DNA from: Deltaproteobacteria bacterium HGW-Deltaproteobacteria-18
GTDB taxonomy: Bacteria; Desulfobacterota; Desulfovibrionia; Desulfovibrionales; Desulfomicrobiaceae
Reading direction: 5' to 3'
Assembly (NCBI GenBank): GCA_002841885.1
Contig: PHBE01000002.1
Coordinates: 124,001 to 188,000 of the forward strand
DNA length: 64,000 nt
Shown piece after piece: positions 1-64,000 of this stretch. The notes beneath the pieces are model-generated. The model was not told where the DNA came from, did no database searches, and saw nothing but the letters and a program-made list of their open reading frames with translations. Position numbers and translations under genes: made by a program. Numbering within the stretch: position 1 is the stretch's first letter; each line of letters begins with the position of its first letter.

Positions 1-127
1 TCCGGTTGCTGCGCATCAGCTCAAGGGCAGCGGTGGGTTCGAGCAGGCGCTCATCCTGTGTCCGGCACCCGGCCGAGAACACGAGCAGAATCCAAAAAGC
101 GGCCAAAAACGCAAATTTCACGCCCAT
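1..127 (-). CDS. Lipoprotein, N-terminal fragment (runs off left edge)
   Basis: An open frame on the minus strand starts at an ATG at 127 and stays open to the window edge, 42 codons. It begins with a short charged start, a hydrophobic stretch (FAFLAAFWILLVF) and a lipobox-like SAGC at about residues 18-21, so it is probably a lipoprotein processed by signal peptidase II. The residues after the cysteine (LLEPTAALELMRSN) resemble the start of a rhodanese-like domain, but too little is present to be sure. It starts about 20 bp downstream of the fdhD stop in the same direction, so the two are probably co-transcribed. Confidence 0.6.
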   Translation of the reverse strand, partial: MGVKFAFLAAFWILLVFSAGCRTQDERLLEPTAALELMRSNR

Positions 128-147
128 GAACCGGGTCGGCTGCCTGC

Positions 148-942
148 TCACAGGATTCGCTCCGGAGCAGAGAAAATGGAAAAACGGTTCTGGCGGGCAA
201 AGCCGATCAGGGTCAGGTTCATTTCCCGCGCCAGCAGCACGGCCTGGTGGGTCGGCGCACCCAGGGAAACCAGGATGGGGATGCCGGCCCTTCTGCCCTT
301 GTGCACGATCTCCGAGGAGATGCGGCCCGAAGTGATCATGACCGTGCGACCCAGATCCACGCCCAGGGCCAGGGCCCGGCCCACGACCTTGTCGGCGGCA
401 TTGTGCCTTCCGACGTCGTCGCGGATCAGCTCCGGATCCTGTCCGTCCAGGCTCAGGGCCACGGTATGCACGCCGCCCGTGGCGTGGTGCAGGTCGGAAT
501 AGCGGCGGAACCAGTTGGCAAGCTCCTGCACGCGCCCGGCGGGCAGGGTGAACCCCAAAGGCATGGACTCGCTTCCAGCCAGCTCAAGGGCGCTGGCGAA
601 CATGACACCCTTGCCGCAGCCTGAGGTGAAGGTGCGGCTGGAGAGCTGCTCAGGATCCACGTCAGAGGCAAGGCTCACGCGCACCGCCCAGATGACCGGA
701 TCAACCTCGCTGCCCAGAAAATCCTCCGGCCGGGCAAGCAGTCCGGAAGTGTGCAGAAAACCGCGCGCCAGATCGTCGAGATGCTCTGGCGTGCACATCA
801 GGGTGGCGATCTGCGTATCCCGAGTCATGATGGTCACGGGCACTTCCGTGGCCACGACATCGGTCTCGTGCGCGAAACCGGCGGCCGTGACTTTGACGAT
901 ATCCATCTGCACCAGAGGCTCTAGAGGCTGGGGGTCGGCCAT
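148..942 (-). CDS. fdhD: FdhD, formate dehydrogenase accessory sulfurtransferase
   Basis: FdhD passes sulfur from IscS to the molybdenum or tungsten cofactor of formate dehydrogenase, making the enzyme active. The 264-residue product has the family hallmarks: a TSGCGKG segment at the mobile cysteine loop, DDVGRHNAADKVVG, and ITSGRISSEIVHKG followed by the LGAPTHQAVLLA region that binds the cofactor. The loop has one cysteine, whereas the E. coli protein has a CxxC pair. The start at 942 (MADPQPLE) is chosen because CAGGAG lies just upstream; the frame stays open 30 codons further without a better site. Formate dehydrogenases are central to hydrogen and formate cycling in sulfate reducers. No formate dehydrogenase structural gene is in the window. 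Confidence 0.9.
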   Translation of the reverse strand: MADPQPLEPLVQMDIVKVTAAGFAHETDVVATEVPVTIMTRDTQIATLMCTPEHLDDLARGFLHTSGLLARPEDFLGSEVDPVIWAVRVSLASDVDPEQLSSRTFTSGCGKGVMFASALELAGSESMPLGFTLPAGRVQELANWFRRYSDLHHATGGVHTVALSLDGQDPELIRDDVGRHNAADKVVGRALALGVDLGRTVMITSGRISSEIVHKGRRAGIPILVSLGAPTHQAVLLAREMNLTLIGFARQNRFSIFSAPERIL

Positions 943-1412
943 GGGGACTCCTGAAAAAAATTGAAGAACTCCGCCGTCATCGCTTGGAACGGCATTCCGG
1001 AACGGCGAAAAAAGATCGACAAGCTCGGGCAATGTCCTACTTGCAGCCCGCCTCCTGTCAAGGCGCAGAATCGCTCTTCCGACGGGTCAGGTGAAGACAA
1101 TGCTCAGCGGCGTCATCCTTTTGAACAATGGCATCCATGTCTTTTCAACTACTCGGAAAGAATGGATTCCCTCCTTGACCGGGATGTCTTTGCAGGGAAT
1201 CTCCCGACTTTTTGCAATACCCGTTCACTGACAAACCAAGCGTGAGCGTCCGCTTCGTGATAAAGTTCACATTTGAGACCTTGCCCTCCAGCAGGTAAGA
1301 ATATATGAGAAAAACTTACCCGAGGGACGCCCAGACCCACCTTTATTTCCCCCGCAGGAGGATGAAAAATAGGGTCATGGGGATCAGATCTGGAACATTC
1401 AAGGAGGAAATA
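943..1412. other. Intergenic region between fdhD and cytochrome c3
   Basis: This is a 470-bp stretch between divergently transcribed genes. The short open frames in it have no ribosome binding site or recognisable product. It should hold the fdhD promoter near its left end and the cytochrome promoter near 1273-1301. No repeat or RNA gene is recognised. Confidence 0.5.
1273..1301 (+). promoter_or_regulatory. Possible sigma70-type promoter for cytochrome c3
   Basis: TTGAGA at 1273-1278 is separated by exactly 17 bp from TAAGAA at 1296-1301. This fits a housekeeping promoter about 110 bp upstream of the cytochrome start. It was chosen by eye only. Confidence 0.35.
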
Positions 1413-1817
1413 ATGAACCGTCTTCGTACGCTGGCCCTGGTAGGACTGATTATCTTAGGCAGCGCCACGATCGCCCTGAGCGAAACTTTCGAGATTCCCG
1501 AGAGCGTGACCATGAGCCCCAAGCAGTTTGAAGGCTACACGCCCAAGAAAGGGGATGTGACCTTCAATCATGCTTCACACATGGATATCGCCTGCCAGCA
1601 GTGCCATCATACCGTGGCTGACACCTACACCCTTGAAAGCTGCATGACTGAAGGCTGTCACGACAACATCAAGGAGCGGACGGAAATTTCCTCGGTCTAC
1701 CGAACTTTCCACACCACCAAGGACACGGAAAAGAGTTGCGTGGGCTGCCACCGCGAACTCAAGCGCCAGGGCTCCAGCGACGCCCCCCTGGCCTGCAACA
1801 GCTGCCACGTCCAGTAA
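1413..1817 (+). CDS. Tetraheme cytochrome c3 (dimeric 26-kDa type)
   Basis: This is a periplasmic low-potential multiheme electron carrier that takes electrons from hydrogenases or formate dehydrogenases. The 134-residue precursor has a signal peptide (residues 1 to about 23, ending IALS) and a mature part of about 111 residues starting ETFEIPES. Four heme-binding motifs are visible: CQQCH, CMTEGCH (a CX4CH type), CVGCH and CNSCH, with extra histidines such as FNHASH and FHTT as sixth ligands. From memory, the mature protein is nearly the same as the dimeric cytochrome c3 (Mr 26,000) of Desulfomicrobium norvegicum, which is the best single clue to the genus. The start follows a strong AAGGAGG at 1401-1407. 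An in-frame ATG further upstream would spoil the signal peptide. Confidence 0.95.
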   Translation: MNRLRTLALVGLIILGSATIALSETFEIPESVTMSPKQFEGYTPKKGDVTFNHASHMDIACQQCHHTVADTYTLESCMTEGCHDNIKERTEISSVYRTFHTTKDTEKSCVGCHRELKRQGSSDAPLACNSCHVQ

Positions 1818-1825
1818 TTCTTCCA

Positions 1826-1854
1826 CGCCCCCGGCTGTCCGGGGGCGCTTCTTT
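1826..1854 (+). terminator. Intrinsic terminator after cytochrome c3
   Basis: A perfect 9-bp stem (CGCCCCCGG / CCGGGGGCG, 1826-1834 and 1839-1847) with a CTGT loop begins 8 bp after the cytochrome stop and is followed by a pyrimidine run CTTCTTTC. Confidence 0.8.
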
Positions 1855-1940
1855 CATGCCCGAACGTCCCGTCCCTGCCTCCTTTTTTCAATTCAAAGAA
1901 CGCTTTTCCTCCCGATTCTTCAGCCGTCCCCCGCTCAAGC

Positions 1941-2016
1941 CCGAGCGGTCCGGTTTGCGCCTTGCAAGGTCCGTCGACTGTCTGACTGAGCCAGGCATCG
2001 CTGGCTTCCCCTTCGT
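1941..2016 (+). repeat. Partial palindromic element (left arm only)
   Basis: This block repeats the left arm of the element at 2034-2204 with a period of about 88-89 bp. Both share CGAGCG.TCCGGTTTG, AAGGTCCGTCGACTG, and the internal motif CTGTCTGAC followed by GAGCCAGGCATCG, then CTTCCCC. It has no matching right arm of its own, so it looks like a tandem duplication of the left half. Confidence 0.7.
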
Positions 2017-2033
2017 CCCCTGCCCACGCCCGA

Positions 2034-2204
2034 GCGATCCGGTTTGTGGCGGCAAGGTCCGTCGACTGTCTGACTGAGCCAGGCATCGTTGCCTTCCCCG
2101 TCGTTCCCCGCCTGTCTCTGATCGTCCGTCCTGCACGCGACGGGGAAGCCTTACGAGGCCCGCGAAGGAGTTTCGGCGGCCCTTGCCGGCGCAAACCGGA
2201 TCGC
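2034..2204 (+). repeat. Large imperfect palindrome, element copy 1
   Basis: The outer arms 2034-2065 and 2173-2204 are complementary with a few mismatches (GCGATCCGGTTTG pairs with CAAACCGGATCGC). An inner stem pairs 2091-2103 with 2138-2150 (TTCCCCGTCG with CGACGGGGAA). Between the stems lie a left internal loop (CTGTCTGAC, then GAGCCAGGCATCG) and a right internal loop (TTACGAGGCC, then GGAGTTTCG). Both loops recur almost unchanged in copy 2 although the stem sequences differ. It lies between the cytochrome terminator and the ABC operon and is non-coding as far as can be seen. Confidence 0.75.
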
Positions 2205-2303
2205 GGCGCCCTGCGCATCCCCCCTTATTCCTCTACACAAAATTGACCTCAGCCCCACATTCATGCTTCAGTAACAGCGCATCAAAAAACATGGAGCCCA
2301 AGC

Positions 2304-3026
2304 ATGACCACGCCGCCCCCCTCCCCTCTCATCCGCGCCCGGGACCTGACCAAGGTCTATTACCCCGGCGCGACCATGGAAGTGCGGGCCCTGGGCGGGG
2401 TCAGCCTGGATCTCTTTCCCGGGGAGCTGGTCGTCCTCCTGGGCGCCTCGGGCAGCGGCAAGTCGACGCTCCTGAACATCCTGGGCGGCCTCGATACCCC
2501 CACCAGCGGCACCCTGTCCTACCGCGGCCAGGACCTGACCCATGCCGACGAGAAGACGCTGACCGCCTACCGCCGCGAGAACGTCGGCTTCATCTTCCAG
2601 TTCTACAACCTCATCCCAAGCCTCACGGCCCGCGAGAACGTGGCCCTCATCACCGACATCGCCGACGACCCCATGGACCCGGCCGAGGCACTGAACCGGG
2701 TCGGCCTGTCCGGACGCATGGACCATTTCCCTTCCCAGCTCTCGGGCGGCGAGCAGCAGCGTGTGGCCATAGCCCGCGCCATCGCCAAGAACCCCGACGT
2801 GCTCATGTGCGACGAACCCACGGGCGCCCTGGACGTGCGCACGGGCATCACCGTGCTCTCGGCCATCGAGCGCATCAACGCGGACCTTGGCACCCTGGCC
2901 GTAGTCATCACGCACAACGTGGCCATCGCGGACATGGCTGACCGCGTCATCCTGCTCTCGGACGGACGCATCACAAACATCCGCACCAACGCGACCCGCC
3001 GCCGGGCCGAAGAGCTGGTCTGGTGA
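2304..3026 (+). CDS. ABC transporter ATP-binding protein, LolD/MacB family
   Basis: This cytoplasmic ATPase powers the FtsX-type permease encoded next to it. The 240-residue protein has Walker A GASGSGKS (about residues 48-55), a Q-loop in [14 protein letters not shown], signature LSGGEQQR, Walker B VLMCDEP and switch ITHN. The FQFYNL pattern and short length are typical of the LolD/MacB/FtsE mechanotransmission class. The stop is 1 bp from the start of the permease gene, and the adaptor gene overlaps that in turn, so the three form one operon. Together they most resemble tripartite pumps of the MacAB or DevBCA kind. The substrate cannot be told from sequence, and no outer-membrane channel gene lies nearby. 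Confidence 0.92.
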
Positions 3027-3027
3027 A

Positions 3028-5391
3028 ATGCGCGCCCTGAACGTGAAACTCCTGCGCGACCTGTGGTCCATGAAGGGGCAGATGGCCGCCGTAGCCCTGG
3101 TCATGGCCTGCGGACTGATGGTCATGATCATGGCCCGCGGGCTGGTCAAGTCCCTGGAGACGGCCCGGGATGAGTACTACGCTTCCCACCGCCTGGCCCA
3201 TGTCTTCTGCGACCTCAAGCGCGCCCCGAACGCCGTGGGGATGCGGCTGCGGGAGATAGACGGGGTAGCATCCCTGGAGACGCGGGTCAGGGGAGCATTG
3301 ACCCTTGACCTGCCGGGCCTTGACGAACCCGCCGATGGCCTGATCCTGTCCCTGCCCGACGGCCGGGAGACCGAAGTCAACCGCCTGCACCTGCGTCAGG
3401 GACGCCTGCCGGAGCCGTACAGCCCTGACGAGGTCGTGGTCAGCGAACCCTTTGCCAAGGCTCACGGCTTTGTCCCGGGGCACACTCTTGAGGCGACCAT
3501 CCACGGCGCGCACACGACGCTGCGCATCGTCGGCGTCGGCATGTCGCCTGAGTACGTTTACGAAACACGGCCCGGCGAGACCGTGCCCGACAACCGCCGC
3601 TACGGCACCTTCTGGATGAGCGAAGGGGCTCTGGCCTCCGCCTTCATCCTCAAGGGCGCCTTCAACAGCGTCATCCTGACCCTGGCCCCAGGAGCCGAGA
3701 CCGGCCCCGTGAAGAAGGATCTGGACCGCATTCTGGCCCCCTACGGCGCGCTGGTGGCCTTTGACCGCTCGGAGCACGTCTCGACCAAGCTCATCGACGA
3801 CCGCATCGCCATGCTCAAGGGGTTCGCCGTCGCCTTCCCGATCATCTTCCTGTCCATCGCCGCCTTCATGACCAGCGCGGCCCTGACGCGACTGGTGCGC
3901 CTGCAGCGCGAGCAGATCGCTCAGCTCAAGGCCTTCGGCTACTCTTCGGCGGACGTGGGGCTGCATTATTTCCAGTTCGCCCTGGCCGCCGTCGTGGCCG
4001 CCACCCTGCTGGGCTCCGTGATCGGCCTGTGGATAGGACAGGAGCTCGTGGAGATCTACCGCCGCTTCTTCCAGTTCCCGAACCTCGCCTTCCGCCCTGA
4101 CTGGCGGGCACTCGGCCTGGCATTGGCCGCCAGCGCGGGGACTTCCTTCATCGGGGTGCTGGGGGCCGTGCGCCAGGCCGTGAAGCTTCCCCCGGCCGAG
4201 GCCATGCGCCCCGAACCCCCGGCGCGCTTCGAACCGTCCGTCCTTGAGCGCATGGGCCTGCTGCGCCTGCTCTCGCCCATCCAGCGCATGGCTCTGCGCA
4301 ACCTGGAGCGCAGGCCCTGGCAGGCCTTCTTCACGGCCTTCGGCCTGGCCATGGCCACGGCCATCCCCATCGTACCCGGAGCCATGGGCGACGGCATCGA
4401 CTACCTCATGGATTTCCAGTGGCGGCTGGCCCAGCGCCAGGACGCCACAGTATCCCTCATCGAACCCGCTTCCCCGTCCGCCCTGCACGCCCTTGCGGCC
4501 ATGCCCGGGGTGCTGCATGCCGAACCCTTCCGCGTGGTGCAGGGGCGCATCGTGAACGGCCTGCGCCAGCGCCGTATCGGCCTGACCGGCCGCATGCCAG
4601 GCGCACGCCTGAACCTGCTTCTCGACGACAGAGGACACACCGTGGAACTGCCGCTGGCGGGTCTGCTCCTGTCCGAGAAACTGGCCGAGGTGCTGGAGCT
4701 TGCGCCCGGAGACAGGGTACGCATCGAGGTTCAGGAAGGGCGCCGCCCGGTGCTCGAGACCTTCGTGGCCGGGACCATCACGGATTTCGCCGGGGTCGGG
4801 GCCTACATGGATTTTCATGCCCTGGGCCGGCTCATGGGCGAGGAGCGGGTTGTCAGCGGCGCACACCTGACCCTGGACAAGACATATCGAAACGAATTTT
4901 TGGACGCGGCGGCGGACACCCCGGCCATCGCCTCGGCAGTTTTCACATCCTCGGCCCGCGAGAGCTTCCAGCTGGCCATGGGCGACATGATGGGCGTGGT
5001 CCAGGGCGTCTATTTCACCTTTGCCATCATCGTATCCTGCGGGGTGGTCTACAACGGGGCGCGCATCGCCCTGTCCGAGCGCACCCGCGACCTTGCCACC
5101 CTGCGCGTGCTGGGTTTTTCCGAGATCGAAACAACCATGATCCTTCTCTCGGAACTCATATTCCTGACTTTGGCGGCCCTGCTGCCGGGCCTGTGGATCG
5201 GCGGCGAACTGGCCCGCGTCCTGGTCATGACGGCCAACACCGAGTCCGTGCGCATGCCTCTGGTGCTGACGGACCGGGCCTACGCCACGGCCGTGCTCAT
5301 CGTCCTTTCGTCATCCATGGCGTCCTTCCTGGTGGTCGGACGCCGCATCCGGAACCTGCAACTCCTCTCCGTACTGAAGGCTCCCGAATGA
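3028..5391 (+). CDS. ABC transporter permease with two FtsX domains
   Basis: This 787-residue inner-membrane protein has an N-terminal anchor helix (MAAVALVMACGLMVMIMARGL), a large extracytoplasmic region, a first three-helix FtsX block at about residues 255-385 (including LRIVGVGMSP before it and ERIAQLKAFGYS-like coupling sequence), then an anchor helix, a second extracytoplasmic region and a second FtsX block in the last 130 residues (ARDLATLRVLGFSEIET). This duplicated layout is usual for long ABC3-type permeases. The stop overlaps the adaptor start by 4 bp (ATGA), indicating translational coupling. The role is export or extraction of a hydrophobic compound or lipid together with the neighbouring ATPase and adaptor. 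The substrate is unknown. Confidence 0.9.
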   Translation: MRALNVKLLRDLWSMKGQMAAVALVMACGLMVMIMARGLVKSLETARDEYYASHRLAHVFCDLKRAPNAVGMRLREIDGVASLETRVRGALTLDLPGLDEPADGLILSLPDGRETEVNRLHLRQGRLPEPYSPDEVVVSEPFAKAHGFVPGHTLEATIHGAHTTLRIVGVGMSPEYVYETRPGETVPDNRRYGTFWMSEGALASAFILKGAFNSVILTLAPGAETGPVKKDLDRILAPYGALVAFDRSEHVSTKLIDDRIAMLKGFAVAFPIIFLSIAAFMTSAALTRLVRLQREQIAQLKAFGYSSADVGLHYFQFALAAVVAATLLGSVIGLWIGQELVEIYRRFFQFPNLAFRPDWRALGLALAASAGTSFIGVLGAVRQAVKLPPAEAMRPEPPARFEPSVLERMGLLRLLSPIQRMALRNLERRPWQAFFTAFGLAMATAIPIVPGAMGDGIDYLMDFQWRLAQRQDATVSLIEPASPSALHALAAMPGVLHAEPFRVVQGRIVNGLRQRRIGLTGRMPGARLNLLLDDRGHTVELPLAGLLLSEKLAEVLELAPGDRVRIEVQEGRRPVLETFVAGTITDFAGVGAYMDFHALGRLMGEERVVSGAHLTLDKTYRNEFLDAAADTPAIASAVFTSSARESFQLAMGDMMGVVQGVYFTFAIIVSCGVVYNGARIALSERTRDLATLRVLGFSEIETTMILLSELIFLTLAALLPGLWIGGELARVLVMTANTESVRMPLVLTDRAYATAVLIVLSSSMASFLVVGRRIRNLQLLSVLKAPE

Positions 5392-6596
5392 ACACCGCAC
5401 GCAAGCGCCGTCCGTGGCGCACACTCTTCGTCGCCCTCTTCTGCCTGGCCCTGGCAGCCGTCCTTGCAGCAGGGTTCTGGCCCAGGCCCATGCCCGTGCA
5501 GACAGCAGCCGTGGCCCGCGGCCCCATGACGGTGACCGTGACCGAGGAGGGCAAGACGCGCATCCGCAGCCGCTACGTGGTCTTCCCGCCCATGGCGGGC
5601 TTCCTGCAGCGCGTGGAGTTGCGCGCCGGCGCGCCCATCAAGGCGGGAAAAACGGTGCTTGCAGTGCTGACGCCCGAGCCGTCGACCTTCCTGACGCCTC
5701 GCGCCCGGGCCGAAGCCCAGGCCAGGCTTCAGGCGGCCGAGGCGGCCGTGCAGGGCAGGCGGGCCGAGCGGGAGCGGGTACGCACGAGCCTCAGCCTCGC
5801 GCGCACTGACCTCTCGCGCCTGGACGCCCTGCTGGCCGACGGCGCCGTGGCCCGTCAGGACTGGGACCGGGCCGAGAACCAGGCCCGTGTGCTCGAGCGG
5901 GAACTGCAGGCGGCTTCCTTCGCCCTGCAGGTGGCCGAGCACGAGGCCGAGGCAGCCCGCGCAACATTAAGCCGCGGCGAGGCCCCCGGACGGACCGAGG
6001 CCGTGCCCATCCTGGCCCCGGTGGACGGCTTCGTCCTGGCCGTGATGGAGGAGAACGCCCGGGCCGTGGCCCCGTCCACGGCCATCATGGAGGTCGGGGA
6101 TCCGCGCGACCTGGAGATCGAGATCGAGCTTTTGTCCACAGACGCCGTGGCCGTGCCCCCCGGCGCCGAGGCCCGCATCGAGCACTGGGGCGGCGAAGGC
6201 GCCCTGCGCGCCCGGGTCACGACGGTGGAGCCCGGCGGGTTCACCAAGGTCTCGGCCATCGGCGTGGAGGAACAGCGGGTCAAGGTGCGGGCCGAACTGA
6301 CGGACGCCCTACCCGAGGGGGTCATGCTCGGCGACCGCTACGGCGTGCAGGCGCGTATCGTCACCTGGCATGGCGAGGACGTGCCGCAGCTGCCGACGAG
6401 CGCCCTGTTCCGGCGTGGCGGGGAGTGGATGGCTTTTGTGCTGGAAGGCGGCAAGGCATGGGTACGGACGGTGGGTATCGGCCGCGAGAACGGCCTGCAT
6501 GCCGAAGTGCGGGACGGGCTGAAGGAAGGCGAACGGGTCATCCTGCACCCGCCGGACACGCTTGCGGACGGAATGCGAGTTGAGGAGGCGCCGTGA
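5388..6596 (+). CDS. HlyD/MacA-type periplasmic adaptor (membrane fusion protein)
   Basis: The 402-residue product has an N-terminal membrane anchor (about residues 12-30, LFVALFCLALAAVLAAGF), then the split biotinyl-lipoyl-like domain (VTEEGKTRIRSRYVV and APVDGFVL), a coiled-coil hairpin rich in Ala, Arg and Glu at about residues 100-195, and a beta-barrel region. It would connect the permease to an outer-membrane channel. The start ATG overlaps the permease stop (ATGA), which decides it over longer open-frame starts. It is the last gene of the operon. About 110 bp beyond it lies the second palindromic element. Confidence 0.9.
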   Translation: MNTARKRRPWRTLFVALFCLALAAVLAAGFWPRPMPVQTAAVARGPMTVTVTEEGKTRIRSRYVVFPPMAGFLQRVELRAGAPIKAGKTVLAVLTPEPSTFLTPRARAEAQARLQAAEAAVQGRRAERERVRTSLSLARTDLSRLDALLADGAVARQDWDRAENQARVLERELQAASFALQVAEHEAEAARATLSRGEAPGRTEAVPILAPVDGFVLAVMEENARAVAPSTAIMEVGDPRDLEIEIELLSTDAVAVPPGAEARIEHWGGEGALRARVTTVEPGGFTKVSAIGVEEQRVKVRAELTDALPEGVMLGDRYGVQARIVTWHGEDVPQLPTSALFRRGGEWMAFVLEGGKAWVRTVGIGRENGLHAEVRDGLKEGERVILHPPDTLADGMRVEEAP

Positions 6597-6944
6597 CCCT
6601 GACCGAGCGTTTTTGGTCGCTTTCTTCCCCGACTGCTCGGAGATGACGCTTTAAAAGTGCTCTTTCTGTTGTCTTTCAGACATCCCGCCCTACGCTCAGT
6701 CCGAGCGTACCTTGCGGTCTCCGGCGGGGGCCGTCGACTGTCTGACCGAGCCAGGCATCGTTTGCTTCCCGGCCGTGTCACGTTCAAAGCACCTTCCAAT
6801 GACCAAAACTCAAGGCCGGGAAGCATTACGAGGCCGGCGAGGGAGTTTCGACGGCCCCCGCCGGAGACCGCAAGGCACGCGACCGCGCTGGGATATCTTC
6901 ATCAGGGACACCCCCATCCCGACGTTCCCCGCAACTACTCCGAA
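6597..6944. other. Intergenic region holding palindromic element copy 2
   Basis: This 348-bp space lies between the converging ABC operon and the YhaN-like gene. About half of it is the palindrome at 6705-6880. No coding frame is credible and no T-run terminator is obvious, so the palindrome itself may end transcription from one or both sides. Confidence 0.55.
6705..6880 (+). repeat. Large imperfect palindrome, element copy 2
   Basis: The outer arms 6705-6737 and 6848-6880 form a 33-bp stem with a single A-C mismatch. An inner 11-bp stem pairs GCTTCCCGGCC (6764-6774) with GGCCGGGAAGC (6814-6824), closing a 39-nt loop. The left internal loop (6738-6763) carries CTGTCTGAC and GAGCCAGGCATCG; the right one (6825-6847) carries TTACGAGGCC and GGAGTT. 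These loops match copy 1 while the stem sequence is largely different yet still pairs. It has the same orientation as copy 1 and sits on the other side of the ABC operon. Confidence 0.8.
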
Positions 6945-9900
6945 CTACAGCCCGTGCACGAACACCCGATCCTCCCGCCCCATCTTCTGTGCCATGTCCG
7001 CGATCTGCGCCTGGTGGGTGAACATGATGATCTGGTTGCGGTCGGCCAGGCCTGCGAACACTTCGAGGGTCGCCCTGGCGCGCTCTTCGTCGAAATTGAT
7101 CAGGATGTCGTCGACGATGAACGGCATGGCCTCCATGCTCTTCAGGCGCAGCTCCAGGCTGGCCAGCCGCAGGGCCAGGTAGAGCTGGTCCCTGGTGCCG
7201 GAGCTCATGCCTTCGACCTTCACCAGAAAGCCGTTTGAACGCACGCCCATGAGCACCGGCCTGTCGGCCTCGTCGATATCCGCCCGCAGCGCGGCGAAGG
7301 AGCCCAGTGTGAGGTCTTTGAACAGGCCGGAGGCGATGGCCAGCAGCGGGTCCTGATGAGCGGCCCGGTAGCGCTCGATTTCCGAACGCAACACCCGGGA
7401 GGCGAGCTTGAGCCGGATGTAGCGGTCCGTCAGGCGTGCGATGCGGGCCAGGACCTCCTGCATCTCTTCGGCGATGCGCGCGGCTGCGTCATCGCCGTTC
7501 ATGCGCGCCAGCTCGCTTTTCTCCTGCCCCACCCGCTCCGCCAGGAGACCGGTCTGCGGCCTGACCTCTTCATCGAGCTCCGCGCGCAGGGTCGCGATCC
7601 TTCCGGGCAGGGCGTCGGCGTCCAGCCCGGCGGCCAGCGCCTCAAGATCCTGCAGGGTTCCGCCCTCGGCGATGCCCGCGAGGGTCGACTCGACCTCATG
7701 CAGATCGCGGCGCACCTCGGCATATTCGGCAAAACGGCGCTCGGCCACGGCCATGCACTCGTCGTCCTCACAGCGCGACTGCCGGCGCAGGGCGGCCATG
7801 CCTTCGTCCAGGAGTCGCATCTCCTCACTCAGGACGCGGATATTCTCGTGCAGGGCCGATTTCTCCTGCGCATGCCGCATGGATACGGCCTGGTCCCGCA
7901 CGGCCTGAGCCAAAAAACCCTTGAGTTGCCCGACCGTCAGCGCCGCATCGAGCTCCTTTTCGTCCGGGGCGATGAGCGCGGCGAGCTCGCGCACGCTGAC
8001 TTCAAACGCCCGTCCGTCGCGCTCGATGCCCTTGAGGCGTTTGCGCAGCACATCATCTTCATGGAGCTTGGCCAGGCATTCCTGGACCGTCTCCACATAG
8101 TCGGCGGCCTCGTCCGGAGACGCGCTGCCCGGCAGGCCAAGATATCCGAGCGACTCTTCCCAGGCCTGCCGCCACTCGTCCAGATTCTGCCGGGCGGTCT
8201 GCAAGTTCGCACCCGCCTTGTCCAGCGCCCCTTCCAGCTCGCCGATGGATCTGGTCAGAGCTTCGCGCCGGGAGTTCGCCTCGCGCAAATTCTCGACTAC
8301 GGCCTGGGCCTTGCGCACCACCGCCTCAATCCCGGTTCCGGACTGCGGGGGCTGCTCCTGCACGGCAGCAAGCTCCTGCACCAGCAGTGCCCGCAATTCC
8401 TCTTGCCTGGCCTGCCTGGCTCGCACATCGGCCCCGATTCTGCCCAACTCCTCGACCTGCTGGCGCAGGGCTTCAAAATTGCCAAGCCAGGCCCGCATCT
8501 CGCGGGGGCCAAGGGGCATGATCGAGCTTTCGGCCCACTGCTTGCGCCAGCGCGCCAGAAGATCCTCCCGCTCCTTCCGTGAAATATCAGACTGCAGGCG
8601 CAGCTCGGCCAGGCTCTGGCTTGCGGCCTCGATCCCGGCCAGGATCTGCCCGTGCTTCTGCACCCGGTCCGCCTCTCGGTACATGCGGTCGGCGGTCTGG
8701 TCGGCCAGTTCCACGCTCTCTTCATAGGCCGTCGGCAGGGGCTGCTCCGGCGCGAACAGAAGACTCTCCTGCGTCACGTCCTCCCCGTCGAGCCAGCACC
8801 GGCGCAGCAGCGACCAGCCCTGTTCACGGCGGTCGCGGCAGCCGGCCAGCTCCGTTTCAGACGGGACCACGGCGGCGTGTTCGATGGCTCGCAGGTCCCG
8901 GTTCAGGGCAGTCAGTTCCTGGCGTATCCGCCCCTCTTCGACGGATTGACGCCGCAGCTCCTCTTCGGCCGCCTGCAGCGCCTGCTCGAATTCGTTGACG
9001 GTTTCAGGCAACGGCAGGCGCAGCTGCGTCACCTCGTCCAGGGTTCCAGTCCACAGCCCCAGGCGTTGCAGGGCGGCCTGGCAGGTGTTTTGGACCCGCA
9101 GCAGGTCCGCGCGACGCAGTTCCAGTTCGCCGTCCAGATCACCGGCTTTGAGCACCAGGTTCAATGTCTGGATGAGGGTCGCGGCCTGTGCGGTCCGGCC
9201 CGTGGCGGCCAGCTCGGCCTTCCTGGCTTCAAGCTCCCGCTGCGCCTCGCGCAGGCGCAGTTCGGCCTGACGGACCTCCTGCAGCACGGCCTCGCGCCGC
9301 TGCCCCAGAGCCTGAACCGTCTTGCGCTTGGCAAGTCCGGGACGCAGGGCTTCGGCCTGCTCGACATCGATATCCGGGCGGATGCGGCGCAGGAGTTGGG
9401 CCGCTTCAGTCTTGTAGGCCACGCGCATGCCTTCAAGGCCGGGGTAATCCTTCTGCCCCTTGCGATACTCCCCAAGACGCTGATGCAGATCCTCGATGTC
9501 GTCGGCGTGATCAAGAACCGCCTGGTTGAGCCCGGCGGCATCCTGCATGGCCTCAAGCTCGGCCAGCCGCTGCAGCGCGCCTTCCAGACGGACCCTGGCC
9601 AGACGCCGCTGCTCGTCAAGTTGCCGCCGAGTGACACCAAAATCATCGGGGAGAGTCACAACCTCACCCATCGCATGAAGTTTATCGAGCAACAGGGTTC
9701 GGCGGCTCAGAAACGGCAAGGCCCGCTTCAGGCGTTCGAGCCGGTGGATCTCACGCTCAAGCTCAAGGCCCCGGGCCAGGAGACCGCGCATCTCCTCCTC
9801 GGCCTGGACCAGGGCCTGGCGGTGCCGAATCCATTCCTGACTGCCCAGGCTGGCCTGTCGTAAACGCGACTGCAGCTCCTTGTAATGCGCAACGGCCAGG

Positions 9901-10448
9901 GAGATTTCGCGGCTGGTGGCTCGCGGACGGAACAGTTCATCGGCATCACGCTCAAGACCGTCGATGACTGCTCTGAGGGAAGCGAAACCGGCTCCGGCCG
10001 AGAACAGGGCCTGGCCGATCTCGCCTTCCTGGTCGAGGATGCTCTGGCCTCCCTGCACGAGGGTTTCGTGATTGATCCCGTACATGCTGGAAAAGAGGTC
10101 CTGCCCCAGTCCCTGCAGATATGGAGCGAGTGCCTCGGCGGGCAGGGGCTGATCATGGGCGTCGAAGAGATCGTTCTTGTTTTTCTTGCGCCGGTAGAAA
10201 CTGAGCTCCTCGCCGTCGGCGCGTTGCAGGCAGCCGCCGACCAGCAGCTGGTCGTAGGCATGCAGGAAATTGTCGCCGGTGCGGAGCGGGAAGCCGTAAA
10301 AAAGGGCCTGCAGCGCGCGCATGGCGCTGGATTTTCCGGCCTCATTGGGACCATGAACGATGTGCAGGCCGGGCAAGGCCGAGTCAAAGTCCAGTTCACG
10401 GTCGCTGAACGGCCCGTAAGCCTTGAATTCCAGGCGCCTGATTTTCAT
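6945..10448 (-). CDS. YhaN-like AAA ATPase (SbcC/Rad50-related)
   Basis: This 1167-residue SMC-like ATPase probably works with the exonuclease encoded just upstream in DNA end processing. Residues 1-60 carry the N-terminal ATPase lobe with Walker A GPNEAGKS and the YhaN-type opening IRRLEFKAYGPFSDRELDF. The middle 900 residues are rich in Glu, Ala, Arg and Leu, as in a long coiled coil. The C-terminal lobe has signature MSSGTRDQLYLALRL and Walker B PFIVDDILINFD. No zinc-hook CxxC is evident in the middle, which is common in the YhaN branch. Its start overlaps the stop of the exonuclease gene by 4 bp, so the two are translated together. Confidence 0.88.
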   Translation of the reverse strand: MKIRRLEFKAYGPFSDRELDFDSALPGLHIVHGPNEAGKSSAMRALQALFYGFPLRTGDNFLHAYDQLLVGGCLQRADGEELSFYRRKKNKNDLFDAHDQPLPAEALAPYLQGLGQDLFSSMYGINHETLVQGGQSILDQEGEIGQALFSAGAGFASLRAVIDGLERDADELFRPRATSREISLAVAHYKELQSRLRQASLGSQEWIRHRQALVQAEEEMRGLLARGLELEREIHRLERLKRALPFLSRRTLLLDKLHAMGEVVTLPDDFGVTRRQLDEQRRLARVRLEGALQRLAELEAMQDAAGLNQAVLDHADDIEDLHQRLGEYRKGQKDYPGLEGMRVAYKTEAAQLLRRIRPDIDVEQAEALRPGLAKRKTVQALGQRREAVLQEVRQAELRLREAQRELEARKAELAATGRTAQAATLIQTLNLVLKAGDLDGELELRRADLLRVQNTCQAALQRLGLWTGTLDEVTQLRLPLPETVNEFEQALQAAEEELRRQSVEEGRIRQELTALNRDLRAIEHAAVVPSETELAGCRDRREQGWSLLRRCWLDGEDVTQESLLFAPEQPLPTAYEESVELADQTADRMYREADRVQKHGQILAGIEAASQSLAELRLQSDISRKEREDLLARWRKQWAESSIMPLGPREMRAWLGNFEALRQQVEELGRIGADVRARQARQEELRALLVQELAAVQEQPPQSGTGIEAVVRKAQAVVENLREANSRREALTRSIGELEGALDKAGANLQTARQNLDEWRQAWEESLGYLGLPGSASPDEAADYVETVQECLAKLHEDDVLRKRLKGIERDGRAFEVSVRELAALIAPDEKELDAALTVGQLKGFLAQAVRDQAVSMRHAQEKSALHENIRVLSEEMRLLDEGMAALRRQSRCEDDECMAVAERRFAEYAEVRRDLHEVESTLAGIAEGGTLQDLEALAAGLDADALPGRIATLRAELDEEVRPQTGLLAERVGQEKSELARMNGDDAAARIAEEMQEVLARIARLTDRYIRLKLASRVLRSEIERYRAAHQDPLLAIASGLFKDLTLGSFAALRADIDEADRPVLMGVRSNGFLVKVEGMSSGTRDQLYLALRLASLELRLKSMEAMPFIVDDILINFDEERARATLEVFAGLADRNQIIMFTHQAQIADMAQKMGREDRVFVHGL

Positions 10449-11692
10449 GCGCCCTCCTGCAATCTGGCCATGAGCAGTTCCCTGACCTCGTCGCGCACCA
10501 TGGTCAGTCTCTCCTCGTCCGGGGCAAAAGGATCTGCCTCCCCGAGCAGTTCGGCGGGAAGCTTCGAACGCAGGGTCTCGAACTCGGGAACAAGCTCCGT
10601 GAGCGAAGAGGAATCGAGGCGCATCTGCGCGATGGCCTCCAGCAGACCGCTGAGTGGGGAATCGGCATCCGGGGCATCGCTGCCGGAAGCCTGGGATTTC
10701 GTGGAGATACTCAGCTTTTCCAGCCAGACATCGCCCAGGTCCGCCGCCATGACCCTGAATTCGTCGCGAAGCACCTCCTCCCGGCGATGCAACCGCTCAT
10801 GCAGAACGGTCCGGCCATCAAGCACTACCCGCAACGCAAGCGGGCGGCCTTCGGCAGAGCGCCGCTCAAGCTCCATGGCCTCGCGCACGCGGTCGGCGAC
10901 GGCTTCGAGGCGCTCGCAGGAGGCCATGTCCACCCGGCAGAACGCAAAGCGCAGCACGTCGAGCTCGCGGAAATCCACTTCCGTGATTTGCCCGTCTTCG
11001 ACGGTGACGAGCTGACATCCCTTGGCCCCTGCTTCGCGGATATGGCGACCCTGGATGTTGCCGGAAAAGACCAACCACGGATTGCTCTGCAGGACCTCTC
11101 GCTGATGCACGTGCCCCAGGGCCCAGTAGTCGTACCCTTTGGAAACGAGGCCCTCCAGGGTGCACGGGGCGTAGGGCTCGTGACCGGGGCGCCCGGTCAT
11201 GCTGGTGTGCAGCAGGCCGATGTTGCACAGGCCGGGCAGGGCCTGCGGATAACTGCGGCTCAAGTCCTCGGTCACGCTGCGCCCGGCGAAGCTCTGGCCG
11301 TGGATGGCCACTCCCAGCTCATCGAGCGTCCTTGTTTCGGGCTTCTTGTGGGAGAAAAGGGTCACGTTGTCCGGCAGGCTCAGGGCGCGGGTCAGGGAAC
11401 TGGCCGCATCATGATTGCCGGAAACCAGGAAGACCCGAATGCCCGCCTCGCGCAGGCGGCCCATGCGATGGGTGAAGTAAAGGCCGGTGTTGTAGTCTTT
11501 CCAGTCCCCGTCAAAGAGGTCCCCGGCCAGAAGGACAAAAGCCGCCCCCTCCTCGATGGCCAGGCTGACCAGATTGTCGAAAGCCCGCCGCGCCGCCCCG
11601 CGGATCTGCTCCACGGGCGCGTCGGGATAGGACTCCAATCCCCGCAGGGGGCTGTCCAGATGAATGTCTGCGGCGTGAATGAAGCGGAACAT
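10445..11692 (-). CDS. YhaO/SbcD-like DNA repair exonuclease (metallophosphatase)
   Basis: This is a calcineurin-type nuclease subunit. The metal-binding motifs appear in order: HAADIHLDSPL (DxH), LLAGDLFDG (GDxxD), LVSGNHD (GNHD), LLHTS and GHVHQRE (GHxH). The 415-residue form starting at MFRFIHAAD (11692) is preferred because GGGAG lies 6 bp upstream and because the family starts directly with the first beta strand; a GTG or ATG 9 codons earlier is possible. It pairs with the YhaN-like ATPase downstream as a Mre11/Rad50-type complex. Confidence 0.88.
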   Translation of the reverse strand: MFRFIHAADIHLDSPLRGLESYPDAPVEQIRGAARRAFDNLVSLAIEEGAAFVLLAGDLFDGDWKDYNTGLYFTHRMGRLREAGIRVFLVSGNHDAASSLTRALSLPDNVTLFSHKKPETRTLDELGVAIHGQSFAGRSVTEDLSRSYPQALPGLCNIGLLHTSMTGRPGHEPYAPCTLEGLVSKGYDYWALGHVHQREVLQSNPWLVFSGNIQGRHIREAGAKGCQLVTVEDGQITEVDFRELDVLRFAFCRVDMASCERLEAVADRVREAMELERRSAEGRPLALRVVLDGRTVLHERLHRREEVLRDEFRVMAADLGDVWLEKLSISTKSQASGSDAPDADSPLSGLLEAIAQMRLDSSSLTELVPEFETLRSKLPAELLGEADPFAPDEERLTMVRDEVRELLMARLQEGA

Positions 11693-11776
11693 GAAATCTC
11701 CCGGTTGCGGCGCGGTCACGTTTCAACGGCGCAGCATGAAGTAATGCCGCCCGCGATGCAAGCCCCCGCACTCGAG

Positions 11777-13066
<1,290 letters not shown>

Positions 13067-13103
13067 GGGGAAGAGGCGCCCGTCATGCGAGACGTGGCGG
13101 GCA

Positions 13104-14354
13104 TCATACGAGTTCGTAGAGGTGAGTCATGTCCCTGGGGCCCAGACGCAGCAGCTCCTCCAGAGAGTAGCCCAGCGCGGCGCAGCCCTGGACGTTCGCG
13201 TCACGGAAGAGGTCGAGCCGACCCTCCGGATCAAGTCCCACCACATACATGGCGTCACTGGCGGTCTCGAACAGCACTCTGTAGCGTTCCTCGCTCTCCT
13301 GCCGGGCCTGACGCGCCAGCATCCTGTCCGTGATGTCCGCGCAGGCCCCGAGGACGACCTTGCGCCCCTGGTACTCCACCAGAGCCGGAACATACTCGAC
13401 CCAGCGCACATTACCGTCCTTGCGGCGGATTCTGAACTCGGACCGCCCGATGGCTTGCCCGTCGGAACCCGGAGCATCCTGGTCGACTGCGCCGCGATGT
13501 TCGGGGTCGATGATCTCCCGGATCATCGTGCCCGAGAGTTCGTCGAACCCGTATCCGGTTGCTGCCTCGACGGCCGGGTTGGCGTAGAGGACTCGCCCGT
13601 CATCGAGGAGCAGCACGCCCATGGAGGAATGTTCCGTCAGCGTCCGGAAGAGGTATTCACTCTCGTTGAGCTTCTCCATGAGCGCGTCGTTTCGCAGCTG
13701 CAGAAGAGTGTACCTGGCGAACTGGCGGTTGGTCCTGAAGGCCATGATGAACATCATGACAGTGAAAATGAAGAACAGCAGGGCCATGCCCCGGAAGAAC
13801 GGATCTCCGGCCTGGTTCACCAGGATGATCTGCATGGGCAGCGCCTGGGGGATGGCGAAGAGCACAAAGTTGGGCAGCAGGTGGGCGAGATAGACGGCCG
13901 CACCCGTCAGTGTCCCCCCCACGAGCAGGATGTGGAAGGCCTGTCCCAGAGGAGGGAGCTTGGCGAAAAACAGGGGGGCCGACAGCCCCCAGATGATCCC
14001 GGAGCACAAGGTGCCAAGGGCCAGGATTCGGGACCATTGCACCACGGACAGCCGCGCACGCAGCCGGTAAAAGAAAAACACGGCGAGCAGGCGCGGAACG
14101 GAGCAAAGAACGAGGGCGCCATACCACAACAAGAGCTCGAAGGTCGGCAGATGGCCGTAGAGAAAAGCCAGGAAGATGCTCCCGTTGAACACGTTCGCAG
14201 CTATGGAAACCCGCGAGTTGGTGACAAGAAATTCCAGCTGCCGCTCCCGAAGTTTTTCGAGCATGCGCGGATTCTCGGGTATGAATGCACCCTCAGAGGC
14301 CTCGTTCAAGATCATTGCGTCCACCCGTGCTTGTGTCCGTAAGATATGTAACAA
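13104..14354 (-). pseudogene. Hybrid sensor kinase, N-terminal part (membrane region, two PAS)
   Basis: This is the first half of the broken kinase. Residues about 50-200 contain five or so hydrophobic segments (such as LWYGALVLCSVPRLLAVFFFY and FHILLVGGTLTGAAVYLAHLL), giving a membrane sensor region. A PAS domain follows (LTEHSSMGVLLLDDGRVLYANPA to VLGACADITDRM), then the first half of a second PAS (YRVLFETASDAMYVVGLD to GYSLEELLRLGPRD). Reading ends at TGA after THLYELV, where the other frame continues with YDARHVSHDGR. Compared with usual PAS domains the region before the break also seems about 20 residues short. The start is uncertain; an internal ATG at 14315 is also possible. Confidence 0.75.
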
Positions 14355-14391
14355 CCGGCATCCATGAAGATACTTCGGTTCAGGTCGTCTG

Positions 14392-15768
14392 TCAGAAGAT
14401 GGGCATGTCCTGCCCGTTCACGGCCAGCTTGCCGTTGGCGAACATGGCCTGGGTCTTGATGATGCCGCCCTCGCGCACGATCAGGCCGCGTTCCAGTAGC
14501 GGCTCGATCTGCTCGGCGTAACGCAGCTGCACCAGGGTTTCGAGATCGCCCTCGACCTGCTCGTTTTCCAGACCGATGCGCAGCAGGCCCTTGAGCAGTT
14601 CCTCATGCGCGGCCATCCGTGCATCTGCTTCAAGATGCTGCAGCAGCATGAGCGGATTCAACGCAGCCTCGGCACCCGGCGACAGCAACTTGAGCGAGAA
14701 GGCGCCGGTAAAATCGCCCATGGGTGTGGTCACCTGCAGGTGCGGCATGTTCAGTTCCGGCGTTCCGGTCAGCACTTTGGCGAATAAACCGGCATAAAGT
14801 TCTCCGACCTTGTCAAAGAACACCTCTGACTCCGTGTCAGCCGTGGTATGGTAGAGTTGCTGCAAGCTGACCTGAAATTCGCTCAAGACTGCCGCGTCGA
14901 TGTTCTTCCCTGAAAGTTCGCAGGAGGCCGGACCATAGGCCGTGTCACCGACGGTTATGCTCTGAAGGCCCATGGCCTGCGCATAATTGTAAAGGACACC
15001 GTCGCAGCTGCTGTCCGAGGAAATGCGCAGATCACGCATGCGGATCGCGTCGCCTTCCACCGGATCGGCGGTTATGGCCGCGACGCTCACCGTGGCCTGG
15101 CCCGCATAGACAAAAGGCAGTACCTCGACCATGTCGAAATCCGACGACAGGGCTTCAAGCTCCATGTTCCCATCCGCAGTCTTGACTGTCAGGCCCGGCA
15201 TGTCCAGTTCGCCGCGCAGAGAGCGGGTAACCGGAACATACTGGCCCTTCAGGACAAGGCCGCCCCAAGTGACCTGCTCGCCATCCATGACCCGGTCGAT
15301 GGCCGGGACGAGCACATCGCCTGCGACTTCGCCTCCGAAACCAACGCGCACCTCCGAGGTGGTCTGTGCCAATTCGGGAAGGCGGGTGAAAAGTGTCTGG
15401 CCAAGGCCATCGGCAGTCAGGGGTTCGACAGTGCTGGAAATCCGCATCAGTCCCGGCTTGCTGAAAAAGCCGCTTCCCTCGCCTGTCAGGGGGCCGTGGT
15501 GGAGGACATGATTGACGACAAAGCGCAAGCTCTCATCTTCGCTGGAATCGGTCAGAGTCCCGGGAACACTCAGCTCAACCAGAGTCTGGGCCGTGGAGGT
15601 GAAGAAGCCGCGCTCGTAGCGCTGATTGGAAAGAGAGAGGAATCCATACCGCTCATATTCTTTCACCGCTGAAAAATACTGCTCCCGGGCCTGGCCTCCA
15701 AACATATACGCGGCGCCCGCATAGACTCCAAGAGCAAGAATTATCAGAAAAAACAGGAACTTCTTCAC
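14392..15768 (-). CDS. DUF945/YdgA-like exported protein
   Basis: The 458-residue product has one N-terminal hydrophobic helix (FLFFLIILALGVYAGAAYMFGG) followed by a long extracytoplasmic domain, so it is anchored in or exported across the inner membrane. The pattern of an early Y...Y..G segment, N-Q-R-YERGFFTSTAQT, repeated GxL and VE motifs, and a C-terminal part about conversion of Leu-rich helices fits the DUF945 (YdgA) family, whose biochemical role is unclear. A GTG start at 15768 is preferred because CTGGAGG lies just upstream; ATG at 15783 or earlier lies in or before that site. It follows 37 bp upstream of the broken kinase's... on the minus strand its stop lies 37 bp after the kinase start region, with both genes reading leftward. 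Confidence 0.7.
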   Translation of the reverse strand: MKKFLFFLIILALGVYAGAAYMFGGQAREQYFSAVKEYERYGFLSLSNQRYERGFFTSTAQTLVELSVPGTLTDSSEDESLRFVVNHVLHHGPLTGEGSGFFSKPGLMRISSTVEPLTADGLGQTLFTRLPELAQTTSEVRVGFGGEVAGDVLVPAIDRVMDGEQVTWGGLVLKGQYVPVTRSLRGELDMPGLTVKTADGNMELEALSSDFDMVEVLPFVYAGQATVSVAAITADPVEGDAIRMRDLRISSDSSCDGVLYNYAQAMGLQSITVGDTAYGPASCELSGKNIDAAVLSEFQVSLQQLYHTTADTESEVFFDKVGELYAGLFAKVLTGTPELNMPHLQVTTPMGDFTGAFSLKLLSPGAEAALNPLMLLQHLEADARMAAHEELLKGLLRIGLENEQVEGDLETLVQLRYAEQIEPLLERGLIVREGGIIKTQAMFANGKLAVNGQDMPIF

Positions 15769-15906
15769 ACAACCTCCAGGCATGTTCCGCCAAATTATGT
15801 CAACATTCAACGCCACCGACAATCTGCTGGCACATCGTGCTGAAGAAAACAACACATATCGAACACATCGCAGTGAGACCTGATCAGTTCCCGAGTATTT
15901 GTCCGG

Positions 15907-15946
15907 ACAAAAAAGGACCCCCCCTGGAAACAACTTCCAAGGGGGG
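15907..15946 (-). terminator. Intrinsic terminator after ackA (end of lactate operon)
   Basis: Read on the minus strand, a strong hairpin (ACCCCCCTTGGAA with TTTCCAGGGGGGG, one mismatch) is followed by TCC and a run of six T. It lies about 30 bp beyond the ackA stop and should end transcription of the lactate operon. Confidence 0.85.
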
Positions 15947-15973
15947 TACAAGGAGGGGGAGGGACTTTTTTTT

Positions 15974-17179
15974 CTACTTCAGGACGCTTAAAGTGGCCTT
16001 GGCTATGGCCAGTTCCTCGTTAGTGGGGATAACGAGGATGGCGACCTTGCTGCCGTCCGCCTGCACTGCCGTCGCGACTTTCTTGCGTCCGGCGTTGCGG
16101 GCGGGATCGATGCTGATACCGAGATGCTCGAGATTTGCGCAGACACGGGCGCGGACGATCTCGTCATTCTCGCCGATGCCGGCGGTGAAGACCAGGGCGT
16201 CCAGGGGACCGGTCACGGCGTAGTAGGCGCCGATGTATTTCTTGATGCGGTAGACAAACATGTCTACAGCCAGGGCGGCCTTCTTGTCGCCCTTCTCGGC
16301 CGCCGAATGGATGTCGCGCATGTCGTTCATGCCGCAGATGCCCTTGAGGCCGCTCTGCTTGTTCAGGATGGAGTCGACCTCATCCATGGAGAGGCCCTTC
16401 TCCTTCATGAGGAAAGGCAGGATGGCGGGATCGATGTCGCCGCTGCGGGTGCCCATCATGACTCCGGCCAGAGGGGTCAGGCCCATGGAGGTGTCGATGC
16501 ACTTTCCGCCGCGAACGGCCGCCATGCTGCAACCGTTGCCCAGATGCAGGGTGACCAGGTTCACTTCGTCCTCGGCCTTGCCGAGCATGGCCGCAGCCTG
16601 CTGCGCGACATAGCGGTGCGAGGTGCCGTGGAAACCGTAACGGCGGATCTTGAGCTCTTCGTAAAGCTCGTAGGGGATCGGATACATGAAGGCTTCTGCC
16701 GGCATGGTCTGATGGAATTCCGTATCGAAGACAGCCACCTGCGGCACTCCGGCGAAAAGCTCGCGGGCGACCTCGATGCCGACCAGGTTGGCCGGGTTGT
16801 GCAGGGGCGAAAGGTGACAGTTCTCGCGGATCTTCTCGACCACGTCGTCATCGATGAGCGTGCTCTTGAACAGGGTCTCGCCGCCCTGTACGACGCGATG
16901 TCCGATGGCGTCGATTTCGGAAGATGAGGCGATGACGCCCGTGTCCGCACCCGTGACCAGATCGACCACGGTGTGCATGGCAGCGCGGTGATCGGGGAAG
17001 GCCACTTCGCGGTCAACCTCGGCCTCACGCTCGGTGCCCGGCCACGACTTCTGGCTGACCTTGCCCATGGCGTCGCCGATGCGTTCCACAAGGCCGGTGG
17101 CCATGACTGCGCCGTTATCCATGTCCAGAAGCTGGTATTTGAGGGAGGAGCTCCCTGAATTGACTACAAATATCTTCAT
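15974..17179 (-). CDS. ackA: Acetate kinase
   Basis: AckA transfers the phosphate of acetyl phosphate to ADP, giving acetate and ATP; this is the substrate-level ATP gain of lactate oxidation. The 401-residue length is standard. Seen motifs include the start VVNSGSSSLKYQ, VVQGGETLF, FDTEFHQTMP, RRYGFHGTSHRYV, LHLGNGCSMAAV and FTAGIGEN, with catalytic Asp in AVFDTEF and Arg in HRVVQGG and MGTRSGDID. Its start lies 10 bp downstream of the pta stop, so both are in one transcript. A strong terminator follows it. Confidence 0.98.
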   Translation of the reverse strand: MKIFVVNSGSSSLKYQLLDMDNGAVMATGLVERIGDAMGKVSQKSWPGTEREAEVDREVAFPDHRAAMHTVVDLVTGADTGVIASSSEIDAIGHRVVQGGETLFKSTLIDDDVVEKIRENCHLSPLHNPANLVGIEVARELFAGVPQVAVFDTEFHQTMPAEAFMYPIPYELYEELKIRRYGFHGTSHRYVAQQAAAMLGKAEDEVNLVTLHLGNGCSMAAVRGGKCIDTSMGLTPLAGVMMGTRSGDIDPAILPFLMKEKGLSMDEVDSILNKQSGLKGICGMNDMRDIHSAAEKGDKKAALAVDMFVYRIKKYIGAYYAVTGPLDALVFTAGIGENDEIVRARVCANLEHLGISIDPARNAGRKKVATAVQADGSKVAILVIPTNEELAIAKATLSVLK

Positions 17180-17189
17180 AATATCCTCT

Positions 17190-19292
17190 TTATATTAAAC
17201 CTTTTTCAGCCTGGGCCTGAATGGCCGTGATGGCTACGGTGTTTACGATATCGGCGACGGTGCAGCCGCGGCTCAAGTCGTTGACGGGCTTGTTGAGGCC
17301 CTGCAGAACCGGCCCAATGGCCACTGCGTTGGCGGCGCGCTGCACGGCCTTGTAGGTATTGTTGCCGGTGTTCAGGTCCGGGAAGATGAAGACCGTGGCC
17401 CGGCCGGCGACCTGGCTGCCAGGCAGCTTCTTGGCGCCGACTTCCGGATCGATGGCCGCGTCATACTGAAGCGGACCTTCAAGGAGCAGGTCCGGAGCCT
17501 TTTCGCGAGCGATGCGGGTGGCCTCGATGACCACGTCCACGTCTCCGCCCGCACCTGAGTCGCCGGTGGAATAGGAGAGCATGGCCACGCGCGGCTCAAC
17601 TCCGAAAATACGGGCCGTCTCGGCGGAGTTCATGGCAATCTCGGCCAGCTGCGGCGCGGTGGGGTTGGGATTCACGGCGCAGTCGCCGAAAACCAGGACG
17701 CGGTCTTTCAGGCACATCAGGAACACGCTCGACACGATGGACGCACCGGGCTTGGTCTTGATGATCTGAAATGCGGGACGGATGGTATGGGCAGTGGTGT
17801 TGATGGCGCCGGAAACCATGCCGTCGGCCTGGCCCTTGAAGACCATCATGGTGCCGTAATAGGTCGGATCGACCATGCAGTCGCAGGCCACTTCCTTGGA
17901 CACGCCCTTCTTCTTGCGCAGTTCCATGAAGGTGGAGACGTAATCGCCATATTCAGGGGACGTGGCCGGATCGATGATGTTCACGCCGGTCAGGCTGAGC
18001 CCCAGCTGGGAAGTCATGGATGCGATGGCCTTGGGATCGCCGAGAATGGTCAGGTCGACCACGCCGCGTCGCAGCAGGATGTCGGCGGCACGCAGGATAC
18101 GGTCATCGCCGCCTTCGGGCAGAACAATATGCTGCTTGTGGCGCTTGGCCTTCTCGATGAGTCCGTACTCGAACATTTGCGGAGTGACCTTGGTCGATTT
18201 TCTTGTATCGAGACGTTGCCTGAGTTCGTCCGTAGCCACGTTCTCTTCGAACACGCCGAGGGCGGAGGCGATCTTCTTCTGATCGCCCGGTTCGATCTTG
18301 CCGTACATGTTGTACAGGCGGCGTGCGGTCTGGAAGGTGGCTTCCTTGCCGAGCAATACGGGCACGGGCACGCCGGTCCATCCGTCGATGAGCCGGGCCA
18401 CGCTCTTGCCGGGGGCGATGCCGCCGGTCAGCAGGATACCGGAGATGTCGGGATAGGATGACGACTGCCGCGAGGCCAGACTGCTGACGATGATGTCCGA
18501 GCGGTCGCCGGGGGTGACCACCAGGCTGCCGCGCTCTATGTAATTGAGGAAATTTTCGATCTGCATGGCGGCCACGACGATGTCGTCGACCTGTGTGCCC
18601 AGATTCTCCTTGCCGTAAAGCACTTCCGCACCAACCCACTTCATGACGTCACCCACCGTGGGCTTGCCCAGAATGGCAACCTCGGGGATGATGTAGAGAA
18701 GCATGTCGGGCTTGTTCATGGACTTCTTGAGCGCGATGCGCAGGGCTTCGCGGTCCGGGACGTCGGTGCGGTTAATGACCACGCCGAGAATGTCCACGGC
18801 CTTGTCGGCAAAGGATTCCACCGCAAGCTTGGTTGTGCTTATGATCTCGTGCTCGGTCTTCTGGCAGGCGTTGGAGATGACCAGAAGCGGGCTGCCCAGG
18901 TTGGCGGCGATGTCGGCGTTGATGTCGAACTCGAACGCGGGGCTGGTGCCCTCGAAATCCGTGCCTTCAAGCAGCACGAAATCGCACTTGCTTTCCAGCT
19001 CCTTGTATTTGTTGATGATCTTCTCAATCAACAAGGAATGCTGACCCGCATTGACCAACTCCTTGGCCTGCTGCATGGTCAGGGCGTAGGTCTCGCTGTA
19101 CTGCAGGCCCAGATAGAACTGGGACAGGACAAGATCGATATCGTGGTCCTTGCGGTCAGGCACATCGTTGATGATGGGTCTGAAAAAACCGACACGCCGG
19201 ATGTCGCGCAGGAGCATTTGCATGACGCCCAGAACGATGGCTGATTTTCCGCTTCGAGATTCCGTTGCCGTTATGTATAGATTTCTGGCCAT
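17190..19292 (-). CDS. pta: Phosphate acetyltransferase (long, BioD-DRTGG-PTA type)
   Basis: Pta converts acetyl-CoA and phosphate to acetyl phosphate and CoA. The 700-residue form has three parts: an N-terminal P-loop BioD-like domain (ITATESRSGKSAIVLG, residues about 1-210), a DRTGG-type regulatory domain (about 215-340, SGILLTGGIAPGKSV) and the catalytic PTA_PTB domain (about 375-700, HIVLPEGGDDRIL, GMVSGAINTTAHTIRPAFQIIKT and the GD(S)GAGGDVD loop). This is the long type found in enteric bacteria and Desulfovibrio. It lies between the lactate dehydrogenase Fe-S gene (214 bp upstream) and ackA. The longer upstream gap leaves room for a separate promoter. Confidence 0.96.
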   Translation of the reverse strand: MARNLYITATESRSGKSAIVLGVMQMLLRDIRRVGFFRPIINDVPDRKDHDIDLVLSQFYLGLQYSETYALTMQQAKELVNAGQHSLLIEKIINKYKELESKCDFVLLEGTDFEGTSPAFEFDINADIAANLGSPLLVISNACQKTEHEIISTTKLAVESFADKAVDILGVVINRTDVPDREALRIALKKSMNKPDMLLYIIPEVAILGKPTVGDVMKWVGAEVLYGKENLGTQVDDIVVAAMQIENFLNYIERGSLVVTPGDRSDIIVSSLASRQSSSYPDISGILLTGGIAPGKSVARLIDGWTGVPVPVLLGKEATFQTARRLYNMYGKIEPGDQKKIASALGVFEENVATDELRQRLDTRKSTKVTPQMFEYGLIEKAKRHKQHIVLPEGGDDRILRAADILLRRGVVDLTILGDPKAIASMTSQLGLSLTGVNIIDPATSPEYGDYVSTFMELRKKKGVSKEVACDCMVDPTYYGTMMVFKGQADGMVSGAINTTAHTIRPAFQIIKTKPGASIVSSVFLMCLKDRVLVFGDCAVNPNPTAPQLAEIAMNSAETARIFGVEPRVAMLSYSTGDSGAGGDVDVVIEATRIAREKAPDLLLEGPLQYDAAIDPEVGAKKLPGSQVAGRATVFIFPDLNTGNNTYKAVQRAANAVAIGPVLQGLNKPVNDLSRGCTVADIVNTVAITAIQAQAEKGLI

Positions 19293-19506
19293 AGTGCTTC
19301 CCTTGAAAGCCGGTTTTTTCTCGGGCGCGCACCGAGAGTGATTCGCGGCGACCCGTCAAATTGGTTGGTTACACAATCCGCATACCTGTGAAAAAAAGAG
19401 ACCGATTAGTCAATGCCTTTTTTTCAACCGAATTTCAACCAACTGCATTAATAATCGAAAAGGCGCCGACGCCGGGGAAAGCCCCCCGCGCCGACGCCGT
19501 GTCTCA

Positions 19507-20796
19507 TTAAAGCGTTTCCGCGTAGATTTCCATAACGTGTTTGACTGCGATCTGATCCTTGTGCTGGGAAAGCATGTCGGAAATCTGCAGCATGCACGCC
19601 GGGCAACCGGTTGCCACTACCTGGGCTCCGGAGGCGACAATGTTGTCGCGTTTCTGGGCTCCGATATCCTTGGAGACCTTGTAGTGCTGCAGGTTGAAGC
19701 TGCCGCCGCAACCGCAGCAGCGGTCGGCATCAGCCATCTCGACAAATTCCATGTTCGGATTGGTCTTCAAAAGAGCGCGGGGCTGTTCGGAAACCTTCAT
19801 GGATTTTTTAAGATGGCAGGGATCATGGTACGTGACCTTGGTTCCGTGGCCGCTGACAGGCATGGAGACCTTCAGCACGTCAACCATGAACTGATTCACG
19901 TCCATGACCTTGGCCGACATGGCCGCGATGCGATCCTGCATGCTCTGGGTCTTGTCCCCGGACATGAGCGGCCACAGCTCGTGCATGGTCGCCGTACAGG
20001 TGGCGCAGGCAGTGAGCAGATAATCGAAGTTCTCTTTTTCGAAAATCTCCAGATTGCGTTTCACAAGCTTGTCGAAAGACCCCTTGTCGCCCGAAGCCAG
20101 CGCCGGGATGCCGCAGCACGCCTGCCCTGCCGGCATGTAGATGCCCACTTCGTGATGGGTCAAGGCCTTGAGTACAGCCTGGCCGACCTGCGGGAATATC
20201 TTGTCGACGACGCAGCCCGGGAAAAAGGCCACTCGATATCCGCTCTTGCCGGGACGGGTGTTGCGGGACGGCTCCAGCTTGCGCAGCGACTTCTTGGCCA
20301 GAGGCATGAAATGCCGGCCGTCGATGACCGCAAGATCAATGCGGGAACAGGACGACCCGATGACTTCGTTCGCGGACTTGGTAAACACGCCCTGGAACTT
20401 GGAAGCCAGGTCCATGACTGAATTGAAAACGCCAGGCTTGGTCAGAAGTCCCTGGAAAATGGCCTTCTTGACCGCGGGCAACCCCATGTACGTATTCACG
20501 ATGACGCGAGCTTTCAGGAATATGTCCAGCACCTTCACGCCGCTGGGACAGTTCGCCGCGCATGAACCGCACAGCAGGCACATGTTGAGCTTGTCCTGAA
20601 CGCCTTCGGGATCCTTGATCATTTCATGGGACAGGTTTTCCAGGAGCGCGATCTTGCCCCGGGCCACGTCGCCCTCATTCATGGTTTCGGCAAAAACCGG
20701 GCAAACAGCCTGGCACATGCCGCACTTCATGCACGCGACCATCTGGTCGTCGAGTTCATGCAGCATTTTGGCCAGTTGATGAACGTCTGCAGTCAT
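19507..20796 (-). CDS. D-lactate dehydrogenase, iron-sulfur subunit (GlcF/LldE-like)
   Basis: The 429-residue protein passes electrons from the flavin subunit to the membrane or other carriers. It has two 4Fe-4S motifs (CMKCGMCQAVCP and CLLCGSCAANCP, residues about 23-85) and two CCG domains (FFPGCVVDKIFPQ...QACCGIP and YHDPCHLKKS...RCCGCGGSF). The start at 20796 (MTADVHQ) lies 2 bp after the stop of the FAD subunit gene and is preferred over an open-frame extension of 37 codons. The pair corresponds by order and content to the main lactate dehydrogenase of Desulfovibrio. Confidence 0.93.
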   Translation of the reverse strand: MTADVHQLAKMLHELDDQMVACMKCGMCQAVCPVFAETMNEGDVARGKIALLENLSHEMIKDPEGVQDKLNMCLLCGSCAANCPSGVKVLDIFLKARVIVNTYMGLPAVKKAIFQGLLTKPGVFNSVMDLASKFQGVFTKSANEVIGSSCSRIDLAVIDGRHFMPLAKKSLRKLEPSRNTRPGKSGYRVAFFPGCVVDKIFPQVGQAVLKALTHHEVGIYMPAGQACCGIPALASGDKGSFDKLVKRNLEIFEKENFDYLLTACATCTATMHELWPLMSGDKTQSMQDRIAAMSAKVMDVNQFMVDVLKVSMPVSGHGTKVTYHDPCHLKKSMKVSEQPRALLKTNPNMEFVEMADADRCCGCGGSFNLQHYKVSKDIGAQKRDNIVASGAQVVATGCPACMLQISDMLSQHKDQIAVKHVMEIYAETL

Positions 20797-20798
20797 GA

Positions 20799-22187
20799 CT
20801 AGCCTCCGATGATTTTGCCGGGATTGAGCAGGTAGTTGGGATCCACCGCTTTCTTGAGCCTGCGCGAGTAAATGATGGTCGCCTTGGAAGTTTCCTTCTC
20901 CAGCCACTTGGACTTGGCCGTGCCGATGCCGTGTTCGCCGGACAGGGTGCCGCCCAGAGACAGGGCCACGTCGAAGATCTCGTCCACAGCCAGCTCCACG
21001 CGATGGAATTCTTCCTTGTCGCGCTTGTCGGTCAGGATGGTCGGGTGCAGATTGCCGTCACCGGCATGTCCGAAGGTGCCGATCTGCAGCTTGTACTTGG
21101 CGCCGATGTTATTGATGGCCGTGATCATGGCCGGAATCTGGCTGCGCGGCACGGTGGCGTCTTCAAGGACGGTGGTCGGACGGGCGCGAGCCAAAGCAGG
21201 CAAAGCGTTGCGGCGGGCTTCCCAGAGCTTGTTCTTCTCGGCGGCGTCCTTGGCCATCTGCACGCGTTTGGCGCCGTTCTTCTTGCAGATATCGAGAACC
21301 TTTTCGGCGTCGTCCTCGACCAGGGCGATGTGGCCTCCGTCGACCTCGATCAGCAGAATGGCGGCAGCGTCACGGGGCAGGCCGGCCTTGGTGAAATCCT
21401 CGACGTAATTGATGGTCGCGTTGTCGAGAAGCTCCAGAGTACAGGGAACGATCTTGTTGGCGATGATGGACGCGACCGTTTCGGAAGCTTTGGCGATGTC
21501 GTCGAATTCGGCGAGCATGGCCTTGGAGGCGACCGGCGGCGGAACGAGCTTCAGGATGATCTCGTCGAAGACGCCAAGCGTCCCTTCGGAACCGACCATG
21601 AGTTGGGCGATATTGAGACCCGTGACGCATTTGACGGTCTTGCCGCCGGATTTGATGTATTCGCCCTCGGCGTTCCAGAAATTGACGCCCATGACGTAGT
21701 CTTTGGTCACGCCGTATTTGAGACCACGCAGACCGCCCGCGTTCTCGGCGACGTTGCCGCCAAGGGTGGACACGGCCTGGGAGCCCGGATCGGGCGGATA
21801 GAACAGGCCGCGCTTGGCCACTTCGGCCGCGAACTTGGCGGTGACGGCGCCGGGCTGAACCACGGCGTAGAGATCCTGTTCGTTGATTTCCAAAATTTTA
21901 TTGAGACCGTTGGTCAGGATGACGACGCCATGTTCCTTGGTGGGAATGGTGCCGCCGCTCAGGTTGGTTCCGGCGCCGCGAACGGTCATGGGCAGCTTGT
22001 TCTCGTTGCACAAGGCCACGGTTCTACCCAGCTGCTCGCTGTTTGTCGGACGCAGGACCAGCTCCGGGATGACCGCGTCAAGCACTGCGGCATCATATGA
22101 ATAGGAGTGCCGGTCGGACTCGCTATCGAGGACATTTTCTTTGCCCAACAGGGTCTTGAACTCAGTGAGCAGACTCGTCGAAATCAT
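20799..22187 (-). CDS. D-lactate dehydrogenase, FAD-binding subunit (GlcD/Dld-like)
   Basis: This subunit oxidises lactate to pyruvate. The 462-residue product has the FAD-binding type 4 fold in its first half (PMTVRGAGTNLSGGTIP, QPGAVTAKFA, DPGSQAVSTLGGNVAENAGG and GSEGTLGVFDEIILKLVP) and the FAD-oxidase C domain with catalytic or metal-binding features in the second (TFGHAGDGNLHP and LSGEHGIGTAK). Genes of this type accept lactate or glycolate. The place between the lactate permease and the matching Fe-S subunit makes lactate the likely substrate. The D stereospecificity is inferred from the Desulfovibrio counterpart. Confidence 0.94.
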   Translation of the reverse strand: MISTSLLTEFKTLLGKENVLDSESDRHSYSYDAAVLDAVIPELVLRPTNSEQLGRTVALCNENKLPMTVRGAGTNLSGGTIPTKEHGVVILTNGLNKILEINEQDLYAVVQPGAVTAKFAAEVAKRGLFYPPDPGSQAVSTLGGNVAENAGGLRGLKYGVTKDYVMGVNFWNAEGEYIKSGGKTVKCVTGLNIAQLMVGSEGTLGVFDEIILKLVPPPVASKAMLAEFDDIAKASETVASIIANKIVPCTLELLDNATINYVEDFTKAGLPRDAAAILLIEVDGGHIALVEDDAEKVLDICKKNGAKRVQMAKDAAEKNKLWEARRNALPALARARPTTVLEDATVPRSQIPAMITAINNIGAKYKLQIGTFGHAGDGNLHPTILTDKRDKEEFHRVELAVDEIFDVALSLGGTLSGEHGIGTAKSKWLEKETSKATIIYSRRLKKAVDPNYLLNPGKIIGG

Positions 22188-22229
22188 TATTCTCTCCTTG
22201 CGTGAGATTCTTATGGATTCTCATGAAAT

Positions 22230-22266
22230 GCGGTCCCGAAAGCCTTGCGCGAACTTTCGGGACCGC
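22230..22266 (-). promoter_or_regulatory. Intercistronic hairpin between lctP and lactate dehydrogenase genes
   Basis: A perfect 13-bp stem (GCGGTCCCGAAAG / CTTTCGGGACCGC, arms 22230-22242 and 22254-22266) with an 11-nt loop lies between the lactate dehydrogenase start and the permease stop. No T-run follows, so it is more likely an mRNA stabiliser, a processing site or a partial block than a terminator. Confidence 0.65.
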
Positions 22267-22274
22267 CTGATGAC

Positions 22275-23987
22275 TTAGAACAGATGCGGCAGGAAGACGA
22301 AGCTCATGAGGCTGGCGATGATGCCTACGACAACGCCGTAGAGCAGGAAGGGCCAGAAGGTGCGCTTCAGGATCATGCCTTCGCGGCCGATGAGGCCGGT
22401 AACGGCGCAGACAGCCACGATGTTGTGGATGCAGACCATGTTGCCCATGGCGCCACCGACGACCTGAGCGGCCACGATGATCTGACGGGGCAGCTCAAGC
22501 TGCTGGGCAACGCCCCACTGGAATTCAGCGAACAGAAGGTCGGAGACCGTGTTCGAACCAGTGATGAACGCACCCAGGCCGCCGACATAGGAAGCCAGCA
22601 TCGGCCAGGCGTTGCCCGCGAAAGCGGCAACGGTCTTGGCCATGGCCAGGGGCATGGAGGGGTAGCTGTTGGGATTCAGGACTACATCTGCCACACCGGA
22701 ACCGCGGAAGATGGAAACCAGGGCAACGGCTGCGAACAGGGCGATGGTCGGGGCCTTCATCTTGACGAAGGACTCGGTCCAGGCCTGCTTGACCGCAGAA
22801 CCCTTCATGCCATGGATCATGATGGTCAGCAGTGCGACCAGCATGAAAGGAATGGTGCCAGGCAGATACAGGTAGTCGATGGAGGCCGAAACGCCCGTGT
22901 AGCCCAGGATGTCCGTGAAAGGCAGCTTCTGGGCGGCCAGGAGAGCCTTGAGGCCCAGTTCGGGGATGCGGGTCACGACCAGGATGGCGCCGATCAGGAT
23001 GTAGGGCAGCCATGCCTTGAACTGGCTCATGTGGGGCTTGAACTCGGTATTGGTGGACGTGGCGATGGTGCCTGTCCATTCAGCGTCCCAGGTGGACTGA
23101 GGACCGAAATCCCAGCTTTCCTTGGGCACGCAGAAACCGGCCTTGGCTCCGGCCACGATGATTCCGAGGCCAACAAGACCACCGATCAGGGACGGGAATT
23201 CAGGGCCGACCAACCAAGCGAAGGTCAGGTAAGGAACAATGAATGCCACAGAGGCGAAAACACAGAACTGCCAGGCGGCGAAGCCTTCGGACCAGGACTT
23301 GTTCTTGCCGAAGAAGCGGGTCAAAAAGCCGAGCATGAAGATGGGCAGGATGAAGATCATGGGACCATGCATGACGGTCGCCCACTGGCCGATAACCTTG
23401 GCAAAAGTGCCGAAATCGACAAAGTTCAAACCGGGGGTGCCGGCTTCGACGGCCGTCTTGGCGAGCGGTCCGAGGAACTTGAGGCCGACAAGAATGGGAG
23501 TTCCGACCGCGCCGAAAGATACGGGGAAGGAGTTGAAGACCAGGCAGATGACCGCAGCGGCCAGGGGCGGGAAGCCCAAGGACAGCAAGAGCGGAGCAGC
23601 CAGTGCGGCAGGCGTGCCGAAACCGGCCGCGCCTTCGATGAAGGCTGCGAACATGAAGCCGATGATGATGGCCTGGATGCGCTTGTCACGGCTGATGCCC
23701 TGCATCCCGTACTGAATGGTTTCCATTCCGCCTGAATATTTCAGGGTGTACAGGATGATGATCGCGCCAAACACGATGATCAAAACACCGACGGCGACAA
23801 CAATACCCTGAAGCGACAGAGCCGCGACATAACCGACCGGCAGATTCCACGCGAAAATTGCGCCAAGAGCACATACAAGCCATGCAAGGGGCATGGCTTT
23901 CGTAGACGGCCAGCGCATACCGACCATCAGGACAAGAGCCACCAAAATGGGCAACAGAGCCACCATTGCCAAGACAGGAATTGACAT
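22275..23987 (-). CDS. lctP: Lactate permease (LctP family)
   Basis: This inner-membrane carrier imports lactate, probably with protons. The 570-residue protein is almost all hydrophobic segments (about 13-14 helices), starting MSIPVLAMVALLPILVALVLMV. Family motifs include SGGMETIQYGMQ, FIEGAAGFGTPAALAAPLL, FNSFPVSFGAVGTPI, ITGSNTVSDLLFAEFQWGVA and VVGGAMGNMVCIHNIVAV. The start at 23987 has GGAGG 7 bp upstream and is preferred to an ATG 4 codons earlier that overlaps this site. It lies between the pyruvate oxidoreductase and lactate dehydrogenase genes, separated from each by a strong hairpin. Confidence 0.96.
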   Translation of the reverse strand: MSIPVLAMVALLPILVALVLMVGMRWPSTKAMPLAWLVCALGAIFAWNLPVGYVAALSLQGIVVAVGVLIIVFGAIIILYTLKYSGGMETIQYGMQGISRDKRIQAIIIGFMFAAFIEGAAGFGTPAALAAPLLLSLGFPPLAAAVICLVFNSFPVSFGAVGTPILVGLKFLGPLAKTAVEAGTPGLNFVDFGTFAKVIGQWATVMHGPMIFILPIFMLGFLTRFFGKNKSWSEGFAAWQFCVFASVAFIVPYLTFAWLVGPEFPSLIGGLVGLGIIVAGAKAGFCVPKESWDFGPQSTWDAEWTGTIATSTNTEFKPHMSQFKAWLPYILIGAILVVTRIPELGLKALLAAQKLPFTDILGYTGVSASIDYLYLPGTIPFMLVALLTIMIHGMKGSAVKQAWTESFVKMKAPTIALFAAVALVSIFRGSGVADVVLNPNSYPSMPLAMAKTVAAFAGNAWPMLASYVGGLGAFITGSNTVSDLLFAEFQWGVAQQLELPRQIIVAAQVVGGAMGNMVCIHNIVAVCAVTGLIGREGMILKRTFWPFLLYGVVVGIIASLMSFVFLPHLF

Positions 23988-24018
23988 ATCTCCCTCCAAT
24001 AAAACTGATGAATGGACC

Positions 24019-24054
24019 GCCGGTCCGAAAGGGACCCCACCCTTTCGGACCGGC
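24019..24054 (-). promoter_or_regulatory. Intercistronic hairpin between por and lctP
   Basis: A perfect 15-bp stem (GCCGGTCCGAAAGGG / CCCTTTCGGACCGGC, arms 24019-24033 and 24040-24054) with a 6-nt loop begins 13 bp after the pyruvate oxidoreductase stop. It lacks a T-run. Its core GGTCCGAAAG resembles that of the hairpin at 22230-22266. Confidence 0.65.
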
Positions 24055-24067
24055 AGCTTGCCTTTAC

Positions 24068-27742
<3,675 letters not shown>

Positions 27743-27785
27743 TCAAGCGATTTTGCAACGTTTTCTCGTGCTTCCGATCGCTTTA

Positions 27786-27801
27786 AACAAGTTTCGTGCC
27801 A
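27786..27801 (-). promoter_or_regulatory. Sigma54 promoter of the lactate operon
   Basis: Read on the minus strand the sequence is TGGCACGAAACTTGTT, a close match to the sigma54 consensus TGGCACG-N4-TTGC with correct spacing of the -24 and -12 elements. The expected start of transcription is near 27774, giving an untranslated leader of about 60 nt before por. Confidence 0.8.
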
Positions 27802-27884
27802 CGTAACAAAAACCGCCTAATTAACTGAAATAAAAGAAAATTATGAGACACAGATCTTATTTGTCATAGCCCCCCTTCCGGTTT

Positions 27885-27900
27885 GTCTGAAAAAAAAGAC
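27885..27900 (-). promoter_or_regulatory. Putative activator site 1 (inverted repeat)
   Basis: GTCTGAAAAAAAAGAC is a 16-bp imperfect version of the repeat GTCCG-N6-CGGAC found twice further upstream. It lies about 110 bp upstream of the predicted transcription start, a usual distance for a sigma54 activator. Confidence 0.5.
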
Positions 27901-28015
27901 AATATATATTTTTTCCTCGAAATAGCACGTTAGTACGGGAATGCAAACATACAACTTCAATCCGGTTAACGCGCTTAATTGGCTGGTTAATGGTTAAAAT
28001 CAGGCTTTTTGAATA

Positions 28016-28031
28016 GCGTCCGTTTTTTCGG
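28016..28031 (-). promoter_or_regulatory. Putative activator site 2 (inverted repeat)
   Basis: GTCCGTTTTTTCGGAC is a perfect inverted repeat with 5-bp arms and an AT spacer of six. It shares length and arms with site 3. It lies about 250 bp upstream of the predicted start. A reading as a terminator hairpin is possible but it lies far from any gene end. Confidence 0.55.
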
Positions 28032-28155
28032 ACAAAAAATCCGGCAAAAACCCAAATCATCCATCATCCACTTCGATTCGACGTTCAATGACGAACGTCT
28101 CCCCCTGCCACCGGGCCTCCACAGGTGTCCCGGATCACGAATTGGGCCTGCGGGA

Positions 28156-28171
28156 CTGTCCGATTTTTCGG
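28156..28171 (-). promoter_or_regulatory. Putative activator site 3 (inverted repeat)
   Basis: GTCCGATTTTTCGGAC is a perfect inverted repeat of the same design as site 2 (GTCCG-N6-CGGAC), about 140 bp away from it. The coordinate is accurate to a base or two. Confidence 0.55.
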
Positions 28172-28559
28172 ACTCAAGATGATCTGACGAGTGTATTACA
28201 ATTTGATTGACTAAACAACCATTTTTCTTCAGTCTTGCTTCGTGGACAGTCCGGACGCGCCTTGAGCGACCGAATCCCAAGGGCCTGCGGATGTTTCAAA
28301 TGAGCAAAATCGTATCAACCTGACGCGGACAGTGTTTCAAATTTGCACAACAACTTGCATGAAACATTACACGTCGGCAACGAAATAACAAAACGCTCTC
28401 AGGTTGCAACATACCGAGAAAACAAGTTTATTTTGGATTCATACAGGACCGGCACACAAATTTTCAAGATCGTTGGCAGCAATTTTGCACAATAAATTAA
28501 CCAAGCAGCTTGCCAGGAAGGTAAAAACTGCTTTATATATAGTTATCTGGAGGTTTCAA

Positions 28560-28763
28560 ATGAAAGGAAAAAGCATAACAAAAAATGGCGTGATTCGAGG
28601 TTTGTCCCGAAACGAAACGATGCAGCTGTCACAGTTGCTGACCCCGATGCAAGAGCAGCGCATCAACGATGGCGACAGCGTTCTGGTCAAGACGGAATAT
28701 ATTGTAGATTCCTGGAAAGAATACTGGCTCGGCAAGGAGCAGGATGAAGAACAGGATTACTAG
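28560..28763 (+). CDS. Small hypothetical protein (67 residues)
   Basis: The product is not recognised. It is acidic towards its end (KEQDEEQDY) and has no signal peptide, membrane segment or cysteine. The sequence RGLSRNETMQLSQLLTPMQEQRINDGDSVLVKTEY suggests a small alpha-helical cytoplasmic protein. The start is chosen because CTGGAGG lies 7 bp upstream; longer open-frame starts have no such site. The gene points away from por across the long control region and its stop overlaps the stop of the sigma54 activator gene by 3 bp. A gene at the same place, between the regulator and por, is expected from the Desulfovibrio cluster, so a role in lactate regulation is possible but only inferred. Confidence 0.65.
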   Translation: MKGKSITKNGVIRGLSRNETMQLSQLLTPMQEQRINDGDSVLVKTEYIVDSWKEYWLGKEQDEEQDY

Positions 28764-30157
28764 GCTTCGATATCGTGCTTCTTGAGCATGGCGTAAAGGT
28801 GCGATCTGGAAAGCCCTGAAACCGCCAGCATTTTCTGGATATCCTTGCCGTGGCTGCCCACGAGCCTGAGCAGATATTCCCTCTCCTTGGACGTTTTAAA
28901 GTCCTTCAACGTGGGCAGGGCCTCCTCCACTTCATTCAGCGCTTCCTCCGGCCCCGCTTCCCCATCCACTCTGCCCTTGCCTAATATGGTCTTGGCGACC
29001 CGAATACGCACCGCCTGAGGCAGGTGCTGGGCGTAGACCGTTTTCTCGGCTCCAGACAGCACAAAGGCCTGTTCTATGGTATTGAAAAGCTCGCGCACAT
29101 TGCCTGGCCATTCGTAGCGTTTGAGCATTTCGACCAGCTCCGGATCCATCTCCTTGATCGGAATGTTTCGTTGCCGACACAATTTGTCGATATGGTGACG
29201 GGCGAGGATGATCACGTCATCCTCGCGTTCGCGCAAGGCGGGCAGGTGCAGCTGAATGGTGTTTATGCGGTAGAAGAGATCCTGTCTGAACTCACCGGCC
29301 TTGACCATGGCCGCAAGGTCCCGGTTGGTGGCCGAAATGAGCCTGAAATCACTCTCCAATTCCTGATTCGACCCCACCGGCCTGAAGCGACGCTCCTGCA
29401 GGACGCGCAGGAAGGTCTTCTGCGCAGAAAGCGGCAACTCCCCGATTTCATCCAGAAAAAGGGTGCCCTGATCGGCAAGCTTGACCAGCCCGATCCTGTC
29501 CCGTGCGGCTCCCGTGAAGGAGCCCTTTGTGTGACCGAAGAGGATGCTCTCAAGCAGGGATTCGGTCAGGGAGGCACAGTCGACGACAACAAAAGCGCGC
29601 GCCGAGCGCAGGCTGTTGCGATGAATGGTGCGGGCCAGCAGTTCCTTGCCGGTTCCCGTCTCTCCGGTGACCAGCACGGTGGAGTCCGAACCGCTGGCCT
29701 GGGCGATGCGCTCGTAGCACTGGCGCATGACGCTGCTCTCCCCCACCACGTCTTTCAAATCCAGGGCCATGGCCTGCCCCATGGCTTGTTTTTCCTGACG
29801 GTAAGCAAGGGCCCGGTTCAAGGTTTCCTTGATCTGCTTGATGGGCGAGGGTTTGACCAGATAGTCCCAAACCCCGCCCTGGATGGCAAGTTCAGCCCCG
29901 TCAGGATCTCCCTGTCCCGTCAATACGATCACATCGGGGGGAACCTCGTGGTTGCGAATCTGCCCCAGGGCTTCAAGCCCGTTGCCGTCAGGAAGACGCA
30001 CATCGAGAAAAACCAGGTCGAATTCCAGGCTTTCCAGCCTAGCCAGCCCGTCTTTCAGGGTATGGGCGGCATGGCATTCGTGGCCGAGACGGAAAATAAG
30101 GCTCTCAAGCGTTTCGCAAACCTGCGGGTCATCGTCAATAATGAGTATCCTGGCCAT
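28760..30157 (-). CDS. lurR: Sigma54-dependent response regulator (LurR type)
   Basis: This 465-residue activator has a receiver domain (ILIIDDDPQV, phospho-acceptor Asp in LVFLDVRLPDG, Lys in YLVKPSP), a sigma54-interaction AAA domain (Walker A GETGTGKE, the sigma54-contact loop GSFTGA in place of GAFTGA, Walker B TLFLDEIGELP, R-finger region ALREREDDV) and a C-terminal Fis-type helix-turn-helix (KDIQKMLAVSGLSRSHLYAMLKKH). The start ATG at 30157 overlaps the kinase stop (TGATG); a GTG one codon earlier is also open. By position next to por and the lactate genes it matches LurR, the activator of lactate oxidation in Desulfovibrio. The sites at 27885-28171 are its likely targets. Confidence 0.85.
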   Translation of the reverse strand: MARILIIDDDPQVCETLESLIFRLGHECHAAHTLKDGLARLESLEFDLVFLDVRLPDGNGLEALGQIRNHEVPPDVIVLTGQGDPDGAELAIQGGVWDYLVKPSPIKQIKETLNRALAYRQEKQAMGQAMALDLKDVVGESSVMRQCYERIAQASGSDSTVLVTGETGTGKELLARTIHRNSLRSARAFVVVDCASLTESLLESILFGHTKGSFTGAARDRIGLVKLADQGTLFLDEIGELPLSAQKTFLRVLQERRFRPVGSNQELESDFRLISATNRDLAAMVKAGEFRQDLFYRINTIQLHLPALREREDDVIILARHHIDKLCRQRNIPIKEMDPELVEMLKRYEWPGNVRELFNTIEQAFVLSGAEKTVYAQHLPQAVRIRVAKTILGKGRVDGEAGPEEALNEVEEALPTLKDFKTSKEREYLLRLVGSHGKDIQKMLAVSGLSRSHLYAMLKKHDIEA

Positions 30158-33100
30158 CACACGTCCTTGTCCAGGACATCGCGGATGGCTCGTCCGACCA
30201 TGTCCTTGTTGTACGGTTTGCTGAGGAAGAATTTTATGTTCCCGGCCTGGCCGAGAAATTCCTCGGCCTGCTTTCTCCCGGAAACCATGATCACCGGCAA
30301 ATTCGGGCGGCGATCCTGCAGAATCCCTGCAACATCGAAGCCGTTCATGCCGGGCATGTCATAATCGGTAATGACCAGATCAAAGGGCAAGCCCTCATCG
30401 CAGAGAGCGAAAATCGCTTCGGCGGGGCTTTGAAAGGCATGCACTTCATAGCCGAGCTGCTCAAGAACGCGGGGAATGAGCGCCAACTGGTCCTCGTCGT
30501 CCTCGATGAAGGCCAGTCGCTCATTGCCCATGGCCAATGCGCCCTCGCATTCGCCGGGCAGGAGGCAGAGTTCGTTCATGGTCGGCAGCAGAATGTCGAA
30601 ACGGGTGAACCCGGGAGTGCTTGTGAGCCTGATTTCCCCGCCGTGATTGCGCACGATGCCATGCACCACGGCCAGCCCGAGGCCAGTCCCTTCCCCCTTG
30701 CCCTTGGTGGTGAAAAAGGGATCGTAGATCTTGTCCTGTATGCTCTCCTCGATGCCCGGACCGTCGTCTTCTATGCACAACCTGCTGTAAATGCCCGGGG
30801 CAAGGTTGCCGAGCTGCGCGTCATCGCGCTCCAGGTTCATGCGGCTCAAGTGAATGGAAATATTGCCGCCGCCCTCGCCCAGAGCCTGAAATGCGTTGGT
30901 CGCGAGATTCATGACGATCTGGTGAACCTGCGTCGGGTCGGCAAGGCAAAGAGGCAGGTCGTCGTCAATTTCGGACAGGACCGTGATGTTGCGCGGCATG
31001 GAGACACGGATGAGGGCTACGGCTTCACTGACAACCTCACGCAGGTCCGTGGGCAGAAATCCTTCCTGGGTCGGACGGCTGAACGTGAGGATCTGCTTGA
31101 TCAGGCCGCTGCCTCGAACCGCGGCCTTGAGGGATCGCTCCAGATCCTTCCAGTTCAGGCTGTCTTCGGAGATGTCCTCCATGGCGAGCTCGGTAGAGTT
31201 CATGATGGAAGTCAGTATATTATTGAAATCATGTGCGATTCCACCAGCGAGCGTACCAATGGCCTCCATTTTCTGGGACTGCAGGAGCTGTTTTTCCAGA
31301 TTCATGGTCTGGGTGATGTCCTCGGCGGTGCTGAGGATACCGACAACCGCCCCGTGCGGTCCGTGCAACGGTACCTTGTTGACCAGCAGCCAAATGTTCT
31401 CGCCGGCCCGGTTGCGGGTCTCAAGACGCAGCCGGAATCGCGGCTCATCGGTCTTGATCACTTCCTGGTCGAGCCGAGAAATCTGCTCCGCCTCATAGGC
31501 ATAGCTCACGACCTCTGCGTATTTCCTGCCATAAATGGCCGAGAGTTCGGTCTGGCCGACATGAGCCAGAAAATTCCGGTTCGCGCCGATGATTCGCAGT
31601 TCCCGGTCCTTCCAGTGCACAAGCTGGGGAATGGTATCAAGGACCAGCTGCAACATGGCTTCGGAAGCGGCCAGAGCCAGCTCCGCAGCCTTGCGGTCCG
31701 TGATGTCCTCCACGAAACCCTCGAAATGACAGAAATCGTCATTGCAGCCGCGCACGGCACGGGCGTTCAGGTTGGCCGTGATGATCTTGCCCGCGCGGGT
31801 GCGGAAAAGAACTTCGAACTCCACACTGCCCCTGTTCTGCTGATAGAGGTCGACGACCCTCTCCCGGTCGCTCTGCTGAAAATACAGGGAGGAAATGTTC
31901 GGATTGTCCGCGATCAGGTCCTCCGGACTTGCATACCCGAGCATCCTGGCCAGGGCGGGATTTGCGACCATCCAGGAGCCGTCGGGCGTGGTCTGAAAAA
32001 TGCCCAGGGCCGAATTCTCGAAGATGGTGCGATACTTTTCCTCGGCCGCGCGAAGATCGTCCTCGGCCTTCTTCCGATCGGAAATGTCGTAGATGACGCC
32101 CACTATCCCGGCGTTCTCGCCCTGGGCATCGGCGAAGGTGGCCTTGTGCAGCACCGCCGGGCGCAAGGTGCCGTCGCCGTGCCGGATCTGGGCCTCGTAG
32201 GAATCCATGCGCATGTCGAGCAAAGGCGCAAAACGCGTTTCGGCCAGGGCCAGCTCCTGGGATTCAAAACCCTTGTCATGCTCCCAGCTCACGCCGAACC
32301 AGTGCTCGAAGGCCCGGTTGATGCCAGCGATGGCCCCGCCGCGGTCCGTGAAGTAGATGGGAATGGGCAGGGTATCCATGAGGGTGCGCAGAAACGAGAG
32401 CTGGTTCTTGATCCGCACCTCGATCTGCTTGCGCTCCCAAATGTTGATCACAAGCAGGATCAGCACCAGTGACAGGATGACAAGGCTGATGATGATGGTC
32501 CAGAACTGGTGCCTGTTGATGGAATAGAACGGCGAAGGCTCGTTGATGAGGATGCTGCCCTCGGGCAGGAGTTTCTGGTTGATCCCAAGACGCTTGAGCA
32601 CGCGGTAATCGAACTTGGGCGGATCATCGGGACTAACGGATATCTCTATGCCGGCCGGGGATTCCCCGTCCAGAATGCGCAGCCCCATCTGGGCCACGGC
32701 CTGACCGTGGCTGTATCCGCTGATCATCTTTCCGCCCACCATGCCGTGGCCGAGCAGAAACTCCCAGGCGCTGTACAGCGGCACGCCCGTCTCCTGCCAG
32801 ACTATCTCAAGAAGGTCCTGGGCCGAATACACGGCCTCGCCCACATCCTTGTAAAAGGGAATGAAGAAAAAGATGCTGTCCGCAGAAGCGAAACGCACTT
32901 TGGAAATCAGCTCATCGAGAGTGAACTCATCCAGAAATTCGACCTCGATCTCATGGGGCAGTCCGGGAATCTGGGCCCGGACCTGATTGGCAATGGCCAC
33001 CCCGGTCATGCTCTGATCGCCAATGACCACCAGGCGTTTCTTGCCCGGATGAAATCTTAGCGCCAGTTCGATATTCCACGGGACCTCGAATTCTTCCAGA

Positions 33101-33522
33101 ACTCCGGTCATGCGTGAACGCATGGGCACCTTTCCGGCCTCCACGTCATTGATTCCGCAAAAAACTATGGGCACATCGGGAAACAGATCTTCGCCGTGCT
33201 CTGAAATAAACTCGTAAGCATTGTTATCAGAAGTGACGATGAGATCAAAGCGAGTCGATTTGAATTTGAATTTGTAATAATTAAACAGTATTTCATTTAT
33301 CTTCTCTCCAGAATATCTTTTTGAATCCATATATTCTATCTGAAGATAAATATTCTTTCCGCTACTTCTGAACGTTTCGCGCACGCCGTCAAATATACTG
33401 TCAGACCATTCATATCCATTATGATATGAATTTATGTAGAGCACGTTAATCTTTTTTTCATCCTGCCCAAAAGCTTGAGGGATGAATAAAAACATGAGCA
33501 GGAAAAAAAATATACTCCGCAC
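30157..33522 (-). CDS. lurS: Hybrid sensor histidine kinase (LurS type)
   Basis: The 1121-residue kinase should sense an extracytoplasmic signal for the co-encoded activator. It has a signal peptide (residues 1-19), a periplasmic region to about residue 335 that looks like an ABC substrate-binding fold (INVLYINSYHNGYEWSDSI, VTSDNNAYEF, VPIVFCGINDVE), a membrane helix (about 338-362), three PAS domains (about 370-745), HisKA (GGIAHDFNNILTS near 760), HATPase (DDGPGIEESI, GTGLGLAVVHGI) and a C-terminal receiver with Asp in VITDYDMPG. The GTG start at 33522 has TGGAG upstream. The ligand is unknown; lactate or pyruvate are obvious candidates by context. Its AT-rich 5' end contrasts with the rest. 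Confidence 0.85.
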   Translation of the reverse strand: MRSIFFFLLMFLFIPQAFGQDEKKINVLYINSYHNGYEWSDSIFDGVRETFRSSGKNIYLQIEYMDSKRYSGEKINEILFNYYKFKFKSTRFDLIVTSDNNAYEFISEHGEDLFPDVPIVFCGINDVEAGKVPMRSRMTGVLEEFEVPWNIELALRFHPGKKRLVVIGDQSMTGVAIANQVRAQIPGLPHEIEVEFLDEFTLDELISKVRFASADSIFFFIPFYKDVGEAVYSAQDLLEIVWQETGVPLYSAWEFLLGHGMVGGKMISGYSHGQAVAQMGLRILDGESPAGIEISVSPDDPPKFDYRVLKRLGINQKLLPEGSILINEPSPFYSINRHQFWTIIISLVILSLVLILLVINIWERKQIEVRIKNQLSFLRTLMDTLPIPIYFTDRGGAIAGINRAFEHWFGVSWEHDKGFESQELALAETRFAPLLDMRMDSYEAQIRHGDGTLRPAVLHKATFADAQGENAGIVGVIYDISDRKKAEDDLRAAEEKYRTIFENSALGIFQTTPDGSWMVANPALARMLGYASPEDLIADNPNISSLYFQQSDRERVVDLYQQNRGSVEFEVLFRTRAGKIITANLNARAVRGCNDDFCHFEGFVEDITDRKAAELALAASEAMLQLVLDTIPQLVHWKDRELRIIGANRNFLAHVGQTELSAIYGRKYAEVVSYAYEAEQISRLDQEVIKTDEPRFRLRLETRNRAGENIWLLVNKVPLHGPHGAVVGILSTAEDITQTMNLEKQLLQSQKMEAIGTLAGGIAHDFNNILTSIMNSTELAMEDISEDSLNWKDLERSLKAAVRGSGLIKQILTFSRPTQEGFLPTDLREVVSEAVALIRVSMPRNITVLSEIDDDLPLCLADPTQVHQIVMNLATNAFQALGEGGGNISIHLSRMNLERDDAQLGNLAPGIYSRLCIEDDGPGIEESIQDKIYDPFFTTKGKGEGTGLGLAVVHGIVRNHGGEIRLTSTPGFTRFDILLPTMNELCLLPGECEGALAMGNERLAFIEDDEDQLALIPRVLEQLGYEVHAFQSPAEAIFALCDEGLPFDLVITDYDMPGMNGFDVAGILQDRRPNLPVIMVSGRKQAEEFLGQAGNIKFFLSKPYNKDMVGRAIRDVLDKDV

Positions 33523-33605
33523 GCGATCTCCAGTTTAATTCAATGCAAAAATTGAAACGGTTCGAAAAAGAAAAATGAATCTTTGACGAACCGTTGCAAT
33601 AATAA

Positions 33606-34484
33606 CTATTTTACTGCGTTCAAATTCTTCAAAGCGATGTAGAGAGCCTGAGTGCCCATGTTTTCCAAACCCTGCGCCATGGCTGCGACATAAAGCTGCT
33701 CGACCAGAGCGAGGCCGGGCAAGGCAATGCGCAGTTTCCTGGCTTCGGCCAAGGCGATGCCCATGTCCTTCACGAAATGCTTGATGAAAAAGCCCGGATC
33801 ATAGTCATCCTTGGCGATCCGGCGCCCAAGATTGTTGATGGACCAGGACCCGGCCGCCCCGCTGCCGATGACGTCGATGACGTCGTCCACGTCCAGGCCG
33901 GACTTCACGGCGTACAGAAGGGATTCCACGACCCCGATCATGGTCCCGGCGATGAGAATCTGGTTGCTCATCTTGGTATGCTGACCGGAGCCGGGAGCGC
34001 CCATGAACCGGATGTTCTTCCCCATCTTTTCAAAAAGGGGCAGGGTCCGGTCGAAGGCTTCCTGCTCGCCGCCGACCATGATGGCCAGGCTCCCGCCGCG
34101 CGCACCGAGATCGCCTCCGGAAACCGGGGCATCCAGCGCGGCCACGCCACGGGCCCGGGCCGCCTCGTGAATCTCCTTTGCCAGGGCAGGTTCGGAGGTG
34201 GTCATGTCCACAAGCACGCTTCCCGGCGCGGCCATCTGCACAAGGCCGCCCTCGCCAAGATACACGGCGCGCACATCGGCCGGATACCCGACGATTGTGA
34301 ACACGAATTCCGAATCCGCTGCGACTTCGCCCGGTGTGTCGCACCATTTCGCACCGGCGGCGATGGTGCTTTCAGCGGAAGCCTTGGTGCGTGTATTAAC
34401 CCTGACGTCATGTCCTGCCGCAAGAAGATGCCCGCACATGGAACGCCCCATGACTCCGATTCCAACCCAGCCTATTTTGCTCAT
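33606..34484 (-). CDS. Beta-hydroxyacid dehydrogenase (3-hydroxyisobutyrate/tartronate semialdehyde family)
   Basis: This NAD(P)-dependent oxidoreductase of 292 residues has the N-terminal Rossmann motif IGWVGIGVMGRSM, the substrate-binding signature DAPVSGGDLGARGGSLAIMVGG, and the catalytic lysine in SGQHTKMSNQ. The alpha-helical dimerisation domain fills the C-terminal third (GSWSINNLGRRIAKDDYDPGFF). Its usual substrates are short beta-hydroxyacids such as 3-hydroxyisobutyrate, glycerate or gamma-hydroxybutyrate; which one applies cannot be told. It lies 83 bp upstream of lurS in the same direction, so they may share a transcript. Confidence 0.9.
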   Translation of the reverse strand: MSKIGWVGIGVMGRSMCGHLLAAGHDVRVNTRTKASAESTIAAGAKWCDTPGEVAADSEFVFTIVGYPADVRAVYLGEGGLVQMAAPGSVLVDMTTSEPALAKEIHEAARARGVAALDAPVSGGDLGARGGSLAIMVGGEQEAFDRTLPLFEKMGKNIRFMGAPGSGQHTKMSNQILIAGTMIGVVESLLYAVKSGLDVDDVIDVIGSGAAGSWSINNLGRRIAKDDYDPGFFIKHFVKDMGIALAEARKLRIALPGLALVEQLYVAAMAQGLENMGTQALYIALKNLNAVK

Positions 34485-34687
34485 GATTCCTCCAGAGTTT
34501 ATTCAAGATAAATGCCAATTGCCAATCCAGAGCTGCCTTCCGGTTAAGACCGAACGCGGCCGGACAAAATGAAAAAACAAAATAAAAATAATAATTTAAG
34601 CATGTTATATAATTATTTGCCAAATTTAAAAAACGTACATATAATGAACGATTATTTAGGATTCAAATTAGACCATACGAGGTTGCC

Positions 34688-35005
34688 ATGATCTGCCAGA
34701 AATGCGGAAGCGACAGTGTCGCCGAGGAAACCATCTCATATCAGATGGAATGCCGTAACCACTTGTTTTGCTTCGAGGATGTACCAGCGCCCAAATGTTC
34801 GGAATGCGGACATTTCACCATAACTCAGGAAGCCATGGGTATAATGCTGACCAAGATCGAACAGCTGTCGCAAAAAGCCACCATATCCTACCACAGATGC
34901 AGATGGCCCAAGTCCCAGCTTCTCGACGAACAGGCCCAGCAGGATGTCGAAATTCAGGTCGCTGCGGAACTCGTGGAAACAATAAACAAAAGTTCTCGCA
35001 AATAG
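34688..35005 (+). CDS. YgiT-type zinc-finger protein
   Basis: The 105-residue protein has the YgiT/MqsA N-terminal zinc module: CQKCGSDSV, then FCFEDVPAPKCSECGHFTITQEA, giving two CxxC pairs about 38 residues apart and the typical DVPA..C..CG pattern. Unlike MqsA it lacks a C-terminal Cro-type DNA-binding domain; the last 50 residues are helical and polar. No MqsR-like toxin or other partner is next to it, so a toxin-antitoxin role is not supported. The start at 34688 has only a weak ribosome site (GAGGTTGCC). A clear terminator follows. Confidence 0.75.
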   Translation: MICQKCGSDSVAEETISYQMECRNHLFCFEDVPAPKCSECGHFTITQEAMGIMLTKIEQLSQKATISYHRCRWPKSQLLDEQAQQDVEIQVAAELVETINKSSRK

Positions 35006-35023
35006 CATTTCGCGATTCCATCG

Positions 35024-35055
35024 AAAAAAGCCGCACATCGCGGCTTTTTTTTTTT
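35024..35055 (+). terminator. Intrinsic terminator after the YgiT-type gene
   Basis: AAAAAAGCCGC (35024-35034) pairs with GCGGCTTTTTT after a 5-nt loop and is followed by a long T-run, 19 bp past the stop codon. Confidence 0.9.
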
Positions 35056-35582
35056 GGACTTGCCTGCACCTAAAGTCAAATCTCCCGCGCTGATGGCCCA
35101 GGCGATACTTTTTCTTGCCGCCCACGCACAGTCAAGGCTTTTTCCACTCCAGCACTCCGATCTGCATGCGTAAGGATACTCTGCGCATTATCTGCTTCAT
35201 CAGCATATCCCCCTATTCAACTTACGTATCCATCCCGATAGACAAAATAAATTTATTACGGCCGTATTCGGCACGCCGAAAATTTTGAAAATCCACTATC
35301 AATCACGAAAAACCCTTAGCGCCTATAAGTGAAAAATACTGTTCAATGTCTATTAAAATGAAGGGTAAAACTATTTATCAACTCTTACAAATAACAATGG
35401 CTATGGTCTGATTTCATTAATTCGGCGATTCGAGCGAGAAAAAAGTACGCCACGCCCCGATCAGTTCAAGCCTTGCGATCAAAAAATCCAGCAATGCTCC
35501 TGTGCGGTTCGTGCAACGAAGACAGAACAACCGAATCAAGTGCCGTCGGTTCAACCCACGCAAAAACGAAGAGAACACGCTC
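35056..35582. other. AT-rich intergenic region
   Basis: About 530 bp separate the terminator from the LuxR-type regulator. It is AT-rich and should hold that operon's promoter. No RNA gene, repeat or coding frame is recognised, and the ATG upstream of 35583 lacks a ribosome site. Confidence 0.5.
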
Positions 35583-36281
35583 ATGACAAAAAAACGAATT
35601 CTGCTGGTCGAGGATGACAGCCTGCTGCGGATGGGCCTCAAATCCATGATCGACATGCACGGCGAGTACATTATCGACGACGATGTCGCCACTGGGAAAG
35701 ACGCGCTGCGATCATTTCAGTCGCAAAGACAGGATGTGATTCTACTTGATTTGCGCCTCCCGGACATTCCAGGTACGGAGGTTCTGCAGAGAATCAGAGA
35801 ACTCGAGCCCACCGTGAAGATCGTCGTCCTGACAGCCAGTGACGACAACGACTTCATCTTCGATGCCCTGGAGCACGGCGCCAATGCCTATGTTCTGAAG
35901 GGATCGAATCCGGACGAGCTCTTCCTGGCCGTGCAGTATGCCCTGGACGACGCCCTGTTTATCAGCCCACACTTGGCCAAGGTCATCGTCAGGGACTACC
36001 TTCTGGTGAACAGGCAACGCAAGGCACTGCCACCAATGCAAAACCTGACCGTCCGTGAAAAGGAAATCGTGAGACTCATCATAGACGGCTGGAAAAGCAA
36101 GGAGATCGCCGAGTCCCTCTTCATCAGCATCAAGACGGTGGACAAGCACCGCTCCAACATTCTCGGCAAGCTCGGCATCAACAGCTGCAACGAATTGCGT
36201 CACGGCAGTCTCTTTCTGCCAGAAGACGAAAACGATGCGGGAAAGCATTTCAAACGGACCAGATCTTCCACCAAACTTTAA
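35583..36281 (+). CDS. LuxR/NarL-type response regulator
   Basis: The 232-residue protein has a receiver domain (ILLVEDDSLLRMG, Asp in VILLDLRLPD, Thr/Ser in VVLTASDD, Lys in YVLKGSNPDE) and a LuxR-type DNA-binding domain (LTVREKEIVRLIIDGWKSKEIAESLFISIKTVDKHRSNILGKLGI split over about residues 160-205). The start at 35583 (MTKKRIL) follows AACACGC rather than a strong site, but it begins the domain correctly. Its end overlaps or closely precedes a REC-Hpt protein, indicating a shared phosphorelay. No kinase lies next to them. Confidence 0.9.
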   Translation: MTKKRILLVEDDSLLRMGLKSMIDMHGEYIIDDDVATGKDALRSFQSQRQDVILLDLRLPDIPGTEVLQRIRELEPTVKIVVLTASDDNDFIFDALEHGANAYVLKGSNPDELFLAVQYALDDALFISPHLAKVIVRDYLLVNRQRKALPPMQNLTVREKEIVRLIIDGWKSKEIAESLFISIKTVDKHRSNILGKLGINSCNELRHGSLFLPEDENDAGKHFKRTRSSTKL

Positions 36282-36351
36282 ATCGCAAAGTCCCGAAGAT
36301 CCGATCGCACAGGAAGACGTCGAAGGGCTTGCGAACATCGAGGTGTGCCGG

Positions 36352-37125
36352 ATGCAGGAAAGCAATTTGAACTGTCGGCAAAAAACGGTCCTCGTGGTCG
36401 ATGATGACGAAATTTGCCGTTTCGTCACTGCGGAAATTCTGCAAAATCTCGGCCTCAAGGTCGACCTTGCCGCGAACGCCGATCAGGCGACTGCCCTCGC
36501 CAAAGCAAAAAACTACGACCTGATCCTGCTCGACTTGCACATGCCTTCCATGAATGGAATGGATCTCGCGCGACATCTGCAGGAAAGGGGGCTGGCCAAG
36601 GAAGACAAAATCTGTCTGCTGACTGGCGAAGAGCGGGAACCCGGTTTTATAAAAAAGCTTGCGGGAAACTCCCTTCGGATCTTCCACAAGCCCCTGGAAC
36701 TCTCCCAGGTCATGTCTTTCTTCTCCACCCGAACAGATGAAGTCCCGATCGAAGCCGTCGCTGAAACATTGAAGATCAAAGGTTTCGACATGTCTCACGC
36801 GCTGGCAAATTTCCTGGGAAACGAATCCGCATTTTTCAACATATTGCGCGAGTTTCCCGGCTATGGAGCAAGATTCATCTCCGACTATTCAAAGCACCTG
36901 GAAAACAAAAACATCAAGGAATGCTCGCGTCTTGCGCACAGCATCAAGGGATCGTCACTCATGATAGGGGCCAGGGAGATAAACACCCTGGCAACGGATC
37001 TTGAATCGGCATGCCATGGAACAGCAGACATGCAATCTGTCGGCGAGATCTTCAAAAAACTCGAAGCGCTCATCCTTGAAGCCTCGGAGAGCATCAAAAA
37101 ACACTTTCAACACGACAACGCATAA
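36352..37125 (+). CDS. Receiver-Hpt phosphorelay protein
   Basis: The product has a receiver domain (TVLVVDDDEICRF, Asp in LILLDLHMPSMNG, Lys in IFHKPLEL) in its first half and an Hpt domain in its second, with the phospho-histidine in CSRLAHSIKGSSLMIGA. It can take a phosphate on Asp or pass it through the histidine, probably towards the LuxR-type regulator encoded just upstream. The start is uncertain: 36352 (MQESNLN) gives 257 residues, while an ATG at 36235 gives 296 and would overlap the upstream gene by 47 bp. There is no output domain of its own. Confidence 0.82.
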   Translation: MQESNLNCRQKTVLVVDDDEICRFVTAEILQNLGLKVDLAANADQATALAKAKNYDLILLDLHMPSMNGMDLARHLQERGLAKEDKICLLTGEEREPGFIKKLAGNSLRIFHKPLELSQVMSFFSTRTDEVPIEAVAETLKIKGFDMSHALANFLGNESAFFNILREFPGYGARFISDYSKHLENKNIKECSRLAHSIKGSSLMIGAREINTLATDLESACHGTADMQSVGEIFKKLEALILEASESIKKHFQHDNA

Positions 37126-37294
37126 CGTTTCCCACCATAAAAAAGGGCCGCCCAAACAAACGCCTGGCCAGCCCACCTCGCAGGAAAGCATGCAGTCCCG
37201 TGCCCTGCCCTCGTTTTAGCAAGACTCTTAACTGGCTGCCTTAAAAATTCTAATTCCGCAGGCCGCTCAAAAATGATGAAATGCACGGAAGCGG

Positions 37295-37345
37295 AAAAAT
37301 CCAGGACGCGCGCCATGCGCATACACAAGCGGTCTGGATTTTTTC
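37295..37345. terminator. Possible bidirectional terminator
   Basis: AAAAATCCAG (37295-37304) pairs with CTGGATTTTTT (37334-37344) across a 29-nt loop that itself contains GCGCGCCATGCGC. It lies between the converging REC-Hpt and CysK-fusion genes and has a T-run on both strands. Confidence 0.5.
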
Positions 37346-37380
37346 GCTGACGCAGCAGATCGCCTTTTTGGGGCGGACAG

Positions 37381-39696
37381 TTAAGCTGATCTCTCCATTC
37401 GGAAAAGGCGCACACCGGCCGGATGATCCTCAAGCCTGAGGCCCATGCCTGCCAATTGTGCGCGCAGCGCGTCAGCCTGCACAAAATCTTTGGCCTTTCG
37501 GGCCGCCTCACGGCGTCCGACCAGATCCGCAGCCTCACGCGACCAGGATTTTTGAGCCAACGGCAAACGCGCATGGTCCAGAAAACCAAGCACCCGGTCG
37601 CAGGCCAGAAGCTGCTCGGCCACCAGCGCGGCTTCGTCTGTGCTCATCTTTCCGGCACGGGCGTTGACGGTCTTGGCAAAGGCGAAGAGCGCCGGCCAGA
37701 AGTGGGCCAGATCGAGATTGTCGTCGAGCGCCGTGGCAAAAGCGGTTTTCAAATCGTAAATCGCCTGCTCGAGTTGCGGGGATACGCCATTTCCCGAGCC
37801 ACCCAGGGAAGCCGATACATAGGCGTCCTGCAGCCGGTTCTGGTTCTTGACCCACATGGCGAGACTTTCCGGCGAATAGGCGAGGGACTTGAGGTAGGAA
37901 GCGGACAGCAGCCACAGCCGCAGGGCAGGACCGGTGCCCGCGACGGCGAGGGCATCCGTGAGCGACGGCACCGTCTCGCCCTGTTCGCGCGGGGTTACGG
38001 GCTGAGAAACCATCCAGGCCATGGGCCGCACTCCGGCCCCGGCGCTCCAGATGGCGCAGAAATTGTCCAGATGCGGGAAACGGTGCGACTCGGCGGCAAA
38101 CATGACCGTGACCGAACCCAATGCGTCCAGGGCCGTGGCGGCCAGCTGCAGAAACCAGCTCGGCCGGACCTTGCCCCATTCGGTCTCAATCACGTCCCCA
38201 AGCTTGAGATCCTGCAAGGTGGCTCTTTTGAGGAGCGTGAAGTCGGCTGGATTATCCTTCGCATAATCGGCCAGATCGACGGTGTAACCCAGATTCATGC
38301 CAGCGGTGTCCACGCAAGAGATCTGGCCATACGTCTTGTCCCGAGTCACGTCGAAATAGACGGACCTGAGCTTCTCGTAGGCCTGGCCCTTGGCCAACAG
38401 CTTGCGCGCAAGGCCCAGGGCACGCTCCTGACTGTCTCCGGCCAAGGGAAAAAGCACGGTATCGGACACGCCCAAGGCCTTGGCATGGGCGAGCATGAAT
38501 TCCCGCGCCCTCTGTCCGAAGTCCTGCAATCCGGCCTTGGCCTCTCGGGCCGCAGCAAGAGCGCGATCATCCATATCCGCAAGGCCAACAGCCAGGCGCA
38601 CGTCCTGCCCCCGCTCGACCAGGGCCCGGGCCAGCACGTCCAGCCAGACAATGCGCCGCCAGACATCCAGCTCGCCCAGGTCGTCGAGGCTCGGACCAGG
38701 CGTGAACAGCGCATGTCCGCCGCCCGGACTGCCCAGACATTCGAGGCAGCCGCTGGTCACGCTGCGCACCCCGAGGCCATGCCGGGCCAACGGCGAGAAA
38801 AGCGTGGTCGAGAGATAGCGTTCTCCCGTATCCGGACAGATGAATACAATGAGCCCCTCTTTTCCGGCCTCATCCAATTCTCTGGCGATGCGCAACGCTC
38901 CGGCCAGGGCCGCCCCCGCGCTCATACCGGAAAGAATGCCCTCTTCACGCGCCAGCTGACGCGAACAGGCGAAAGCCTCCTCATCCTCGACGTGGATGAT
39001 CCGGTCCAGGGCGTGCTTGTCATAAATCCCGGGAGGATATGACTCCTGCATGTTCTTGAGCCCCTGAATCTTGTGCCCGGCATAAGGCTCCACCGCCACG
39101 ACCTGAATGCCGGGAGCCGATTCCTTCATGCGCTTCGCTATGCCCATGGCCGTGCCAGAAGTGCCGAGGCTTATGACCACGTGGGTGGCCCGCCCTTCGG
39201 TCTGTTCGATGATCTCGCGGCCCGTGCCCATGTAGTGTGCGGCAATGCTGGCCGGATTGTTGAACTGGTCCATGAGCACATAGGTCTGCGGCTCTTCGCG
39301 CGCCAACCGGTACGCTTCCTCGATGGCCCCGTCAGTGCCGAGACGACCCGGAGTCAGGCGCAACTCCGCCCCGAAGGCGCGCATGATGCGTTTTCGCTCC
39401 TCGGAAGCGGAATCGGGCATGAGCAGTGTGAGCTTGTAGCCCTTGACGGCGCAGACCATGGCCAGCCCGACCCCCGTATTGCCGCTGGTGGCCTCGATGA
39501 CGATCTTGTCCGGGGTCAGCTCGCCCGAGGCCTCGGCCGCTTCGATCATGGCCAGGGCCACGCGGTCCTTGATGGAACCGCCAACGTTCTGGGCTTCGAG
39601 CTTGGTCGCCAGACGAATGCGCGAGTGAGGAAAGACGCGGTTCAGATAAACGATCGGAGTGGCCCCGATGAGAGAGAGAATGGTCGGATGAATCAT
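37381..39696 (-). CDS. Cysteine synthase fused to a degenerate cysteinyl-tRNA synthetase
   Basis: Residues 1-310 are a PLP-dependent cysteine synthase: GATPIVYLN, the PLP lysine in GGSIKDR (about K43), TSGNTG (70-75), LGTSGTAMG (177-185) and SGMSAGAA. Residues about 325-771 follow the whole length of cysteinyl-tRNA synthetase, ending with the typical ARKAKDFVQADALRAQLAGMGLRLED. The catalytic marks are missing: the usual CGPTVYD..HIGH region reads TPGPSLDDLGELD (zinc cysteine and HIGH lost), WHIECS reads WFLQLA, and KMSKS is replaced by REQGETVPS. So the second part probably does not charge tRNA. The start at 39696 (MIHPTILSL) is chosen because the family starts there; the open frame extends 59 codons further with unlike sequence. 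Confidence 0.88.
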   Translation of the reverse strand: MIHPTILSLIGATPIVYLNRVFPHSRIRLATKLEAQNVGGSIKDRVALAMIEAAEASGELTPDKIVIEATSGNTGVGLAMVCAVKGYKLTLLMPDSASEERKRIMRAFGAELRLTPGRLGTDGAIEEAYRLAREEPQTYVLMDQFNNPASIAAHYMGTGREIIEQTEGRATHVVISLGTSGTAMGIAKRMKESAPGIQVVAVEPYAGHKIQGLKNMQESYPPGIYDKHALDRIIHVEDEEAFACSRQLAREEGILSGMSAGAALAGALRIARELDEAGKEGLIVFICPDTGERYLSTTLFSPLARHGLGVRSVTSGCLECLGSPGGGHALFTPGPSLDDLGELDVWRRIVWLDVLARALVERGQDVRLAVGLADMDDRALAAAREAKAGLQDFGQRAREFMLAHAKALGVSDTVLFPLAGDSQERALGLARKLLAKGQAYEKLRSVYFDVTRDKTYGQISCVDTAGMNLGYTVDLADYAKDNPADFTLLKRATLQDLKLGDVIETEWGKVRPSWFLQLAATALDALGSVTVMFAAESHRFPHLDNFCAIWSAGAGVRPMAWMVSQPVTPREQGETVPSLTDALAVAGTGPALRLWLLSASYLKSLAYSPESLAMWVKNQNRLQDAYVSASLGGSGNGVSPQLEQAIYDLKTAFATALDDNLDLAHFWPALFAFAKTVNARAGKMSTDEAALVAEQLLACDRVLGFLDHARLPLAQKSWSREAADLVGRREAARKAKDFVQADALRAQLAGMGLRLEDHPAGVRLFRMERSA

Positions 39697-40088
39697 AGAA
39701 AAAACCCTGCTGATGGATTGGACGCAAGGTGCGAAATCTATGGCAAAAGACGATGCGGGGCAAGGGGCTGACAAAGGGGGCATCGGCCCCCTTTGGAAGT
39801 CCTTCCGTGTCAGTTCCTCGTCCTGCTTCGCACCGGTACCCTGCTGGCGCTCCAACGCGGCGTGCAAGAACACCCATCAATCTTACAGTATTGTAAATAT
39901 TTGCCTGATTAAAATCGACGTCACCGCCCCGCACGTAAAGCAAGGCCGCGCATCACATATTTTATACATATATTCGTTCATGTTACGAAAAAATATCAAC
40001 CATGGCTTTATCCTTGCTTTCAATCAGGCCACGTGTCGCCCGTAAGGCCCTGATTTCAAGCACCAAAAAATGACAAGGCAACGACAAA
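39697..40088. other. Divergent promoter region between the CysK fusion and Amt fusion
   Basis: This 392-bp space must hold promoters for both directions. The part from 39870 on is AT-rich. An inverted repeat is described separately at 39883-39896. No coding frame is credible. Confidence 0.5.
39883..39896. promoter_or_regulatory. Inverted repeat TTACA-N4-TGTAA (possible operator)
   Basis: TTACAGTATTGTAA is a perfect 5-4-5 inverted repeat about 190 bp from both flanking starts. The regulator is unknown. Short repeats like this also arise by chance in AT-rich DNA. Confidence 0.3.
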
Positions 40089-43000
40089 ATGAACAATACA
40101 GACATGTTATGGATAATCATCTCGGCTTCGCTGGTATTTTTGATGCAACCGGGATTCATGTGTCTTGAATCGGGAATGACCCGATCGAAAAACTCCATTA
40201 ACGTTGCCATCAAGAATTTTTCCGATTTTGTACTATCGGCGGCAGTATTCTGGTTGCTGGGTTTCGGCTTCATGTTCGGGGATATTTCGTGGGGACATTT
40301 TCTAACCACAGGCTTCGCTCCCACGCTGGAGGACGCGACGGGCTTCAAGGCGGCCTTCTTCCTCTTCCAGGTCATGTTCTGCGGTACGGCCACGACGATT
40401 TTTTCCGGGGCCGTGGCCGAACGCATGCGTTTTTCCTCCTATCTCATCACTGCCCTCATTTTCTCCCTTTTTGTATATCCGATTTTTGGCCACTGGGCCT
40501 GGCACGGATTGGACTCCGGCCGATTGACAGGCTGGCTCGGGGAAATGGGATTCGTGGATTTTGCCGGCTCCATGGTGGTACATGGTGTAGGTGGCTGGCT
40601 TTCACTGGCGGCACTCATAGTGATCGGGCCGCGCAAGGGCAGGTTTCCGGCGGATGGCCCACCGCGCGAGATCAATGCCAGCAACCTGCCCCTGACCGTC
40701 CTCGGAGCTTTCCTGCTTTGGCTCGGCTGGTTCGGATTCAACGGCGGATCCACTCTCGCACTCAGCTCGGACGTCCCGCACATCATAGTACGCACGGTAC
40801 TGGCCGGAATCGCGGGCGGGTTCGCCAATCTGCTCCTGGGCTGGCTAACCACCCGGACTCCAAGGATCACGTATCTCATCAACGGCGTCCTCGGCGGTCT
40901 GGTGGCTGTAACCGCAAGCTGCCATGCCGTGGACAATACCGACGCCGTTTGTATCGGCCTGGTGGCAGGCGCGGTCTGTCTTGGATGCGAAATGGCGTTG
41001 GTGCACCTGCGTATCGACGACGCCGTCGGTGCCGTACCCGTGCATCTGGGGTGCGGAATCTGGGGCATCCTCGCCGTGGCTTTCTTCGGCGATCCTGCGG
41101 CGCTGGATACCGGACTGGGCATGTCCGGTCAGCTCTGGGCTCAGTGCGTCGGCATTTTTGCCGCCTTTGCCGTCGCCTTCGTGCTGCCTCTTGTCGTGCT
41201 CAGGTTCATAGATTCCATTTTTCCCCTGCGCGTGGCCCCCATCGACGAAGATACGGGACTTAATGTCAGCGAGCACGGGGCCCGCACCGACATCCATGAT
41301 CTTTTCGATATGCTTGACAGGCAGGCCGTCACCAGGGATTTCAGTCTGCGCGCCCCCGAGGAACCCTTCACGGAGGTCGGGCATATCGCCCAACGTTACA
41401 ATCACGTGCTGCACGCCCTGCACGACGCCGTCTCCAAGACCGAGGCCATCGTCAAGAGCGCCGCCGATGCCATCATCGTCTTCACCACGGACACGCTACG
41501 CATCATCTCCGCCAACCCCGGAGCGAGCCTCATCTTCGGGCATCCCGCCCTGCACCTAGAGGGGATGTCCATTCCCGACCTGCTACCCGCCTGGAGAATT
41601 TCCGATACCGACAACAACGAAACCTCCTTGTTTCACGCCATGCGCGCAAGCAACCAGGTAGAGATCACGGGACGCAGGGCCAACGGCTCCCAGGTGACCC
41701 TCGAGGCTGTGATCACGCAGTCGAGCGGACACACGGGAGACTTTTTCATCGGCACCTTCCGCGACATTTCCGAACGCAAGCGCTACGAAAACGAACTGCG
41801 CAAGGCCGAAGAGAACTTCCGGGGAATCTTTGAAAACGCCGTGGAGGGAATGTTCCGGACCACCCCTCATGGGCGGTACCTGCAGGCCAACCCCGCGCTG
41901 GCAAGAATTTACGGATTCGAAAGCCCGGCCGAACTCATGCGCCACTACGACGACATCAGTCGCCAGCTCTATGTCGAAGCCGGGCGCAGAGAGGAGTTCA
42001 CCAGGCTGCTAGGGAAAAATAATGAGATTTTCGACTTCGAATCGGCCATACGCCGCAAGGACGGCTCCGTCATCTGGATTTCGGAGAATGCGCGGGCAGT
42101 GAAGGACGCGGCGGGAAACGTCGTCTGCTACGAAGGCACGGTCATGGACATCACCCAGCGCCGTGCGATGCAGCAGGCGCTGGACCGGCAGATGGCCCTC
42201 TTTGGCCAGCTGTTCGAGGATTCCCCACTGGCTATCGCCCTGGTGGACACCGTGGGCCGCATCGTCGAGGTCAACGGTGGCTTCGAGACACTTTTCGGCT
42301 ACAGGCGCAACGAGATTCTGGGCAAGGACAACAGGCTCTTCATCGTGCCCGAGGAGCAGCTGTCCGAGATCAACAGCACCCGCCAGCGTATCCTCGACGG
42401 CGAGACGGTGCAACGGGAGACGCTCCGGCGAACCAGCCGGGGCGACATCGTCCCGGTCAACATTCTGGGACATCCGGTGCGCATCGGCGGCGAAATCACC
42501 AACATATTCTGGATCTACCAGGATATCTCCGAGCGCAAGGAATTCGAGCGGCAGATCACCCATCAGGCCTTCCACGACTCCCTGACCGGCCTGCCGAACC
42601 GCTCCCTGTTCCAGGAACGCCTCGGACGCGCCGTGGAAAGGACAAAGAGACGGCCCGACTATCACTTCGCCGCCATGCTTATAGACCTGAACAAATTCAA
42701 ATGGGTCAATGATTCCCTCGGGCATCAGGCCGGCGACGCCCTGCTGGTGGAAATAGCTTCACGCCTCAATTCCTGCGTGCGCAGCGTGGACACCGTGGCC
42801 AGGTTGGGCGGAGACGAGTTTGCTGTCCTGCTCGAAGAATTCCGAACCAACAAGGAGGTCATCGCCGTGGCCAGCCGCATCCAGAGCGAGGTGCGACGCG
42901 CCTTTCTCTGGAACGGAAAGGAGATTGTCTCCGGGGCCAGCGTGGGTATCGTGCTGCAGACACGCGACTACGGTCGGCCCGAAGACATCCTGCGGGATGC

Positions 43001-43877
43001 GGATATTGCCATGTACAAGGCCAAGGAGCGTGGACGCGGTCATCTCGTTTTCCACAACCGCATGCGTCAGGAAGTGCTGGAGGTCATCAACATGGAGAAC
43101 GAACTGCGGCGAGCCATCGAAGAAAATGACCTGGAACTCCACTACCAGCCGATCTTCGATGTCGAGGGAGGAAAACTCGAAGGGTTCGAGGCGCTCGTGC
43201 GCTGGCGCCATCCGGAACGCGGCATGATCATGCCCGACCGCTTCATTCCCCTGGCGGAGGAATCCGGGCTGATCGTGCCCCTGGGGCAGTGGGTGCTCAA
43301 CGGGGCCTGCAGGCAGCTGAAAATCTGGGATGACGAGAGCGGGGCCGCCGACTACGGCCTGACCATGAGCGTCAACCTTTCGTGCAAGCAGTTCGCCCAG
43401 CACACCCTGGTCGAAATGATTTCCAGAGCGCTGCGCGAGAATGACATCGTTCCGCCGCGCCTGAAGCTTGAAATCACCGAGAGCGCCATCATCCTCGATC
43501 CCGCCGCCGCGACGGAAAAGCTGCGCCGCTTGAAAGAACTCGGAGTGCTCCTGGCAGTGGACGATTTCGGAACCGGCTACTCTTCCCTCAGTTATCTGCG
43601 CCAGTTTCCCATGGACATCCTCAAGATTGACCGTTCCTTCATCAGCGGCACGGACACGCCCAAGGAGAACGCCGAGATCGTCCGCTCCATCGTAAACATG
43701 GCCCACAGCCTGGGCCTCAGAGTCACCGCCGAAGGCGTGGAGACGCAGGAGCAGCTTGATCGCCTGCAATCCATCAACTGCGACCGCGCCCAAGGCTACA
43801 TGTTCTCAAAACCCATGGCTCCTGCCGACGCCGGGAACATGATTCGTGCCGCGGTTTTGCAGGGCGGTCCGAGCTGA
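40089..43877 (+). CDS. Ammonium transporter fused to PAS-GGDEF-EAL (c-di-GMP sensor enzyme)
   Basis: Residues 1 to about 395 are a complete Amt channel of 11 membrane helices, with the family motifs DFAGSMVVHGVGGW and VGAVPVHLGCGIWG; the twin pore histidines fall at residues 165 and 319 and the Asp of DFAG is kept. Three PAS domains follow (about 450-815, each ending in DISERK or DITQRR), then GGDEF with an intact RLGGDEFAVL near 904 and EAL with EGFEALVRW near 1031, SVNLSCKQF, LEITES, DDFGTGYSS and EGVET. Both c-di-GMP domains therefore look active. It probably couples external ammonium to c-di-GMP level. No glnK/glnB gene is adjacent, unlike ordinary amt loci. It is a single gene ended by a terminator. 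Confidence 0.92.
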   Translation: MNNTDMLWIIISASLVFLMQPGFMCLESGMTRSKNSINVAIKNFSDFVLSAAVFWLLGFGFMFGDISWGHFLTTGFAPTLEDATGFKAAFFLFQVMFCGTATTIFSGAVAERMRFSSYLITALIFSLFVYPIFGHWAWHGLDSGRLTGWLGEMGFVDFAGSMVVHGVGGWLSLAALIVIGPRKGRFPADGPPREINASNLPLTVLGAFLLWLGWFGFNGGSTLALSSDVPHIIVRTVLAGIAGGFANLLLGWLTTRTPRITYLINGVLGGLVAVTASCHAVDNTDAVCIGLVAGAVCLGCEMALVHLRIDDAVGAVPVHLGCGIWGILAVAFFGDPAALDTGLGMSGQLWAQCVGIFAAFAVAFVLPLVVLRFIDSIFPLRVAPIDEDTGLNVSEHGARTDIHDLFDMLDRQAVTRDFSLRAPEEPFTEVGHIAQRYNHVLHALHDAVSKTEAIVKSAADAIIVFTTDTLRIISANPGASLIFGHPALHLEGMSIPDLLPAWRISDTDNNETSLFHAMRASNQVEITGRRANGSQVTLEAVITQSSGHTGDFFIGTFRDISERKRYENELRKAEENFRGIFENAVEGMFRTTPHGRYLQANPALARIYGFESPAELMRHYDDISRQLYVEAGRREEFTRLLGKNNEIFDFESAIRRKDGSVIWISENARAVKDAAGNVVCYEGTVMDITQRRAMQQALDRQMALFGQLFEDSPLAIALVDTVGRIVEVNGGFETLFGYRRNEILGKDNRLFIVPEEQLSEINSTRQRILDGETVQRETLRRTSRGDIVPVNILGHPVRIGGEITNIFWIYQDISERKEFERQITHQAFHDSLTGLPNRSLFQERLGRAVERTKRRPDYHFAAMLIDLNKFKWVNDSLGHQAGDALLVEIASRLNSCVRSVDTVARLGGDEFAVLLEEFRTNKEVIAVASRIQSEVRRAFLWNGKEIVSGASVGIVLQTRDYGRPEDILRDADIAMYKAKERGRGHLVFHNRMRQEVLEVINMENELRRAIEENDLELHYQPIFDVEGGKLEGFEALVRWRHPERGMIMPDRFIPLAEESGLIVPLGQWVLNGACRQLKIWDDESGAADYGLTMSVNLSCKQFAQHTLVEMISRALRENDIVPPRLKLEITESAIILDPAAATEKLRRLKELGVLLAVDDFGTGYSSLSYLRQFPMDILKIDRSFISGTDTPKENAEIVRSIVNMAHSLGLRVTAEGVETQEQLDRLQSINCDRAQGYMFSKPMAPADAGNMIRAAVLQGGPS

Positions 43878-43892
43878 AATCGGAAAAGAAAG

Positions 43893-43930
43893 AGGGGTTA
43901 AGACCGTTTGACCTTAACCCCTTTGCTGTC
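43893..43930 (+). terminator. Terminator after the Amt fusion gene
   Basis: AGGGGTTAAG (43893-43902) pairs perfectly with CTTAACCCCT (43913-43922) and is followed by TTGCTGTCTCTT. It begins 16 bp after the stop. Confidence 0.75.
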
Positions 43931-44122
43931 TCTTGACCTCGGTCTTCTTGATCATAAATATTTGTATTTATAACTATCGAGCACAAGCCCTTGATGCGAC
44001 AAAAGCCACCCGTTGCCGGCTGGCTTTGTACAGGAGACAGCGAAATCATTTACGCGTGCGCTCAAGGCACCGCGATCATCGGCATGTCGTACCAGATCAG
44101 GGCGTTTGAGAAACAGGCCAGT

Positions 44123-44139
44123 GCCCGGCCAAGCCGGGC
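44123..44139 (-). terminator. Hairpin at the end of the HdrD-like gene
   Basis: GCCCGGC (44123-44129) and GCCGGGC (44133-44139) form a 7-bp stem with a 3-nt loop directly after the stop codon. The T-run is weak, so it may be a stabiliser rather than a full terminator. Confidence 0.4.
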
Positions 44140-45449
44140 TACTCTTCAAGCTGCTCCACCCCGAGCCGCGCCCATTGCTCCTGCGCCTCGGCCTGTGCTG
44201 CTGCGACCCGCTGGGCTTCCCACGGTTCGATGACCAGGGCTTCGGCCACCAGCTGCCAGAGGTATTTCACCTCGTAGGTGCAATCCGGGTAGAACTTGGG
44301 GATACGGCGCATGATCTGGTCGCGGCAGTTGGAGCAGCCCACGACCACCACGTCTGCTCCAGAGTCCTTTATCTGCTGATATTTGTAGCGCGCGTGCCAA
44401 GCCGACTCCTGTTCGAAGGGCATGGGCCACATGCCGCCGCCCGCGCCGCAGCAGAAATTCTTTTCGCGGGTCGGTGTCAGTTCCACGAAATCATCGACGC
44501 ATGCCGTCACGATCTCGCGAGGTTCGTCGAAGTAGCCCTTGCCGTAGTGCGCAGCCAATTCGCGCCCATGCTTGCACGAATCGTGAAAGGTGAAGCGCCG
44601 GCCCTTGTGCACGCTCCTGTCCAGGCGGATGCGGCCCTCACGGATCAGCTTCAGAAGGTAGTCGTAGAGATAGACGAAATCGACTGCATTGCCCGGGTTT
44701 TCCGCCACAAGCGCGGACATGCCCTTGCGGCAGCCATAGGAGCCGCCACCGCAGTCTGGCATGATCATGGTCTTTATGGCGCAGGACTGCATGTATTCGA
44801 TCTTGCGGCGGGCAAGTTCGCGATTGCCTTCGTAGTTGCCGGTGAAGAGGGCCCAGTCAACGGCCTCCCAGCCGGTGGACGGCACGGTCCAGTTTTCGCG
44901 GGCAGCGTAAAAAATCTTCCACCACCAGAACTGGTCCTCGAAATCGCCGTACACTTCCTTGGAATTTGGAAAAAAGAGAATGTCCGCACCCTTCTTGTCA
45001 ACGGGAACATAAAAGCCGGGACACTCTTCAGCCAGGTCTGCGCCCAGATCGCGCATGCCTTCGAGGTAGTCCTCGCGGCTGATGCCCAGATTGTTGCCCG
45101 TGGCCAGGTTGTTGGCCATACCCTTGTGCAGCGATCCGGGAACCGTCTCGCGCGGGCGCAGGCTCTTCATGTGGGCCATGACGGAAGGTATGTCGATACC
45201 CGCCGGGCAGACTCCTGCGCAACGGCCGCAACCCGTGCAAAGCCATGGAAAATTGGAAGCCACGACTTCATCCGTCATCCCGTTGGCCAAAAGACGCATG
45301 ACCTTGCGCGTGTCCCATCCCGCCATGCCCGGCGTACCCGTGATCGGGCATCCATTGGCGCACGAACCGCAGACCAGACATGCGGAAAAATCGAACCGCT
45401 CCAGAAAGGAGCGCAAATCCTGACTCATGAAACAAGAAGAAGTGCTCAT
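44139..45449 (-). CDS. HdrD/GlpC-like iron-sulfur oxidoreductase subunit
   Basis: The 436-residue cytoplasmic protein has two 4Fe-4S motifs (CLVCGSCANGCP and CTGCGRCAGVCP, about residues 24-80) and CCG-type cysteine motifs (FHDSCKHGRELA...NFCCGAGGGMW, and GCSNCRDQ), the arrangement of heterodisulfide reductase D and related proteins. It lacks a flavin or membrane subunit next to it, so its partner is unknown. Such stand-alone proteins are common in sulfate reducers and handle thiol-disulfide or electron transfer steps. The start at 45449 follows AGGGG; ATG at 45428 (MSQDLRS) is a possible alternative. Confidence 0.8.
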   Translation of the reverse strand: MSTSSCFMSQDLRSFLERFDFSACLVCGSCANGCPITGTPGMAGWDTRKVMRLLANGMTDEVVASNFPWLCTGCGRCAGVCPAGIDIPSVMAHMKSLRPRETVPGSLHKGMANNLATGNNLGISREDYLEGMRDLGADLAEECPGFYVPVDKKGADILFFPNSKEVYGDFEDQFWWWKIFYAARENWTVPSTGWEAVDWALFTGNYEGNRELARRKIEYMQSCAIKTMIMPDCGGGSYGCRKGMSALVAENPGNAVDFVYLYDYLLKLIREGRIRLDRSVHKGRRFTFHDSCKHGRELAAHYGKGYFDEPREIVTACVDDFVELTPTREKNFCCGAGGGMWPMPFEQESAWHARYKYQQIKDSGADVVVVGCSNCRDQIMRRIPKFYPDCTYEVKYLWQLVAEALVIEPWEAQRVAAAQAEAQEQWARLGVEQLEE

Positions 45450-45752
45450 GGCGACCCCTGCCCTAAAAAATTTTGCACACGATTTTGCAACTGAAAAAGT
45501 ATCCTGCAGATATTTTCACAAGTCAACATTATATGTTCGTTTTCGAAAATGACAACTGACTCGCTACAGCTTGAAATTCGCCAAAGTTGGCTACTCATCA
45601 CGCCTGAGAAAAATTTTTCAATATAGTCGAAAAATCAGAAAAGAAAATACATATAAATAAGTATACACCCTCTCCAAACTCTTGAATTTTTAAACATATC
45701 AAGCTATACGCGCAAAACGAGAACGTCCACACCACAAATCAAAGGACCGTCA
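45450..45752. other. AT-rich divergent intergenic region
   Basis: About 300 bp separate the HdrD-like gene from the nitrilase-family gene. It is AT-rich and should hold both promoters. No specific site is recognised. Confidence 0.45.
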
Positions 45753-46538
45753 ATGCGCATCGGACTAGCTACTGCCCCCGTTCCCGTGTCGCTGGAGCAT
45801 TCGCTCCGGAATATCCTCGATTTCATGGATCAGGCCGCCTCTTTCGACGTGGACCTGCTCTGTTTTCCCGAAGCGTATCTGCCCGGAATGCGCGGACAGC
45901 ATTTTTCCATCCCCCTGTGTGAACAGGCCGAACTGCGCGATGCTCTCGAGACGGTCTGCAGAGCCTCGGCCGACCACGAAATAGGAGTCATCCTGCCCAT
46001 GGAGTGGCCTTCGGAACAGGGACGCTACAACCTGGTGCAGGTCATTTCGCCCGAAGGAAGGATCATGGGACGCCAGTGCAAGACACAGCTCGATCCAGGC
46101 GAAGAAGGGATCTATATTCCCGGCAGAGGGCGGCAGATTTTTGAAATGAACGGAGTCAAGTTCGGCGTGGCCATCTGTCACGAGGGATGGCGCTACCCGG
46201 AGACCGTTCGCTGGTCTGCGAGCAGAGGGGCGCAGATCGTCTTTCATCCCCAATGCACGGGCAGCAACTCGGCCGGACGCACTTCCCAGAAATGGGGAGA
46301 TCCTGACGGGCCCTATTACGAGATGGCCATGGTCTGCCGCAGCGTTGAAAACGGCATCTATTTCGCCAGCGTGAACTACGCCCTTGATTACCAGGATTCG
46401 GCCACCAGTCTGGTCGCGCCTGACGGGTCCTGTCTTGCTCACCAGCCCTACGGGCAGCCGGGGCTTCTGGTCCAGCAACTGGAATTGGAACTGGCCACCG
46501 GCCTGACTGCCAGGCGCTACGCACCCGACCGTTACTAG
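45753..46538 (+). CDS. Carbon-nitrogen hydrolase (nitrilase superfamily)
   Basis: The 261-residue enzyme would hydrolyse a C-N bond of an amide, ureide or nitrile. The Glu-Lys-Cys triad is visible: E in LLCFPEAYLPG, K in GRQCKTQLDPGEEG, and C in VAICHEGWRYPE, with ENGIYFASVNY near the end as in amidase branches. The start is the first codon of the fold (MRIGLATAP) with AAGGACCG before it. It converges on the ZraR-like gene with 10 bp between the stops. The substrate cannot be predicted. Confidence 0.88.
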   Translation: MRIGLATAPVPVSLEHSLRNILDFMDQAASFDVDLLCFPEAYLPGMRGQHFSIPLCEQAELRDALETVCRASADHEIGVILPMEWPSEQGRYNLVQVISPEGRIMGRQCKTQLDPGEEGIYIPGRGRQIFEMNGVKFGVAICHEGWRYPETVRWSASRGAQIVFHPQCTGSNSAGRTSQKWGDPDGPYYEMAMVCRSVENGIYFASVNYALDYQDSATSLVAPDGSCLAHQPYGQPGLLVQQLELELATGLTARRYAPDRY

Positions 46539-46548
46539 GACGCTTCTT

Positions 46549-47886
46549 TCACGAATCAAGTCCGAACTTCTTCATCTTGCTGCGCAGGGTGACCCGCGTC
46601 ACCCCAAGCACGCGCGCAGCCTCGCTCTTGTTGTGCCCCACCTGTTCCAGGGTGCGTGCAATCGCCTCGCACTCCGCATCCTCCAGTGATTGGCCGCCGG
46701 CAGTAACCGTGCTCGACTTTTCGGTACCGCGCAGGCTGGCGGGCAGGTCGTTCTCCGTGACAAATTCCCCGGGCGAGAGGATGACCGCGCGCTCCACCAC
46801 ATTCTCCAGTTCGCGCACGTTGCCCGGCCAGTCGTAATGAAGCATCAGGTCCATGACTCTGGGCGAAAAACCGCGATAGGTCTTGCGGTTGCGTTCGGCA
46901 AAGCGGTGCAGAAAATGTCGGGCCAGAAGTGGGATATCCTCGGGCCTCTCCCTGAGCGCGGGGACACGCAGGGCGATGACGTTCAAACGGTAGTACAAAT
47001 CCTCGCGGAAGCCTCCGTCACGGACCTCCGCCTCGAGATCCCGATTGGTCGCGGCGAGAACTCGAACGTCCACGCGGATGGACCTGTCGCTGCCAAGACG
47101 CTGCACCTCCCCCTGCTGCAAGGCGCGCAGAAGCTTGGCCTGCAGCGCGGGAGCCATCTCTCCGATTTCGTCCAGAAAAAGCGTGCCTCCGTCGGCCTGC
47201 ACAAACCGTCCGTCCCGCTGTCGTTGCGCTCCGGTGTACGCGCCCTTTTCATGCCCGAAGAGTTCGCTCTCGAGCAGATTTTCAGCCAACGCCGCGCAGT
47301 TGACCGTGACCAGGGGCCTTTTTTTGCGCGGACTCCCCTCGTGCAGCGCTGTGGCCACCAGCTCCTTGCCCGTGCCGGATTCGCCCAGAATCAGCACGGA
47401 AGCTTCGGACGGCGCTACGGCCCGGATCATGGCCGCAAGCTCGCGCATGGGAGGCGAGTCGCCGATCATCTCCGAAACCTGAGCCGCAGCACCGCCGCTG
47501 TCCTGCTCCGAACGATGCATCCCGCCATGCTCCAGCGCCCGTTCAAGACCGCCGCGCAGCTCCTTGAAATCAAGCGGTTTGTGCAGATAATCCAGCGCTC
47601 CGGCTTTCAGGGCCTGGACCGCGACGTCCACGGAAGAATAGGCGGTCATGATCAGCACGGGCAGATAGGGGTTGTAGCTCTTTATCCGCCGCAGGGCCTC
47701 GATGCCATCCACCTCGGCCATGCGCACGTCGGTCAGGACCACGTCATAGGCGCGCTCGCGCACCCTGGCCACGGCCATGGCTCCGTCATCCGCCGTGTCG
47801 ACCTCGTACCCCCAGCTGCCAAGCATGGCCACGAGCATGGTCATGTGGGCCCGGTCATCATCAACAACCAGAATTCGCGCCGCCAT
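46549..47886 (-). CDS. zraR: Sigma54-dependent response regulator (ZraR-like)
   Basis: The 445-residue activator has a receiver (ILVVDDDRAHM, Asp in VVLTDVRMAEVDG, Lys in YLHKPLDF), AAA domain (GESGTGKE, GAYTGA at the sigma54 contact loop, TLFLDEIGEM, PALRERPEDIPLL) and a Fis-type helix-turn-helix (NKSEAARVLGVTRVTLRSKMKKF). Its start overlaps the kinase stop by 1 bp (TGATG). The gene for a ZraP-like protein behind a sigma54 promoter lies about 3 kb away, so this pair is probably its controller. The symbol is by context and similarity, not proof of zinc sensing. Confidence 0.85.
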   Translation of the reverse strand: MAARILVVDDDRAHMTMLVAMLGSWGYEVDTADDGAMAVARVRERAYDVVLTDVRMAEVDGIEALRRIKSYNPYLPVLIMTAYSSVDVAVQALKAGALDYLHKPLDFKELRGGLERALEHGGMHRSEQDSGGAAAQVSEMIGDSPPMRELAAMIRAVAPSEASVLILGESGTGKELVATALHEGSPRKKRPLVTVNCAALAENLLESELFGHEKGAYTGAQRQRDGRFVQADGGTLFLDEIGEMAPALQAKLLRALQQGEVQRLGSDRSIRVDVRVLAATNRDLEAEVRDGGFREDLYYRLNVIALRVPALRERPEDIPLLARHFLHRFAERNRKTYRGFSPRVMDLMLHYDWPGNVRELENVVERAVILSPGEFVTENDLPASLRGTEKSSTVTAGGQSLEDAECEAIARTLEQVGHNKSEAARVLGVTRVTLRSKMKKFGLDS

Positions 47887-49235
47887 CAGCTTTCTCCCTT
47901 GAAAGGCATATCAAGAACCACCTGCGTGCCCTGCCCCGGTTCGGACGCAATCCGCACCTGTCCGCCATGGGCCTCGACCATGGTTCGCACAGTTGCCAGC
48001 CCAAGGCCGGTGCCCTGATTCTTGGTGGTGAAATACGGTTCGAAGATCCTGTCCAGATCGCGTGCGGGGATTCCATGTCCCGTGTCGGCTACCCGCAATT
48101 CAAGCCGATCCTTCACGCGCTGCGCGGAAACGGTCAGGACTCCGCCGCCCGGCATGGCCTGGATGGCGTTCAGGAACAGGTTCAGGAGGACTTGCAACAT
48201 GCGGTCGGGGTCAAGGAGCACTGCTTCAAGCTCAGGGATCCTTGTCTGCACGGTGATGCCCTTGCCGAGACAGTCTCCTTCCACGAGTTTCAAGGCATGC
48301 CGGACCAGGGTGTCCACCGAACTGGGGACAAGGTTTGGCTGTACAGGGTGAGTCAACTCAAGAAGTTCGGTCACTACACGATTCAGACGATCAACCTCGC
48401 CGATCATGACTTGGGCCAAATCCCGATCCTGCGTCCCTGCCTCGAACTTGTTCCCGAAATAGGTGGCAAACCCCTTGATGGAACTCAAGGGGTTTCGGAT
48501 CTCATGAGCCACTCCGGCGGCCAGGGTGCCGAGCGCGGCCAGACGTTCCTGCCGGGCCACCTCTCTTTCAAGCCCGGCCACCTTGCGGCGCCAGAAAAGC
48601 GTGACCGCCCCGGCAAAGGTCAGGGCCAGGCCAAGACCTCCGGCCATGGCCAGAGTCAGAACATCCTTGCGCACGGCACGCAGGTAGAGCGAGGCGTCAA
48701 GGCCCACGGCAATGAGCGTGCGCTCCTCCATTGAATTCGGCAGGGCGTCGTGCGCCATGCCCCCATGCATGGCCCGCCGGGGTGGACGGGAATAACGATA
48801 GACCACAAAAAGTGGATCTTCGCCCGGGTGGATGATCGTCCACGCGGGTTCGGTGGATGCGGGCAAGGCGGACAGCGTCTCGGCCGTGATCCCGCTTCCG
48901 GGCTCGGCCTCGCTCAAGGCCTCGAATCGCCCTGCGGCATCGACCAGACCCAAAAAGCGCAGGTCCCCCTGCCGGATCATCTCGTCCATGAGAAAGCGCA
49001 GACGAAACTGGCGCCCCTCCTGGCCGCGCATGCCCATCCGCCGGGCAGCCTCCACGGAACGGATCAGGGTCTCGCCCTGGGTGGTCAGGATGCGGGCGAT
49101 GGTGCGCTGCTCCCGCGCCCGCCCCTCCACGGCGAGCCAGATCAGGATCATGGCCGCCAGTACCGCCGGAACGAGCAGGGCCAGGCCGCGCCGTCGCCAG
49201 AAGCTGGATGTCGAAAAAGGAGCCTTGCTCTTCAT
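47886..49235 (-). CDS. zraS: Sensor histidine kinase (ZraS-like)
   Basis: The 449-residue kinase has two membrane helices (about residues 14-35 and 190-215) around a periplasmic region of about 150 residues that contains HGGMAHD and similar His/Met residues, fitting metal binding. The cytoplasmic part has HisKA (LAALGTLAAGVAHEIRNPLSSIKGF) and HATPase (NLFLNAIQAMP, DTGHGIP, GTGLGLATVRTMVEAHGG). The start at 49235 (MKSKAPFS) gives a normal first helix. The open frame extends 55 codons upstream but is not like kinase sequence. It is co-transcribed with the regulator. Confidence 0.85.
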   Translation of the reverse strand: MKSKAPFSTSSFWRRRGLALLVPAVLAAMILIWLAVEGRAREQRTIARILTTQGETLIRSVEAARRMGMRGQEGRQFRLRFLMDEMIRQGDLRFLGLVDAAGRFEALSEAEPGSGITAETLSALPASTEPAWTIIHPGEDPLFVVYRYSRPPRRAMHGGMAHDALPNSMEERTLIAVGLDASLYLRAVRKDVLTLAMAGGLGLALTFAGAVTLFWRRKVAGLEREVARQERLAALGTLAAGVAHEIRNPLSSIKGFATYFGNKFEAGTQDRDLAQVMIGEVDRLNRVVTELLELTHPVQPNLVPSSVDTLVRHALKLVEGDCLGKGITVQTRIPELEAVLLDPDRMLQVLLNLFLNAIQAMPGGGVLTVSAQRVKDRLELRVADTGHGIPARDLDRIFEPYFTTKNQGTGLGLATVRTMVEAHGGQVRIASEPGQGTQVVLDMPFKGES

Positions 49236-49567
49236 TGCCCGCGCCGTCCTTGCAGCAAGGCATGCCCGGCACGCCTCGCGGTCTGATTGTGATCCTCGAA
49301 CATGAAAACTATCAACGAAGTCCACATCTAGCAAATACCCTGCCTGCCCGTTGCCAAAGTCGCTGCAAGAAATCATCATTTCTTCAAGACGGGGAAACAA
49401 TCCTTGCTATTTCACCGAATAAATCAATTCAAATCCGGATGAAAATTTTTTCACCGCTTCTTCCGACCTTTTTCCAGAGGCCTCATGGCGGACTTCGAAA
49501 ATCATCAACCATGGGCGCATTGCCACGCCGCAGAGGATTTCGTAGGCAGGCCGAAAAGGAGCATATC

Positions 49568-49897
49568 ATGAGTCTCGGTGAACTGCAGGAAGATGTCGAT
49601 GCCTGGGTAAAGACAATTGGAGTCCGCTATTTTTCCGAACTGACCAACCTTGGCATTCTCATGGAAGAAGTCGGGGAAGTGGCCCGCATCATGACCCGTC
49701 GTTACGGAGACCAGAGTTTCAAGGAAAACGAGAAAAACGATCTGGGCGACGAGCTTGCCGATGTCCTGTTCGTGCTGACCTGCATCGCCAACCAGACCGG
49801 AGTCGATCTGACGGAGGCCATGCGCCGCAATCTGGAAAAGAAAACCCTACGCGACAAAAATCGCCACAGGAACAATCCAAAGCTGTATTCGACCTGA
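49568..49897 (+). CDS. MazG-like nucleotide pyrophosphohydrolase
   Basis: The 109-residue all-helical protein has the MazG-type metal-binding pattern EEVGEVARIM followed by DLGDELADVLFVLTCIAN, i.e. ExxE and ExxD pairs. It would hydrolyse nucleoside triphosphates (house-cleaning) to monophosphates and pyrophosphate. The start at 49568 has AAAGGAG 7 bp upstream; the open frame continues far upstream but without family similarity. It lies between the divergent ZraS-like gene and the ZraP-like gene, whose promoter begins about 140 bp past its stop. Confidence 0.85.
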   Translation: MSLGELQEDVDAWVKTIGVRYFSELTNLGILMEEVGEVARIMTRRYGDQSFKENEKNDLGDELADVLFVLTCIANQTGVDLTEAMRRNLEKKTLRDKNRHRNNPKLYST

Positions 49898-49899
49898 AT

Positions 49900-49918
49900 C
49901 TGGTCAAGTTCTGACCAG
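49900..49918 (+). promoter_or_regulatory. Palindrome upstream of the ZraP-like gene (probable activator site)
   Basis: CTGGTCAAGTTCTGACCAG is a perfect 7-5-7 inverted repeat lying about 150 bp upstream of the predicted transcription start of the ZraP-like gene, a normal place for a sigma54 activator. A half-conserved copy (TGGTCAGGTTC) follows at about 49933-49943. Being just after the MazG-like stop it could also act as a hairpin, but no T-run follows. Confidence 0.6.
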
Positions 49919-50034
49919 GAGCTTCGGGCAGGTGGTCAGGTTCTATCCGCCGCAAGGCGACCCAAATCGCAACGAATACCTGAAAAAACATTAAAAGATC
50001 AACAAATCGGGTAGTTGGACAAGCAAGACCATTC

Positions 50035-50050
50035 TGGCACGGCCCTTGAT
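50035..50050 (+). promoter_or_regulatory. Sigma54 promoter of the ZraP-like gene
   Basis: TGGCACGGCCCTTGAT matches the sigma54 consensus with correct spacing (TGGCACG-N4-TTG). The expected start is near 50062, about 35 nt before the coding start. Confidence 0.8.
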
Positions 50051-50096
50051 ATCCTCTCTGGTACAATCGGCATTTTAAAACCATTCGGAGGATCTC

Positions 50097-50636
50097 ATGA
50101 AAAGAACGACAAGCATCGCAATCCTGGCCATTTTCGGCATCATCGCACTCAGCACCCTGACCTTCGCCGGCCCCATGCGCGGCATGGGCGGCAAAGGCGG
50201 AGCCGGGGATTGCCCGGGCTGGAACAGAAACCCTGCCATCCAGCAATTGCCCCAGGAAAAGCAGGACCAGCTCAAAAGCATCCTGGACGAACACCGCAAG
50301 GACACGACTCCCACGCGCAACGCCATGTGGGAGAAGCACACCCTGCTAAAAGCCCTGTCCGGCAATCCCAACACCAAGCCCGAAACCATCACCGCCCTGG
50401 TCGGCGAATTGAGCGACCTGCGCCTCCAGATGCAGACCAAGCGCGAGGCCCTGCAGGCCCGGGTGAGCAAGGAAATCGGAATCGATCTGCCCATGGATTT
50501 CGGAAAGCATGACCGTCGGGGCATGGGCGGATCAGGTTGCGGTCAAGATGACTGCGGTCAGCGCGGCATGGGTCGGGGCATGGGTCGGGGTATGGCTCCC
50601 GCAACGAACGACGCTCCCGTCACTCCGGGCGCCTGA
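50097..50636 (+). CDS. zraP: ZraP-like periplasmic metal-binding chaperone
   Basis: The 179-residue exported protein has a signal peptide (IAILAIFGIIALSTLTFA, cut near residue 23), a Gly-Met-rich start, a helical hairpin (LPQEKQDQLKSILDEHR, then LVGELSDLRLQMQTKREALQAR) of the CpxP/Spy/ZraP type, and a tail rich in Gly, Met, Arg, His and Cys (GMGGSGCGQDDCGQRGMGRG) suited to metal binding. ZraP proteins act as zinc-stimulated chaperones and dampen ZraS. The start follows CGGAGGATCTC. It stands alone between a sigma54 promoter and a terminator. Confidence 0.85.
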   Translation: MKRTTSIAILAIFGIIALSTLTFAGPMRGMGGKGGAGDCPGWNRNPAIQQLPQEKQDQLKSILDEHRKDTTPTRNAMWEKHTLLKALSGNPNTKPETITALVGELSDLRLQMQTKREALQARVSKEIGIDLPMDFGKHDRRGMGGSGCGQDDCGQRGMGRGMGRGMAPATNDAPVTPGA

Positions 50637-50681
50637 AAAACACAGGAACATCCCTTGACAGCAATGGCGATCTCGCCTGCA

Positions 50682-50706
50682 GGGCGGCCTTCGGGCCGCC
50701 TTTTTT
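50682..50706 (+). terminator. Intrinsic terminator after the ZraP-like gene
   Basis: GGGCGGCC and GGGCCGCC form a strong stem with a short loop, followed by TTTTTTG. It lies about 45 bp past the stop and 40 bp before the YgiQ gene. Confidence 0.9.
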
Positions 50707-50747
50707 GTTCTTGCCCACTCGGGCGAGGGAGCCTATAGCCCTGAACC

Positions 50748-52562
50748 ATGAGCCTTTTTTCCAGCAAACCCCTGCCCCAGCCCTCATTCCTGCCCATGAC
50801 GCGCCAAGAGATGGACCAGCTTGGCTGGGACGAACTCGACGTACTCCTGGTCAGCGGTGACGCCTACGTGGATCATCCTTCCTTTGCCATGGCCCTGCTG
50901 GGCAGGACGCTGGTGGCACACGGATTCCGCACCGGCATAATCACCCAGCCCCGCTGGGACGATCCCGCCGACATGCTCGTCATGGGGCGCCCGCGTCTTT
51001 TCGCCGGAGTCTCGGCCGGAGCCATCGACTCCATGCTGGCCCACTACACGGCCTTTCGCAAAAAACGCTCCGAAGACGCCTACACGCCGGGCGGCCTGGC
51101 AGGAGCCCGGCCCAACCGGGCATGCATCGTCTACACCAACCTGCTGCGCCGAGCCTTCCCTGGCTTGACCATAATCCTGGGCGGCATCGAGGCCTCACTG
51201 CGACGCATCACGCATTACGATTTCTGGACGGATGCCCTGCGCAAACCCATCCTCCTCGACGCCAAGGCCGACGCCGTGGTCTACGGCATGGGTGAACGGG
51301 CCATCATGGATATCGCGGCCCGGTTGCAGGCAGGCCGGGACATAATAGGCATCCCCGGCACTGTCGTCGCCGACGGCGATCTTCCTGCGGGAATCGAGCT
51401 TCCCAGCCATGAAGACATGCTCGCAGACCCAAAGGAGCTGATGCGAGGCACGCTCCTGCTTGAAAAGCAGGTCCACGACGGCACGGAATGGGCTGTGCAG
51501 CGCGTCGCAAACCGCTCCATCCTTGTCGCGCCGCCCGCCACGCCGCTGACCACGGAGGAAATGGACAGGGTCTATGCCCTGCCCTACGCCCGCAAGGCCC
51601 ATCCCTCTTACAAACAGACCATCCCGGCCGAGGAGATGATCCGCGATTCCGTGACCAGCCACCGCGGCTGCGGCGGCGGTTGCTCGTTCTGCACCCTGGC
51701 GTTGCATCAGGGTCGACGCATCGCCTCACGCAGCCGAGGCTCCATCCTGGACGAGGTCCGCCGCATGGCGGCAAGTCCGGACTTCAAGGGCCATGTGTCC
51801 GATGTCGGCGGCCCCAGCGCCAACATGTGGGGAGCGTATTGCGACAAGGAAGGCCAGCCCTGCAAGCGCGCAAGCTGCATGACGCCAACCGTCTGCCCGC
51901 ACTTTTGCATGGACCAGAAGGCCCATCTCGACCTGCTGCGAACCCTGCGCCGCACCCCCGGGGTGCGAGGAGTGCGCGTGGCCAGCGGAGTACGTTTCGA
52001 TCTTGCCCTGAAAGACATGACCGCCCTTGGCGGCTATCTGCGCGAATTCGTGGGCGGTCAGCTGAAAATCGCGCCCGAACATGTCTGCGACCATGTACTG
52101 CGACTGATGCGCAAGCCCGGCAACCGCGTTTTCGAGGAATTCCTGACGATCTTCGCCCGCGAATCAAAACAGGCGGGCAAGGAACAATACGTCATCCCCT
52201 ACCTGATGAGCGCTTTCCCTGGCACCACCGACGACGACATGCGCGCTCTGGCCCAGTGGCTCGGCAGCCGCGGCTGGAAGCCGAGGCAGGTGCAGTGCTT
52301 CATCCCCATCCCCGGAGCCGTGGCCACGGCCATGTATCATGCGGGCATCACACCGGAAGGCAAACCCGTCCATATACCACGCAGCGACGAAGAACGGCTG
52401 CGCCAGCATCGCATCCTGCTCCCTCCAGAAGAAAGATCATCCAGGCGTCCCGTGGATGCCAAGTGCGAACCCGGTCCGAAAAAATGCGCGAACCGATGTG
52501 CAGCACCCTCGCGAAATGCCGGACACGCAAAGAAAAAGTCGGGCCGCAAAAAGAAACAATAG
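50748..52562 (+). CDS. ygiQ: YgiQ family radical SAM protein
   Basis: The 604-residue protein has the UPF0313 N-terminal domain (FLPMTRQEMDQLGWDELDVLLVSGDAYVDHPSF), the radical SAM cluster motif GCGGGCSFCTL (CxxxCxxC) near residue 310, a second set of cysteines (CDKEGQPCKRASCMTPTVCPHFC) and a lysine-rich tail (KKKSGRKKKQ). The family's reaction is not settled. The start follows a weak ribosome site near the terminator of the upstream gene. It is monocistronic by layout. Confidence 0.93.
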   Translation: MSLFSSKPLPQPSFLPMTRQEMDQLGWDELDVLLVSGDAYVDHPSFAMALLGRTLVAHGFRTGIITQPRWDDPADMLVMGRPRLFAGVSAGAIDSMLAHYTAFRKKRSEDAYTPGGLAGARPNRACIVYTNLLRRAFPGLTIILGGIEASLRRITHYDFWTDALRKPILLDAKADAVVYGMGERAIMDIAARLQAGRDIIGIPGTVVADGDLPAGIELPSHEDMLADPKELMRGTLLLEKQVHDGTEWAVQRVANRSILVAPPATPLTTEEMDRVYALPYARKAHPSYKQTIPAEEMIRDSVTSHRGCGGGCSFCTLALHQGRRIASRSRGSILDEVRRMAASPDFKGHVSDVGGPSANMWGAYCDKEGQPCKRASCMTPTVCPHFCMDQKAHLDLLRTLRRTPGVRGVRVASGVRFDLALKDMTALGGYLREFVGGQLKIAPEHVCDHVLRLMRKPGNRVFEEFLTIFARESKQAGKEQYVIPYLMSAFPGTTDDDMRALAQWLGSRGWKPRQVQCFIPIPGAVATAMYHAGITPEGKPVHIPRSDEERLRQHRILLPPEERSSRRPVDAKCEPGPKKCANRCAAPSRNAGHAKKKSGRKKKQ

Positions 52563-52991
52563 CTGGTCCACGGGCCATGCCCATCCCAAATTCTTATTTC
52601 CGGAGCACACGCGGACGGGATGACTTTTTTGTGTCCTTTATTTTTCTTGCACACTTTTCAAGAAGAGAATTGTCTTTTTCAAAAATATACTGTAAAATCA
52701 AACAGAAGAAGATTTTTACAGTGAGCCCGAACCTTACGGGCCAGGGGCCGAAGACCAATCGCGGCAAAATACCTCGACAAAGTTGATTTTTTTTTGAAGA
52801 ACATGAAGAGAATAACTTCCCATAGTTCTTGATTTTTATTATGAAGTTCTGAATTTTCATGGCGGACAGCGTCTCATGATCCGAGCCATCGGCTTGGACA
52901 TTGACCGATCTGCCTGGAACGAATGCCCGGCGTCCATGAACCATCCCTTAGTGGATCATGAGTTTTCCCGAATCGCAATCTGGAGCGAACA
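52563..52991. other. AT-rich intergenic region
   Basis: About 430 bp between ygiQ and the HU/IHF gene. A hairpin-capable sequence (CTGTAAAATC near 52690 and GATTTTTACAG near 52711) is present without known function. No credible coding frame or RNA gene is seen. The HU/IHF promoter should be in its right half. Confidence 0.45.
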
Positions 52992-53267
52992 ATGAACAAA
53001 AGCGAACTTATTCAGTCTCTTGCCGAAAAAATCAAGATCTCCAACGATGAAGCGTCCACCATCGTGGACAGCTTTTTCGACTCTATGCGCGATGCGCTGC
53101 TGCGCGGAGACCGGATTGAAATCAGAGGGTTCGGCAGTTTCAAGATCAAACAATATGAAGGATATACCGGCCGCAACCCCAAGACCGGGGAATCGGTGCA
53201 GGTCAAGCCCAAGAAAATGCCTTTTTTCAAGGCAGGCAAGGGACTGCTGGACTATCTCAACGGCTAG
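52992..53267 (+). CDS. HU/IHF family DNA-binding protein
   Basis: This 91-residue nucleoid protein bends DNA. It starts MNKSELIQSLAEKI, has the family signature IEIRGFGSFKIKQYEGYTGRNPKTGESVQVKPKKMPFF split over residues 43-80, and ends in a short helix (KAGKGLLDYLNG). The RGFGSF..R.GRNP pattern is nearest to IHF beta or to the HU variants common in deltaproteobacteria. The start follows GGAGCGAACA. It stands 112 bp upstream of the pdxY-like gene in the same direction. Confidence 0.93.
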   Translation: MNKSELIQSLAEKIKISNDEASTIVDSFFDSMRDALLRGDRIEIRGFGSFKIKQYEGYTGRNPKTGESVQVKPKKMPFFKAGKGLLDYLNG

Positions 53268-53330
53268 GACCGTTGACATGAGGGGCCGTTTTGACGCAAT
53301 TGCTCGCGGCACACCTTAATAAAAGGCTGC

Positions 53331-53353
53331 AATCGGTTCGTCCCGAACGGATT
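53331..53353 (+). promoter_or_regulatory. Inverted repeat upstream of the pdxY-mla operon
   Basis: AATCGGTTCG and CGAACGGATT (one mismatch) flank a 3-bp centre. A T-run (CTTTTT) follows 6 bp later, so it could be the terminator of the HU/IHF gene or an operator for the operon starting at 53380. Confidence 0.4.
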
Positions 53354-53379
53354 GAAAGTCTTTTTATGGAGCTTCGGCA

Positions 53380-54252
53380 TTGCATTCCGTGATCCAACGC
53401 GTCGCTGCTATTCATGATCTTTCCGGGTTCGGAGGGGGGTCACTCTCGGCTGTGATCCCCATTCTTTCAGCCCTTGGAATTCAGGTTTGCAGCCTGCCCA
53501 CAGCCATCCTCTCCACCCACACAGGCGGCTTCGCCAACTTCCATTTCCGCGATCTGACCTCGGACATGCGTTATATAATTGATCATTGGCGACAGCTGTC
53601 CCTGTCTTTTGCCGGAATCTACTCCGGATTTCTGGGTTCGCCGGAACAGATCGACATCGTCAGTGATTTCATAAGAACTTTCCGCACCGAATCCACCCTG
53701 GTCGTGGTCGATCCGGTACTCGGCGATGACGGCAGGCTTTACGACACCATGGACGGATGCATGGTCGAGGGCATGCGCAGCCTTGTCGCCTCCGCCGACG
53801 TAATCACCCCGAACATCACCGAGGCTGCCTTGCTGCTGGGCAAGGCCGGTCCCCCGGCCGTTTCCGGCACCAGGGAAATAAAGATCTGGGCCCGCGCCCT
53901 GGCAGATCTCGGTCCGCGCTGCGTCATCATCACCAGCGTCCCCGAGGAGCACGGCCGGGGAACGTCGGTCGTAGCCTTCGACAAGGACGTCAGCCGCTTC
54001 TGGAAGGTTGCATGCCCATATATTCCTGCGTGTTATCCCGGCACTGGAGATATTTTTGCCAGTGTGATAACAGGTTCCCTGTTGCAGGGAGATTCTCTGC
54101 CCCTGTCCCTGGACCGGGCCGTGCAGTTCGTCTCCATGGCCATCCGGGCAACCTTTGGCCACAATTTTCCGGAGCGCGAAGGAGTGTTTCTGGAACGGGT
54201 GCTCCCGAGCCTGAACGCTCCCGTTTCCATGAGCAGCTTTGAACTGATATGA
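53380..54252 (+). CDS. pdxY: Pyridoxal/pyridoxamine kinase (PfkB-like, PdxY type)
   Basis: The 290-residue kinase phosphorylates pyridoxal or related vitamers. Family marks are IHDLSGFGGGSLSAVIPILSALG (start of the ribokinase-like fold), LSTHTGGF, VVVDPVLGDDG, ITPNITEAALLLG and the catalytic loop YPGTGDIFASVITG, with the GTGD anion hole. The start is TTG at 53380 with TGGAG 9 bp before; GTG at 53389 is an alternative. The stop overlaps the HAD gene start by 4 bp, placing it first in a seven-gene operon with the mla genes. Confidence 0.85.
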   Translation: MHSVIQRVAAIHDLSGFGGGSLSAVIPILSALGIQVCSLPTAILSTHTGGFANFHFRDLTSDMRYIIDHWRQLSLSFAGIYSGFLGSPEQIDIVSDFIRTFRTESTLVVVDPVLGDDGRLYDTMDGCMVEGMRSLVASADVITPNITEAALLLGKAGPPAVSGTREIKIWARALADLGPRCVIITSVPEEHGRGTSVVAFDKDVSRFWKVACPYIPACYPGTGDIFASVITGSLLQGDSLPLSLDRAVQFVSMAIRATFGHNFPEREGVFLERVLPSLNAPVSMSSFELI

Positions 54253-55100
54253 ATGACCGATATCGCGGAATTTTCGTCACCGACCTCGACGGGACCCTGC
54301 TGCGGGACGGCCGGATCACCGAAGGAGACCTGCGGGCCTTCAGGAGTCTCGGCGATCAGGGCATCATGCGCGTCGTCGCGACGGGCAGGTCGCTGCATTC
54401 CGCCAAGGCCTGTCTTGCGGATGATTTTCCGGCCGAGTATCTGATCCTTTCGACCGGAAACCAGATCGTGGAATGGTCGACGCAGAAGGTCATGCGCTCT
54501 TCCTTCCTGTCAGGCCTGGAAGTGCTGGAAATCTGCCATTTCCTGCACGGGCATGGACTGAGCTTCATGGTGCATGAAGAATTTCCGCACAGTCATCGCT
54601 TCGAATACCACCGGGGGCACAAGAGCGTCGCGGATTTCGATCGACGCCTGGCCCTGTATGCGGACCACTGCCAGGAAAAAGCAGGCTGCCCCGATATGCG
54701 GCGCGCCGCATCCCAGATCGTGGTTATCGTTGACGGCAGCGATGCGGCAATGCATGACCGCATCAACCGGGAACTGGGAAATCTGAGCGTGATCAGGGCC
54801 ACGTCCCCGCTGGATGGCCAGTCCGTATGGATTGAAATCTTTGCCGCCAATGTCTCCAAGGCCTCAGGGATAATGCACCTCGTCAACCATCACGATCTGC
54901 AGGGAGCTCCAATCGCGGCCATCGGCAACGATCACAACGACAGGGACATGCTTGAATTCGTACAGATGCCCTTCAAAGTTGCGGACGCCTTTCTGGATGA
55001 TGAAGAAAAATATATTACAACTCCGGAGAAGAGCGATGCAGTGGCCTTTGCCATTGCACACTACATGGAAACCTTCCATGCCGGCATGACGGACGCATGA
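54249..55100 (+). CDS. HAD-superfamily phosphatase (Cof type)
   Basis: The 283-residue enzyme has the four HAD motifs: DLDGTLL (nucleophile Asp), VATGRS, a Lys in SKASGIMHLV and GNDHNDRDML. The inserted cap at about residues 85-190 is of the Cof (C2) type. Such enzymes remove phosphate from sugar phosphates, nucleotides or PLP; its place after a pyridoxal kinase makes PLP or pyridoxine phosphate a reasonable guess but no more. It overlaps both neighbours by 4 bp. Confidence 0.88.
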   Translation: MNDRYRGIFVTDLDGTLLRDGRITEGDLRAFRSLGDQGIMRVVATGRSLHSAKACLADDFPAEYLILSTGNQIVEWSTQKVMRSSFLSGLEVLEICHFLHGHGLSFMVHEEFPHSHRFEYHRGHKSVADFDRRLALYADHCQEKAGCPDMRRAASQIVVIVDGSDAAMHDRINRELGNLSVIRATSPLDGQSVWIEIFAANVSKASGIMHLVNHHDLQGAPIAAIGNDHNDRDMLEFVQMPFKVADAFLDDEEKYITTPEKSDAVAFAIAHYMETFHAGMTDA

Positions 55101-55888
55101 AAAACATATTGGCCATCCCCGCACTGCTCGGGGCAACATCACTTGGTATCATCAAGAACGTGGGACAGTGGGGGGTCTTTTCCCTCACCGCAGTCCTGGG
55201 TATGGTGCACATGCGCCGGCTCCTGCCCAAGATTCTCTACGACATATATTTCATCGGCTTCAAATCCCTGAACATCATTATTCTTGTGGCGTTCTTCACG
55301 GGCATGGTCCTTGGACTGCAAGGCTACTACACCCTGATCAAGTTCAGCGCCGAGGGCATGTTAGGCGTGGCCGTGGCCCTTTCCCTGGTGCGCGAACTCG
55401 GGCCGGTGCTGACGGCAATCATGCTCATCGGCCGGGCCGGTTCGAGCATCAGCGCCGAGATAGGTATCATGCGCATCTCCGAGCAGATCGACGCCCTCTC
55501 GACCATGGACGTGGACCCTGTCCGCTATCTGGTCACGCCCAAAATCATCGCTTCGCTGATCTGCTTTCCGCTCCTGACCGCAATTTTCGATTGCGTGGGC
55601 ATTCTGGGCGGGTACTTTTCCTCCGTGCTCCTGAGTTCCCGCTCGGGTATCTTTTTCAGCAAGATCCAGTCGAGCCTGCTCCTGTCCGACGTGACTGGAG
55701 GGTTCGTCAAATCCTTTGTCTTTGCCTTCATTGTCATCACCATATCCTGCTACTGCGGATATTACACGCACCAGAACCAATCCAGCGCCGGTGCGGAAGG
55801 CGTCAGCAACTCCACGACATCTGCCGTTGTCCAGTCATGCGTTTACGTATTGGTCTCCGACTACGTCATAACGTCCTTTTTGATGTGA
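55097..55888 (+). CDS. mlaE: MlaE, phospholipid transport permease
   Basis: This inner-membrane subunit of the Mla ABC complex moves phospholipids between the membranes. The 263-residue protein has five or six hydrophobic segments and the family motifs FFTGMVLGLQGYYTL, LVRELGPVLTAIMLIGRAGSSISAEIG and IDALSTMDVDPVRYLVTPK. It starts 4 bp inside the HAD gene end and is followed by mlaF after 4 bp. No mlaB (STAS domain) gene is present in this operon. Confidence 0.95.
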   Translation: MKNILAIPALLGATSLGIIKNVGQWGVFSLTAVLGMVHMRRLLPKILYDIYFIGFKSLNIIILVAFFTGMVLGLQGYYTLIKFSAEGMLGVAVALSLVRELGPVLTAIMLIGRAGSSISAEIGIMRISEQIDALSTMDVDPVRYLVTPKIIASLICFPLLTAIFDCVGILGGYFSSVLLSSRSGIFFSKIQSSLLLSDVTGGFVKSFVFAFIVITISCYCGYYTHQNQSSAGAEGVSNSTTSAVVQSCVYVLVSDYVITSFLM

Positions 55889-55892
55889 GCAC

Positions 55893-57086
55893 ATGAGCAG
55901 CACAACACCACTCATCCAACTGCGCAACATTTCAAAGGCGTTCGGCGGCAGGGACATCCTGCGGGGAGCGACCCTCGACATCCAGCGAAACGAGATCACT
56001 GCCATCATCGGGAAAAGCGGCGGCGGCAAAAGCGTCCTCGTCAAGCACATCATCGGGCTGATCACTGCCGACAGCGGCGAGATCATTTTCGACGGGCTCC
56101 CCTACTCGACCATGAACCGCAAGGAATTTTCGGCGATCAAAAACCGTTGCAGCTACATGTTTCAGAACAACGCGCTCTTTGATTCCATGACCGTGTTCGA
56201 GAACATCGCCCTGCCCCTGCGGGAAAAATTCAAGCTCGGGAACAAGGATCTGGAAGACAAGGTCCGCGCCCGCATCGAACAGCTCGAACTGACCGAGGTG
56301 GCGCAGATGTATCCGAAACAGATTTCAGGCGGCATGCAAAAGCGAGTTGCCCTGGCGCGCGCGCTGGTCACGGAACCGGAGATCATCTTTTTCGACGAAC
56401 CGACCACAGGGCTCGACCCCATCCGCAAGAAGACGGTCTTCTCCATGATCCACCGCTACCATGAAGAGCTCAATTTCACGGCAGTGATCATCACCCATGA
56501 CATCCCCGACATCTTCTACATCGCGCACACCGTGAACATTCTCGATGAGGGCCGTATCATCTTTTCCGGATCGCCGGTGGCTCTCGAACAGTCATCGGAT
56601 CCGGGCCTCTACACTTACACCCACGGCCACGAAATGCTCATTGACGAGTTGACGGGCCTGCACAACAGGCTCTCGCTCATGCGCAAGATCGAGGCCTTCG
56701 GGGCCGAGGGCCAGAGCAGCGAGCGGCTTGTTCTGGCAACGGTCAGACTCCTGGGCATGCGAACCATGATGGACTACAAGGGCGACCTTCTGGCCCACGC
56801 CTTCATCAGGAACCTGGCCAGATTCGTACGGTCCTTTTTGCCCATTGGTGCCTGCGCGGGCATGTTTTCCAAGGAAATTCTGGTTATTGCAGCAAAAACA
56901 CAGGACGAATCCATCCTTGATCTGTTTCTAAGCCAGCTTGAAGCATACTTCACCAACCTGACCGTTGAAACATATTGTCACAAACACAGACTTCAGGTCG
57001 AAATCGGCGGCGCGGTGGTCCCCAAAGGACTGAGCGCCTACTCGGCCATTCAGGAAGCACTTGCAACATCCAAGAAGTACGTATGA
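55893..57086 (+). CDS. mlaF: MlaF ATPase with C-terminal degenerate GGDEF domain
   Basis: Residues 1-245 are an ordinary MlaF-type ATPase: Walker A GKSGGGKS (40-47), Q-loop SYMFQNNALFDSMTV, signature SGGMQKR (145-151), Walker B IIFFDEP and TTHDIP-like switch ITHDIPD. At 397 residues it is about 130 longer than usual. Residues 250-397 read like a GGDEF domain: DELTGLHNRLSLMRKI, then a DxD-like strand VLATVRLLGMRTMMDYKGDLLAHAFIRNLAR, then CAGMFSKEILVIAA where RLGGDEFAVLL is expected, and VEIGGAVVPKGLSAYSAIQEALATSKKYV at the end. The GGDEF signature itself is lost, so it should not make c-di-GMP but could bind nucleotide or protein. It overlaps mlaD by 4 bp. Confidence 0.93.
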   Translation: MSSTTPLIQLRNISKAFGGRDILRGATLDIQRNEITAIIGKSGGGKSVLVKHIIGLITADSGEIIFDGLPYSTMNRKEFSAIKNRCSYMFQNNALFDSMTVFENIALPLREKFKLGNKDLEDKVRARIEQLELTEVAQMYPKQISGGMQKRVALARALVTEPEIIFFDEPTTGLDPIRKKTVFSMIHRYHEELNFTAVIITHDIPDIFYIAHTVNILDEGRIIFSGSPVALEQSSDPGLYTYTHGHEMLIDELTGLHNRLSLMRKIEAFGAEGQSSERLVLATVRLLGMRTMMDYKGDLLAHAFIRNLARFVRSFLPIGACAGMFSKEILVIAAKTQDESILDLFLSQLEAYFTNLTVETYCHKHRLQVEIGGAVVPKGLSAYSAIQEALATSKKYV

Positions 57087-57541
57087 AGACTAACAATTCC
57101 TCCCTGCATCTTTCCATTGGCCTTTTTGTCATCGTAGGCCTCGCCTGCACTGCCTATCTGGCCATGACCCTTGCGAACACCACTTTTTTCGCTGGTGATT
57201 CCTATGAAGTCACAGCAAAGTTCACGGCCGTGAACGGACTCAGGGCCGGCAGCAATGTTGAAATTTCCGGCGTGGCGGTGGGCAAGGTGTCGAGCATCTC
57301 CCTGGACCAGACCCTGTACCAGGCCGTGATCACCATGAACATTGACAATTCCGTAGGCATACCCGTTGATTCCACGGCGGCGATAAAAACCAGCGGACTT
57401 ATCGGTGACAAGTACGTGAGCATCATACCCGGTGCCGATGACGTGCTCTTGAAAAACAAGGAAATCCTCATGGATACCCAGGCAGCCCTCGATATTGAGG
57501 AAATGATTTCAAAATATGTTTTCGGAAGTGTCGACAAATGA
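57083..57541 (+). CDS. mlaD: MlaD, MCE-domain lipid transport protein
   Basis: The 152-residue protein has a single N-terminal membrane helix (LSIGLFVIVGLACTAYLAMTLA) and one MCE domain (YEVTAKFTAVNGLRAGSNVEISGVAVGKVSSI, DSTAAIKTSGLIGDKYVSIIPG). It forms a hexameric ring that guides lipids in the periplasm. The start ATG lies within the mlaF stop (ATGA overlap); longer open frames overlap mlaF heavily and are rejected. Confidence 0.95.
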   Translation: MKTNNSSLHLSIGLFVIVGLACTAYLAMTLANTTFFAGDSYEVTAKFTAVNGLRAGSNVEISGVAVGKVSSISLDQTLYQAVITMNIDNSVGIPVDSTAAIKTSGLIGDKYVSIIPGADDVLLKNKEILMDTQAALDIEEMISKYVFGSVDK

Positions 57542-58119
57542 GAATTCTGCTTCTTTTGCTTATCCTGCTTCTTCCTGCACCCGCCGTGTCGCAGGACAAC
57601 CCGACGAGTTACATCCGCGCCAACATTGACAGGGTGCTTAGCATCCTCACGTCTCCGGAGTACGAGGCGGAAACGGACAAAACCGAGCAACTGCGCCAGA
57701 TCGAGGCCGTGGTTGACAATTTTTTTGATGCTGAAGAGCTCTCCAAGCGTTCTCTTGGTCAGTACTGGAAAATCTTTACTCCCGAACAGAAGCAGGAATT
57801 TCAACCCCTGTTCCTGAAACTCATCAAACAGGTCTATCTCAAAAAATCCATCACCTACAATGACGAGGTGGTGAATTACAACCAGGAAATCATCAAGTCG
57901 GATACCCTGGCCGAAGTCCATACCACGATAACTTCTCCCAGTCTCAACATTCCGATCATTTACTACATGATCAGAAAGGACGTATCTTGGAAGGTTTACG
58001 ACGTTTCGGTGGAGAACGTGAGCCTCATCAAAAACTACCGCTCCCAATTCCGGAGCATCCTGCAAAACAATTCGCCCGATAAACTCATCGCCACCTTGAG
58101 GGAAAAAACAAATGAATAA
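57538..58119 (+). CDS. mlaC: MlaC, periplasmic phospholipid-binding protein
   Basis: The 193-residue exported protein carries lipids between MlaA and the MlaFED complex. It has a signal peptide (ILLLLLILLLPAPAVS), then the Tgt2/MlaC fold with YIRANIDRVLSILTSPEY, FDAEELSKRSLGQYWKIFTPEQKQEF and a central segment VSWKVYDVSVENVSLIKNYRSQF. The start overlaps mlaD by 4 bp and the end overlaps mlaA by 8 bp. Confidence 0.94.
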   Translation: MRILLLLLILLLPAPAVSQDNPTSYIRANIDRVLSILTSPEYEAETDKTEQLRQIEAVVDNFFDAEELSKRSLGQYWKIFTPEQKQEFQPLFLKLIKQVYLKKSITYNDEVVNYNQEIIKSDTLAEVHTTITSPSLNIPIIYYMIRKDVSWKVYDVSVENVSLIKNYRSQFRSILQNNSPDKLIATLREKTNE

Positions 58120-58864
58120 GCGTCTTCTCCTGCTCTGCCTGACTTTGTGCATAATCCTGCTTCAGGGATGCGCCGGCAAAAAATCCAGCTCTTCTTTGAA
58201 CCAGGACGTCGCGGCAGGTCAGGAATATGAGGAAACATACGCCGAGGGCGGAGAAAGCGGCCCCTATCCCGACTCCCTGGAAGGTATCAACAGGGGAGTC
58301 TTCTCGTTCAACGACGGCTTCATCACCTACGTGTTCTCGCCCATCGACACGGTCTACACCGGTTTTTTCCCCCCGGACATCCGTGCCGGGTTCGGCAATT
58401 TCTACCGCAACCTCGGGTATCCCGTGCGGTTCATAAACGCCCTCCTGCAGTTCAAGTTCGACAAGATGGCCAAGGAGACCGCATCCTTCGCCCTGAATAC
58501 AGTTTTCGGCGTGGGGGGGCTTTTCCACATCACCCACAACATGCCGTGCCTGCAATCCTCTCCCGAGGATTTCAGCCAGACCTTGGCCTTTTACGGCCTG
58601 AACTCGGGCACCTATCTCGTGCTGCCCATTCTCGGACCGACCACCCTGCGCGATGCCGTAGGCTCGATTGCGGACTCCTTTGTGCATCCCCTCTCCTTCG
58701 TGACTCCGGACAGCGCAAAATATGCACTGATCGGGCATGACAGAGGCAACACGGCCTCGGCCAACCTCCCGGCCTACAAGAGCATCAAGGAGGAATCCTT
58801 CGATCACTACACGAGCATGAAGGATGTCTATTTCCAGTACAGACTTGGTCTCGAGAAGGAATGA
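58112..58864 (+). CDS. mlaA: MlaA (VacJ), outer-membrane lipoprotein
   Basis: MlaA is the outer-membrane entry for mislocalised phospholipids. The 250-residue product has a lipoprotein signal (LLLCLTLCIILLQGC with the lipobox cysteine near residue 20) and the VacJ motifs LEGINRGVFSFND, FYRNLGYPVRFINALLQ, NTVFGVGGLFH and LPILGPTTLRDAVG. It is encoded directly after mlaC here, whereas in E. coli it is a separate gene. It is the last gene of the operon. Confidence 0.96.
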   Translation: MNKRLLLLCLTLCIILLQGCAGKKSSSSLNQDVAAGQEYEETYAEGGESGPYPDSLEGINRGVFSFNDGFITYVFSPIDTVYTGFFPPDIRAGFGNFYRNLGYPVRFINALLQFKFDKMAKETASFALNTVFGVGGLFHITHNMPCLQSSPEDFSQTLAFYGLNSGTYLVLPILGPTTLRDAVGSIADSFVHPLSFVTPDSAKYALIGHDRGNTASANLPAYKSIKEESFDHYTSMKDVYFQYRLGLEKE

Positions 58865-58985
58865 AGGCTGACATCATGAGACAATGAGGTCACACATCAG
58901 GCATGACCTTGACTTTCCCGGGTCCTAAATATCTTGATTGAAATGAGCAATAGACCATAAATCATGACAAGAATTTGGAGGGAAC

Positions 58986-59225
58986 ATGTCCGACAAGAAG
59001 AAGCTCGTTTGTGTTGAAGAAACGCGCCTGGCCTACATGACCGGGATGCTGCTCAAGGAAATCGCCGCAGGCCTGTCGAAACGCGAATTCGAATTCAAGA
59101 CCTCGGACGGCCCCGTTACCGTGACCGTGCCCAAGGATGTTGAGATCGAGTACAGCGTTGTGCAAAAGGAAAAGGAAGGCGCGACCAAGACCAAACTCGA
59201 GATCGAGATATCCTGGAAATCCTGA
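58986..59225 (+). CDS. Amphi-Trp domain protein
   Basis: This 79-residue protein matches the small amphi-Trp domain family, with conserved start (VCVEETRLAYMTGMLLKEIAAGL), a central GPVTVTVPKDVEIEYSV and the typical end KLEIEISWKS with a Trp. Its function is not known. The start follows TTTGGAGGGAAC, a strong ribosome site. It lies 121 bp past mlaA and probably has its own promoter. Confidence 0.88.
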   Translation: MSDKKKLVCVEETRLAYMTGMLLKEIAAGLSKREFEFKTSDGPVTVTVPKDVEIEYSVVQKEKEGATKTKLEIEISWKS

Positions 59226-60153
59226 GCAGCCTCCGGGTATCCCAATCCCAAAACCTGACAAATGCCCTGAAGGTGCTCGTTACGCAATACGTGCGCGTTG
59301 TGACAGGCAAGGTGGTTCGCGCGCACGCGAGGATGACAAAGAGCTTTAACCGTGGAAGCCCATGTAAAAAATTCCGACACAACTCCTGCGGAACCGACAC
59401 GCAAAATTTCACACACGCCCCAGTGATCTGGTCTGCGCCTTTCGGTCTTCACTTCAGGCGATTAGACTTCATGCACCTGAAAATAATAAACTATATCAGA
59501 AACACAGCGCACCTTTGAAAAGACATCGCCATCGCTTCACCGATATAAATGACAACGAGTCCTGTGGCACGTCACTCTCAGCATACATGCTCCATCCGTG
59601 ACAACAGGCCCACCCGCAAAAAAATCACCAATTTCTTGTCAGACACGACCCACCGAGACGTTCACTACATACCTGAACCATTCTGCATCATTCAGCATAC
59701 TCATAAAAAATACATTGAATTCTTGTCATACAAATCATTACCTTTTACCTTGAATGAGACTCAAATGTCGTTGTTATTAACAAGTACATTCAATTTTGAC
59801 ACAAGAACAAGCAATACGGAACATTTTTTGCTCACATCCGCATCAAGCACATAATAATTACTTGAAATACTGACATCTTCTGGCATTAACGTGTCGGTTT
59901 TCTTTACACCCTGAAGTAAATTGCAAGGATCACAGGGGGATACTCCGATGTGGCACTAACTCCATAAGCGTTATCCGCCCCAACTCATGCGAAAAAATCC
60001 GCTGACTCCGCAAGCAACATATTTGTCGCAGCACCTTCGCACTCGCTCCACCACTCCTCAAAAGCTCACGCAGCGAAAACGCTAACAAATGCTGGCAATA
60101 AAATTTATAGCCATACAGCTTGATATAATTATTAAATTACAGGGAGTGGCCCG
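59226..60153. other. Long AT-rich region without a recognised gene
   Basis: About 930 bp hold no credible gene. An open frame of about 100 codons near 59549 has no ribosome site and no recognisable product. The region must contain the promoter of the PEP-CTERM gene. No tRNA, riboswitch or repeat family is recognised. Base composition is markedly lower in GC than the surroundings. Confidence 0.5.
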
Positions 60154-61062
60154 ATGAAAAATCTGAAACGCATCACACTCTGCATAATTATATTTTTTTC
60201 ATTTCAATTAAGCACATTATATGCACTTACAATGTATATTGAAGATGGATCATATTCTGAAGACATTAAAGCAGAAATTATGTTGGATAGTTATACAAAA
60301 AACCAACAGTTTTTTCTGAGAGTTCAGATTGAAAACAAATCCAAACTTGTTGACGTCACAACTGAAACATCTACAATCACTGTAACCCCATTTATCACAG
60401 CATTCGCATTTAATCTTCCAGATAAAATATCAGTTGAAAATTTGTATGTTACAGACAGTGAAGGCAATGATATTTCAGGATGGTCCATTCCATATGTTGG
60501 AATGAGAACAACCATACCATCTCCTGACAATCATGGATTCTGGGATGCAGGCGCAAGCATTGGAAAGCTCTTTACCTCTGGCTCTCCTGAAAACGGCATC
60601 GCACCCGACACCAGTTACTACTTCAATTTCCTCCTTTCAGGGATGCTTGGCAACCCCGATTTTATTCTCGACGAAGCGCCATCCTTTGGCCCTTCCGCTG
60701 GCGGCGGGGGTAGTGGAGGGGGTGGCGGGGGTGGAGGGGGCGGAAGGCCGGGCTATGGAAAAGGGAAAAATGCCCCCCAATCTGCCGAAACCGATGGCGA
60801 GACGACAGAGGGAGGGATTCCGTCACTTGACTGGGAAGAATATTTCCTCGTCAATATGAAAGGCATGCCAGAAGGGACAATTGATTTTGGACTGTTGGTC
60901 CCGGAAAGCGTTCTCACATCTTCCGAACTGCTCACGGCCCAGAGAAGCCTGACACCCCTCCAGGCCGTGGCTACGCCGGAACCGTCGACACTCGCCCTCA
61001 TGGCTGTCGGAGCACTGTGCGCCGCGTTTGTCCAGAGACGACGCACAAGACCATCGATCTAG
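60154..61062 (+). CDS. PEP-CTERM sorting-signal protein
   Basis: The 302-residue protein is exported and carries the C-terminal sorting tag cleaved and sorted by an exosortase: TPEPSTLALMAVGALCAAFVQRRR (here split as PEP, a hydrophobic helix, and an Arg cluster). A signal peptide (LCIIIFFSFQLSTLYAL) starts it. A glycine run (residues about 185-200, GGGGSGGGGGGGGGG-like) joins an AT-rich N-terminal half and a GC-richer C-terminal half. The body is not recognised. The start follows ACAGGGAG. No exosortase or other tag-bearing gene is in the window. PEP-CTERM proteins are usually surface or biofilm matrix proteins. Confidence 0.85.
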   Translation: MKNLKRITLCIIIFFSFQLSTLYALTMYIEDGSYSEDIKAEIMLDSYTKNQQFFLRVQIENKSKLVDVTTETSTITVTPFITAFAFNLPDKISVENLYVTDSEGNDISGWSIPYVGMRTTIPSPDNHGFWDAGASIGKLFTSGSPENGIAPDTSYYFNFLLSGMLGNPDFILDEAPSFGPSAGGGGSGGGGGGGGGGRPGYGKGKNAPQSAETDGETTEGGIPSLDWEEYFLVNMKGMPEGTIDFGLLVPESVLTSSELLTAQRSLTPLQAVATPEPSTLALMAVGALCAAFVQRRRTRPSI

Positions 61063-61098
61063 ACGCAACCTGCTCGGGATTTGTCGCGCATAGTACGT

Positions 61099-61130
61099 AA
61101 AAGGGGCCGAAATTTCTTTCGACCCCTTTT
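61099..61130. terminator. Bidirectional terminator
   Basis: AAAAGGGGCCGAAA (61099-61112) pairs with TTTCGACCCCTTTT (61117-61130) with one mismatch and ends in T-runs on both strands. It separates the converging PEP-CTERM and TRAP genes. Confidence 0.85.
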
Positions 61131-61186
61131 CGAAGTTTTGAACAGTCAAGCAACGTTCAAGCCCATGCGTTGCCCAGGCCGGCCCT

Positions 61187-62497
61187 TTACATCAGCGATG
61201 GCAGGAAGGTCACGATCTGGGGGATGAAAAACAGGATTGCGATGCCAATGATCGTGGCCACCAGGAAGGGATAAATACCGCGAAAGATGGATTCCAGACT
61301 GATGTTCTGCTTCATGGCCGTGGTCACGCCGTAGACCACGTAGACGTTGATGCCCACGGGCGGCGTGATGACCCCCATCTCGGTGATCAGCACGATGATG
61401 ACTCCGAACCAGATGGGATCGTAGCCAAGGTTCATGACCACGGGATAGAAGACCGGGACAGTGAGCATGATCATGGCCAGGGAATCCATGAAGCATCCGC
61501 CGAGAAAATAGATGAGCACGATGATGGCCATGACCGCCAGCGCCGGAATCTCGAGGCCGCCGATGTAGCTTGCCGTGGTGAAGGGGATGCGCGTCACGGC
61601 CAGGAACTTCCCGAAAACCACGGCTCCGGCCACCAGAAAAAGGATCATGCACGAGGTGCGCAATGTCTCTTCCAGGGATTTGAAAATCAGCCGCCAGTTC
61701 AGCTGCCGTCGCACCAGTCCCAGCACCAGCACGCTGAAAGCACCCACGGATGCGGCTTCGGTGGGGGTGAACCAGCCCTTGAAAAGTCCGGTCAGGACAA
61801 CGGCGAAGATGATGAGCGTGTCGATGAGCCCGGTCAGGGATTTGAAACGCTTGCTCCAGGAAAAATGCTCGGCTGCGGGACCATAATCAGGATGCCGGTG
61901 GCACGTGACAGCAATTGCGCACAGAAACAGCCCGGTCAGTAAAAAAGCGGGAAGAATGCCGGCGACGAAAAGCCGCCCGATGGATTGCTCCGTGAGCACC
62001 CCGTAGATGATCAGCACCACGCTCGGCGGCATGATCATCCCAAGCCCGCCGCCTGCGGCCACCGCTCCGGCTGCCAGTCGGTCGCGGTATCCGAAGCGCT
62101 TCATTTCCGGGATGGCCACCGTGGCCATGGTCGCGGCCGTAGCCGGACTGGACCCGCAGACCGCGCCAAAGGCGGTGCAGGCCGAGACCGTAGCCATGGC
62201 CAGTCCGCCGCGAATGTGCCCGAAAAAATGATACGTCGTCGAAAAAAGACGCCTGCTGATGCCGGCGTTGAAGGCCAGCTGCCCCATGAGGATGAAAAGG
62301 GGGATGGTCGTCAGGTCATAGGAGACAAAGACCTCGTACATGCTGCGGCTGAGCATGTTCAAACCGCCCTGAACGGAAGTCAGCACGGAAAATCCCACAA
62401 AACCGACCACCCCCATCACAAAGGCGACGGGCATGCGCGTGGCGAAAAGCAGGAGCATGATCGCGATGCCCAAAAATCCGATTCCGGCCGGGCTCAT
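61187..62497 (-). CDS. dctM: TRAP transporter large permease (DctM)
   Basis: The 436-residue integral membrane protein is the main channel of a TRAP carrier. It has about 12 hydrophobic segments and the family patterns MLLLFATRMPVAFVMGVVG, IPLFILMGQLAFNAGISRRLF, GGLAMATVSACTAFGAVCGSSPATAATM, GGGLGMIMPPSVVLIIYGVLTEQSIGRLF and EMGVITPPVGINVYVVYG. The start at 62497 (MSPAGIGF) overlaps the DctQ stop by 4 bp. Confidence 0.95.
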   Translation of the reverse strand: MSPAGIGFLGIAIMLLLFATRMPVAFVMGVVGFVGFSVLTSVQGGLNMLSRSMYEVFVSYDLTTIPLFILMGQLAFNAGISRRLFSTTYHFFGHIRGGLAMATVSACTAFGAVCGSSPATAATMATVAIPEMKRFGYRDRLAAGAVAAGGGLGMIMPPSVVLIIYGVLTEQSIGRLFVAGILPAFLLTGLFLCAIAVTCHRHPDYGPAAEHFSWSKRFKSLTGLIDTLIIFAVVLTGLFKGWFTPTEAASVGAFSVLVLGLVRRQLNWRLIFKSLEETLRTSCMILFLVAGAVVFGKFLAVTRIPFTTASYIGGLEIPALAVMAIIVLIYFLGGCFMDSLAMIMLTVPVFYPVVMNLGYDPIWFGVIIVLITEMGVITPPVGINVYVVYGVTTAMKQNISLESIFRGIYPFLVATIIGIAILFFIPQIVTFLPSLM

Positions 62498-62979
62498 GAT
62501 TTTCTCCATTGCAGCATGAATTGCAACAGGTCGACGAGCATGGTCAGGGTGGCCACGGCGAAGCATGCGCTGAGCGCGTACAGGAAGTAGTACTCGGGCA
62601 AACCCAGATTCATGGATACCTCTCCGGAAAGATGTTTGTCCCGGGCATACGTGCACATCATGACCGTGACCGTGGCAAAAAAGGCGACGGACAGGGTTTC
62701 GCGAAACAGCTTGAGCCGGCGGCGCACCCTGGTCGACATCAGCTGCACGAAGACCTCCACCCCGATGTGCGAACGGTGGCTATGGGCGTACGGCAGGGAC
62801 AGCCCCAGCGCCAGAACGGCCAGAAAGGTGACGATCTCCTCGGAGCCGAAAATGGGGCTGCGATTGAGGCGACCGGTAATGTCGGCCACGGTCAGAAACG
62901 CCATGCCCAGCAGGCACAGGCATCCGCCGATGCGCATCATGCTTCCGATGCGCGCCAGAATCCTAGAAACGATTTCCAC
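62494..62979 (-). CDS. dctQ: TRAP transporter small permease (DctQ)
   Basis: The 161-residue protein has four hydrophobic segments and the DctQ pattern (CLCLLGMAFLTVADITGRLNRSPIFGSEEIVTFLAVLALGLSLPYAHSHRSHIGVEVFVQLM), with E and H residues as in the family. It supports the large permease and lies 78 bp downstream of the binding-protein gene. Confidence 0.93.
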   Translation of the reverse strand: MEIVSRILARIGSMMRIGGCLCLLGMAFLTVADITGRLNRSPIFGSEEIVTFLAVLALGLSLPYAHSHRSHIGVEVFVQLMSTRVRRRLKLFRETLSVAFFATVTVMMCTYARDKHLSGEVSMNLGLPEYYFLYALSACFAVATLTMLVDLLQFMLQWRKS

Positions 62980-63057
62980 GAGCTTTCTCCCTACTACATG
63001 ACGCAGGGGCAGGAGCCTTGCGGCTCTTGCCCCTGCAACTCTCCGACAAATTGAAGG

Positions 63058-64000
63058 CTATCTCAGATTGGCGTGCATGAAATCCAGCACAGCCTTGCCA
63101 TCCGCTCCGACCTTGGCACATTCGGCCTCGTATTCGCCGAAGATGGGCTCCATGGCCTTGGTCCAGCGCTCTGCCTCGGCCGGGTCCAGGGTGACCACGG
63201 CGTTACCCTGCTGAGCCAGGAAAAATTCCAGGCCTTCCTTGTCGCTGTCATCCCAGGCCTGTCCATGCCTTGGAATCCAGTCCCGGCTGACCTCGGTCAA
63301 CACTTTTTGCACCTCGGGGGTGAGTGAAGCCCAGGCATCCTTGTTGATGACCACAAAAAAAGTGGTCGTGTAGGCCACGGCGGTGGTATCCGTCAAATAG
63401 TCAACGACCTCGCCCATCTTCCAGCCCTTGTTGGTCTCGACGGGATAGATTCCACCGTTGACGACGCCTTTCTGGATGGACTGGTAGGAGTCGGGCATGG
63501 ACATGGCCACCGGGCTGCCGCCCAGGGCGGAGATGACGCTTGCGCTGTTGCCGGTGGCGCGGATCTTCATGCCCTTGAGCTCGTCCATGGAGGTCACGGC
63601 CTTGCCTGCGGTGTGCAGCTTGCCCGGTCCGTGCGCATGAAAATAAAGGACATGCACGTCGTCAAATTCCTTGGGCTTGAACTGCTCATAGACGGCATTG
63701 GCCAGCGCCGTGGCCTGCGCGCCGCTCGTGTATCCCATGGGCAGGTCGACTCCGGACAGGACCGGAAAACGCCCCTTGGTGTAACCGAGGGCGGAGAGAC
63801 CGATGTCCGAGATGCGCTGCACCACGCCGTCATAGCAATCCTTGGGCTTGGTCAGGGTTCCTGCCGGGTAGTAGTCGATGACGACCTGGCCGTTCGAGCG
63901 AGCCTCGACCTCGCGGCACCACTCTTCGGCCAGGATCGACTGGATGTGGGTCGGCGGGAAGAAATTGCTGTAGGACAGCTTGACCGGTCCTGCGGCGATG
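63058..64000 (-). CDS. dctP: TRAP transporter substrate-binding protein (DctP), partial
   Basis: This periplasmic receptor is cut by the right edge: about 314 codons are present without a start or signal peptide. The visible part begins IAAGPVKLSYSNFFPPTHIQS, then VEARSNGQVVIDYYPAGTL and contains MKIRATGNSASVISALGGSPVAMSMPDSYQSIQKGVVNGG, with the conserved Arg that pairs with the substrate carboxylate. The ligand is an organic acid of unknown kind. The three TRAP genes are in the usual order. Confidence 0.93.
   Translation of the reverse strand, partial: IAAGPVKLSYSNFFPPTHIQSILAEEWCREVEARSNGQVVIDYYPAGTLTKPKDCYDGVVQRISDIGLSALGYTKGRFPVLSGVDLPMGYTSGAQATALANAVYEQFKPKEFDDVHVLYFHAHGPGKLHTAGKAVTSMDELKGMKIRATGNSASVISALGGSPVAMSMPDSYQSIQKGVVNGGIYPVETNKGWKMGEVVDYLTDTTAVAYTTTFFVVINKDAWASLTPEVQKVLTEVSRDWIPRHGQAWDDSDKEGLEFFLAQQGNAVVTLDPAEAERWTKAMEPIFGEYEAECAKVGADGKAVLDFMHANLR

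Follow-up and report, generated by a model that had tools for sequence, protein, structure and literature searches.

The window, i.e., the whole stretch of 64,000 nucleotides analyzed here, contains a mlaE-F-D-C-A operon on the plus strand (55097-58864), the genes of which overlap or almost touch each other. The following features were assigned:

55097..55888, plus strand: mlaE, permease (Pfam MlaE, 258 bits)
55893-57086, plus strand: mlaF ORF, open, 397 aa, with the stop codon at 57084-57086
55893..56618, plus strand: ABC ATPase part of mlaF, residues 1-242 (Pfam ABC_tran, 109 bits)
56619..57083, plus strand: C-terminal GGDEF-derived domain of mlaF, residues 243-397, catalytically degenerate (from profile, fold, and alignment)
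56862..56876, plus strand: MFSKE at the GGDEF signature hairpin, residues 324-328 (from alignment and motif position)
57083..57541, plus strand: mlaD, MCE protein (Pfam MlaD, 81.7 bits; NCBIfam OM_asym_MlaD, 157.5 bits, cut-off 135)
57538..58119, plus strand: mlaC, periplasmic carrier (Pfam MlaC, 151.9 bits)
58112..58864, plus strand: mlaA, outer-membrane lipoprotein (Pfam MlaA, 202 bits)

The start of mlaD overlaps the stop of mlaF. Directly upstream of mlaE and on the same strand (53380-55100) lie a phosphomethylpyrimidine-kinase-like gene with a TTG start and a gene for a HAD hydrolase. These two genes and mlaE overlap by 4 bases at each junction, and the kinase-like gene, the HAD hydrolase gene, and the mla operon are possibly one transcript. 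At 60154-61062 (plus strand) a secreted glycine-rich protein is encoded, the C-terminus of which resembles a PEP-CTERM sorting signal as judged by eye.

The MlaF protein contains all motifs of an ABC ATPase, namely Walker A (residues 40-47), the signature ISGGMQ (144-149), Walker B (166-173), and H202, and its gene stands among mlaE, mlaD, and mlaC, which is the expected setting of a mlaF gene. For the full-length AlphaFold2 model (mean pLDDT 92.8, pTM 0.78) the nearest solved structures found with Foldseek are MlaF chains of Escherichia coli and Acinetobacter (best 6xbd_I, E 3.4e-29, 39% identity). The best NCBIfam match is the equivalog PRK11831, which is hit with 191 bits and thus below its cut-off of 441, so that the sequence places the ATPase as a MlaF-type homolog outside this curated, E. 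coli-like equivalog. A plasmid search returned generic ABC or MlaE matches only. With 397 aa, the protein exceeds the MlaF of E. coli (269 aa, CDS of 810 bases) by 128 aa, in line with the excess of about 130 residues over the family length that an earlier sequence-only reading of this DNA had pointed out.

That reading had further claimed that the extra part follows the GGDEF fold from start to end. Scanned alone against Pfam GGDEF (PF00990), as had been suggested, residues 245-397 reach 24.2-24.3 bits (E 3e-5 at 24.3 bits) and lie above the cut-off of 23.8, but they fall below it in longer contexts (20.9 bits with the whole protein, 23.4 bits in the genome scan), and a phmmer search of the single tail against the PDB gave one weak match as the only one, a GGDEF protein (E 0.81). 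Among 43 homologous tails, 39 match PF00990 at E <= 0.01 (best 1.7e-18), and the tail of one further family member reaches 77 bits against GGDEF. With a profile built from the 43 tails, 58 distinct sequences of the PDB are detected at E <= 0.01, the best of them being SadC (4wxw, 1e-24). As the Foldseek list of the full model was filled by ABC ATPases, the tail was modeled and searched alone; the AlphaFold2 model (mean pLDDT 89.9, pTM 0.84) has DgcB as its best Foldseek match (E 8e-7), and a VIA-align comparison confined to Foldseek's own list of structures yields Z values of 14.5-16.7 against GGDEF structures among the 50 matches listed. The predicted fold thus agrees with solved GGDEF structures (Z up to 16.7). 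The two strings quoted earlier for the start and the end of the fold lie at residues 251-262 (DELTGLHNRLSL) and 371-395 (IGGAVV...SKK). As judged from sequence profiles and models, the C-terminal domain of this MlaF is GGDEF-derived by descent and fold. Beyond its closest kin, identity of homologous tails to the tail of the window protein is 12-31%.

The residues that make a GGDEF domain an enzyme are a different matter. The tail was aligned (MAFFT) with 12 intact GGDEF domains of the same genome, and positions were assigned with the PleD numbering of GGDEF sites (D327, N335, D344, and 370). R285 stands at the position of the metal ligand D327, M293 and H302 stand at the guanine contacts N335 and D344, respectively, and the position of the GGDEF loop reads FSKEI; the signature loop MFSKE, which had been reported in place of GGDEF, was indeed found at residues 324-328. 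The metal position 370 is uncertain by one residue (E328 by MAFFT, K327 by the ungapped register against sister sequences, compared by eye), and the placement of R285 is independent of this uncertainty. The RxxD motif of the inhibitory site is absent from the window tail in the alignment. In the family alignment of 71 tails (70 distinct) the first metal aspartate D327 is retained in none, and likewise GG[DE][DE]F was found in none. The D344 position holds Q in 40 tails, H in 21, and D in 0/71, and this preference, to which H302 of the window protein conforms, may point to a new role that the tails share at this site. The best kept residue is the glycine at G297 (65/71), while an arginine before the hairpin is found in 60/71 tails, not including the window's genus, and the entry motif [LIVM]TG in 48/71. 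RxxD is present in 12 of the 71 tails, all of which come from loci that were retrieved outside the window's order. In four further tails (L150, L158, L165, L269) no intact GGDEF was seen by eye, and two MlaFs of Opitutales (L179, L192), with tails of ~130 aa that are too diverged to be placed by eye, are included in no count. By sequence the domain is no active diguanylate cyclase, the GG[DE]EF loop and the metal aspartate being present in 0/71 tails. On the basis of these residues the domain is judged enzymatically dead in the window and in all 71 aligned tails.

The long MlaF is present in all 16 genomes searched of the window's genus, and the tail is therefore no assembly error. Within the order Desulfovibrionales the whole window protein was matched in 75 of 199 genomes at E <= 1e-57, with long MlaFs in the families f1, f3, f4, and f5, and long MlaFs also occur in Desulfobacterales MAGs and in Desulfamplus magnetovallimortis. 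Of 395 genomes searched within the phylum, 112 were matched by a Desulfobacterales query (403 aa) at E <= 1e-70; at least 48 of these have a match that reaches residue 357 or beyond of the 403, which is a lower bound, as the window's own genome matches this query only to residue 288. Closed ORFs of long MlaFs comprise 391-440 aa (74 loci, duplicates counted). Out of 72 distinct long MlaFs, 66 are encoded directly between mlaE (before) and mlaD (after); some of the other six lie at contig or stretch ends or beyond the distance limits, while L245 is an additional copy next to an operon with a mlaF of its own. The MlaF with a GGDEF-derived tail is thus not a one-genome quirk; many Desulfobacterota have it, mostly in the same operon. 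In L283 (474-6829 of G361:C15, minus strand) two long MlaF genes are present, one within mlaE-F-D-C-A and the other directly after mlaA. A different arrangement is seen in four genera of family f5 (g17, g21, g32, g34), where the short MlaF (250-264 aa) of 18 loci (L081-L089, L091-L094, L097, L098, L100-L102) is solitary, all other mla genes being absent from the stretch. In 15 of the 16 genomes with such a solitary MlaF, mlaD comes right after the best mlaE and the operon reads mlaE-D-C with no mlaF (L124-L130, L132, L134, L135, L137-L141); in the remaining one (G123) the best mlaE had no visible mlaD behind it. In two of three loci read, the solitary MlaF lies near a gene that is neuB-like by its sequence.

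Trees were built on the ATPase part alone, as quick trees without bootstrap. Once L151 and eight rows on long branches (including E. coli) are left out, the long and short MlaFs are separated by 5 changes (shuffled mean 48), of which well-supported branches force 1. In an earlier tree, in which L151 had been entered as short, there were 4 changes with 2 forced by well-supported branches; the ORF of L151 ends at the contig end yet shows the start of the domain. The domain is absent in L166 and L261, which are nested among long MlaFs. One gain and a few losses would fit as the simplest reading of the tree.

No STAS gene was found next to or between the mlaE, mlaF, mlaD, mlaC, and mlaA genes of the window, so that the operon lacks mlaB, as had been stated before. 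From this lack it had also been proposed that the domain may take over the place of MlaB. However, in the flanks (1.5-5 kb) a STAS gene was found at 0/72 long MlaF loci and, in the same tally of loci with a MlaF readable by motif search, at 0/72 short MlaF loci as well, with 23 loci (22 + one) left out. The absence of mlaB therefore does not track the domain. There is no association of long or short MlaF with mlaB in this tally, and the missing mlaB of the operon stands. The domain might still replace MlaB, but its position argues rather for a replacement of the C-terminal handshake tail of MlaF. That mlaB was lost where the domain was gained, as complementary events, is not borne out. In 12 of the 22 loci left out (L202, L204, L206, L209, L211, L214-L217, L219, L220, L222) a STAS gene or a STAS-permease fusion adjoins the short MlaF; STAS is thus found next to short MlaFs in other groups, and some association could emerge from a wider count. 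Elsewhere in the window's genome, where a partner might be encoded, there are further STAS stretches, eight by PF01740 and nine by PF13466, and seven STAS proteins that were scanned (C21:26934 and C13:7005 being outside the scan) reach at most 25.8 of 90 bits against a MlaB model, which hits the E. coli control by construction, as MlaB is in the seed, leaves the Thiobacillus locus L218 unmatched, and may therefore miss distant MlaBs. The highest-scoring of the seven is a STAS domain that forms one protein with the permease of a second MCE system. This system (L281, 509-4050 of G000:C9, minus strand) encodes a STAS-MlaE fusion of 380 aa, a short MlaF-type ATPase of 253 aa, a MCE protein of 337 aa, and a lipoprotein-like protein of 206 aa. 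MlaB has been described as sparsely distributed (PMC10665443), and the absence of mlaB looks like background rather than a signature of the domain.

What the domain does can be approached from the E. coli protein. There, the MlaF tail wraps round its partner; without residues 247-269 the protein loses its function and is no longer part of the complex, a defect that is largely rescued by GCN4 as an artificial dimerization domain; and in other ABC ATPases the C-terminal domains associate with each other beneath the ATPase domains (PMC7367683). The domain of the window protein starts at residues 243-245 and the handshake tail of E. coli at residue 247, and in the AlphaFold2 full-length model the last ATPase helix (237-243) and the first GGDEF helix (245-254) are nearly continuous. 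GGDEF domains commonly act as dimers. Because of this dimer-prone family, the same start as the E. coli tail, and the near-continuous helix, we favor, with what we would call an even chance of being right, a folded dimerization and regulatory domain that stands where the E. coli MlaF has its handshake tail. In an early ancestor within the Desulfobacterota, MlaF would have acquired a GGDEF domain at its C-terminus by fusion; this domain would then have lost the residues of the diguanylate cyclase and would have persisted as a folded accessory part. Within the MlaF dimer both copies may meet below the ATPase domains and hold the dimer together, and the domain may adjust how easily the ATPase sites close and remain on MlaE, acting like the C-terminal domains of other ABC ATPases, of which MetN would be the nearest type. 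In Foldseek, the full model and MetN chains align over 374-386 columns at a rmsd of 9-11, and therefore only the order of the parts agrees with MetN, not their arrangement. What speaks against a dimerizing role is that short MlaFs from the same group lack both the domain and a 25-residue tail of the E. coli kind, so that a C-terminal dimerizer is not always needed; moreover, the pTM of the full model is only 0.78 and the tail diverges fast.

Instead of a dimerizer, the domain could be a docking site for another protein, be it a subunit that replaces MlaB, a diguanylate cyclase with activity, or MlaE itself. A fold that persists although the active site can vary is consistent with this, as is the degenerate GGDEF domain of BcsE, which binds BcsQ independently of c-di-GMP (PMC7439463). 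However, no extra conserved gene was seen in the operon, with mlaE, mlaF, and mlaD contiguous in 66/72 loci, and we consider docking a possible but rather doubtful explanation. A ligand-binding switch, which would raise or lower lipid transport when c-di-GMP binds at RxxD or when the cleft of the former active site takes up GTP or (p)ppGpp, appears unlikely for the family. The degenerate GGDEF domains of PelD and BcsE bind c-di-GMP via RxxD (PMC7439463). In the family studied here this motif is retained in the 12 tails mentioned above, the D344 position is non-random in its Q and H, and 35 other GGDEF matches over the cut-off in the window's genome make it probable that c-di-GMP is produced. 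On the other side, D327, D344, and GG[DE][DE]F are kept in 0/71 tails, and the window protein has lost RxxD, both guanine contacts, and the first metal ligand. Control by a nucleotide such as c-di-GMP or GTP, as suggested in the sequence-only reading, is therefore not supported for the window protein with its R285, M293, H302, and FSKEI and is unlikely there, whereas it may hold for the RxxD-bearing relatives. That the dead GGDEF domain is a control unit of Mla across the Desulfobacterota, with RxxD lineages binding c-di-GMP and thereby coupling the lipid balance of the outer membrane to a second messenger inside the motor subunit, would be an improbable extension.

In 8 of 10 pairs the tail has a dN/dS of 0.19-0.25; the exceptions are one very close pair (0.63 at a dS of 0.046) and the most distant pair (0.40), and in the same pairs the ATPase part has 0.02-0.12. 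The domain thus evolves faster than the motor part and yet under purifying selection, not drifting freely. That it is an inert leftover of an old fusion, to which the fast divergence, the absence in the two nested loci, and the two pairs with raised dN/dS could point, is very improbable, as it has stayed open and recognizable across many families of one phylum with a dN/dS of ~0.2 in most pairs.

The sequence-only reading knew of no MlaF with such a domain, and our literature search likewise turned up no description of a MlaF-GGDEF architecture in the literature searched and among the matches listed, subscription papers and preprints being outside its scope. The architecture is real and conserved and seemingly undescribed within that literature, while ABC ATPases with C-terminal accessory domains are already known as a kind, to which a dead GGDEF domain adds a further part. 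In the E. coli work the regulation of Mla and the purpose of MlaB and of the MlaF handshake tail were left open (PMC7367683). A large natural clade in which a folded domain would replace the tail and the operon is free of STAS genes lends itself to experiments on the function of MlaB and tail, and homologs with and without RxxD allow a clean comparison. In Desulfovibrio alaskensis G20, the MlaF of which may be of either type, mla operon mutants have fitness defects under phosphate limitation and with SDS (PMC5193443).

Coming back to a dimerizing and regulatory domain, folded domains that follow an ATPase part are also present in MetN (ferredoxin-like, of MetNI) and in other ABC ATPases such as MalK and ModC (TOBE). 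The C-terminal domains of these proteins are thought to regulate by acting on the association of the ATPases (PMC7367683). They are, however, not GGDEF-derived. PelD and BcsE have GGDEF-derived, catalytically dead domains that are part of an envelope machine (PMC7439463), but they keep the RxxD site for c-di-GMP, which the window domain lacks and 12/71 homologs have. An ammonium transporter (8qj3, 8qpf) is a further transporter chain with a C-terminal stretch that matches the tail profile, although it is not an ABC ATPase, and no paper on it was found in the literature search. The MlaF of E. coli in MlaFEDB (6xbd, 6xgy) is likewise the ABC ATPase of a Mla lipid transporter, with 39% identity over the ATPase part, and the methionine after SGG in the signature motif is common to both (PMC7367683). 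After the ATPase part the two differ: E. coli uses a handshake tail of 23-25 residues together with MlaB as partner, whereas the window protein carries a GGDEF-derived domain of 155 residues there, in an operon without mlaB.
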